Virus record (IMG/VR): IMGVR_UViG_3300049893_000388
Span: 1 to 35,558 of that record
Direction: 5' to 3' (one strand)
From: a virus
DNA: 35,558 nt
The position numbers were made by a program, and so were the translations under genes. The notes under the pieces are model-generated. The model was not told where the DNA came from. It searched no databases and worked only from the letters and a program-made list of their open reading frames with translations. Position 1 is the first letter of the stretch, and every line of letters starts with the position of its first letter. Shown here piece by piece: positions 1 through 35,558 of this stretch.

Positions 1-20
1 AAATGCCAAGCGCGGATCAT
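1..20 (-). CDS. Start of an unidentified leftward gene, cut by the window edge
   Basis: Only six full codons are inside the window (reading M-I-R-A-W-H), starting at an ATG whose first bases overlap the TGA stop of the 50-aa membrane protein gene (ATGA junction at 17-20). The overlap matches the joints of the preceding leftward genes, which is the only reason to call it. Nothing can be said about function. Confidence 0.35.
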
Positions 21-169
21 GGTGCATCCCCAATGAATAGTCCGACGATTCCCAGGATCACGGCGCCGACAGGGCCGCCGATCCAGTAGCCAAGTGACGC
101 TCCGATGGTGGCGCCCGGGAGCATGAACAGCAGGGCCACAAAGACCACTGCGAGAATGATCGTTGTCAT
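17..169 (-). CDS. Small glycine-rich membrane protein, 50 aa
   Basis: This ORF is nearly all membrane: a hydrophobic stretch at residues 3-18 (TIILAVVFVALLFML) and a second at about 27-47, joined by a Gly-rich segment with small residues at regular spacing (GATIGASLGYWIGGPVG), like a glycine-zipper hairpin. It starts two bases after the stop of the upstream 41-aa gene and its own stop overlaps the next ATG, so it is probably translated by coupling; I see no good ribosome binding site. Length and topology would suit a small phage membrane protein such as a superinfection or holin-like factor, but no family is recognised. Confidence 0.6.
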   Translation of the reverse strand: MTTIILAVVFVALLFMLPGATIGASLGYWIGGPVGAVILGIVGLFIGDAP

Positions 170-171
170 GG

Positions 172-297
172 TCAGAGCCCGATCAGGTTAAGGATGCGCC
201 GCAGCATGGAAACCCTGCGCTTGCAGCGCGATGGCTCGGTCCATGTGACGCGATCGAGCGGGACAAGCGACAGGTTCGCGTCGTGCTCGTTTTTCAT
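172..297 (-). CDS. Small basic protein, 41 aa
   Basis: A 41-residue protein beginning MKNEHDANLSLVPL and ending in a basic, amphipathic stretch (SRCKRRVSMLRRILNLIGL). Its ATG overlaps the TGA of the upstream 35-aa gene (ATGA at 294-297), and its stop lies two bases before the next ATG. The main support is this tight packing in a chain of minus-strand genes. No family is recognised. The basic tail could bind nucleic acid or membrane; that is a guess. Confidence 0.5.
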   Translation of the reverse strand: MKNEHDANLSLVPLDRVTWTEPSRCKRRVSMLRRILNLIGL

Positions 298-401
298 GGT
301 TTCCTCGCAGAGTAGAGACAGGCCAGCTCCCAGCACAGGCCGGGTTCATAGCTGGGGATCGTGCGCCGCAGCGCGAAGTAGATTCGGACGGTGCGTTGCA
401 T
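294..401 (-). CDS. Very small protein, 35 aa
   Basis: An ORF of 35 codons (begins MQRTVRIYFALRR) placed two bases after the TAA of the 118-aa gene and ending in an ATGA overlap with the 41-aa gene. The position in a series of end-to-end minus-strand ORFs argues that it is translated, possibly only to couple translation of what follows. No conserved domain is visible. It could be a chance ORF, but a longer gene in this gap is not available in any frame. Confidence 0.4.
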   Translation of the reverse strand: MQRTVRIYFALRRTIPSYEPGLCWELACLYSARKP

Positions 402-403
402 GG

Positions 404-760
404 TTACTGCTCGGTCACGTTACGGGCGACTTCTTCAAGCGCGAACCACGCCAGCGCATTGGCAATTTGGGTGTCGTGCGCCTTCTTCGGGCCATAGAGG
501 GTGCGCCCAATTTCGGCTTCGGTGTAGTCGCCATTCAGGCAGCGGAAGCCCGCCACCATCTTGGTGGGCGATTCGCCAAAGTCAGCGGCCATTTCTTCGA
601 CCAGTGCCACGATGCGCTGTTGGTGCTTGGCGTAGAAGGCGCAGGTGTCCGTGTAGTAGCAGAACCCCGGGAATCCACCATCGGCCCCGTGGTTTGCTAC
701 GTCACGCAGGGAATCGCGTCCGACGCGGCGGATGACTGCGGTTTGAAGTGTCTTGTCCAT
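404..760 (-). CDS. Conserved phage-type hypothetical protein, 118 aa
   Basis: The ORF starts MDKTLQTAVIRRVG and contains the stretch RDSLRDVANHGADGGFPGFCYY, typical of small phage proteins of unknown function that I have seen in proteobacterial siphoviruses and podoviruses (DUF7222-like; identification from memory). A clear Shine-Dalgarno (AGGAGA) sits 7-8 bases before the ATG on the minus strand. It is the largest gene of the leftward set and is followed at once by three much smaller genes. There is no catalytic motif I can name; the segment with F, Y and C residues might bind DNA or a partner protein. Confidence 0.8.
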   Translation of the reverse strand: MDKTLQTAVIRRVGRDSLRDVANHGADGGFPGFCYYTDTCAFYAKHQQRIVALVEEMAADFGESPTKMVAGFRCLNGDYTEAEIGRTLYGPKKAHDTQIANALAWFALEEVARNVTEQ

Positions 761-780
761 TGTGGGAATCTCCTATTAGG

Positions 781-830
781 TGCTGACTGCACCCTATAGC
801 CCACGGAATGGGCTAGGTGGGTGGGGTCAG
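781..830 (-). repeat. Intergenic module: 21-bp repeat plus hairpin
   Basis: Between the 56-aa and 118-aa genes the minus strand reads, in order, a 21-bp repeat (810-830, second copy at 1398-1418), a perfect 7-bp stem with a 5-base loop (797-815, arms TAGCCCA and TGGGCTA) and an 11-bp word (781-791, TGCTGACTGCA on the plus strand) that recurs at 1048-1058. The stem is not followed by a T-run, so an RNA-processing or translation-control hairpin fits better than an intrinsic terminator. Confidence 0.6.
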
Positions 831-849
831 TGCTCAATGCGTACCGAGT

Positions 850-1020
850 TCATTGATTACCCCGTTGCTGATCTGCGTATGGCGCGAGCTGGAGCTGGAC
901 TGCATCGCGCATTGCTAGCCACGCTTCGCGGAATTCACTTTCCGCCATGTTGCCGCCAAGTCTGCCCAGGATTACCCAAGCCTTGACGAGCGCTTCGTAA
1001 TCACTTTCGCTGATGTTCAT
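850..1020 (-). CDS. Small acidic alpha-helical protein, 56 aa
   Basis: This gene reads MNISESDYEALVKAWVILG and continues as a probably all-helical, acidic protein ending ADQQRGNQ. The start is fixed by a strong Shine-Dalgarno (CTGGAG, within a 16-bp repeat at 1023-1038) on the minus strand. The same repeat precedes the 73-aa zinc-ribbon-like gene, which supports both starts. No domain is recognised. Confidence 0.65.
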   Translation of the reverse strand: MNISESDYEALVKAWVILGRLGGNMAESEFREAWLAMRDAVQLQLAPYADQQRGNQ

Positions 1021-1022
1021 TG

Positions 1023-1038
1023 TCTCTATCTCCAGTAG
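1023..1038 (-). repeat. 16-bp repeat carrying a ribosome binding site, copy 1
   Basis: On the minus strand this is CTACTGGAGATAGAGA, ending two bases before the ATG of the 56-aa gene. An identical copy at 1638-1653 ends one base before the ATG of the zinc-ribbon-like gene. Two identical leaders in front of unrelated coding sequences suggest module duplication or shared translational control. Confidence 0.7.
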
Positions 1039-1059
1039 TGGTGTCTTGCTGACTGCAAG

Positions 1060-1080
1060 CGCAAGGGCCGAACCCTTGCG
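1060..1080 (-). terminator. Perfect 8-bp hairpin between leftward genes
   Basis: Arms CGCAAGGG (1060-1067) and CCCTTGCG (1073-1080) pair perfectly around a 5-base loop. The hairpin sits just after the stop of the 85-aa gene on the minus strand and before the leader of the 56-aa gene. There is no U-tract, so termination is uncertain; it could be a stability or processing element. Its flanks share words with the module at 781-830. Confidence 0.45.
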
Positions 1081-1089
1081 GCTGGGGTC

Positions 1090-1347
1090 CTAGGCTGCTG
1101 GCTTGAATCCGAGCGCGAATTGCTTGAACTCGTTGAATGACATGACAAAGGTCATGTGGTCGCGCGCCCAAGATTGAAACTTCTCGTTGTCGATCAGCCA
1201 CTGGGGCAGAGACCACGATGCATAGACGTGCTTGCGCCCGGATACGTCTTTGCTTGGGGACAACTTGAACTCAGCGGGCGTTACCACGTCCATTCCGAAT
1301 TCAAACCCGCCTTGGCGGGCGTCAACGAGAATGCTACGGACTGGCAT
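1090..1347 (-). CDS. Hypothetical protein, 85 aa
   Basis: The protein starts MPVRSILVDARQGG and is rich in aromatic residues (WSLPQWLIDNEKFQSWARDH). The ATG has a good minus-strand Shine-Dalgarno (CAGGAG, 8 bases upstream). It has the size and mixed alpha/beta look of phage early proteins, but no motif points to a role. It is flanked by the two copies of the 21-bp repeat (810-830 and 1398-1418), together with the 56-aa gene, so this pair may behave as one inserted unit. Confidence 0.7.
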   Translation of the reverse strand: MPVRSILVDARQGGFEFGMDVVTPAEFKLSPSKDVSGRKHVYASWSLPQWLIDNEKFQSWARDHMTFVMSFNEFKQFALGFKPAA

Positions 1348-1397
1348 TTGATTCGCTCCTGTTATGTGCTGGCATCCGGCCGGTGCGGGTTAGGTAG

Positions 1398-1418
1398 GGG
1401 CTAGGTGGGTGGGGTCAG
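1398..1418 (-). repeat. 21-bp intergenic repeat, second copy
   Basis: Identical over 21 bases to 810-830 (plus strand GGGCTAGGTGGGTGGGGTCAG). The end of this copy includes the TGA stop of the zinc-ribbon-like gene (1415-1417). Next to it at about 1374-1388 is a GC-rich dyad (GCATCCGGCCGGTGC), so again repeat and dyad lie together downstream of a stop codon. Confidence 0.65.
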
Positions 1419-1636
1419 CGCACACAGTCAATCGCGCTTTGCATGGCTTCCATTGCGGATTCCAGCGTAGGGAAGATATGGCCGCAATGCAGACACTTTG
1501 TTGGTTTCTTTTCGTGGCCTTGAAGCCATGTATGCGGGCAGCGTCCAGCTTTTCGCATGCGACTCAATGCGTTGCCGATGCGGTGCAGTTCGGCAGACTC
1601 TAAATCCGCGTCAAGCCTGTCATCCAAGTAGCACAT
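1415..1636 (-). CDS. Small zinc-ribbon-like protein, 73 aa
   Basis: The chosen start (MCYLDDRLDADLESAELHRIG) lies one base after the ribosome-binding repeat at 1638-1653; a longer reading from 1720 exists but lacks such a site. The protein has CPHTW at about residues 30-34 and CLHCGHIF at about 44-51, a C-x2-H / C-x2-C-x-H arrangement expected to hold one zinc ion. It is the first gene of the leftward set, downstream of the promoter at 1682-1710. The function is probably nucleic-acid or protein binding; no named family. Confidence 0.65.
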   Translation of the reverse strand: MCYLDDRLDADLESAELHRIGNALSRMRKAGRCPHTWLQGHEKKPTKCLHCGHIFPTLESAMEAMQSAIDCVR

Positions 1637-1637
1637 C

Positions 1638-1653
1638 TCTCTATCTCCAGTAG
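1638..1653 (-). repeat. 16-bp repeat carrying a ribosome binding site, copy 2
   Basis: Identical to 1023-1038 and placed the same way relative to the following ATG (1634-1636). It decides the start of the zinc-ribbon-like gene. Confidence 0.7.
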
Positions 1654-1681
1654 CGGCCAGCACCTCACTGACCATGCCTAA

Positions 1682-1710
1682 AGCATAGAGCATGATGCAC
1701 AGAGCATCAA
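1682..1710 (-). promoter_or_regulatory. Leftward sigma70-type promoter candidate
   Basis: On the minus strand, TTGATG (1705-1710) and TATGCT (1682-1687) are separated by exactly 17 bases, matching the vegetative -35/-10 pattern at 4/6 or better in each box. Transcription would begin near 1675, giving a leader of about 40 bases to the ATG at 1636 with its ribosome binding site inside. This fits a promoter for the leftward small-gene run. Confidence 0.45.
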
Positions 1711-1760
1711 GCCTAAGCACTACCGTTTATCCACCTAGAACATACCGTTCGTCGGACAAA

Positions 1761-1792
1761 ACAGTGACTATCGCTTGACACTGTGCGATAGT
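1761..1792. promoter_or_regulatory. Interlocking inverted repeats over a TTGACA box: likely operator
   Basis: ACTATCGC (1767-1774) and GCGATAGT (1785-1792) form a perfect 8-bp inverted repeat with a 10-base spacer. ACAGTG (1761-1766) and CACTGT (1779-1784) form a second, interlocked one. A consensus -35 box TTGACA (1775-1780) lies in the centre, although the best -10 at the right distance is poor. Position in the divergent gap between leftward and rightward genes suggests a regulator binding site controlling one or both directions. Confidence 0.5.
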
Positions 1793-1830
1793 GCTCATGC
1801 TGGTCACTCGCAAGAATCAACTATCTGACT

Positions 1831-1956
1831 ATGGAGCGCGCCCGACAACGATTGATCGCACTACTGATACAGCGGTGGCGATCCAAGGGAGTGCCGCAGC
1901 CGCAAGCGGTAGCACGCGCCATGCGGGAAGCCGCTAAACTGTTCGAACACAAGTGA
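1831..1956 (+). CDS. Small basic helical protein, 41 aa
   Basis: The ORF reads MERARQRLIALLIQRWRSKG and is strongly helical and basic, with a hydrophobic face in the first 17 residues. It is the first rightward ORF after the control region and ends 13 bases before the small terminase start. There is no Shine-Dalgarno, so it might be leaderless or spurious; the clean helix-like composition and placement are the support. A DNA-binding or terminase-accessory role is only a guess. Confidence 0.4.
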   Translation: MERARQRLIALLIQRWRSKGVPQPQAVARAMREAAKLFEHK

Positions 1957-1969
1957 GCAAGCACTAACA

Positions 1970-2467
1970 GTGGCACCGCCTAGCACCGCAACGCCGAAGC
2001 TCGAAGCAATCGGCATGGACCAGATCGCAGACTGGGTTGCCGAAGGCCGCAGCACGCGCCAGATCGCAGAGATAGCAGGTTGTAGTCAGATCACGTTGAT
2101 GCGCTGGTTGCGCTCAGATATGATTCGGTCCGCGCGCTTCGATGAAGCCCTGCTGATCGCCGCTGAGCACTTCGAGGATCGCGCCATCTCATACCTGGAC
2201 AGTGCGGCCGACGAGATAAGGGCTGAGCCTGAGCTGGCGAACCCAATCGTCACACTGGCCCGTGAGCGGGCACAGGCAGCATGGCGGCAGGCCAGTGTGC
2301 GTGACCCCAGGCGGTACAGCGACAGGCGCACCAGCAGCGACGTGAGCGTGACCATCAAGCATGACGTGAGCGCACTGCCGACCAGCGAGCTGGAGCGCAT
2401 CGTGGCCCAGCACAAGGGTACGCTAGAGCTAGAGAGCGACGGCCAGGTCACAGACCCAGGGGGATAG
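1970..2467 (+). CDS. terS: Terminase small subunit
   Basis: A 165-aa protein with an N-terminal helix-turn-helix (residues about 17-50, IADWVAEGRSTRQIAEIAGC then a recognition helix with TLMRWLRS), a central helical region, and a charged tail. This layout is that of phage small terminases, which bind the packaging start site on phage DNA, oligomerise in a ring and feed DNA to the large subunit. It lies just upstream of the large subunit. The GTG at 1970 is the longest start; ATG at 2015 (MDQIADWV) begins right at the HTH and is also plausible, with neither ribosome site strong. Confidence 0.75.
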   Translation: MAPPSTATPKLEAIGMDQIADWVAEGRSTRQIAEIAGCSQITLMRWLRSDMIRSARFDEALLIAAEHFEDRAISYLDSAADEIRAEPELANPIVTLARERAQAAWRQASVRDPRRYSDRRTSSDVSVTIKHDVSALPTSELERIVAQHKGTLELESDGQVTDPGG

Positions 2468-2586
2468 GTCGGAATCCAGCGACCGGGGGTGTGTGAAAAG
2501 TTGGGGCCCCACTAAGAAACCTGTGGCATCTAGCCAAAGTGAGATTCATTGAGGGGGTTAAAGGACTCCTGACCTAATCTGAATAT

Positions 2587-2778
2587 ATGAGAATCTGCGA
2601 TCAGTTTCTGGGGCATATCAGGTGGATGGCTGATATGGGGGTATCGAATACTGAGATTGGAGAGGTATTTGGGTACACGGCGGAGCAGGTTCGGAAGATG
2701 GTCAGCGGCAAGGAGAGGGGATACGTGAAGGCAAAGCCTTTGTGGACGCTTGAGGCTTTGGTTAGACTTCCTGCATGA
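2587..2778 (+). CDS. Small helix-turn-helix protein next to terminase
   Basis: A 63-aa ORF with a likely helix-turn-helix at about residues 11-42 (WMADMGVSNTEIGEVFGYTA, then EQVRKMVSG), typical of resolvase- or sigma-like HTH segments. Its stop overlaps the ATG of the large terminase (ATGA at 2775-2778), so its translation is probably coupled to terminase. It could be a second DNA-recognition factor in packaging or a regulator. An internal ATG at 2626 with AGGTGG before it is an alternative start. The 119-base gap upstream (2468-2586) holds only a 10-bp palindrome at 2502-2511 and no convincing promoter. Confidence 0.6.
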   Translation: MRICDQFLGHIRWMADMGVSNTEIGEVFGYTAEQVRKMVSGKERGYVKAKPLWTLEALVRLPA

Positions 2779-4985
2779 CGCAACTAGCTGCTGCTGCTGA
2801 CGAGTTACTGAGGAGGAGGAGGGCCAAGGATTCCTTGGAGGCGTGGATGCGCTACAGGGGCGCTCCGCACAAGCCTGCTCTGCACCACAAGTTGCTGATA
2901 AGCGAACTGGAGATGGTTGAGCGTGGGGACACGCGCAATCTGATGGTAAATATGCCTCCGGGTGGAGCCAAATCCACATATGGGAGCGTGGAGTTTCCTG
3001 CGTGGTATATGGGCAGGAATCCTGAGAAGTTGATTATCGGGACGGCCAATACCGATGAACTCGCAGAAGTATTCTCCAGACGGGTCAGGAATATCGTCAA
3101 CACCGCTGAGTTCGAGCGAGTATTTGGACATACCCTGTCAGACGACAAGACTGGAGTTGGGAACTGGGTCACAACAGCCAACGGAGAATACTTCGCGGCT
3201 GGTGTCGGGGCGGCTATCGCTGGACGCCGTGGCGATCTTGGTCTTCTGGATGACCCGGTAAAAAGCCGGGAGGACGCCGATTCAGAAAGGTCCAGAGAGC
3301 GAGTTTGGCAGTGGTACGTCAACGACTTCTTGACTCGACTGAAGCCTGACGCCCGCAAGATACTGATAATGTGCATGACGGGAGATACCCGTGTGCTGAT
3401 GGCTGACGGATCAGAGACATTGCTGCGAGACATTCGGCCAGGGAATGTCGTTGCGACCAATGACGGCGGACAAATAGGCGTCGCAAGAGTGCTGAACTGG
3501 GTCAATCAAGGCCCTGATTACGTATTCACAATTAGGACGACTTCAGGCAGAATCATCCGAGCGAACAAGCGGCATCCGTTTCTTGTTTGTAGGGATAGGG
3601 GGCCTGAATGGGTGCGACTAAAAGACCTGCGTCCGAAAGACAGACTGATCTGCGTTGGGGAACATGGAAAGGCATCACTTGCAAAGCTGACGGCTGTGAA
3701 CTACCGGCCAAGTGCAAGGGGTTCTGCATGTCCCACTACTCAAAAGACAGGTGGGCTCGCGGAATCAGACCTCCATCACACAACCATGAGTCGCTTCGTG
3801 CGTCACATCTTCGACACAGATACGGAATTGGCCCTGAAGAATACAAAACATTGCTTGCCGAGCAAGGCGGGGTTTGCGCAATTTGTAGGCAACCCCCCAC
3901 ACAAGAAAATACTAGACCTGGAGCGAGGCTTTATCTCTGCGTTGACCACTGCCACGACTCCGATCAAGTCCGTGGACTACTATGCAACGACTGTAATGTT
4001 GCAATCGGACGGATCAGAACCCCTGAAAACCTGGAAGCAGCAGCACGATACCTACGACTTCATTCAAGACGAGATTGAATCCATCACGGCTGATGACTAT
4101 GAGGATGTTTTTGACATCCAGGTAGAAGGCACCGAAAACTTCATCGCCAACGGCTGCACGGCCTCGAATACACGCTGGCATGAGGATGACCTTGGGGGTC
4201 GAATCCTGGAGCGGGAAAAGAAGCTGTGGAAAGTGATATCACTTCCAATGGAGGCTCAGGAGGATGATCCACTTGGACGGGAACCTGGGGACAGACTCTG
4301 GCCTGAGTATTTCACCGATGAGATGGTGGACCTTGCCAAGCAAGATACTCGGTCTTGGTGGGCGCTATACCAACAGCAACCCACAGCTGAGGACGGGGAC
4401 TACTTCAAAAGGGAGTGGTTCCTGGAGTACGACACCCCACCGAAAGGACTGAAACTCTATGGAGCCTCTGATTTCGCTGTTACCGAGGGTGGCGGGGACT
4501 ATACGGAGCATGGTATTGCTGGAGTCGATGCCAGTTCCAACCTCTATATCCTGGACTGGTGGCGAGGGCAAAAAGCAGCAGACCACTGGATCGACCGTAT
4601 GGCTGACCTTGTTGCCAAGCACCAACCAATGTGTTGGTTTGGCGAGGCTGGACCTATCCGAAGGTCAATCGAGCCTTTCATGATGAAGCGTCTCTCGGAA
4701 AGAGAGGCGTTTTGTCGGGTCGAATGGCTACCCAGCGTGGCAGACAAAGAGGCCCGCGCCCGTGGCGTTCAGGCCATGATGGCTATGGGAAAAGTGTTCT
4801 GGCCTAGGTTTGCCGGCTGGAAAACCGAGGTACAGGGCCAGATGATGAAATTCCCCGCTGGGAAACACGATGATTCAGTGGACGTGATGAGCCTGTTCGG
4901 GCGTGGTTTGAAGCACATAAATGGTGGTCGCGGGAAAATGAAACCGTTAAACTACCCGAACTTGGGCTTACCTGGGGTACGTTGA
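2775..4985 (+). CDS. terL: Terminase large subunit interrupted by an intein
   Basis: This is the packaging motor ATPase/nuclease. Residues 1-199 hold the ATPase: Walker A at 61-68 (PPGGAKST) and Walker B at 156-160 (LLDDP region, GLLDD). Residues 466-736 carry the rest: the conserved TRWHEDDLGGR segment and an RNase H-like nuclease domain with YGASDFAVTEGGGDYT and a late HDDSVDVMSLF acidic motif. Residues 200-465 are an intein (separate entry). Removing it joins KILIM to TRWHEDD, exactly the usual terminase sequence, and gives a normal 470-aa protein. Translation is coupled to the HTH gene upstream by an ATGA overlap. Confidence 0.93.
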   Translation: MTQLAAAADELLRRRRAKDSLEAWMRYRGAPHKPALHHKLLISELEMVERGDTRNLMVNMPPGGAKSTYGSVEFPAWYMGRNPEKLIIGTANTDELAEVFSRRVRNIVNTAEFERVFGHTLSDDKTGVGNWVTTANGEYFAAGVGAAIAGRRGDLGLLDDPVKSREDADSERSRERVWQWYVNDFLTRLKPDARKILIMCMTGDTRVLMADGSETLLRDIRPGNVVATNDGGQIGVARVLNWVNQGPDYVFTIRTTSGRIIRANKRHPFLVCRDRGPEWVRLKDLRPKDRLICVGEHGKASLAKLTAVNYRPSARGSACPTTQKTGGLAESDLHHTTMSRFVRHIFDTDTELALKNTKHCLPSKAGFAQFVGNPPHKKILDLERGFISALTTATTPIKSVDYYATTVMLQSDGSEPLKTWKQQHDTYDFIQDEIESITADDYEDVFDIQVEGTENFIANGCTASNTRWHEDDLGGRILEREKKLWKVISLPMEAQEDDPLGREPGDRLWPEYFTDEMVDLAKQDTRSWWALYQQQPTAEDGDYFKREWFLEYDTPPKGLKLYGASDFAVTEGGGDYTEHGIAGVDASSNLYILDWWRGQKAADHWIDRMADLVAKHQPMCWFGEAGPIRRSIEPFMMKRLSEREAFCRVEWLPSVADKEARARGVQAMMAMGKVFWPRFAGWKTEVQGQMMKFPAGKHDDSVDVMSLFGRGLKHINGGRGKMKPLNYPNLGLPGVR
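3372..4169 (+). mobile_element. Intein inside the large terminase
   Basis: The 266-aa insert begins with Cys200 in CMTGDTRVLMADG (block A) and has a block B-like stretch TSGRIIRANKRHPFLV with His267. Further on it has EWVRLKDLRPKDRL, then block F as EDVFDIQVEGTENFIANG, and it ends A-S-N465 before Thr466. These are the hallmarks of a Hint-type splicing domain. Two catalytic positions deviate: the usual Thr of block B is Asn264, and the penultimate His of block G is Ser464. Splicing would remove exactly this block from a conserved motor motif. The middle of the insert overlaps an HNH gene in another frame. Confidence 0.9.
3608..4078 (+). CDS. HNH endonuclease nested out of frame within the intein
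   Basis: A 156-aa ORF in the -1 frame relative to terminase encodes a full homing-type nuclease. An N-terminal zinc knuckle (CKADGCELPAKCKGFCMSHY, residues about 25-44) is followed by an endonuclease VII/HNH core: GGVCAICRQ, then YLCVDHCHDSDQVRGLLCN and DCNVAIG, with paired Cys and the D-H-C-H catalytic centre, and the usual EN-LEAAARYL tail. A strong Shine-Dalgarno (AGGGGG, 3597-3602) lies 5 bases before the ATG. It ends inside the intein before block F. It could cut an intein-free terminase allele and promote homing. The intein frame stays open through all of it. Confidence 0.88.
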   Translation: MGATKRPASERQTDLRWGTWKGITCKADGCELPAKCKGFCMSHYSKDRWARGIRPPSHNHESLRASHLRHRYGIGPEEYKTLLAEQGGVCAICRQPPTQENTRPGARLYLCVDHCHDSDQVRGLLCNDCNVAIGRIRTPENLEAAARYLRLHSRRD

Positions 4986-4986
4986 C

Positions 4987-5139
4987 GTGTCTTATGCATT
5001 GCAGAACCAAATCAAGGCAATGCAGGCTCGAATTGACGAGTTACTTGAGCGCGTCAGGATATTGGAGGAAGCCCAGCGGCCACAGCGTCCGGTTCTGACG
5101 CTGAAGAAACCCGAGAAGGCTTCCAATGTCCAAAGTTGA
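4987..5139 (+). CDS. Small coiled-coil protein between terminase and portal, 50 aa
   Basis: Starting at a GTG one base past the terminase stop, this ORF reads MSYALQNQIKAMQARIDELL and continues with heptad-spaced hydrophobics to about residue 28 (a parallel coiled coil), then a Pro/Lys-rich tail. It overlaps the portal start by 14 bases. Short coiled-coil proteins at this place occur in many podovirus-like genomes and may act in packaging or portal assembly, but no function is established here. Confidence 0.6.
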   Translation: MSYALQNQIKAMQARIDELLERVRILEEAQRPQRPVLTLKKPEKASNVQS

Positions 5140-7507
5140 ACGCGACGAAGCCCTAGTTCGGGCAATCGAGATTGCCGAAGGGGAATCCTACGGCTCTGGC
5201 GACTACACGATGGACGGAGAACTCTCCGCCCAACGGTCCCAGGCCATTGACGCATACCTCGGGAGGAATACAAATCCAGCCCCGGAAGGTAATTCCCAGA
5301 TCGTTTCACGAGACCTGTTCGATACCGTCGAATGGATGCTTCCTTCGCTGGTGAGAATCTTTGCCGGTGGCGATGAGGTCGTGAAATTCAATCCTGTCGG
5401 CCCTGAAGACGACAAACAGGCCAAACAGGAGACTCTTTACGTAAACCATATCGTCACCAAGAGGAACCCGTGGACGCAGATCGTCCATGACTGGCTCTGG
5501 GATGCCTTGGTTACCAAGAATGCCTACTGCCTTGCCTATCGGGACAAGCAGATCAAGGTCGAATACGAACTCTATGAAGACCAGAGCGACGATGCATTCG
5601 CTCTATTGATGCAGGATGCAGACGACTTCGAGGTCCTGGAGCACTCACAAGAGGTCGATGAAGATGAACTGAAGAAGCAGCAGGCTTGGTTCGAGCAGGC
5701 CACTCAGCAGCATCAGATGCAGTCACAGCAGGTCATGATGCAGTGGCAACAAGCTGCTCAACAGGCCCAGATGCAAGGACAACCCGTTCCTCCGCAGCCT
5801 GAATTTCCTCCCCCACAGATGCCGCCGACGCCTTACAAGCATTCGGTGAAGATTCGTCGGACGGAAGAGGAAAAGAAGATTTGCCTGAAGGTTCTTCCTC
5901 CTGAAAAGTGCGTGATCCACCACTCGACCGCCTCGTATATGTTGAACGAGTGCGATTTCTTCGAGTATTGGGACGACGTAACTATCTCCAGTCTCAGGCA
6001 AATGGGTTTCGAGGTCGATGACGACATCCGGGACGACGTAAAAGCCGGATTCGAGACTCTGGAAGACACGGCCCGCGATCTGTACAACGAAAACAGATTC
6101 AGGGAAGAAGATACCGACCCGTCGATGCGAAAAGTACGGGTCCGCATGTGCTGGATTCGGCAGGACTACGACGACGACGGCATTGCAGAGATGCAATATG
6201 TCATTGTCGTTGGCAACCAAATCCTCTACAGGGAAGAATGCTCCAGGATTCCGGTAGCCTCAATCGTTGCCACCCCTCTGCCTCACCGTCATATCGGCGT
6301 TTCCATCGCTGACGTGATGCTGGAAGTCCAAGACTCCAAGACATCGATGTTGCGACAAGGCGTGGACAACCTGTTCCATGCCAACAACCCACGGCTTTTT
6401 GCCAATGACGGCAAGATCAACATTGATGATGTGCTAATCAGTCGTCCAGGTGGCGCGATCAGAGGAATCCAAGGCGCGGATGCGATTTTCGGCAGGGATA
6501 TTGCCCCGGTGGTCATCCCGAACATCTTCCCGCAAGCGATTCAGGGCATGGAGTACATGGACCGCATCTCCGAGCGCCGAACAGGTGTTAACGGGGTGTT
6601 CACAGGAAACGTCTCCCCAGAAGTCCTGACCCAGACCACCGGAATGGCGATGAACCAGATGGGCACAGCCGCTGCCCAGAAGGTCGAGCAAATTGCCAGG
6701 ATGATTGCACCTTCTGTTGAATATCTCTTTCAAGTCGTCCATGAACTGATCCTCAAAGGTGGTCACAAGGAAGAAGTCGTCCGCCTTCAGAATGAATGGG
6801 TAACAGTCGATCCTTCACAGTGGAAAAAGCGCTCCGATTTGACGATTGCTGTTGGCCTTGGGAGTGGGAACAAGGATACGGTCCTTGGGCACCTGAACAT
6901 GATGTTCCAGCAGCAGATGGCTCTGTTGCCGATGGGGATCACCGACCCGGCGAAGATTTACAACACCGTCAGCGAAATCGCCAAGATGGCCGGTTTTGCC
7001 AGTCCAGAACCTTTCTGGAAGCTGCCCGACCCGAACCAACCGCCTCCGCCTCCTCCTCCTGAAATCATCAAACAACAGATGGAGCAGCAGGCCGACGCCC
7101 AGAAGTTTCAGGCCGAAACGCAAATCGAGATGCAGAAGTACCAGTCCGACAAGCAACTTGAGATGCAGAAAATGGCTTTCGAGGCATCAGAACGTGAAAA
7201 AGACCGTCAACTGGAACTCGAAAAAGCCAAGATGGCAGAAGCCACAAAGCTGGCTATCGCCCAGATGCAGGTCGAAAACCAGAACGAGACCTTGGACAAG
7301 TCACAGCAGTTCGAGGCACAGAAGATGGTTGTTCAGCAATCCCATGAAGCACGAGTCAATGGGGTTGAGCAGGTCGAGAAAGAAAACTCTGATATGGCTG
7401 AGTTGTTGGTGAATCTGAATCAGGCTATCGCAGCACTTGGTCAAGCCATCAACAAGCCGAAATCGGTTGTGCGCGGCCCTGACGGCAAGATCGTAGGCGT
7501 TCAATAG
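5126..7507 (+). CDS. Portal protein, P22 gp1-like
   Basis: A 793-aa protein of the P22-type portal family, forming the dodecameric ring through which DNA enters and leaves the capsid. The N-terminal half has the family look (SQIVSRDLFDTVEWMLPSLV, then RIFAGGDEVVKF near residues 60-90). Residues about 180-240 hold a Gln/Met/Pro-rich insertion. The middle has the RTGVNGVFTGNVSPE segment before a helical region matching the portal crown. Residues about 640-760 are a long Gln/Glu/Lys-rich coiled coil, like the P22 barrel. An AAGG ribosome site precedes the ATG. The length is a little above P22 portal because of the Q-rich insert and tail. Confidence 0.92.
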   Translation: MSKVERDEALVRAIEIAEGESYGSGDYTMDGELSAQRSQAIDAYLGRNTNPAPEGNSQIVSRDLFDTVEWMLPSLVRIFAGGDEVVKFNPVGPEDDKQAKQETLYVNHIVTKRNPWTQIVHDWLWDALVTKNAYCLAYRDKQIKVEYELYEDQSDDAFALLMQDADDFEVLEHSQEVDEDELKKQQAWFEQATQQHQMQSQQVMMQWQQAAQQAQMQGQPVPPQPEFPPPQMPPTPYKHSVKIRRTEEEKKICLKVLPPEKCVIHHSTASYMLNECDFFEYWDDVTISSLRQMGFEVDDDIRDDVKAGFETLEDTARDLYNENRFREEDTDPSMRKVRVRMCWIRQDYDDDGIAEMQYVIVVGNQILYREECSRIPVASIVATPLPHRHIGVSIADVMLEVQDSKTSMLRQGVDNLFHANNPRLFANDGKINIDDVLISRPGGAIRGIQGADAIFGRDIAPVVIPNIFPQAIQGMEYMDRISERRTGVNGVFTGNVSPEVLTQTTGMAMNQMGTAAAQKVEQIARMIAPSVEYLFQVVHELILKGGHKEEVVRLQNEWVTVDPSQWKKRSDLTIAVGLGSGNKDTVLGHLNMMFQQQMALLPMGITDPAKIYNTVSEIAKMAGFASPEPFWKLPDPNQPPPPPPPEIIKQQMEQQADAQKFQAETQIEMQKYQSDKQLEMQKMAFEASEREKDRQLELEKAKMAEATKLAIAQMQVENQNETLDKSQQFEAQKMVVQQSHEARVNGVEQVEKENSDMAELLVNLNQAIAALGQAINKPKSVVRGPDGKIVGVQ

Positions 7508-7518
7508 AAGGAATCAGC

Positions 7519-9783
7519 ATGGTTACTACCAGGACATCAAAGGGCGCCCCGCTGACTTATGCGGAGATGGACGCAAATTTGACAACCCTAGAGAATGATG
7601 TCTCTATCAGGCCAGTCGTCGATGCGGTTCAGCAACTTATTAGCGAGTCGAATTTAGCAAATAGGAATCGCGCCAATCACACTGGCACCGATCAAGCGTC
7701 CAATGTTATTGTGGCCCTCAACGGAAAGACGGTAGAACAATGCATCACCGAAATCTACGCCGCCCTCGCTGGGGGTGGCCCTAGCGCCCCTACCATCGAC
7801 ACCGCGCCGACCATCAGTGACACAACTCCTGCGGTGGCACAGACGCTGACCGTCACACCAGGCACGATCACTGGCACGACGGTAGAAACCTACTTCTGGT
7901 CAGCTAATGGCGTACCGATCACAGCGACTACATCGTCAACGACCTATGTTGTCGGCGCAGCCTATGCTGGGCAGGTGATCACCGTCACCCAACGCAGCAC
8001 GGTCGTCGCCACGGGGCTGTATGCCGAGCGTACCAGTGCCGCGACTGCCGCAGTGACAGCAACCGTGCCGACAAATTCTGTTGCCCCGACGATAACCAAT
8101 TCAGGCGATCAGGTTGTCGGGACGACCTACGGAATCGCAAGCCTCGGAACATGGGCCGATGACACGAGCGCAACGGTGGAGTATCAATGGATGCTCACTG
8201 ATGTTGACGTTAGTGGAGCAACTGCTTCGACGTTTTCGACAAACACGGGGCAGGAGGGGAAAGTGGTCAAGGTCAAGGTTCGCAAAACGACGGCGCAGGG
8301 ATCATCTGTGTGGGTTACGTCGTCAAATTCATCGACCGTCACAGGAACACCGACTTTGACGCAGGCGACAGCCCCAGCATTGCCAGCGACCGTCACATCA
8401 GGAACACCTGCCGTTGTCACGAATGCAACATGGACTGGTGGCAGCCCAACGCTGGTCAATACGCGCCTGTACATCGACTCGGCGACACAGCCATATGCCG
8501 TTGGAACGGATAACCCTCAGACATTCTCGATTGCGAATAACCAGTGGTTGATCGATCAGTCGGCCATCACGAATCCACCGGGCATATCAGACCTGACAGG
8601 ACACACTCTGTATGTCGATCAGCAATGGTTGCTTAATGGCATTACGTACACGACGACTAAATCTGCTGGTGAAGTCGTGGAACCTGTCTCCGCTACGTTA
8701 GCAGCCCGTACTGACATAGGCAGTTATTCGTGGACGCAGAATACGGCAGTCTCCACGACGCGTCCCATCACCGGGACGGGTGGAACTGGCGGGCCTTATA
8801 CGTACTCGGTTTCCCCGGCCCTTCCTTCTGGTTTGTCTATGGCGGCAAGTGGCGCTCAGGCAGGATATATTTCGGGTACTCCGACTGTCACTGACCCATC
8901 AGATACATATACCGTAACTGTTTCAGATGGTGTTAACACGCCAGCTACTGCGACGTTCACAGCGCAGGTTTCCGCACAATCTGTGACGCCATTATCGGCG
9001 TTGACGGTGACCTATGCCGAGGCGTCTGGATGGGATGTTGCATACACCGGGCAAACCATCACCGGATCGATCAGCGGAGCGAACGCAGGTGACGGAATCG
9101 CTCGCGTCCAGAGATATGCATCGGGTACGTTGCCGATCACAAGCCCGCCAGCCAAGGTTACATACCTGCACCGAACGAAGTCTGGCGATGCGCTGATCTA
9201 CTCGGCGCACCGCTCTGAGTTCAGTTGGTATGGCGACAACATGATCGACTTGGCGGAGGATGTATGGTGGGCGTTTGCGATCTACCCGATCAGCGGAGAA
9301 TGGCCCGGTGATACGAACGGGGCGAACGACCAGCAGATATTCTTCCAGGTCCACGCCTATAACCCAGGAGACTATTCGCCATCGGTAGCATTGTCTCGGC
9401 ACGGTAACGATAACTCTCTGCGTGTTGGGCGTTGCACAACCGGAACGAGCGTCACCGAGACGAATCTCGGTCAGGACAGCGCACCGCCAGCAGGATCGTG
9501 GACCCGCTACATCATTCATCAAAGGATGGGGGATACGCTCGCACAAGCGCCCGTGATCCAGGTTTGGCGGAATGAAACCCTGATCGTTGATCTGTCAGGA
9601 TCGTCGGCTTACAACGGTTCGACGGCATTCGGGCAGAACTATCCGAAGTGCGGAATCTATTTCTGGAACTACACCAGTTATGGGGCCACGACGACAAGAG
9701 CGTTTTACCAGTCGGATATTTTCATGGGGCGTGGTGCAAGCCTTTATTCACAGGCGGCGGCGGCGGTGGCTGCGTTCGTGTAA
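7519..9783 (+). CDS. Tail-fibre-like protein with Ig-like and lectin/lyase-like domains
   Basis: A 754-aa protein. The first ~30 residues (TSKGAPLTYAEMDANLTTLEN) are the short N-terminal motif common on phage fibres and tail-tip proteins that dock to the virion. Residues about 90-480 are Thr/Val/Ser-rich Ig-like or cadherin-like repeats, including a putative-Ig stretch (YSVSPALPSGLSMAASG). The last ~250 residues form a jelly-roll-like domain (DLAEDVWWAFAIYPISGEWP, then RYIIHQRMG) resembling concanavalin-like lectins and polysaccharide lyases. Likely role: recognising or cutting host surface glycans. A good ribosome site (AAGGA) precedes the ATG. It opens a fibre cluster joined by TAATG or ATGA overlaps. 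Confidence 0.75.
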   Translation: MVTTRTSKGAPLTYAEMDANLTTLENDVSIRPVVDAVQQLISESNLANRNRANHTGTDQASNVIVALNGKTVEQCITEIYAALAGGGPSAPTIDTAPTISDTTPAVAQTLTVTPGTITGTTVETYFWSANGVPITATTSSTTYVVGAAYAGQVITVTQRSTVVATGLYAERTSAATAAVTATVPTNSVAPTITNSGDQVVGTTYGIASLGTWADDTSATVEYQWMLTDVDVSGATASTFSTNTGQEGKVVKVKVRKTTAQGSSVWVTSSNSSTVTGTPTLTQATAPALPATVTSGTPAVVTNATWTGGSPTLVNTRLYIDSATQPYAVGTDNPQTFSIANNQWLIDQSAITNPPGISDLTGHTLYVDQQWLLNGITYTTTKSAGEVVEPVSATLAARTDIGSYSWTQNTAVSTTRPITGTGGTGGPYTYSVSPALPSGLSMAASGAQAGYISGTPTVTDPSDTYTVTVSDGVNTPATATFTAQVSAQSVTPLSALTVTYAEASGWDVAYTGQTITGSISGANAGDGIARVQRYASGTLPITSPPAKVTYLHRTKSGDALIYSAHRSEFSWYGDNMIDLAEDVWWAFAIYPISGEWPGDTNGANDQQIFFQVHAYNPGDYSPSVALSRHGNDNSLRVGRCTTGTSVTETNLGQDSAPPAGSWTRYIIHQRMGDTLAQAPVIQVWRNETLIVDLSGSSAYNGSTAFGQNYPKCGIYFWNYTSYGATTTRAFYQSDIFMGRGASLYSQAAAAVAAFV

Positions 9784-10463
9784 TGGCACAAGTACAGGCC
9801 AAGGCGAGCGATAACGGAGGGTCTGCGACGACGGTTGTTGTCAGCGGGTTGTCAGCCTCAGGCGCCGGAAACTGCCTCATCGCCATTCTGTTCAACAGTG
9901 GCGGTGGTGCCGATGTGATCTCTGGCGTTGCCGATGATCAGTCGCAATCATGGACGAAGTTCGGCGGCACGCATAACTGGGGCTTGAGTTGCTGGTACAA
10001 AGCCAATACTGCCGCAGGCGTGACGTCGGTAACGGTGACATTCTCGGGTGCGCGCTACGCGAACATGCTGGTGATCGAGCGAAACGATATACCTACGTCC
10101 AGCGTTGAGGCGGCGACGCAGACCATCACGCAAGATGTTGGCACGTTCACCACATGGTCCTCGGGCAACTCGGGGGTGCCTTCTCAAGCAAGTTGCATTG
10201 CCTACGGGATGGCTGAAGTCGATAGCGTGACGCCTGCTTTTGCAGCAAGCGGAAGTTGGTCGCCAGTGTCTGCCACGGGGCTGACTAGCGGAGAACGCAC
10301 ATCTTCTGGCGGAATTGTGACGTTTTGGGAAGAACAGGTACTGTCGAGCGCATCTGCGGTTGCGGCGACTGGGACTTGCAATTCGATTTCCTATTACGAC
10401 GCCGGTGTTTGGGTCTTCAAATTGAACGCATCGGGTATTCCTGTGGCGTGGTGGACAGCATGA
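9783..10463 (+). CDS. Virion-associated protein in the fibre cluster, 226 aa
   Basis: Start ATG overlaps the stop of the preceding fibre gene (TAATG at 9781-9785), and the end overlaps the next start (ATGA). The sequence is rich in Ser, Thr, Gly and Ala with alternating hydrophobics, all beta in character (for example GVTSVTVTFSGARYANMLVI). It is typical of phage surface or fibre-tip proteins. No catalytic motif is visible. The gene order suggests it is assembled with its larger neighbours. Confidence 0.65.
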   Translation: MAQVQAKASDNGGSATTVVVSGLSASGAGNCLIAILFNSGGGADVISGVADDQSQSWTKFGGTHNWGLSCWYKANTAAGVTSVTVTFSGARYANMLVIERNDIPTSSVEAATQTITQDVGTFTTWSSGNSGVPSQASCIAYGMAEVDSVTPAFAASGSWSPVSATGLTSGERTSSGGIVTFWEEQVLSSASAVAATGTCNSISYYDAGVWVFKLNASGIPVAWWTA

Positions 10464-10840
10464 GCTTCGGTCACGCCGTCGAACTCCGCAACGCGCAACT
10501 TGACTGCATCACCACGCGCGCAGGCAATGCGGCTTTGCTGCGAGCCTATGACGGAACTCGCCCCGCAACCGGAGGCGCCGCCACGAACAAGCTCGCCGAA
10601 TGGACGCTGGGTTCACCCTTTGCGGCGGCAGCAGCGGCAGGCTCTTTGTCTCCAACGCTTCCTGCGGATGTAGTGGGACTTGCTGACGGATCAATCACTT
10701 GGTTCAGGATTGTCCAAAGCGACGGAACGACCCATGTCACTGACTTTGGCCTGACGGAGGTCGTTATCAACAGTACGACCGTGACTGTTGGAAAGACGAT
10801 GCAAGTAACCGGATTCGTCATCAACGCAGGGAATGCTTAA
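10460..10840 (+). CDS. Small phage structural protein in the fibre cluster, 126 aa
   Basis: A 126-aa protein (MSFGHAVELRNAQLDCITTR) that includes PATGGAATNKLAEWTLGSPF and a mostly beta C-terminal half. This layout recurs in small proteins next to phage tail fibres. Starts by ATGA overlap at 10460 and ends by TAATG overlap with the next gene. A trimming or capping role on the fibre is possible, but not shown. Confidence 0.65.
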   Translation: MSFGHAVELRNAQLDCITTRAGNAALLRAYDGTRPATGGAATNKLAEWTLGSPFAAAAAAGSLSPTLPADVVGLADGSITWFRIVQSDGTTHVTDFGLTEVVINSTTVTVGKTMQVTGFVINAGNA

Positions 10841-13221
10841 TGGCTATCTCCCACGTCAAATCAAACACGATTGCCGACTTCACCGGGACGGTGACGGTAT
10901 TCAACTCCGTTGGCGCCACTCAAACTGCTAACGCGACCGATCTTGTCCGCCCGAGTGACTGGAACTCGGTCCATAACCAGTATTACACCCTCTCAGGGAA
11001 TACGAACAACGCATCCACTGTCAGTGGAACGAATGTCGTTTTCCAGGGGGCTGGCGCCGTCACTTTGACTGGCACGAACCAGACTATCGTTTTCAACGCC
11101 CCGGTTCAATCGGTACAGACGCAATCAAACATTCAGGCCCTGTCTGCCGGAACACAGTCTGTCGGCACGGGGACAGTCGTTTTTGCAGACAGCAACGGGG
11201 TGGGATTTGGACTCAACGGACAAACCATCACGGCCTCCTATACCCGACCTGTGGTGTCAAATGCTATCCAGCCTGTTGGGTCAGCCACCGGAAGCGGAAC
11301 CAATACATCGCGCTTTGCTGCCGATGACCATGTACACGAAGGCGTGTTCTCAGTGGGCGTGTCCACCGGGGGAAACACGGCCGGCGATACGCGGGTGGGA
11401 GCGGGTAGGTTCGTCTTCCAAGGAGGAAACAACGTAACCCTGTCCCAGATCACAGGGGCTAACGCAGTCAATACGATTATCATCTCTGGTGGCGCTGGTG
11501 GCGCTGGTGATGGCGTCAATGCACTGGTGGTCAATGGGGGCGCAAGTACCGCGACCACGACGCTTACGCTGTCCAACAGCAACAACGTCAGTTTTGGGCA
11601 CAACGCTGGGGTTATCACCGCCACGGCGACGTTTGCGCAGACCAACCAGAGCGCTATTCGAGCCTTTGGTGTTTCTAATACTGGTCAGACGGCAGGCAAC
11701 ACCGGGGTTTCGACAGGTATCGACTGGGTTCTAGCAGGCTCTGGATCGATCACGTTGTCCCAATCCACCGCTGGTGGCGGCCCGAACACGGTATGGGTCC
11801 AACATCCGGCATGGATTACGACCCAAAGTGGTCAGGCGTTCTCTGCTGATGCTTCTTCGACATTCCAGACGCTGACACTGCAAAACAGCAACGGGGTCAG
11901 CTTCTCGAACAACGCCGGGGCCGTTCGGATCACGCACGACTTGCAATACACGTCCGCGACCAGTGCAATCACGTCAAATGCGCTGAATACAAGCGCCTCC
12001 CGCGTAATCAACATTGTCGCGGCGACGAACAATACTGGGGGCGGAACTGCTTCTTTGTCGAGCAACGTCAGTTTCTCTGCCGCCAATGGATTGACGTTCT
12101 ATACCTCTGCCGGTGGGGCTGTCGTTGGCTCTCACAATGCATTGACCACGGCTCGGGCATCGAACGATGCTATCGGACTGAACTCTGCATTCACTGCCGG
12201 CCCTCTGGCAATGACGATCAACAGTTCCGGCCTGAGCCTGAACGCCGGAAGTGCTGCCGGTACGTCCAGTGGGTTCACTGGAGCCAATATCTCAGCGTCG
12301 ATCACCCACAACACGGCTGGTCTTGCCCTGTCGATGAGTGTTGCAGCGCCGGGAGCCGCAGCGGAGAACAACAACATCAACCTGTTGGGCGCAAATACCG
12401 CAGGCAACACCACCGCCTCTGGTTCGACCATCGGGTTGTCCGGTATCAACATGACCCTTAGCGGGACGAACAACTCTCAGGTGGTCCTGAGTGTCCCAGC
12501 TACATCGAGTCTCGTTGGATCGTCTGGTTTGTCGATCAGCACGAACGGATCGACTATCACCATCTATCAGGTCGCCAGAAGCAACTGGGACAACATTGCC
12601 ATGAACGGGTATTTGTCCGTTCTTGGAACGGCTCAAGGCAACTCTCTGGTGTCAATCCAGCCGATCTATGTTGATGAGCCGATTGTCTTCTCCAACGCTC
12701 TGATTCCGGCATCGTTCAACGTCGGCACTGCGGGAAACAACAGCAGTGCGTTCATGGACGTGTCTGCTTCGATGGTGTTCTACACCCGCAATGCCTCAAC
12801 GCTGTCGTCTGTCACGTCGCTAGGTCAGACCATGACCCAGACGTGGAGCAGCAACAACACAGGCACTGTCACCGGAGTTATCGGCGTCACCCTGACAGGC
12901 AACAACTACACGATGACTCCGGGGCAGTATTGGGCGGCGGTTCACATCAGCACGACCAACACGGCAACGGGTGGAGCGAACACGACAGCCCTGACCCACG
13001 CAGTCACGATGCTTGCTGCTCAGTCTGTTGGTTCTGCGGCTCAGTTAATGAAGCAATGGGGCGCTCAAAGCGCAAACAGTCAAGGCGTGATTCCTGGCCT
13101 TGGTGTCATCAGCACCGGTGCTACAAGAGCATCCATTGCGTTCAGTGATTACACGGTCACAGGCACACGAGCAGTTGTCGCTCCCATCGTCCTACAGTTG
13201 CGCGGCGCAACGTATCAGTAA
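10840..13221 (+). CDS. Long repeat-rich tail-fibre-like protein, 793 aa
   Basis: The protein has a repeating motif of the type N-S-N-x-V-S-F-x-x-N-A-G-x-I/V, with clear copies near residues 245-262 (SNNVSFGHNAGVITATA) and near 350-370 (NSNGVSFSNNAGAVRI), and looser ones elsewhere. It is Ser/Thr/Asn-rich and lacks Cys, as in elongated trimeric beta-helical fibres. Residues 1-50 (ending VRPSDWNSVHNQYY) look like an attachment head. The C-terminal ~190 residues are non-repetitive and could be the receptor-binding or trimerisation tip. It sits in a TAATG-linked chain and is probably the main fibre of the cluster. Confidence 0.75.
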   Translation: MAISHVKSNTIADFTGTVTVFNSVGATQTANATDLVRPSDWNSVHNQYYTLSGNTNNASTVSGTNVVFQGAGAVTLTGTNQTIVFNAPVQSVQTQSNIQALSAGTQSVGTGTVVFADSNGVGFGLNGQTITASYTRPVVSNAIQPVGSATGSGTNTSRFAADDHVHEGVFSVGVSTGGNTAGDTRVGAGRFVFQGGNNVTLSQITGANAVNTIIISGGAGGAGDGVNALVVNGGASTATTTLTLSNSNNVSFGHNAGVITATATFAQTNQSAIRAFGVSNTGQTAGNTGVSTGIDWVLAGSGSITLSQSTAGGGPNTVWVQHPAWITTQSGQAFSADASSTFQTLTLQNSNGVSFSNNAGAVRITHDLQYTSATSAITSNALNTSASRVINIVAATNNTGGGTASLSSNVSFSAANGLTFYTSAGGAVVGSHNALTTARASNDAIGLNSAFTAGPLAMTINSSGLSLNAGSAAGTSSGFTGANISASITHNTAGLALSMSVAAPGAAAENNNINLLGANTAGNTTASGSTIGLSGINMTLSGTNNSQVVLSVPATSSLVGSSGLSISTNGSTITIYQVARSNWDNIAMNGYLSVLGTAQGNSLVSIQPIYVDEPIVFSNALIPASFNVGTAGNNSSAFMDVSASMVFYTRNASTLSSVTSLGQTMTQTWSSNNTGTVTGVIGVTLTGNNYTMTPGQYWAAVHISTTNTATGGANTTALTHAVTMLAAQSVGSAAQLMKQWGAQSANSQGVIPGLGVISTGATRASIAFSDYTVTGTRAVVAPIVLQLRGATYQ

Positions 13222-13955
13222 TGAAGCCGCAGATCATCGTTCCTGACTACGGCAAGCACAACGCTGAACTCGAAGCGTCAGTAAAGCGTGTTACTGAGTC
13301 GTCTTCATGGAAGAAGCTGGACACTGTAATGGTGATCCCGGCCGGTGCCGAGATTCCTACCAAGGTCGTGATGTCGTGGCTGAACCTTTACGGCCCGCCG
13401 AACAACACTTTGTTCCGCATTCCAACTGTGGCGGCGATCAACTGCGAGGTCGGTGAAGCCTTCTCGCAGACCTTCGAGTGGATCATCAACCACCCGCAAT
13501 TGAAGGACTACAAATACATCCTGACGGTGGAACACGACAATATCCCTCCCCCGGATGGCCTGATTCGCCTTCAAAGGCAGATGGAAGAACACCCTGAATA
13601 CGACTGCATCGGTGGGCTGTACTGGACCAAGGGACCAGAAGGCGTCCCACAGATTTGGGGAGACCCACGAGACACAAATAACAACTACAGGCCGCAACCC
13701 CCGATCCCGGGCCAGCTAGTCGAGTGCTGCGGAACAGGGATGGGGTTCAACCTGTGGAGGACAGCGATGTTCTTGGACCCTGAACTCCCAAAACCTTGGT
13801 TCAAGACACAAACAGAGGGAGGGGTGAGCACGCAGGACCTCTACTTCTGGAACAGGGCTAGACCGCTTGGTTATCGTTGTGCAGTTGATTGTTCTGTGCT
13901 AGTCGGGCACTATGATTTGCACGGCAAATTCGGCCCTGAAGATTTTTCGTGGTGA
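13221..13955 (+). CDS. Glycosyltransferase-like protein, GT-A fold
   Basis: A 244-aa protein with a GT-A (family 2-like) pattern: YILTVEHDNIPPP around residues 98-110 takes the place of the metal/sugar-nucleotide DxD region, and later GMGFNLWRTAMF and STQDLYFWNRARPLG match the acceptor-side region. Such genes are common in phages with sugar-modified structural proteins or DNA; the donor and acceptor are not visible from sequence. It starts by TAATG overlap with the fibre gene. The 3' end overlaps by 46 bases an antisense HNH gene, which may have inserted just behind it. Confidence 0.75.
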   Translation: MKPQIIVPDYGKHNAELEASVKRVTESSSWKKLDTVMVIPAGAEIPTKVVMSWLNLYGPPNNTLFRIPTVAAINCEVGEAFSQTFEWIINHPQLKDYKYILTVEHDNIPPPDGLIRLQRQMEEHPEYDCIGGLYWTKGPEGVPQIWGDPRDTNNNYRPQPPIPGQLVECCGTGMGFNLWRTAMFLDPELPKPWFKTQTEGGVSTQDLYFWNRARPLGYRCAVDCSVLVGHYDLHGKFGPEDFSW

Positions 13956-14344
13956 GAAACAAACCTACCGTCATTCCCGCGCACTAAATGATGTTTGGCT
14001 GAATGCTTCCCATTAGATTCGCACAACTCAAGGTTGTTGATGTCGTTATTGCATGGGTTGCCGTCTTTATGGTGCACTGCCTCATTTCTTTCAAGTAGAC
14101 GGCCAACATGCTTCTCCATTACAAGACGGTGTTCGCAAACATAGCCGAGTTTTGTTCTGTTTGGATGTTGTGGGGCATAGATATACCTGTATCCAGAAAC
14201 AATGACAGTTCCGCCTCTCCATTTTGGGTTTCCGCTTCCTGTCTTGGACTTGTCGTAGCAGACTTGACTACAAAAAACTCGCTTTTGCGAAGGGGAACAT
14301 GAATACTCTGTTTGGCATTGTTGGCATATACGAACTATTGGCAT
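13910..14344 (-). CDS. HNH homing-type endonuclease, antisense
   Basis: A 144-aa protein with two N-terminal zinc-finger Cys pairs (CQQC at residues 8-11 and FCSQVC at about 24-29). It then has a central beta region (GYRYIYAPQHPN) and the HNH core EHRLVMEKHVGRLL, NEAVHHKDGNPCNND and INNLELC. It is of the free-standing mobile type that spreads by cutting and repair. It lies on the opposite strand from the rest of the operon, in the gap between the glycosyltransferase and the methyltransferase, and has no strong ribosome binding site. Confidence 0.85.
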   Translation of the reverse strand: MPIVRICQQCQTEYSCSPSQKRVFCSQVCYDKSKTGSGNPKWRGGTVIVSGYRYIYAPQHPNRTKLGYVCEHRLVMEKHVGRLLERNEAVHHKDGNPCNNDINNLELCESNGKHSAKHHLVRGNDGRFVSHHEKSSGPNLPCKS

Positions 14345-14355
14345 AAGGAATCCAA

Positions 14356-14928
14356 GTGGCTAAAGGAAATATCGTTCGTAAGTTAGAGCCAGTTCCTCAG
14401 GGCTCTCCGGCCCCTGAGTCTATCACAAGATTGGACATTGGTTGCGGCAAGACTACGCCAGAAGGCTGGGTCGGAATAGACGCCATTGATTTCGGCCAGA
14501 AGCATGTCCATGACGTGCGCAAAGGTATCCCTTATGCGGACAACTCGGTGGACGAGGTTCGCTCCAGCCACTTTGTCGAGCACCTGACCGGAACTGAGCG
14601 GATTGCCTTCTTCAATGAACTGTGGCGCGTGATGAAAGATGGGGCTACGGCCTTGATCGTCACCCCGAACTGGAGCCATTCATGCGCCTACGGCGATCCA
14701 ACCCATCAGTGGCCCCCGATGAGCCAGTGGTATCCCTTGTATCTCCACAAGGAGTGGCGTGCTGTGAACGCTCCTCATGCTCCTTATACCTGCCACTTCG
14801 ACCACACGGTTGCAGGCAGTTGGGAGGCGGCATTGGAAGCCAAGAATCTGGAGTACCGAACGTTCGCCATGAACAACTGGACGAACAGTTGGAGAGATTT
14901 GATCGTGACGTTGACGGCCCGTAAGTGA
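14356..14928 (+). CDS. SAM-dependent methyltransferase, class I
   Basis: A 190-aa Rossmann-type methyltransferase with motif I ITRLDIGCGKTTPEGWVGID (residues about 24-43), then the HFVEHLTGTERIAFFNELWR stretch typical of type-11 methyltransferases and VMKDGATALIVTPN. The GTG start has AAGGA seven bases upstream. Lying beside glycosyltransferases in the structural cluster, it may modify a sugar, DNA or virion protein. It overlaps the next gene by GTGA. Confidence 0.8.
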   Translation: MAKGNIVRKLEPVPQGSPAPESITRLDIGCGKTTPEGWVGIDAIDFGQKHVHDVRKGIPYADNSVDEVRSSHFVEHLTGTERIAFFNELWRVMKDGATALIVTPNWSHSCAYGDPTHQWPPMSQWYPLYLHKEWRAVNAPHAPYTCHFDHTVAGSWEAALEAKNLEYRTFAMNNWTNSWRDLIVTLTARK

Positions 14929-15431
14929 CTACCGCCTTCCAACCAGACCTGTTCCAGTCTGATGCGTTTCAGATTGACGGCGGTGTTGTCGGTGTTGTCA
15001 CGATCAGCATCTCTGCCACGCAGGATGGCGATACAGGTGTTCTGACCGTCAATGCGCTGTCCGCGCAGCGACCAGCAGGTAGACCAAGGCGTAAGAAACG
15101 CGAAAGGTATCTAGCCCGGTACAAGGGCCAATACTACGAATTCGAGACCGTTGAGGACTTGGAAGCCTTTGTCGAGAAAGCCAAGGCAGATGAAGCGCCG
15201 AAACCGAAGAAACAGCGCGCTCCGATCAAGATAACCCTCAGCCCGGAATTCGAGGAAGAAATCGCTCCGATGGTGAATATCCCGCCTCGGATTGAATTCA
15301 TGCCGACCGGGGCAGCACTTGCCCAGATTCGGAAAATCGACTACACCCTCGAAAGATTCCTCGCAGAAGCCCAGAGAAAAGCAGACGAGGAAGAGGCTGA
15401 AATGGAAGAACTGTTGATGTTGCTGCTATGA
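14925..15431 (+). CDS. Structural-type hypothetical protein, 168 aa
   Basis: The N-terminus repeats a short motif (FQPDLFQSDAFQID), often seen in phage virion proteins. A short hydrophobic beta stretch follows and then a basic block (RRKKRERYLARYKGQYYEF). The C-terminal ~100 residues are helical and strongly acidic, ending in LLMLLL. The gene starts by GTGA overlap and ends by ATGA overlap. The mix suggests a scaffold- or head-associated protein, but I recognise no family. Confidence 0.6.
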   Translation: MTTAFQPDLFQSDAFQIDGGVVGVVTISISATQDGDTGVLTVNALSAQRPAGRPRRKKRERYLARYKGQYYEFETVEDLEAFVEKAKADEAPKPKKQRAPIKITLSPEFEEEIAPMVNIPPRIEFMPTGAALAQIRKIDYTLERFLAEAQRKADEEEAEMEELLMLLL

Positions 15432-15712
15432 CAGACCAAGAAATACTTGCCCGCAAGGACGCGGCAGAACAGTTACTAGCCAATCCAGAGTTTGAGCGGG
15501 CGTTTCTGGCCGTCAGGCAGGCCCTGCTAGACAAATTCGAGGAATGCCCGATCCGGGACAAGGAAGCCCAGCACGAAATCAAACTCATGCTGAAACTATT
15601 GGGTGACGTGAGAGCAAACTTGCAATCCGTCATAGATAGTGGCAAAGTAGTTATCCACAGGAACTCCATGCTCGATAGAGCCAAAAGGGGAATAAATGCC
15701 TTCAGAAATTGA
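15428..15712 (+). CDS. Helical hypothetical protein before the scaffold, 94 aa
   Basis: An all-helical 94-aa protein (MTDQEILARKDAAEQLLANP) of even charge, overlapping genes on both sides (ATGA at the start; 17 bases with the scaffold gene at the end). Its place just ahead of scaffold and capsid suggests a head-assembly helper. No conserved catalytic residues. Confidence 0.6.
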   Translation: MTDQEILARKDAAEQLLANPEFERAFLAVRQALLDKFEECPIRDKEAQHEIKLMLKLLGDVRANLQSVIDSGKVVIHRNSMLDRAKRGINAFRN

Positions 15713-16661
15713 CCAAGCTCCAGCGGAGCAGTCGATTGAAGAGCGAATCGGGAGCCTTTTCGGGGCTGAAAAGCCGGAAACTCCCGAAGTCGAAGCAGAC
15801 GCCGAAGATACTCAATCCGATCAAGTCGATGATTCCGAGCCCGAGGAAAGTGCTCAGCCGGAACAGCCGACAATCGAGGAAGTCGAGGTCGAGGTAGAGG
15901 GTTGGAAGGGGAAAATCCCAGCCAAACTCAAGGCTGAAATCGACAAGGGTGCTGACTACACCCGCAAGACGCAGGCCCTGGCAGAGGAAAAACGCCTCTA
16001 CGATGCCCAAATCCGGGCATTCCAGGAACACCAGGCTTTCACCCAGGCCGCCAGTAAGGAACTCACTGCCCTACAGCAGATTGAGGCCCAGCTTGAGCAG
16101 TACCGTGGGGTGGACCTGTCCCAGATCGACGGCGAGACCCTGAATCGCATGTCCATGGCGGCAGCGAACCTGCGTGAAGAACGAGCGAAACTCAAGGAAG
16201 CGCTGGACCAGAAGCAAGGCCAGTTCAAGCAGCAGATTGTCGGTTCGTGGGACCAGATGAGCAATCAGGCCCGTGAAGTGATCGTCAAATCGATTCCAAA
16301 CTGGGACTCGATTGCTGGACAGGTGGCTCAGTGGGCGCTGAACGAGGGCTTCCCGTTTGAACACATCACCGGGCATGACAGGAAAACGCGAGAGCGTGTC
16401 GGCCCAGGCGTGATCGATCCCGTGTTTGCAAAGACCCTGTACAAAGCGATGCAGTGGGACAAGTTGCAGGCATCGAAGGCGACCGCGCCGAACAAGATCG
16501 CTAACGCACCCCCGGTTGTAAAACCAGGGGCATCAAATCCTGGCGCGATCAACGAAAAGTCGTACAAGGAAGCCCGACAGAAACTCGGCAAGTCTGGAAG
16601 CGTCGATGACGCCGCAAGACTCCTTGCGATGAGAGAGCGCCAACGACCAAGGAATCGATGA
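15696..16661 (+). CDS. Scaffolding protein
   Basis: A 321-aa protein just ahead of the major capsid gene. Residues 1-75 are acidic and Pro/Glu-rich. Residues about 95-190 form a long coiled coil rich in Gln, Glu and Ala (EQYRGVDLSQIDGETLNRM lies within). The C-terminus is short and basic. This is the usual build of phage scaffolding proteins, which nucleate the procapsid and leave before DNA enters. The GWKGKIPAKLKAEIDKGADY segment recurs in scaffolds paired with SU10/DUF5309 capsids. Confidence 0.8.
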   Translation: MPSEIDQAPAEQSIEERIGSLFGAEKPETPEVEADAEDTQSDQVDDSEPEESAQPEQPTIEEVEVEVEGWKGKIPAKLKAEIDKGADYTRKTQALAEEKRLYDAQIRAFQEHQAFTQAASKELTALQQIEAQLEQYRGVDLSQIDGETLNRMSMAAANLREERAKLKEALDQKQGQFKQQIVGSWDQMSNQAREVIVKSIPNWDSIAGQVAQWALNEGFPFEHITGHDRKTRERVGPGVIDPVFAKTLYKAMQWDKLQASKATAPNKIANAPPVVKPGASNPGAINEKSYKEARQKLGKSGSVDDAARLLAMRERQRPRNR

Positions 16662-16662
16662 A

Positions 16663-17643
16663 ATGGCAGCGACCGCAAACGCAAGCAAGTCATACGACTT
16701 GAGCGGCGGTGCCCTCCGGGAAGACCTGGAGGACATCATCTATGACATCAGCCCGATGGACACGATTTTCCTGACCCGCGCAGCGCGCGGTACGTGCAAA
16801 TCGACGACCCATGAATGGCTGACCGATGCACTGGCGGCTCCGGCAGCGAACGCGCAGATCGAAGGCGACGCATTCAGCGCGACCGCCCGCAACCATCCGT
16901 CTCGCCTGAAGAACTACACCCAGATCAGCTCCAAGCAGATCGAAGTGACCGGCACGACTCGGGCGGTGGACAACGCCGGTATGAGTGATCTGTTCGCCTA
17001 TCACACGGCTCGGGCGGGCAAGGAACTCAAGCGGGACATGGAATACATGATCCTCGATGCGGCATCGGCAACTGCCGGCGTGTCGGCCTCGGCCCGCGTG
17101 GCGGCTGGTGTCTTCAACTGGATTTACGACACCAACCACATCAAGCTGACTGGTCAGACGACCGTGACCACGACTCCTGTTGCTTCCGGCTTTGCCAAGG
17201 GCACGGGTATCGCTGGTTCCACGTCGGCAACGGCTTTCCTGGTGACTGACCTGAATTCCATGCTTCAACAGGCGTGGAGTTGCGGCGGTGACACGGACAC
17301 GATCCTGTGCGGCCCGCTGGTCTACAACAAGATCAGCACCTTCACCGGATTGGCGACCCGCTTCCGTGACGTGGCATCTCGTCAGCAAGCCCAGATCGTG
17401 AACGCGGCGGACGTGTACGTGAGTGCCTATGGCGCCCACAACATCGTGCTGTCTCGCTGGGCACGCACCGATGTCTGCTACGCCCTTCAGATGGATACGT
17501 GGTCCGTCAACTACCTGCGACCGTTCCAGACGATGGACATCGCAAAGGTTGGCGACGCGGATCGCCGTCTGCTGCTGGCTGAGTGGACCGTCGTGGCGAA
17601 GACGCCTACGGCCAACACGAAGGCAACCAACATCAACGCCTAA
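16663..17643 (+). CDS. Major capsid protein, DUF5309/SU10 type
   Basis: A 326-aa capsid subunit of the DUF5309 (SU10-like, HK97-fold) family. Recognisable family stretches are the N-terminal REDLEDIIYDISPMDTIFLT, the SRLKNYTQISSKQIEVTGT strand region and the mid-section FAYHTARAGKELKRDMEYM; the C-terminus holds VNYLRPFQTMDIAKVGDADR. It starts 2 bases past the scaffold stop. Codon use looks optimised (few rare codons), as expected for the most abundant virion protein. It is followed by a strong hairpin at 17655-17676. Confidence 0.93.
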   Translation: MAATANASKSYDLSGGALREDLEDIIYDISPMDTIFLTRAARGTCKSTTHEWLTDALAAPAANAQIEGDAFSATARNHPSRLKNYTQISSKQIEVTGTTRAVDNAGMSDLFAYHTARAGKELKRDMEYMILDAASATAGVSASARVAAGVFNWIYDTNHIKLTGQTTVTTTPVASGFAKGTGIAGSTSATAFLVTDLNSMLQQAWSCGGDTDTILCGPLVYNKISTFTGLATRFRDVASRQQAQIVNAADVYVSAYGAHNIVLSRWARTDVCYALQMDTWSVNYLRPFQTMDIAKVGDADRRLLLAEWTVVAKTPTANTKATNINA

Positions 17644-17654
17644 CTGATGTGAGG

Positions 17655-17676
17655 GGGGAGGGGGAAACCTCTCCCC
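17655..17676 (+). terminator. GC-rich GAAA-tetraloop hairpin after the capsid gene
   Basis: GGGGAGGGG (17655-17663) pairs with CCTCTCCCC (17668-17676) through nine base pairs, one a G-U wobble, closing a GAAA (GNRA) tetraloop. Only a short T-poor tail (TTGTCC) follows before the next ATG at 17683. It may be a partial terminator, an mRNA end-stabiliser for the capsid message, or a brake on the next gene, whose only G-rich ribosome-binding candidates lie inside the stem. Confidence 0.6.
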
Positions 17677-17682
17677 TTGTCC

Positions 17683-18027
17683 ATGACCAGACGAATCCTC
17701 GACGTAGACCCCCTGTCACGGATGACGGTCTACTGGGACTATGACGCCGCACAAAACAAGGCGACGATTACCCATTCACAGGACGTTGAACCAGCGCTTG
17801 AACTGGCTCATGCTCTTGCGATGGACGAGAACAGAACTGCTAAGGGCATCAAGGGAGACATGTGGCACTACGCCAAAGTCCCCTCGACTGTCATCATGGA
17901 GATGAAGACAAAGCACGGAGTCGATTTCTTTGACAAGAACGACTGGCCCAAGGTATTCCGACTCCTGAACACAGAATACTCACGTTTCAAGACGACCCAG
18001 AAAACCCACGAAATCAGACATGCTTGA
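17683..18027 (+). CDS. Capsid-associated hypothetical protein, 114 aa
   Basis: A 114-aa protein (MTRRILDVDPLSRMTVYWDY) that follows the capsid gene in this type of phage. It is mixed alpha/beta with a Lys/Asp-rich C-terminal half. The ATG at 17683 is six bases past the capsid hairpin; an in-frame TTG at 17677 would overlap the stem. The protein overlaps the next gene by 8 bases. Head completion or decoration is plausible. Confidence 0.65.
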   Translation: MTRRILDVDPLSRMTVYWDYDAAQNKATITHSQDVEPALELAHALAMDENRTAKGIKGDMWHYAKVPSTVIMEMKTKHGVDFFDKNDWPKVFRLLNTEYSRFKTTQKTHEIRHA

Positions 18028-19414
18028 AGCCAAACTGAGGAAAGCGCGGCAACTGGTCGCGCGAGAGGACTTCCACAACTCTTGGCTTCTGATTCAGGAC
18101 ATCCTGAACGAGAACCCGGAACGACCTGAAGCGTTGTTCCTTGCCGGGGTGGTTCTCAGGCAGCAGAACTACGTTGGAATGGCCCTGACGGTGTTTCGCA
18201 GGGCATTGGCAATCGAGCAGAACCAGATTCAGCTTTGGATGCACTACGGGGCGACACTCCACGATCTGTGCAGGTATGACGAGGCGCGTGAAGCCTTCCT
18301 GCATGTCTCCAAGATTATCCCTGACGACCCGATGCCGTGGGCCAACCTGGCGGCGGGTTATGTACAGCAGGGCAAGGCAAGGGACTGCATCGAATACGCC
18401 GACAAGGCCCTTGCTCTTGACCCCGAGAGCACTATCGCCCATGTCAGCAAGGGGTTTGCTTGTCTTGCTTTAGGTCGATGGACAGAAGCGTGGAAGCACA
18501 AGAACCACCTGTACGGCAACCAACTTGAAATCCGGGTTTACAACGACCCGGAGCATGAAGAGCCGGAGTGGGATGGGTCTCCAGGAAAGACAGTAGTTGT
18601 CCAGTGCGATCAGGGTCTAGGCGACCAGATCATGTTTGCCCAGTGCCTGAACGACATGAACAAGGTCTGCAAGAAGGTCATCATTGAGACCTCCGAGCGT
18701 ATGGCGCCGTTGCTTAAACGCAACTTCCCGTTTGCAGACGTTCACGCCACCTTGAAGAAGGCTGGTCAGGGATGGTCGAAGAACTACCAGATCGACGCCC
18801 ATATCCACATCTCGTTCCTTGGCAAGTTCTTCCGCAACAAGGACTCAGACTTCCCGAGAAAGCCATACATCACGCCCGACCCGAATCTGGTGGCGAAGTG
18901 GCGCGACTGGCTGTCCAAGTACGACAGGACTTGCGGGCTGAGTTGGAAGGGCGGGGTTCCCCATACCCAGAGGCACCTTCGGTCTATCGACCTTGAAGAC
19001 CTGTCTCCGGTGATGAAACCCGGAGTGACCTACATCGACTTGTCCTATAACGACAACGACCGTGAAGTGGCTATGTGGAACCTCAAAGGTGGCCCGCAGG
19101 TCATCAAGCCGCAGATCAACGAGAAAAACTACGACGACACGGTTGCCCTGATTGCTGCTCTGGATGACGTTGTGACAGTCACGACCACGGCAGCGCATGT
19201 CTGCGGCGCTCTTGGGCGGCACGCCTACGTCCTAACCCCCTCGGTGGCCCAGTGGAGATACGCCTACCACTACGAAGGCGGGACTCAGATGATCTGGTAT
19301 CCCGAGGGCTCCGTTGCCCTGTACCGCCAGAAGCATGGAGAGGAATGGTCTGCCGCCATCAAGAGGGTGGCGAAGGATATGGAGAAGGTCAGCAAACTTC
19401 GGATGGCCGCATGA
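18020..19414 (+). CDS. TPR protein with a glycosyltransferase-like C-terminus
   Basis: The N-terminal ~160 residues are tetratricopeptide repeats (for example AGVVLRQQNYVGMALTVFRR and ANLAAGYVQQGKARDCIEYA). The C-terminal ~270 residues resemble GT-B glycosyltransferases of the ADP-heptose/O-GlcNAc type: QGLGDQIMFAQCLNDM at about 198-213, SWKGGVPHTQRHLRSID, and a late TTTAAHVCGALGRHAYVL sugar-nucleotide region. Such proteins act on protein or envelope sugars in the cytoplasm. It overlaps the preceding gene and is followed by two further genes of the same cluster. Confidence 0.75.
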   Translation: MLEAKLRKARQLVAREDFHNSWLLIQDILNENPERPEALFLAGVVLRQQNYVGMALTVFRRALAIEQNQIQLWMHYGATLHDLCRYDEAREAFLHVSKIIPDDPMPWANLAAGYVQQGKARDCIEYADKALALDPESTIAHVSKGFACLALGRWTEAWKHKNHLYGNQLEIRVYNDPEHEEPEWDGSPGKTVVVQCDQGLGDQIMFAQCLNDMNKVCKKVIIETSERMAPLLKRNFPFADVHATLKKAGQGWSKNYQIDAHIHISFLGKFFRNKDSDFPRKPYITPDPNLVAKWRDWLSKYDRTCGLSWKGGVPHTQRHLRSIDLEDLSPVMKPGVTYIDLSYNDNDREVAMWNLKGGPQVIKPQINEKNYDDTVALIAALDDVVTVTTTAAHVCGALGRHAYVLTPSVAQWRYAYHYEGGTQMIWYPEGSVALYRQKHGEEWSAAIKRVAKDMEKVSKLRMAA

Positions 19415-19992
19415 AGATCATCACGATCCATCCTACAGACGCTTTCCTGAAAAGCTCAGAGTGTCTTGCTGGCAAACTGGTGACCTACTCCGACAAAGAA
19501 CTGGAGCATATCCAGCCGCTTGCCAAGTTCATGTCCAGATACTCTGAATATCAGGCTCCGTCTTGGCAGTACGACATCGTTGCCAACGCTAAGCGAATCT
19601 ACGCCTTCATTGAGGAAGCGCGTGAATACAAAGGTCTGTCGGTATTCATCGACCCGAAGTTTCACGTGAAACAACGAATGGTCGAGGAAACCTTCAGGAA
19701 GGAACTAGGCAGGAACTACGTTGGGCTATACAAGCGAGACGGAATGCCGTCCAAGCCTGATGTTTACATGGTCGATGGCGAATACCCAGAACATCAGGAA
19801 TTCCTTGAATACATGGCTTCCTTGCTTGAATCTGACCAGTTCAAACGGCTGACCTACTGGACAGACGGGGCACTACTGGATGAGGCGACAAAACGCCTAC
19901 CAAATCTGCCTGTAAAGAATCTTTCCGGCGCCTTCGGCAAAGAGAAAGACCCGATCAACCACACCCCGCTGGGTGAATACCTTGAGTCCTGA
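19411..19992 (+). CDS. Hypothetical protein in the glycosylation cluster, 193 aa
   Basis: Starts by ATGA overlap with the TPR glycosyltransferase gene (MKIITIHPTDAFLKSSECL). Nothing catalytic is obvious; the protein is mixed alpha/beta, with DPKFHVKQRMVEETFRKELG and a YMVDGEYPEHQEFLEYM segment. Its stop lies 11 bases before the next glycosyltransferase ATG, so it probably works in the same modification step, but this is inferred from position only. Confidence 0.6.
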   Translation: MKIITIHPTDAFLKSSECLAGKLVTYSDKELEHIQPLAKFMSRYSEYQAPSWQYDIVANAKRIYAFIEEAREYKGLSVFIDPKFHVKQRMVEETFRKELGRNYVGLYKRDGMPSKPDVYMVDGEYPEHQEFLEYMASLLESDQFKRLTYWTDGALLDEATKRLPNLPVKNLSGAFGKEKDPINHTPLGEYLES

Positions 19993-20002
19993 AGCCATCC
20001 CC

Positions 20003-20689
20003 ATGTTCGTCGGTTATGACCCGCGCGAAAGTGTGGCGTATCACGTCTTCTGCCAGTCGGTCATGTCCAATGCGACCGTCCCGGTGGCTTTCCACCCCCT
20101 TGCCCTGAACATGCTCAAGGGGCAGTACAAGGAAACCCACAACGACGGTTCAAACGCCTTCATCTACTCAAGGTTCCTCGTGCCTCACCTGATGGGCTAT
20201 GAGGGCTGGGCGATCTTCTGCGACGGGGACATGGTTTGTCTCGGAGACATCAAGAACCTGTGGGAGCTGCGGGACGAGGCATACGCTGCGATGGTCGTGA
20301 AGCACAACTACCAGACCCAGCACAAGCGCAAGTACATCGGCACGTCACTGGAAACGGTCAACGTCTCCTACCCGAAGAAGAACTGGTCGTCTGTGATCCT
20401 GTGGAACTGCGGCCATGAGGCCAACCGTGTCCTGACGCCAAGTTTCGTGATGGAGTCAGTTGGCCGTCAGCTTCACCGTTTCGAACATCTGGACGAGCCT
20501 GAAATCGGTGAACTGCCGAAGTCGTGGAACTGGCTGTGTCAGGAAGAAGGCACCAACCACGAGGCCAATCTGGTTCCTGATCTTGTCCACTTTACTTTGG
20601 GCGTTTGTTGCATCCCGGCATACAAGAATTCGCCGTATAATGAAGCATGGTTCAACGCGCTAGATCAAGTTACGCACATCGATACCTAG
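20003..20689 (+). CDS. Glycosyltransferase-like protein (GT8-like)
   Basis: A 228-aa protein with the start MFVGYDPRESVAYHVFCQ and the DxD-type motif WAIFCDGDMVCLGDI (residues about 69-83), the metal and sugar-nucleotide site of GT-A enzymes. NAFIYSRFLVPHLMGYEG precedes it. I take the ATG at 20003 because the family begins there; a GTG at 19973 overlaps the preceding gene and adds ten residues. The last 43 bases overlap an HNH gene. The enzyme may glycosylate a virion protein or a host surface sugar. Confidence 0.75.
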   Translation: MFVGYDPRESVAYHVFCQSVMSNATVPVAFHPLALNMLKGQYKETHNDGSNAFIYSRFLVPHLMGYEGWAIFCDGDMVCLGDIKNLWELRDEAYAAMVVKHNYQTQHKRKYIGTSLETVNVSYPKKNWSSVILWNCGHEANRVLTPSFVMESVGRQLHRFEHLDEPEIGELPKSWNWLCQEEGTNHEANLVPDLVHFTLGVCCIPAYKNSPYNEAWFNALDQVTHIDT

Positions 20690-21132
20690 ACTTTTGGGAT
20701 AGGTTTGACCTCAAAGTTGCAAAGAAGGACTCCGGCTGTTTTGAGTGGACAAGCGCTTTGTCAAACAACGGATATGGAGTCTTCTGGGTCGGCGGAGGCA
20801 AGTCGAAGTTTGCCCACAGACTTGCTTATGAAAGAGCTTTTGGTAGTTGCGATGGCGTTGTAATGCACTTATGCAACAACAAGCGTTGCGTGAATCCAGA
20901 ACATCTTCGCCTTGGAACTCACAAAGAGAACGTGCAGATGGCCGCTAAAGATGGTCTGATGCCAAAGGGGGAGCGCAATGGTGGAGGAAAAAAACTAACA
21001 GAAGAAAACGTCAGAGAAATCTTGCGAGATAGGCACATTGGATGCTGGCGCATGTCAAAGAAGCACGGCGTAAGTTCTCAGACAGTGAAAGCGATTCGCA
21101 GGCGGGCCATTTGGAAGCACATCCAACTATGA
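20647..21132 (+). CDS. HNH endonuclease, sense orientation
   Basis: A 161-aa protein with an HNH_3-like core: FEWTSALSNNGYGVFWVGGG, then FAHRLAYERAFG, VMHLCNNKRCVNPEHLRLGT and a helix-rich C-terminus (LTEENVREILRDRHIG, KHGVSSQTVKAIRR) that reads like a DNA-binding HTH. This is a free-standing homing nuclease. It starts inside the end of the glycosyltransferase gene and its stop overlaps the next ATG, so it is woven into the operon rather than sitting in a gap. Confidence 0.88.
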   Translation: MVQRARSSYAHRYLDFWDRFDLKVAKKDSGCFEWTSALSNNGYGVFWVGGGKSKFAHRLAYERAFGSCDGVVMHLCNNKRCVNPEHLRLGTHKENVQMAAKDGLMPKGERNGGGKKLTEENVREILRDRHIGCWRMSKKHGVSSQTVKAIRRRAIWKHIQL

Positions 21133-21317
21133 CTACACCAAGAGAGAAAGGTTGGTATTGGTGCATTCGCATTGATAGGCTAGACAGTGAGCCAGAGGTT
21201 TTCGAGTGGATCGGAGATTGCTGGCAGGTCGCAGACACAATCAAAGACGATGATGAAATTAAGGTGTTGTCTGTGAAATTGACTCCACCAGAACAGGTAA
21301 ACCACATCCAGACATGA
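21129..21317 (+). CDS. Small hypothetical protein, 62 aa
   Basis: An acidic 62-aa protein, MTTPREKGWYWCIRIDRLDS, with Trp/Tyr-rich beta segments and a DDDEIKVLSVKL strand. It is ATGA-linked at both ends. It resembles short phage proteins carrying a single beta-barrel, but no family is recognised. Confidence 0.6.
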   Translation: MTTPREKGWYWCIRIDRLDSEPEVFEWIGDCWQVADTIKDDDEIKVLSVKLTPPEQVNHIQT

Positions 21318-21517
21318 CTTTCAGCGAACCTCGCAGCGATGGTCAATATACCGACGGCATCAGGCGGTGGGTATCCCACTGTAGCCTTGGGGGAGCGGTT
21401 TCCGGGCCGAGCAAAGCCGATATTCAACGACAGGCTGCATACTGGTTGGCCCACCAATACGAGTGGGAAAATTGGATAATGCGTCAACCTGAAAGGAACT
21501 TTCCATGTCAAACGTGA
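21314..21517 (+). CDS. Small hypothetical protein, 67 aa
   Basis: Starts by ATGA overlap (MTFSEPRSDGQYTDGIRRWV), contains SKADIQRQAAYWLAHQYEWE, and ends 13 bases into the following gene. No known motif. The gene is supported by its linked overlaps and by a codon pattern like that of its neighbours. Confidence 0.5.
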   Translation: MTFSEPRSDGQYTDGIRRWVSHCSLGGAVSGPSKADIQRQAAYWLAHQYEWENWIMRQPERNFPCQT

Positions 21518-21783
21518 CCATCCTGCGTTATGGTGGCGAACAGGTAAACGCCTCGTCCGGTAACGTGGCAGCAGCAGCGGCTACGTCCACCCTGACATCA
21601 CGAACGGGCTTCTTTGCCTACCTGACCGGCTTTGAGGTTACTGGGGCTGGGGCGACCGGCGCGTCCGTCATCGCTGTAACGGTCACTGGTCTCGCCGGTG
21701 GAACGATGACATACAACATTGCGATCCCTGCTGGCGCAACTACCGCAGGACGCCGCTTGTCGTGCAGTTTGCCTACCCTCTGA
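21505..21783 (+). CDS. Phage structural protein, frameshifted; N-terminal part
   Basis: Begins MSNVTILRYGGEQVNASSGN after a good ribosome site (AAAGGA, 21492-21497). It is Ala/Thr/Gly-rich and beta in nature, like small virion surface proteins. The frame ends at 21783, but the -1 frame from about 21753 to 21893 reads on in the same style (see the next entry). One missing C in the run around 21750-21753 would restore a single protein of about 129 residues whose end overlaps the methyltransferase start by ATGA, as at other joints. I take it as a disrupted gene or a sequencing error. Confidence 0.6.
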   Translation: MSNVTILRYGGEQVNASSGNVAAAAATSTLTSRTGFFAYLTGFEVTGAGATGASVIAVTVTGLAGGTMTYNIAIPAGATTAGRRLSCSLPTL

Positions 21784-21893
21784 AAGCATCCGCTACGAAC
21801 ACGAACATTGTTGTGTCGGCAGCCTCTTTCGGCGCTGGCAATACCAACGCTGCATCCTGCGCGCATGGATTTCTGCTTCCGGCTGAGGTATGA
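21753..21893 (+). pseudogene. C-terminal part of the frameshifted structural protein
   Basis: In the -1 frame relative to 21505, the sequence reads PLVVQFAYPLKASATNTN and continues to GFLLPAEV before TGA at 21891-21893, in ATGA overlap with the next gene. The style matches the N-terminal part and the end position fits the operon pattern, which argues for one original gene broken near 21750. No start codon and ribosome site are present for separate translation. Confidence 0.6.
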
Positions 21894-22420
21894 CGCTGAT
21901 TTCGGCTGAGTACAAAGCTCAGCAGAAACATCTGCATGACACTACCCACTACGGGGTGGCCTCTGCTGGTTATGCGGCACTCGTCGGAAAGCTGATCGAC
22001 CAGAACAAGATCGACACGGTTCTGGACTATGGGGCGGGCTCCAGGCTAACGCTCATCAATACCATCCGGGAGCGGGGACTCTCTCAGAGGAAGTTTGATT
22101 ACCGCCCCTACGAGCCCGCCATCGAAGAATACTCCAAAACCCCGGAACCGGCAGAATTGGTGGCCTGCATTGATGTTCTGGAACATATCGAGCCGGAGTA
22201 TCTGGACAACGTATTGGACGACCTGAAGCGGGTTACCGAGCAAATCGGGTTTTTCACCGTTTCATGCGTCCCTGCGCGTAAAATCCTCCCGGACGGCAGG
22301 AATGCCCATTTGATCCAAGAGCCACCTGAATGGTGGCTTCCGAAGATCATGGCGCGGTTCACGCTACAGACCTTCCAGAGAAATCAGGAGGGATTCGCGG
22401 TGTTGGTATCTCCGGCATGA
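21890..22420 (+). CDS. SAM-dependent methyltransferase, second copy
   Basis: A 176-aa class I methyltransferase: motif I is VLDYGAGSR at residues 44-52, and the post-motif is ACIDVLEHIEPEYLDNVLDD. It has the short N-terminal helical cap typical of phage members, and a C-terminus with QEPPEWWLPKIMARF. It differs clearly from the one at 14356, so it is not a simple duplicate. Translation is coupled to the broken structural gene by ATGA. The substrate is unknown. Confidence 0.8.
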   Translation: MTLISAEYKAQQKHLHDTTHYGVASAGYAALVGKLIDQNKIDTVLDYGAGSRLTLINTIRERGLSQRKFDYRPYEPAIEEYSKTPEPAELVACIDVLEHIEPEYLDNVLDDLKRVTEQIGFFTVSCVPARKILPDGRNAHLIQEPPEWWLPKIMARFTLQTFQRNQEGFAVLVSPA

Positions 22421-22424
22421 AACT

Positions 22425-23048
22425 ATGGCGATCAACACGTATGGGACGCTCAAGACCGCTGTAGCGACTTGGCTCAATCGCGCCGATCTGACCAGCTACA
22501 TCCCAGACCTGATTGCGCTGGCAGAGCAGCGGATCAACTACGGATCGGACGGTCAGTACATATCCCAGCCCCTGAGGGTTCCAGCCATGCAGGCGCGGGC
22601 AACCGGGACTATCACATCCGGGGCTATCTCCTACCCGACCCGCTTCCTTGAGCCTATCCGGATTGTGGCGACCAGCGGAACGACCAGTTGGCCGTTGGAC
22701 TATGTAGCCCCTCCGGCGTTTACGACCGCCTCAAACTCGTCTGGAACCCCTAGTGTCTATACCCTGCTGAACAACGAAATCCAGACGGCAGGGACTGGTT
22801 CATACGCCTACACGCTGGACTACTACCAAGCATTCGCGGCGTTGTCGTCTGACTCAGACACCAACTGGCTCCTGACGAACGCTCCTGGAATCTATCTATA
22901 CGCGACGCTGATCGAAGCCGCGCCGTTCCTTGGTGACTCCCAGACCATGCAGACGTGGCTGACGATGCTCAATTCCAGCATCGCAGCGGTGAACCGCTCG
23001 ACCAAGTACCAAGGCGGCGGATCGTTGGTGACTCGTGTGGTGCGATGA
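22425..23048 (+). CDS. Head-tail adaptor protein, P22 gp4/SU10-adaptor-like
   Basis: A 207-aa protein with the common N-terminal pattern YGTLKTAVATWLNRADLTSY, then IPDLIALAEQRINY, and a core containing PTRFLEPIRIVA and TLDYYQAFAALSSDSDTNWL. These are the hallmarks of the adaptor that docks beneath the portal ring and starts the tail. It ends by ATGA overlap with the next tail gene. Confidence is based on the family pattern and the gene order. Confidence 0.8.
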   Translation: MAINTYGTLKTAVATWLNRADLTSYIPDLIALAEQRINYGSDGQYISQPLRVPAMQARATGTITSGAISYPTRFLEPIRIVATSGTTSWPLDYVAPPAFTTASNSSGTPSVYTLLNNEIQTAGTGSYAYTLDYYQAFAALSSDSDTNWLLTNAPGIYLYATLIEAAPFLGDSQTMQTWLTMLNSSIAAVNRSTKYQGGGSLVTRVVR

Positions 23049-24565
23049 ACCCGATTCTCGGATTCACACCCGACGCCCCAACCACAACGCCGGGGATTCT
23101 TCTCGACTGCACACAGTTCATTCCCTATGACTCAGGGATGAGGGCGGCGCCTTCCCCAAGGTCAGTAGCCGATGCGTTGGACGAGACTTGTCGAGGAGCA
23201 TTTACAGGAACCAAGATTTCCGGCACGCGGCGGGTATTTGCCGGTACCGCAACCAAGTTGTACGAGTTGTCTGGAGCAACATGGTCTGATGTGTCCCGTG
23301 GAGCAGGGTATTCACTAGGCGCAGAGGATCAGTGGTCCTTTACTCAGTTCGGTGACACCACTGTTGCCGCCTGTCTGGACAATGTGATCCAGACCTCTAT
23401 TTCTGGTTCATTCGCCGATCAAGCGACGGCCCCCACAGCCGCCATCGTGGAATCCGTCCTGTCCAGCGGCGGCGGATTTGTCCTTGCCTTCAACACCATC
23501 GATGGGACGTATGGGACATCCCCGGACAGGTGGTGGTGTTGCGCCCTCAATGACGTAACAAGCTGGACTCCGAGTGTCGCCAGTCAGGCCAACACCGGAA
23601 GGTTGATCGGCGGAACCGGAACGATCACTGCTGCCAAGCAGATGGGCGCTGACCGGATTGTTGCGTATAAGTCACGGTCTATTTACGTCGGCTCTTATGT
23701 CGGCCCGCCTACGGTCTGGTCTTGGCAGGAAATCCCACTGTACGGAGCTGCTGGGCTACATGCCGTGGCAGACATCGGTACGGCCCATTTTGTTGTCGGT
23801 CAGGACAACATTTACATCTTTGACGGGGCAAGGCCTACACCCATTGCCGATGGGACCGTTCGGCAGTGGTTCCTTGAGAACTCGTCAGGGACGTACCGAT
23901 ACAAGACAAACGTCAAATTCGACCGGAACAACAATCTGGTCTGGATTTTCTATTGCAGTGCAACAAACTCCGCAGGAACCCTAGATTCTGTTCTGGTCTA
24001 TCACCTAAAAACAGGTCAGTGGGGCAGGGCCAATCGGAATGTCCAGGCAACTCTGGTCTTTAATTCACCTGGAGAGACATTCGATACGTCGTCTGGCACG
24101 TTCGATTCCGACCTTGGAATCTACGATCAGTTATCACCTGGAAACGATGTTCTTGCCGTATTCACTGAACAGAACCAGTATGGAACCTACCTCAGTCCTG
24201 GGTACGTCGAGGGTGGGTATTTCCTTGAGAGCAACTTCCTTTCTGTGCTGGACTCTCCACCGGAAAACAGCAGTTTTACCCTCTGCGACGTTGGGACAGA
24301 CGACGTTGTTACACGTTTGACCAAAGCCAAACTCCAGTACATGACACGCCCGACATCGGCTAGTGTCAATGCCTTTGGAAGCATGGCTACAGGCGGTGGA
24401 GTGACGGCAAGCGACTTCCAGAGCGCCAACGACGTACCTTCCAACGGGAACAATGCTTTCCCACTGAGGCAGATCGCCCGCTGGCACCGACTCCAGTTCA
24501 ACTTCACAGGGAGTTGCAAGGTGGTCGGATATGACGTTCCTCTAAGCCCTGCGGGGACGCGGTGA
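23045..24565 (+). CDS. Tail nozzle/hub protein, P22 gp10-like
   Basis: A 506-aa protein with FTPDAPTTTPGILLDCTQFI at the start and many repeated beta strands in the middle (GRLIGGTGTITAAKQMG, then IPLYGAAGLHAVADIGTAHF and VVGQDNIYIFDGARP). This suggests a beta-propeller as in P22 gp10 and T7 gp12-type nozzle proteins, which plug and stabilise packaged DNA. The adaptor gene precedes it, as in P22-like phages. Both ends overlap neighbours (ATGA; GTGA). Confidence 0.8.
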   Translation: MNPILGFTPDAPTTTPGILLDCTQFIPYDSGMRAAPSPRSVADALDETCRGAFTGTKISGTRRVFAGTATKLYELSGATWSDVSRGAGYSLGAEDQWSFTQFGDTTVAACLDNVIQTSISGSFADQATAPTAAIVESVLSSGGGFVLAFNTIDGTYGTSPDRWWCCALNDVTSWTPSVASQANTGRLIGGTGTITAAKQMGADRIVAYKSRSIYVGSYVGPPTVWSWQEIPLYGAAGLHAVADIGTAHFVVGQDNIYIFDGARPTPIADGTVRQWFLENSSGTYRYKTNVKFDRNNNLVWIFYCSATNSAGTLDSVLVYHLKTGQWGRANRNVQATLVFNSPGETFDTSSGTFDSDLGIYDQLSPGNDVLAVFTEQNQYGTYLSPGYVEGGYFLESNFLSVLDSPPENSSFTLCDVGTDDVVTRLTKAKLQYMTRPTSASVNAFGSMATGGGVTASDFQSANDVPSNGNNAFPLRQIARWHRLQFNFTGSCKVVGYDVPLSPAGTR

Positions 24566-24960
24566 AGGTCAATGCCGAAGGCAGGCTCCCACAAAGCGCG
24601 GAGCCGACGCTTGCGTACTCGCTATACGCCATCTTTCGTGACTTTGCCCGCCAGATCAACGCCCTAACGGAAGCGGTCATGACCAAAGCAAACCACAGTT
24701 CGGCTATTACTGGGGACGCATTGGTGAAAACCGGCCAATGCACCTACCGTGGATTTACTATCACAGTAGTCACTGCGGTAGGTACAATCGATATTAGAGA
24801 CGGTACGTCCGCAGGTGGCGGGACTGTTATCGACACGATTCCTATTGCCACGGCAGCAGGGACCAGGATCGAGAAAACAGTGGGTGTTATCTGCGAAACC
24901 GGGCTGTACGTGGATTTCAATGGTGGGGCTACCGGGACGGTAATCGTGCTTTACGAGTGA
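24562..24960 (+). CDS. Small tail-associated protein, 132 aa
   Basis: Starts at a GTG in GTGA overlap (MKVNAEGRLPQSAEPTLAYS), with a helical N-terminal segment (YAIFRDFARQINALTEAV) followed by a beta-rich half (FTITVVTAVGTIDIRDGTSA). Lying between the nozzle and the internal proteins, it may be a tail-knob or needle-like accessory. No named family is recognised. Confidence 0.6.
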   Translation: MKVNAEGRLPQSAEPTLAYSLYAIFRDFARQINALTEAVMTKANHSSAITGDALVKTGQCTYRGFTITVVTAVGTIDIRDGTSAGGGTVIDTIPIATAAGTRIEKTVGVICETGLYVDFNGGATGTVIVLYE

Positions 24961-24967
24961 GGTTGAT

Positions 24968-26107
24968 ATGGCTGGTGAATACGATTGGCTAGGCCCCCTG
25001 ATCGGGGGAGCCCTCGGTGGATATGGCTCCAGCCAAGGCACGACGCAGACCCAAGGCGTTGCCCCTGAATTCCAGCCCCTTGCCAATGCGGTTTCCCAGC
25101 GCGGCATGGAAATCGGCAACATGGGATATACCCCTTACGGGGGTAACCTAGTTTCCGGTTTCAGCCCATACCAGTTTGCCGGTATGGACATGATTGCCAA
25201 CCGAGCCACCCAAGGAAGCCCGCTGCTCAACCAAGCTGAGGCTGCGGCAGGGAATATCCTTGGTGGCGGCGCGATGGGTCAAACCTATCGAAACCCGTAC
25301 TCCGATGCATTCAACAAGTTCACCGGCGCGCAGACGCAGGTAGGGTCAAACCCTTATGCCGGGGCAAACCCCTATCTGGAACAGAACATCCAGAACACCC
25401 TCGGGGACGTTGCCAAGACCTATAACCAGACCGTTGCCCCAACGATGGCGGCAACTGCCTACAAATCCGGGTCGTTCGGCAATGTTGGTCAGCAGGAGAT
25501 GGAAGCTGCATCCCGAGACCAACTCCAGCGCAACCTCGGTCGTATCTCCGGTGACATGCGAATGCAGGACTATGGGATGCAGCAGGGCCTTGCCGAGGCT
25601 GACATCAACCGCAGGATGGGCGCCCAACAGCAGGACTTGGCTCGAAACGCCGGTTTGTACGGTGCCGATCTAAGTCGCAATGCCGGAACATGGGGTCAAC
25701 AGAACGCGCTGAACCAGCAGGGCTACCAATCGGGCATGAGCAACATGCTACAGGCCCTTGGAATGGCCCCTAGCATCTACTCGGCTGGATATATGCCTGC
25801 CCAGCAACTTCTGGGTATTGGCGGGACCATGCAGCAGCAAGGCCAGCGGTATCTGGATGCCGACTACAGTCAGTTCCAGCAGGCTCAACAGTGGCCGTTC
25901 AAGACCTATGACGCCATGTTGGCGCCGTTCTCTACACGCGCGGTGGGGTCGAGTACCACCGAATCCGGCAGCCCGTGGGCCGGGGCTTTGGGCGGGGCGA
26001 TGCTTGGCAGCAAGCTGTGGAGCGGAACGAACCCGACATACGGCACCTATGGAAGCGGCCTATACGGTGGGCTTCCGGGCTGGGCTTATCCACCGGCAGG
26101 ACCGTAA
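24968..26107 (+). CDS. Probable internal/ejection protein 1, 379 aa
   Basis: Gly/Gln/Asn-rich, with a Gly-rich opening (GGALGGYGSSQGTTQTQG) and a helical middle rich in Ala, Gln and Arg (MEAASRDQLQRNLGR then NRRMGAQQQDLARNAG). Low complexity plus amphipathic helices suits proteins packed inside podovirus heads that are ejected with DNA. It leads a row of four such genes before the fibre and lysis genes, in the same place as gp7/gp20/gp16 in P22. Function is inferred from order and composition. Confidence 0.65.
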   Translation: MAGEYDWLGPLIGGALGGYGSSQGTTQTQGVAPEFQPLANAVSQRGMEIGNMGYTPYGGNLVSGFSPYQFAGMDMIANRATQGSPLLNQAEAAAGNILGGGAMGQTYRNPYSDAFNKFTGAQTQVGSNPYAGANPYLEQNIQNTLGDVAKTYNQTVAPTMAATAYKSGSFGNVGQQEMEAASRDQLQRNLGRISGDMRMQDYGMQQGLAEADINRRMGAQQQDLARNAGLYGADLSRNAGTWGQQNALNQQGYQSGMSNMLQALGMAPSIYSAGYMPAQQLLGIGGTMQQQGQRYLDADYSQFQQAQQWPFKTYDAMLAPFSTRAVGSSTTESGSPWAGALGGAMLGSKLWSGTNPTYGTYGSGLYGGLPGWAYPPAGP

Positions 26108-26110
26108 ATC

Positions 26111-27031
26111 ATGGCAACCTGGGCAGACATTCAAGGCCAAACAGGACTCTTCGAGGGCCTGTTGAAGTCCCTCGGGCAAGAGTCTTTGCTGACGCCTGAC
26201 TGGTATCAGACTTTCGAGCCCAACGAAGCAGGGACCAACCCGGTCAGCGGGATCAGGTATTCCCAGCCGGTGATGGATGTCCTGAGCAAGTACCAGTACA
26301 ACCTCGAATCCCCGCAAAGCGGATACCGCCAATATCAGGTCATTGACCCGAACACCGGGAAGCTGGTCTATTCGGGTGATGTGTTCAAGAAGTCCAACTG
26401 GTATGACGCTCCTCTGGAAGCAGCTGGAGTCCTTGGCGGGATGTACCTCGGGGCCTCTGCCCTCAATGGCGGACTCCTTGGATTGAGTGGAACTGCCCCT
26501 GCCGCTGCGGCGGGCACGACTGGAGCCGCTGGTGCGGCATTTGACCCGCTGAATGCCTATCTGACGACTGGTGGCGTTGAGGGGTCTATCGCTGGTGGGG
26601 CAGCGGCTGGTGGCGGGGCTGCTGGAGCGGTTGGCATCATGGGGCCGCCTGTTGCAGAAATGGCTGGCCTGCTACCCACAGTGGCGCCTACATTGCCTGC
26701 CGCTGGGATGCTTCCTGGAGTGTCTGGATCGCCTGCTGCGCCACCCAGCACTCCCAGCCCGCTTGGCAGCGCTGCCTCCGGGTTGTGGGACTTCGTAAAG
26801 AACAATCCAAGTCTTGCGGGCACGCTGCTTGGCGGCCTGCTGGGCGGCGGCGCTGGAGGCGGCGGCGGTGGCGGCTCCTACGACGTAGGCAACCGAACAC
26901 CCCTGAAGCCTCTGGAGCGCCCGACCTTCACTCCAAAGCAAGTGGACTACGGACAGGGCCTTCCTGGCGGACTAGGCTCCCAGTCGGCGGGCCTGTTCGC
27001 TGACTACATGCGCCGCAACAGAGGAACCTGA
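26111..27031 (+). CDS. Probable internal/ejection protein 2, 306 aa
   Basis: The N-terminal ~100 residues look globular (TWADIQGQTGLFEGLLKSLG; YRQYQVIDPNTGKLVY). Residues about 110-260 are a highly Ala/Gly/Pro-rich hydrophobic run (for example AAGGGAAGAVGIMGPPVAEM and TLLGGLLGGGAGG), as in membrane-inserting proteins. The C-terminus has ERPTFTPKQVDYGQ. The composition fits a virion protein that opens a channel in the envelope on ejection. Weakly supported beyond that. Confidence 0.6.
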   Translation: MATWADIQGQTGLFEGLLKSLGQESLLTPDWYQTFEPNEAGTNPVSGIRYSQPVMDVLSKYQYNLESPQSGYRQYQVIDPNTGKLVYSGDVFKKSNWYDAPLEAAGVLGGMYLGASALNGGLLGLSGTAPAAAAGTTGAAGAAFDPLNAYLTTGGVEGSIAGGAAAGGGAAGAVGIMGPPVAEMAGLLPTVAPTLPAAGMLPGVSGSPAAPPSTPSPLGSAASGLWDFVKNNPSLAGTLLGGLLGGGAGGGGGGGSYDVGNRTPLKPLERPTFTPKQVDYGQGLPGGLGSQSAGLFADYMRRNRGT

Positions 27032-27032
27032 G

Positions 27033-28409
27033 ATGGCAGGCGTCTTCGATTCACTGATGAGCGACGACCCCAAGGAGCAAGCCTACATGGCTCTGGCTGC
27101 GGGGCTTCTGTCTGGACGGGGCAACTTCAACAAGGTAGCCGGTGAAGCCCTGATGGGCTCTCAGAACGTCTACCGGCAGGCTCAACAGGCACAAGAGCAG
27201 CGTCAACAGCATGAAATGCAGCGCCAGCTTTGGCAGGCGCAGATGAAGAAGTATGAGCACGATGCGACAAAGCCGTGGGCAGACGCAACATCTCCTGCAT
27301 CAGTGCGTGAATTCCAGTTCTACAACGCGCTTCCGCCTGAACAGCAACTTGTTTACAACAGACTGAAGCGAGCACAACAGATTCAAGTCTTCAATGGCGT
27401 ACCGCACCAGTTCATCAATGGCAAATGGGAGCCAATGACGAACCTAGATACAGAGGCCGCCGCAAGGGAAACACTGTCCGCCGCAGCACAACGCGGAAGC
27501 GAAAGCGTAAAGGCCAACTACGATCTTGTTCCAGGGGCCGTGTCTGGATACGGACCAGACGCGCAGAAGGTGCCGGTAACTCGCGCCCAAGTTCTTGGCA
27601 TGACTCGTGGCGCTCCTGCTTCATCAGCAGATACCAGTACGCAAGTGCCGCCGAATATTCAAGCCGCGAGAGACGTTGACAGGATGAAAATCCTTGAAGA
27701 CGAACTTGCAAAGGCGACCGATCCGTTTGACAGGGCGGCTTTGCAGCGGGAAATCTCGCGGACCAAGATGGCGGCTATTCCTGCGGCGCAGCAAGGGGCC
27801 GTGAGGCTTGGCGTGACTCCAAGGGAAGAGGCAGTCGCAAAAGGCAGCGCAGCGGCGCAGGATGATTTCGTGAAATCAACGCGGACATCTTACGACGCGC
27901 TGAAATATGCGCCCGCCGTGATTCAAAACATCGAAGCGGCAAAGAAGCTGGTCCCATCGGCATCTTCGTTCATGGGTCCTGGTGGTGAGGGCTTGCTGGT
28001 AGCCGCAAAGTTCCTGAATAACCGACTTGGGACAGACATCAAACTTGAGGGTGTCAAGGGCGCAGAAGAAATGCGCACTCGACTTTTCATGCAGATCATG
28101 GAAAACCTCAAGAAGATGGATGCGCAGCCTTCTCAGTTGCAGCAACAGATGATGATGGCATCGCTGGGCAATCTTGGGACTGACCCGCAGGCGTTGCCTC
28201 GTGTACTTGATGTAATGGCAGACGCCGTGCGGACCAAAGTGTCTATTCACAACAAGGAAGTCGAAGACGCCATCAAGAACGGGCTTGTGTTCCCATATGA
28301 CCCAATCGTTAAGTTGGATGGCGGATCAAGCGCCGATGGATTGCCTTCTGCCGCAGCAATCGAAGCGGAAATTGCTAGACGAGCAGCGGCCAAAGGCGGC
28401 AGGAAATAG
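27033..28409 (+). CDS. Probable internal/ejection protein 3, 458 aa
   Basis: Mostly helical, with a Gln-rich coiled coil at about residues 45-75 (YRQAQQAQEQRQQHEMQRQL) after a small Ala/Gly-rich opening (QAYMALAAGLLSGRGNF). Later it has repeated Lys/Glu helices and a KKMDAQPSQLQQQMMMASLG region. It follows the preceding gene by 1 base. It is likely a DNA-ejection or internal virion protein; no catalytic motif is seen. Confidence 0.6.
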   Translation: MAGVFDSLMSDDPKEQAYMALAAGLLSGRGNFNKVAGEALMGSQNVYRQAQQAQEQRQQHEMQRQLWQAQMKKYEHDATKPWADATSPASVREFQFYNALPPEQQLVYNRLKRAQQIQVFNGVPHQFINGKWEPMTNLDTEAAARETLSAAAQRGSESVKANYDLVPGAVSGYGPDAQKVPVTRAQVLGMTRGAPASSADTSTQVPPNIQAARDVDRMKILEDELAKATDPFDRAALQREISRTKMAAIPAAQQGAVRLGVTPREEAVAKGSAAAQDDFVKSTRTSYDALKYAPAVIQNIEAAKKLVPSASSFMGPGGEGLLVAAKFLNNRLGTDIKLEGVKGAEEMRTRLFMQIMENLKKMDAQPSQLQQQMMMASLGNLGTDPQALPRVLDVMADAVRTKVSIHNKEVEDAIKNGLVFPYDPIVKLDGGSSADGLPSAAAIEAEIARRAAAKGGRK

Positions 28410-28411
28410 TC

Positions 28412-29842
28412 ATGGACCTGTCCAAGTTGTCTGACGAAGACCTGATCGCTTTGAAGTCCGGTGACTTGTCGAAAGTCTCTGACAGTGGATTGATGATCCT
28501 GAAAGGCGCTCAAGGTGCCGCTGACGATGCTCCGAAAAAGGAAAAGGCCCCAGGATTCAGCCTGTCGGCAACCCCACTTGACTCATGGAAGCGGGCAAAG
28601 CAAGACATTCCTTATCTTGCGGCTGGAGCGTTGCGTGGAGCAGGTTCTATTGGCGCCAGTCTGCTGACACCCATTGACGCTCTTGTTCGGAAGGCAGGTA
28701 TTTCAAATGACTACTTCGGGCGCACGGATCGCCGGGAGTCAATGGATGCTGTTTTGCAAGACATGGGCGCAGATTTGGAATCAGTGCCGTTCAAGGTCGG
28801 AAAGATAGGTACAGAAGTAGCGGGCACTCTCGGGGCTGGCGGATTCTTGGCAAAAGGCGCGCAAGCCGCCAAGTTGGCGCCATCTCTGGTATCAGCATTG
28901 AAAACTGGCGGCACGAGCGCTGGAGCATCAACGCCATTCTGGCCGGGTGCTGCCGCGAAAGTTGTAGGCGGGGCTGCAACGGGTGGTGCGTCTGCGGCGC
29001 TTGTCAATCCGACAGAAGAAAACATCAAGCAAGGCACGGCGTATGGCGGTGGACTTGCTGCTTTAGGCGCCGCAGCGAGTCCTGCGGCACAGTGGATGTC
29101 TCGTTATCTGATGCACAGCGCATTGAAGCCCGGAGCACAGGCGTTGCGCACCGGAGATTACAACGTAGCAATTGATACGCTGCTTCAAAAAGGAATCAGC
29201 CCAACCCAAGGCGGGCTGAAAAGGCTGGTTTCTGAGATTGACGATCTGAACAACCAGATTAGCAGTGCTATTGGCAGTTCGACGGCGAAAGTAGACAAAT
29301 ACGCTCCACTGCAAGCGCTGGCTGACACGTCTCAGAAATTTGCAAAGCAGGTGAACCCGACGCCTGACTTAAATGCTATCCACTCAGTCGCAACAGACTA
29401 CCTTAATCACCCGCTTGTCACTGGAGCAGACATGCCTGTCCAGTTGGCACAAGCCATGAAGCAGGGTACATATCAAGTCCTGAAGGGCAAATATGGCGAG
29501 GTTGGAAGCGCGGCGACAGAAGCGCAGAAGGCTTTGGCGCGAGGTCTAAAGGACGAGATTGCGGCTGCCGTTCCTGGCGTCGGGAAGCTCAACGCAGAAG
29601 AAACAAAATTGCTGAAGACCCTCGACATCACTGAATACCGGGCTTTGATGGCGCTGAATAGCAACCCAATGGGGTTGACGTGGCTTTCTAACAATCCAGG
29701 CCGGATGGCAGCGTTCATGGCCGACAGAAGCACCGCATTCAAGGCTTTGCTGGCTAGGATGCTCAACCGATCCAATCAAGTAGCCCAAGGCGTAGGCCCT
29801 GGAGTTGCTCCTATGGCGGGCGTACTTGCAGCACAGGAATAG
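28412..29842 (+). CDS. Probable internal/ejection protein 4, 476 aa
   Basis: The N-terminus has an internal repeat, DLSKLSDEDLIALKSG and DLSKVSDSGLMILKG, a motif common on phage internal virion proteins. The middle is Ala/Gly-rich and hydrophobic (AAKVVGGAATGGASAALVNP). The C-terminal half is helical with LKDEIAAAVPGVGKLNAEET and a late LTWLSNNPGRMAAFMADRST. I see no lytic transglycosylase signature. A membrane-penetrating ejection role is likely. Confidence 0.65.
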   Translation: MDLSKLSDEDLIALKSGDLSKVSDSGLMILKGAQGAADDAPKKEKAPGFSLSATPLDSWKRAKQDIPYLAAGALRGAGSIGASLLTPIDALVRKAGISNDYFGRTDRRESMDAVLQDMGADLESVPFKVGKIGTEVAGTLGAGGFLAKGAQAAKLAPSLVSALKTGGTSAGASTPFWPGAAAKVVGGAATGGASAALVNPTEENIKQGTAYGGGLAALGAAASPAAQWMSRYLMHSALKPGAQALRTGDYNVAIDTLLQKGISPTQGGLKRLVSEIDDLNNQISSAIGSSTAKVDKYAPLQALADTSQKFAKQVNPTPDLNAIHSVATDYLNHPLVTGADMPVQLAQAMKQGTYQVLKGKYGEVGSAATEAQKALARGLKDEIAAAVPGVGKLNAEETKLLKTLDITEYRALMALNSNPMGLTWLSNNPGRMAAFMADRSTAFKALLARMLNRSNQVAQGVGPGVAPMAGVLAAQE

Positions 29843-29853
29843 TTATGGCAATC

Positions 29854-30357
29854 CTAGAGCGTACAGCCAACATGAAGCCTTCTCTTGGCTTCAACGTAGG
29901 CGGCGTGCGCTTCTTCTGGGGTGGCAAATCTACCAAGATAGACCATCTTGCCGCCGATTCCGATTCTTGCTTGCCACAGACGCTCCGGGCCGCGCCATCT
30001 GATGCCAAGGACGCCGCCTTTGTTATGGCTGCGCGCGTTGCGGATGTTTTGCACGTTTTCGGCGTGAGTGAGAACGCGGAGATTTATCAACCTGTTGTCG
30101 GAACGAACTCCGTTGATGTGGTCAATCTCATGTGCAGGCCATGTGCCGTGAACGTACAACCAAGCAAGTCTGTGAGCTTGGTAGCGGTATCCAGCCACGC
30201 TGACTTGCAGGTACCCGTGACTTCTGGTGCCCAGGATTGCTCCTGCTTTATGGCATCCACGATATCCAGAGGCGGCGCGGCGCGTGAAAACTCCAGTATC
30301 GGAGTCGTAGCAGATCAATTCTCGCAATCGCTCTGCGGTAAGATCATTTCTAGCCAT
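29854..30357 (-). CDS. HNH endonuclease with AP2-like domain, antisense
   Basis: A 167-aa protein starting MARNDLTAERLRELI after AGGAG at good spacing on the minus strand. Residues about 55-100 hold the HNH region (HRLAWLYVHGTWPAHEIDHI, NGVRSDNRLINLRVL), and the C-terminal ~50 residues an AP2-type DNA-binding fold (GVLGIRWRGPERLWQARIG, YLGRFATPEEAHAAYVEAK). This is a known architecture of phage homing endonucleases. It lies alone and antisense in the gap between the last internal protein gene and the fibre gene at 30439; the longer reading from 30402 lacks a ribosome site. Confidence 0.9.
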   Translation of the reverse strand: MARNDLTAERLRELICYDSDTGVFTRRAASGYRGCHKAGAILGTRSHGYLQVSVAGYRYQAHRLAWLYVHGTWPAHEIDHINGVRSDNRLINLRVLTHAENVQNIRNARSHNKGGVLGIRWRGPERLWQARIGIGGKMVYLGRFATPEEAHAAYVEAKRRLHVGCTL

Positions 30358-30438
30358 GATGCGGCTCCTTCGCTGATTGGTCAGAGGCCGGCAGAGATTC
30401 ACAGTCTCGTGTCGGCTTCGTCATTTTAGGGGAATAGC

Positions 30439-31377
30439 GTGAGTATTCCAACAACGCTTGAGTCGCTTTCAGTTACGGCGGCCAGCAATGGCCCCGATCC
30501 AACGGATGATCGCTCCACTGCTGACGATGGCCTGAGATACGCCTATGCCTTCATCCGGCAAACGGTATCCCTCGGTGCGAACATCGCATCAGCCTCGACC
30601 ATCGCCCCTCCGAGCACGGGGTATGCGTTCAACATCACCGGAACGACCACGATCACCACTATCGCCTCAACGAACAGTTGGGATGGCCGGATGATCCTGT
30701 TGATCTTTGCTGGCACGCTGCAACTGACGCACTCAAGCAACCTAGCGCTTCCAGGGTCTGCAAATATCACGACAGGCGCAAATGACATGGCGTTGTTTGT
30801 GCAGACAGCTTCTGGGGCCTGGAGGATGCTTGCATATTCCTCTGCTCTTGGCTATTTGACGGTCAATGGTAATCTAACGGTCAACGGTGATACGGCTCTT
30901 GGCAACGCCGCATCCGATCTGTTGTCTATTTCCGGTGCTTCCATTAAAAACAGTTCTGGAAACTGGACAATTCCAGCGCCTTCCAGCGGAAGTACATTCT
31001 CGGCAACAAGCATTGCTGGTGCTTATGCTTTTTCTGCTATCACGCCAGCCGCAAGTTCTGGTTACGGCTTTAGCGTTTCAAACGGGACGATCAGAATTTC
31101 TCTGTTCCACGATGCGTCCAATAATGGATTCATTGGTTCAGAGAGCAACCACCCAGTAGCGATTAGAACAAACAACGCCGACCGTATCGCTGTAGCCGCC
31201 GCAGGCAACGTCGTTATCAATCCTCCGTCGAGTGGATACGGCTTGAACATCCCGACAGGCACTCCCGCATCTGCTGGAGCATCTGGTACGGCTGGTGACA
31301 TCGCGTGGGACTCGTCCTACATCTACGTCTGTACGGCAACTAATACCTGGAAGCGCGCAGCGCTATCGACATGGTAA
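30439..31377 (+). CDS. Tail-fibre-like protein, 312 aa
   Basis: Ser/Thr/Gly-rich beta protein. A GTG start follows AGGGG by a short spacer. It contains NGNLTVNGDTALGN, a repeated Gly/Asn hairpin typical of fibre coiled or beta-prism shafts, and an SSGYGFSVSNGTIRISLF segment. The C-terminus (GTAGDIAWDSSYIYVCTATN) is the ending commonly found on phage tail-fibre or appendage proteins. It is a second receptor-binding candidate, well separated from the fibre cluster at 7519-13221. Confidence 0.7.
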   Translation: MSIPTTLESLSVTAASNGPDPTDDRSTADDGLRYAYAFIRQTVSLGANIASASTIAPPSTGYAFNITGTTTITTIASTNSWDGRMILLIFAGTLQLTHSSNLALPGSANITTGANDMALFVQTASGAWRMLAYSSALGYLTVNGNLTVNGDTALGNAASDLLSISGASIKNSSGNWTIPAPSSGSTFSATSIAGAYAFSAITPAASSGYGFSVSNGTIRISLFHDASNNGFIGSESNHPVAIRTNNADRIAVAAAGNVVINPPSSGYGLNIPTGTPASAGASGTAGDIAWDSSYIYVCTATNTWKRAALSTW

Positions 31378-31745
31378 AGACACTCTGCATCGTGGCGCTG
31401 CTTGTTCCTTTGGTGGCTGAAGCCACCGACAAGGAGCGTCCGCCTCCCAAATGCACGGCAGGAGAGAAGTGGACAGGCAACGACAAGGATTTGCACTTCG
31501 TCGCAGGGGCAACGATTTCCTTTGCCACGACCCTCGGTACTGAGAAGCCCTTGTGGGGCTTTGCGGCTGGAACGGCCGTTGGGGCATTGAAAGAACTGTC
31601 CGACAGAGGTGGGAACGGGTGTAGCTCAGGGAAAGACTTTGGCGTGACCGTGCTGGGGGCGGCTGTCGGCGCCTTTGCCGGTGACCGTGTTCTGGTGTAC
31701 CGTAACAAGGGGACCACGGTGGTCGCCTACAGACAGGAGTTCTGA
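31371..31745 (+). CDS. Exported YfiM/DUF2279-like small protein
   Basis: A 124-aa protein with an N-terminal signal peptide (MVKTLCIVALLVPLVAEA), Lys-rich start and hydrophobic core. After it comes a DKDLHFVAGATISFATTL stretch and Gly/Ala-rich hydrophobic segments like the small YfiM-type family of inner or outer membrane-linked proteins. No lipobox Cys at the cleavage site. It overlaps the fibre gene by 7 bases and begins a stretch of small membrane genes that includes holin candidates. Confidence 0.65.
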   Translation: MVKTLCIVALLVPLVAEATDKERPPPKCTAGEKWTGNDKDLHFVAGATISFATTLGTEKPLWGFAAGTAVGALKELSDRGGNGCSSGKDFGVTVLGAAVGAFAGDRVLVYRNKGTTVVAYRQEF

Positions 31746-31898
31746 ATGGACATTCTTTCACTGGTCATCGGCGGCGTAGTGGTTTTGGTCGGCATGGTCT
31801 ACGCCATGCGTAGGGCAAACAAGAAGCCCAACGGGAAGACCGCCAAGTTCGTTAAGGCGCTCGGCGGTGGTGGTGGCGGACCCAAAGAACCGGCTTGA
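31746..31898 (+). CDS. Single-span small membrane protein, 50 aa
   Basis: MDILSLVIGGVVVLVGMVYA is one transmembrane helix, followed by a basic tail (RRANKKPNGKTAKFVKALG) and five Gly codons near the C-terminus (about 31863-31880). The gene starts directly after the preceding stop. The Gly codons overlap the GTG run that starts the next gene in another frame. A lysis-cassette membrane accessory is plausible. Confidence 0.6.
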   Translation: MDILSLVIGGVVVLVGMVYAMRRANKKPNGKTAKFVKALGGGGGGPKEPA

Positions 31899-32274
31899 TG
31901 CCGCTGCGGTGTTCGTTCTGGCGGTTGGCGCTATCCGGCACTACGGATACGCGCTGGCCGACCCGGAGAACATGGGCATCGTCTCCAAGGCTCTTGGAGG
32001 CTTTGCCCTGCTTGCCGTTGTCCCATTCATCTGGAAAGCCTACCCGAGCAGGCTTATGGGGATTGTCCTAGCATGGTGGACGTTCGAGGCCCTTCAGATA
32101 GTGCTGTGCTCGACGGCGTACTGGATCAAGCCGTGGGAAGTCCAAACCGGCCAATCCATATGTTCGGCCCGCTTCGGGATGGACCTTGGGGCTTTGGGCA
32201 TCATGCTGGTGGCCATGATTCTGTGGAAGATCGTCAAGGTTTCCAATACACAGAGGACGGAGAAATGTCGATGA
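31867..32274 (+). CDS. Four-span membrane protein, possible holin
   Basis: A 135-aa protein with about four hydrophobic segments (residues 12-28, 41-59, 62-85 and 104-124), for example FVLAVGAIRHYGYAL and GIVLAWWTFEALQIV. The first codons are GTG repeats (31867, 31870, 31873), so the exact start is unclear. It overlaps the preceding gene by 32 bases. The place between a small membrane gene and the coiled-coil membrane gene suggests a role in lysis, with another holin at 32552. Confidence 0.55.
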   Translation: MVVADPKNRLDAAAVFVLAVGAIRHYGYALADPENMGIVSKALGGFALLAVVPFIWKAYPSRLMGIVLAWWTFEALQIVLCSTAYWIKPWEVQTGQSICSARFGMDLGALGIMLVAMILWKIVKVSNTQRTEKCR

Positions 32275-32555
32275 TGTCACCAGACATTCCACCCGTGACC
32301 TCTATGGAGGCCGTGGACCTCCACTTGCGCCTAATCCTTGCACGGATCGAAGAACTCCAGGCACAACAAGCCGAGATGATTACCCGCGCCGAATTCGAGC
32401 GACGCATCGCCGACTTGACGGCCAAGATCGAAACCAACTCCGTCCGTTCGTTCTGGCGTCGGCTGACCGAGATTGCAGTGGGCATCGTCGCGCTGTCTAC
32501 CGCAATCGGGTTCGCCATCGCAGTGGTCGAGTTCATCCAGAGGGCGAAGGCATGA
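32265..32555 (+). CDS. Coiled-coil protein with C-terminal membrane anchor, 96 aa
   Basis: A helical segment at about residues 17-55 (DLHLRLILARIEELQAQQAE) is followed by a transmembrane helix near 68-90 (IAVGIVALSTAIGFAIAVVE). This resembles XhlA-type haemolysin/holin-associated proteins of phages. The ATG has a GGAG ribosome site and sits inside the end of the preceding gene. It may help the neighbouring holin. Confidence 0.65.
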   Translation: MSMMSPDIPPVTSMEAVDLHLRLILARIEELQAQQAEMITRAEFERRIADLTAKIETNSVRSFWRRLTEIAVGIVALSTAIGFAIAVVEFIQRAKA

Positions 32556-32773
32556 AGCGCAGCCACGTATTCATCGGCATCTTGATCTGCGCCATGTTCA
32601 TGGCAATCACTGTTGGCCTGTTCGTCTATGAGCCACCGGAAAAGGCCAGAGAACCCCTGCTGATCCTTGTTGGCTCACTGAGCGCGGCTTTCGGTGCTGT
32701 GGTGAACTACTGGTTCGGGTCTAGCTCGGGGTCTGCACACAAATCTGAACTGCTTGCTTCAGGGAGGCAATGA
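32552..32773 (+). CDS. Holin candidate, two membrane spans, 73 aa
   Basis: Two hydrophobic segments, residues about 5-26 (HVFIGILICAMFMAITVGL) and about 36-56 (LLILVGSLSAAFGAVVNYWF), then a short Ser/Lys-rich tail. A GSxSAAFGxVVNYWFGSS pattern at the second span is common in phage holins of this length. The ATGA overlap with the gene before and the gene after ties it into the lysis cassette. Of the membrane genes here it is the best candidate for the pore-forming holin. Confidence 0.7.
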   Translation: MKRSHVFIGILICAMFMAITVGLFVYEPPEKAREPLLILVGSLSAAFGAVVNYWFGSSSGSAHKSELLASGRQ

Positions 32774-33057
32774 TGGATGAGAAATACAGGGCATCACTGC
32801 TGAGTCGGTACTATTTGAAAAACGGGAAGATTTATGACGGAGGCGTGGAACTTTCTCCGCAGCAGTTGGATGCATCAATTGTTCGCGCCTACAATGCAGT
32901 AAGAAACAACACGGCTCAGTTTGGAAACTCTTCTATTGATCCAATCGCACAGTTTGCAAACGACACATTGGGTGCTGAACTTGAGTCAATGCTTGCAGTA
33001 AGAAAACAGCTTGGAATTAACACGCCAATCGCCGGGCTGTTGGCTGGTAAGCCGTGA
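32770..33057 (+). CDS. Small hypothetical protein in the lysis cassette, 95 aa
   Basis: A helical 95-aa protein (KYRASLLSRYYLKNGKIYDG) with a preceding GGAGG and two possible ATGs (32770 and 32773). It ends with GTGA overlap into the next gene. It has no export signal. Its place between holin and the DUF5675 protein might suggest an auxiliary lysis role, but it reads like an ordinary structural-type protein. Confidence 0.55.
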   Translation: MMDEKYRASLLSRYYLKNGKIYDGGVELSPQQLDASIVRAYNAVRNNTAQFGNSSIDPIAQFANDTLGAELESMLAVRKQLGINTPIAGLLAGKP

Positions 33058-33515
33058 GTGAATTCCTACTGCGTCGCGTCCAGTGCGACCCTGACGTGAC
33101 CATCGGAGACCTGTCGCTCAACGGCAGGCACATCTGCTACGTGTGCGAAGACCCAGAGCGTGAAGTCCCGGGTCAGCCGGTGGAGCAGTGGAAGATCAAA
33201 GGCAATACCGCCATCCCCCGCGGCCGGTACAAGATAGAGCGCACCTGGAGCCAGCGGTTCCAGATGACCATGCCGCAACTACTGGACGTGCCCGGGTTCC
33301 TTGGCATCCGCATCCATCCCGGCAATACCCCATCCGACACCGAGGGCTGCCTGCTTCCGGGGCTTGAGCGGCGGTACAAAAGCGTCGGATCGAGCCAGTT
33401 AGCCTACCGTGAAATCCTCAAGTGGCTGGATGCCATCGAAGGACAGGGGCTGGATGCGTGGATCACGATTACGGGGCCTGAGACGGCCGAGGAAGCCATC
33501 AAGGCAGGCGCATGA
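33054..33515 (+). CDS. DUF5675-like protein in the endolysin position
   Basis: A 153-aa protein with the family pattern IPRGRYKIERTWSQRFQMTM then VPGFLGIRIHPGN (His88, Asn91) and DTEGCLLPG (Cys99). The H...G-C pair is reminiscent of L,D-transpeptidase or cysteine-peptidase centres. It has no signal peptide, and lies between the holin-type genes and Rz/Rz1, where endolysin normally sits; no classic lysozyme or amidase is in the window. It may be the wall-cutting enzyme; activity is not established. Confidence 0.75.
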   Translation: MSEFLLRRVQCDPDVTIGDLSLNGRHICYVCEDPEREVPGQPVEQWKIKGNTAIPRGRYKIERTWSQRFQMTMPQLLDVPGFLGIRIHPGNTPSDTEGCLLPGLERRYKSVGSSQLAYREILKWLDAIEGQGLDAWITITGPETAEEAIKAGA

Positions 33516-34039
33516 TCCGCGTCGTCATAGCCCTGTTGGCTGCTGCCGCCTTGGCCGGTCTATGGTGGCACGGCTACAAGAAAGGCGAGGCGCACGACAA
33601 GACCCGCAGTGACCTCGTGATCGCCAATATGGTTGCAGAGGCCAAAGACAGGCTGGACAAGGCCAACGCACTGATCCGGCAGCAGTCCGACCAGATGCAG
33701 GCCAACAGGGAAAGGGCTGAACGTGACCTACAAGCCGAACGCCAGAAACAGGCTCGCCGCCTTGCTGATGATATCGCTACTGACCGCCTCGTGCGCGAGC
33801 AGATCGCCGACGTTGCCCGTGGCCCCGGAGCCGATCAGGATTCCCTCGCCGCCTGTCGGAGTGACGCCAGCGCCCTCGGGGACGTATCTGAACGAGCACT
33901 GCAAGCTCATCGAGTATGCGTCGAGGCGGCTGAATCGGAAGCTGCCGGTGCCCGAGCACTGCTTGACGCCTGGCCTAAAGTGAACGCGCCGACATTACAC
34001 GAGGGCACGCCTTCCGCAGCCCTTCAAGCGCCGCAGTAA
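33512..34039 (+). CDS. Rz-like inner-membrane spanin
   Basis: A 175-aa protein: a single N-terminal membrane helix (residues 3-20, RVVIALLAAAALAGLWWH) then a long periplasmic coiled coil (for example RLDKANALIRQQSDQMQANR). Rz-type i-spanins use this to reach the outer membrane lipoprotein and finish lysis of Gram-negative cells. The nested Rz1 ORF in another frame (33723-33983) confirms the call. The C-terminal part overlaps a leftward gene tail to tail. Confidence 0.85.
   Translation: MIRVVIALLAAAALAGLWWHGYKKGEAHDKTRSDLVIANMVAEAKDRLDKANALIRQQSDQMQANRERAERDLQAERQKQARRLADDIATDRLVREQIADVARGPGADQDSLAACRSDASALGDVSERALQAHRVCVEAAESEAAGARALLDAWPKVNAPTLHEGTPSAALQAPQ
33723..33983 (+). CDS. Rz1-like outer-membrane spanin, nested in Rz
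   Basis: An 86-aa ORF in another frame within Rz. A GTG start follows AAAGG. Residues 11-24 form a lipoprotein signal ending in a lipobox-type Cys (LLTASC, Cys24), followed by a Pro-rich stretch (SPTLPVAPEPIRIPSPPVGV) typical of o-spanins. Nested Rz/Rz1 pairs mark phages of Gram-negative hosts. Confidence 0.85.
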   Translation: MTYKPNARNRLAALLMISLLTASCASRSPTLPVAPEPIRIPSPPVGVTPAPSGTYLNEHCKLIEYASRRLNRKLPVPEHCLTPGLK

Positions 34040-34298
34040 GCCCCGCGCGTTTCCACGGCTGGCCGTCGATGCTGACTGCGTACACGTCCACGCGGTTGGT
34101 GCGCCGAAACTCTAGCGTGTGCGTCTCGTGGCCGAAGTCGAAGCGCTCGATCATGATACGCATGCGCAGTTCAGGTAGAGCCGCTGGATAGTCAGGCGCC
34201 GGCCGATCCATGCGGTTGCGCTCACGCGCAGCCTGCGATCTGCGCTGGCGGTCTGCTGCCCATTGCTGGTGTTGCTTGCGGGTGGCGCGATAGCTCAT
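33975..34298 (-). CDS. Leftward phage-type hypothetical protein, 107 aa
   Basis: The start (MSYRATRKQHQQWAADRQRR) has AAGG at good spacing on the minus strand; longer readings extend to 34322. Residues 1-40 are very basic and helical; the rest contains HTHTLEFRRTNRVDVYAVSI then DGQPWKRAGLTAALEGLRKA. The 3' end overlaps Rz by 65 bases, tail to tail, so it belongs to the phage side. A lone integron core site lies 30 bases upstream, marking the start of the cassette region. Confidence 0.7.
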   Translation of the reverse strand: MSYRATRKQHQQWAADRQRRSQAARERNRMDRPAPDYPAALPELRMRIMIERFDFGHETHTLEFRRTNRVDVYAVSIDGQPWKRAGLTAALEGLRKACPRVMSARSL

Positions 34299-34327
34299 AC
34301 AGACCTTGCGAGGTTCGATCAACTCAC

Positions 34328-34334
34328 GTTAGGC
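34328..34334 (+). other. Lone integron core site at the array edge
   Basis: GTTAGGC on the plus strand matches the GTTRRRY core used by integron integrases, and the sequence right of it (TTAGGC...) is the start of the first cassette. No matching RYYYAAC and no folding partner lies to the left, so this is not a whole attC. It could be an attI-like or secondary insertion site in phage DNA, or the remnant of a truncated attC. Confidence 0.65.
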
Positions 34335-34335
34335 A

Positions 34336-34650
34336 TCACGCGCCAGGGATGCCGTGGTCTGCCCACATGCGATCCCGGTCCATGTTCAGCCGGCTGGTTC
34401 TCGGGCAGTCTTCCAGGTCAAGGCGCTGCCGCGCATACCGTCCGCGTCGGTCGTTTGTCAGATCGGCCATTTCCAACAGCAGCTTGTCGCGCTGTTCGGA
34501 CGTGGCCTTCTTCACCAGCGTGCAGTCGGCCAGCTTTGCCTCGCCTTCAGGCCAGCCGCACCATGCCAGTCGGTCGCCTTCCACGTAGGCCACAACCCAC
34601 GTTTCGCCGCTTGGGCCGTGCTTCACATGGTCTGCTGTGTCAATGTCCAT
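34336..34650 (-). CDS. Cassette-encoded small protein, 104 aa
   Basis: Reads MDIDTADHVKHGPSGETWVV, then YVEGDRLAWCGWPEGEAKLA and DCTLVKKATSEQRDKLL. The ATG has AAAGGA before it on the minus strand. It is a compact protein with a small beta-sheet N-terminus and a charged helix, a family I have met in proteobacterial phage and cassette contexts, of unknown function. The stop lies 2 bases from the core site at 34328, the start 30 bases from the attC at 34680. The gene runs against the attC polarity. Confidence 0.75.
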   Translation of the reverse strand: MDIDTADHVKHGPSGETWVVAYVEGDRLAWCGWPEGEAKLADCTLVKKATSEQRDKLLLEMADLTNDRRGRYARQRLDLEDCPRTSRLNMDRDRMWADHGIPGA

Positions 34651-34679
34651 CGTCGTTCCTTTTGCTTCGGGTGAGTGAT

Positions 34680-34736
34680 GCCTAACTGTCGCTTCAAGCG
34701 GACGGCCTTCGGCCGCCGCTTAAGCTGGCGTTAGGC
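34680..34736 (+). repeat. attC recombination site 1, 57 bp
   Basis: Bounded by inverse core GCCTAAC (34680-34686) and core GTTAGGC (34730-34736). Inside, GCTTCAAGCGGACGGCC and GGCCGCCGCTTAAGC pair nearly perfectly around a short TTC-type loop. The left arm has an extra C (TTCAAG versus CTTAA on the right) and an extra A, which are the extrahelical bases that set attC polarity. This is the textbook structure of a short integron attC site. Polarity is rightward, opposite to the flanking genes. Confidence 0.92.
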
Positions 34737-34740
34737 CCTG

Positions 34741-34926
34741 TCACACGCCAACGAACCACGGCGGGATAGGTGGGTGCTGGCCGCAGTGCGGGCAAGTGTT
34801 GGCGTGCAGCCACGCTTCCTTGGCTTCGGCCTTCTTGCGGTGTTCATTGGCCGCAGCAAGTGCTCGGGCTTCGTGCTCTTTGGCGGCGCGCTCTTGTTCC
34901 TCTTTGGTCGGTGGCAGTATCCACAT
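34741..34926 (-). CDS. Cassette-encoded zinc-finger-like protein, 61 aa
   Basis: MWILPPTKEEQERAAKEHEA is followed by a Lys/Glu/Ala-rich helix and, near the C-terminus, HANTCPHCGQHPP, a Cys-x2-Cys knuckle with His neighbours that may bind zinc. GGAG lies 8 bases before the ATG on the minus strand. The gene fills the cassette between attC sites 1 and 2. No family is recognised. Confidence 0.65.
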   Translation of the reverse strand: MWILPPTKEEQERAAKEHEARALAAANEHRKKAEAKEAWLHANTCPHCGQHPPIPPWFVGV

Positions 34927-34948
34927 GGTCTCGCTCCGGTTGCGCAGG

Positions 34949-35008
34949 GCCTAACCCTGCGTTCAAGGCCGACTGCCTGCGGCAGCGGCCTTAACTTCGA
35001 CGTTAGGC
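34949..35008 (+). repeat. attC recombination site 2, 60 bp
   Basis: Bounded by GCCTAAC (34949-34955) and GTTAGGC (35002-35008). GTTCAAGGCCGACTGCC pairs with GGCAGCGGCCTTAAC, again with an extra C and A on the left arm, and a TGC-type loop. Same polarity as site 1. The core end overlaps the TAA stop of the neighbouring gene. Confidence 0.92.
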
Positions 35009-35206
35009 CTCAAGCACCAGCTCAGCATGCCTGCGCAAGCTGTCAATGTTGTCGGGGTCTTTCAGCTCGTTGCTGGTCGTCCCTTCCACCAAGTCAAAAT
35101 CACCGGGGTCGGCGCTCTGCCACGCCACCTCGGTTGCTTGGTCCTGCGTGTCGGCTTCCACCAAGCACACGCACACGGCGGTCAGCTTCACTTCAAACAT
35201 CGGCAT
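35003..35206 (-). CDS. Cassette-encoded small protein, 67 aa
   Basis: The start MPMFEVKLTAVCVCLVEADT has AAGGAG at good spacing on the minus strand. It reads as a small alpha/beta protein of a type common in phage and proteobacterial small genes (DQATEVAWQSADPGDFDLVE). The TAA stop lies inside the core of attC site 2 (35003-35005). Function unknown. Confidence 0.7.
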   Translation of the reverse strand: MPMFEVKLTAVCVCLVEADTQDQATEVAWQSADPGDFDLVEGTTSNELKDPDNIDSLRRHAELVLEA

Positions 35207-35226
35207 TCGTAGCTCCTTCGCGTGGG

Positions 35227-35328
35227 GCCTAACCCCTCGGTCAACGCGAGCCCCAACGGCGGCCCGCAGTGTGGTGTTACTCCGGCGTCCGTGGCGCCGT
35301 TGGGTCCGCGTTACCTCGAACGTTATGC
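35227..35328 (+). repeat. attC recombination site 3, 102 bp
   Basis: Bounded by GCCTAAC (35227-35233) and GTTATGC (35322-35328). The arms GGTCAACGCGAGCCCCAACG and CGTTGGGTCCGCGTTACC pair over about 20 positions with a few bulges, and a longer central region (about 35264-35300) forms the terminal structure. The left arm again has an extra C (GTCAAC versus GTTAC). Longer and of a different loop from sites 1 and 2, as in mixed cassette arrays. Same rightward polarity. Confidence 0.85.
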
Positions 35329-35553
35329 CGCAAGTTCCGACAGAGCGGCACGCCACACGTCGTTCATGCTCTTGCGCAGCAGCACGGCGCGCTGCATCGC
35401 CTTTTGCATGGGTTCGGTCGCGTTCTCAGGCAGTCGGCGTTCCGCAGCCTTTGCGCGTTCGCGCCAATAGGCTTCGTTCCGCGCGTGAAAGGCGCCCGTT
35501 TCCATCCATGCCGCGATGCGCCGCGCCACCGCTTCGGCCAGCCGCACATCCAT
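35323..35553 (-). CDS. Cassette-encoded small helical protein, 76 aa, possibly incomplete
   Basis: Reads MDVRLAEAVARRIAAWMETG then FHARNEAYWRERAKAAERRL, all helical and basic. The TAA stop lies in the core of attC site 3. The ATG at 35553 is 5 bases from the window edge; the frame is open to the edge, so the true start may lie outside. No family is recognised. Confidence 0.55.
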   Translation of the reverse strand: MDVRLAEAVARRIAAWMETGAFHARNEAYWRERAKAAERRLPENATEPMQKAMQRAVLLRKSMNDVWRAALSELAA

Positions 35554-35558
35554 ATCAC

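Follow-up and report, generated by a model that had tools for sequence, protein, structure and literature searches.

Introduction

The usual picture of a homing intein is a single protein with the nuclease fused between its two splicing halves. This canonical layout is represented by TerL1-b and TerL1-c of the mycobacteriophages BAKA and Bethlehem, homing-endonuclease inteins that carry an in-frame LAGLIDADG domain; in the accessible part of the study by Kelley et al. (2016, PMC5050341), cleavage tests are described only for these two. For the TerL6-f intein of mycobacteriophage Chandler gp6, the same part reports ready splicing in an E. coli reporter. Out-of-frame HNH insertions were published for phage methylases, namely the ShiLan domain and the Pacc40 insertion (Arsenault et al. 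2025, PMC11855218), which are not regarded as inteins because no splicing domain was found there. The latter paper also cites a preprint of Gosselin et al. (bioRxiv 10.1101/2025.01.02.630785) on actinobacteriophage inteins with "non-canonical architecture", which, judging by its title and this citation, may already include a frame-nested layout for actinophages.

Here, we analyzed the terminase intein of the IMG/VR record IMGVR_UViG_3300049893_000388, whose whole stretch of 35,558 nucleotides is hereafter called the window. It differs from TerL1-b and TerL1-c in that the nuclease lies in another frame, has its own start, is of the HNH/endonuclease VII (EndoVII) type, and is located outside the intein protein. 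An earlier note on this sequence knew of no described example of such an arrangement. Given the published methylase cases, this does not hold for out-of-frame HNH insertions in phage genes as such, but it stands for an out-of-frame nuclease inside an intein, of which no description was found in the accessible literature, with the Gosselin et al. preprint as a possible exception.

Results

The Terminase Intein and the Gene Nested in It

The features of the locus are as follows.

2775-4985, + strand: terL, large terminase gene (PHROG phrog_38, 2.4e-96, and phrog_4758; TIGR01630, 3.3e-15)
2775-3371 and 4170-4985, + strand: terL exteins
3372-4169, + strand: intein, 266 aa (PF14890, 4.8e-17; TIGR01445/TIGR01443; precisely absent from the relatives L229 and L230)
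3372-3668, + strand: splicing part at the N-terminal end of the HINT domain, residues 1-99, with CMTGDTRV as block A and RANKRHPF as block B (pLDDT about 95-98 over residues 1-90; family omega-like value 0.09, purifying selection)
3590-3602, + strand: G-rich stretch resembling a ribosome-binding site, tagggataggggg (Shine-Dalgarno (SD) enrichment in the family; exact match weak in the window copy)
3608-4078, + strand: nested HNH (endonuclease VII-type) gene, 156 aa, in the -1 frame relative to the intein (PF02945, 1.2e-18; pLDDT 86)
3608-3610, + strand: HNH start codon ATG, overlapping an intein Trp codon (gaA TGG)
3669-4043, + strand: dual-coding linker in the intein frame, about residues 100-224 (disorder predicted, pLDDT about 33-48; stop-free)
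4044-4169, + strand: C-terminal HINT splicing part with blocks F and G, DVFDIQVEGTENFIANG..CTASN (pLDDT about 96-98; family omega-like value 0.05)

The terL gene is a single uninterrupted frame of 736 aa, in which the intein is continuous with the exteins. The intein had been placed by the earlier note at TRWHEDD of the large terminase, and its coordinates proved right: Cys1 is encoded by TGC at 3372 and Asn266 by AAT at 4167-4169, which is followed by T-R-W-H with Thr as the +1 nucleophile. The insertion site is of the TerL6-f type, located in the terminase C-motif (ILIM^TRWHEDD), and takes the form X^TRW in relatives. The Pfam Intein_splicing model matched the window intein and TIGR01445/TIGR01443 exceeded their own cut-offs; these models cover the N- and C-terminal splicing regions and leave the long middle unmatched. 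Splicing blocks A, B, F, and G were all identified. Upstream, a 63-aa ORF (2587-2778) lies between the genes for the small and the large terminase; no PHROGs family matched it, and by eye it resembles a small helix-turn-helix protein.

The HNH gene, described beforehand as lying in the -1 frame and stopping before block F, was confirmed in both respects, and the intein frame stays open across the overlap. The zinc knuckle and HNH core are likewise complete, as had been claimed, since all family-invariant residues are present in the window copy (C25, C30, C40, and H43; C90, C93, C126, and C129; D113, H114, and N130). These core and zinc residues are invariant in 49 sequences including the window copy; Endonuclease_7 (PF02945) matched all 49 nested HNH proteins and Intein_splicing all 49 inteins. 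With its Pfam match, DH..N core, and two CxxC pairs, the window protein has the marks of the Endonuclease VII/HNH family. When the HNH profile was compared with sequences of known structures, it matched Hpy99I and also T4 EndoVII (1.5e-8), the latter over the core only, without the N-terminal C..C..C..H knuckle. On this sequence evidence, the nested ORF is a nuclease of the EndoVII-type HNH family, for which DNA cleavage is predicted. In a sub-clade of five loci (L002, L003, L005, L011, and L024), the nested HNH is longer, about 190-250 aa, with apparent extra N-terminal zinc-knuckle repeats. Another IMG/VR contig (L028:1678-1914) encodes an HNH 44% identical to that of the window across residues 71-155.

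Selection on the Two Reading Frames

The absence of stops from the intein frame over the overlap, which the earlier note had pointed out, was examined in 75 non-redundant loci with pairwise identities below 85%. Beyond the first 30 codons of the HNH gene, no intein-frame stop was observed against 99 expected from synonymous shuffling of the HNH codons, and stops in the third frame were near expectation (616 against 651). Substitution phases were analyzed in 13 disjoint pairs. In the two splicing parts, changes fell mostly at intein codon position 3 (155/121/411 and 52/21/184 at positions 1/2/3). In the nested part, intein position 2, equivalent to HNH position 3, took most of them (190/701/282). 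The phase changes about 30-60 nt past the HNH start and reverts near 450-480 nt. A dN/dS-type comparison of each frame, suggested by the earlier note, gave omega-like values in the nested part of 0.09 for the HNH frame and 1.85 for the intein frame, and of 0.09 and 0.05 for the splicing parts in the intein frame, all from simple counts rather than an overlap-aware likelihood. The phase and stop data together indicate that what is maintained in the middle DNA is the HNH protein and a stop-free other frame, while the intein residues encoded there drift. Judged by these substitution and stop patterns, both frames are under selection. In the family linker (window 3669-4043), hydrophobic residues were slightly commoner and proline was rarer than in synonymous shuffles, so that selection for a more soluble linker is unsupported; the hydrophobic excess may simply follow from the avoidance of stops.

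Start of the Nested Gene

The HNH start lies on the intein Trp codon in all 76 non-redundant loci with a recognizable Trp after block B, as ATG in 65 and GTG in 11. The base preceding the Trp TGG is A or G in each of them, and this purine is kept even at Thr, Val, Ser, Ala, and Arg codons that have other synonyms (ACA/ACG, GTA, TCA, GCA). Given codon usage, the invariant purine has a log10 P of about -6.5; these statistics count loci less than 85% identical as independent and thus overstate significance, but the 0 versus 99 stops and the invariant start are insensitive to this. In the window, a TGA stop stands immediately 5' of the ATG in the HNH frame. The ribosome-binding site had been called a strong AGGGGG: it is G-rich (AGGGATAGGGGG), but its strength was not borne out, as the longest exact match to AGGAGGT is 3 nt. 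Across the family, SD-like matches upstream of HNH are enriched, being longer than chance would give (mean 3.37 against 2.68 expected, reached in 0 of 300 synonymous resamples). The SD signal is hence modest, a family-wide enrichment in which the window copy is not outstanding. The fixed start codon, the SD enrichment, and the in-frame stop before the window ATG point to internal initiation, not frameshifting.

Recurrence among Relatives

An initial IMG/VR search with the intein protein yielded 27 relatives, and reading them in three frames revealed the same -1-frame HNH except in one deletion type. A profile scan of IMG/VR raised the number of relatives to 384, and the 80 best-scoring ones were retrieved. 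Among the first 109 loci, the HNH core was in the -1 frame in 106 and in the intein frame in none, with the intein frame open in all 109; the other three represent one deletion type. The best 80 matches of an HNH-side search comprised 77 nested alike, two truncated but consistent, and one (L310) with a single-base shift.

After exact de-duplication, 149 distinct inteins from IMG/VR, isolate phages, and bacterial genomes constituted the family set. Of these, 144 share an HNH nested in the -1 frame; four are mini-inteins without HNH and one has the single-base shift, so that the recurrence check proposed by the earlier note came out in its favor. The intein frame is open in 148 of the 149, and none has a truly in-frame HNH. 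In-frame relatives were not found by queries with the intein, a deleted copy, or the HNH, including searches of bacterial genomes. As each scan took the best 80 matches and is biased to full-length relatives, with 80 of 384 fetched, rarer layouts, in-frame ones included, may exist among lower-ranked or remote inteins. The uniform frame suggests a single ancient insertion that was inherited with the intein.

The nested layout is present in the isolate phages Phlyer, Chandler, Sedona, Fosterous, Vincenzo, and phi1_186018. It also occurs in bacterial contigs labeled Mycolicibacterium, Bradyrhizobium, Nonomuraea, Anaerolineae, Endozoicomonas, Gallionellaceae, Sulfuritalea, Geobacteraceae, and Berkelbacteria, labels that are soft because several are metagenome bins. 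The nuclease is deleted and the splicing parts are retained in L025-L027 and L159, which look from their sequences like nuclease loss; in L159, a WGKWKNK remnant of the HNH start persists in the HNH frame. HNH is broken by a stop in L051. In L310 (1942-2740), an uncompensated 1-nt shift joins HNH to the N-terminal intein frame and breaks the C-terminal part, by error or decay.

The Desulfobacteraceae-labeled contig of L159 (4001-4444 and upstream) carries a pair of inteins in a single terminase: besides the mini-intein at TRWHEDD, a second, different one adjoins the Walker B motif (GAH^C...HN^CFLIDD). Two other groups were considered and rejected. In Faithunavirus mycobacteriophages (L035:2486-2932 and L037:2486-2932), an EndoVII gene overlaps the 3' end of a DnaB-like helicase gene by 47 nt and is not nested. 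In the terminases of Brevundimonas, Caulobacter, and Corynebacterium phages, the inteins occupy other sites, and a nested EndoVII was not seen in them.

Presence and Absence of the Intein

The closest terL relatives of the window have no intein, and their alignments break precisely at 3371/4170. One of them, L229, whose exteins are 87% identical in aa sequence, covers 2793-3371 and 4170-7418 of the window and lacks exactly the 798 bp in between. Isolates were surveyed with 600-nt empty-site probes, whose matches at 97.5-99.5% identity included both intein carriers, such as Chandler, and many phages devoid of the intein, among them Daisy and MmasiCarm; Chandler and Daisy/MmasiCarm are 99.5% identical around the site. 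Similarly, Sedona with the intein and Jabberwocky without it are 97.7% identical, and many others without it match at about 96-98%. This presence and precise absence in phages 97-99% identical around the site fits homing, as far as genome comparison can tell.

Splicing-part and HNH distances correlate beyond the extein effect (partial r 0.38), as expected if the two move together. In the terL genes of Sedona and Fosterous, the exteins are ~97% identical and most of the intein body ~55%, which on sequence comparison means that the intein body was replaced. Over its first ~150 nt, however, the intein is still near-identical in these two Gordonia phages (L030 and L031), which may mark a recombination point.

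Predicted Structures

AlphaFold models were built from 45-sequence alignments, with sequences from the phage collection left out. The HNH model was ordered, with a mean pLDDT of 86. In the intein model, a HINT core formed by residues 1-99 and 226-266 mostly reached a pLDDT of about 95-98 (residues 1-90 about 95-98), and the linker of ~124 aa (residues 100-223) was disordered (about 33-48). Foldseek gave DnaB and RecA mini-inteins as the best PDB matches of the intein model, with E-values down to 1e-9. For the HNH model, EndoVII and Hpy99I ranked at the top with weak E-values, that for EndoVII being 0.03 despite a probability near 1.0. In these models, one frame is an ordered nuclease and the other a HINT splicing domain with a disordered linker.

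Discussion

Proposed Mechanism and Alternative Explanations

The locus is very probably a mobile terminase C-motif intein, of which the homing nuclease is encoded out of frame and started separately. Ribosomes coming from the terL start would read the intein frame across the overlap, giving a precursor with a HINT domain and a floppy ~124-aa linker, from which the intein would splice itself out. Ribosomes initiating at the internal ATG/GTG on the intein Trp codon would read the -1 frame to produce a separate EndoVII-type HNH protein of ~156 aa. The most likely target of this nuclease is terL without the intein, which it would cut at the conserved insertion site, after which repair would copy in the intein and nuclease together. 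The two frames would hence constitute one selfish unit, with purifying selection holding the HNH protein, the splicing parts, and the stop-free linker. We infer HNH translation, cleavage, and homing from sequence, and the nested nuclease probably makes the insert mobile. The earlier note had proposed a nested, independently started nuclease gene that shares the linker DNA, with both products made; the two-frame selection, fixed start, and recurrence speak for such a gene.

The least probable alternative, to which we give virtually no credence, is that an ordinary in-frame HNH intein was shifted by paired indels through sequencing or assembly error. L310 alone has a 1-nt shift that puts HNH in the N-terminal intein frame, and its C-terminal part is broken. 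The same frames are shared by 144 of the 149 distinct family members, some of them from finished genomes of isolate phages, and this recurrence in independent genomes rules out a paired error. The earlier note had named compensating indels or an in-frame HNH in relatives as evidence against nesting; neither was seen in the relatives, and the shift of L310 is single and uncompensated. The -1 relation would also permit ribosomal frameshifting to fuse HNH to the N-terminal part of the intein, a route that is very unlikely because the start-codon purine is invariant at one position despite available synonyms (log10 P about -6.5), and a stop directly precedes the ATG in the HNH frame of the window copy.

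It is just as improbable that HNH is the inactive fossil of a former homing nuclease: a few copies are indeed deleted (L025-L027 and L159) or broken (the stop in L051 and the shift in L310), but the HNH-frame omega-like value of 0.09 and the lack of any variation at the core and zinc positions among 49 sequences, that of the window included, do not agree with decay. A little more weight, though still small, goes to a real nested HNH that serves packaging or DNA-junction resolution rather than homing. Its family and fold are EndoVII-like, its gene sits within terL, T4 EndoVII and HNH proteins have such roles, and phage HNH proteins can belong to packaging machines (Kala et al. 2014, as cited in the accessible part of PMC12613952). 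Against such a role, viable isolates 97-99% identical around the site are devoid of both intein and nuclease, and the nuclease was lost from L025-L027 and L159 while the splicing parts persist. The separately started homing nuclease is thus preferred over a packaging function.

Splicing and mobility would here be split over two overlapping genes, so that the nuclease needs no splicing out and the linker must only avoid stops. This provides a natural example of dual coding in which the constraints on the two frames can be cleanly separated. For inteins with long featureless linkers, it makes the other frames worth re-reading for hidden nucleases. The related laboratory phages Chandler and Daisy, which differ by this intein, make homing by an out-of-frame nuclease directly testable. 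The broader reading, that this is an ancient and widespread lineage of frame-nested mobile inteins, a two-protein selfish element in phages of several bacterial phyla with no accessible description, appears to us slightly the better bet.

Comparison with Known Systems

A canonical intein has its nuclease in frame, whereas 144 of the 149 inteins of this family carry HNH in the -1 frame. As in homing elements, the insert is precisely present or absent at one conserved site in close relatives. T4 endonuclease VII (PDB 1e7d and 1en7) shares the nuclease family and core motif with the window HNH, but is a free-standing junction resolvase, and the PDB match does not include the N-terminal C..C..C..H knuckle of the window protein. 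Chandler TerL6-f resembles the window in intein family, insertion site, and the nested -1-frame HNH, which was seen in the present analysis and is unmentioned in the accessible part of PMC5050341. Since Chandler gp6 is reported there to splice, this family has a member that splices with the dual-coded linker present. The ShiLan domain and Pacc40 insertion are alike in having HNH out of frame within an uninterrupted host gene, in overlapping frames, and in a disjunct distribution. They lack a splicing domain, whereas that of the window is clear from Pfam, the structural model, and Foldseek, and it is this HINT domain that would remove the translated linker.
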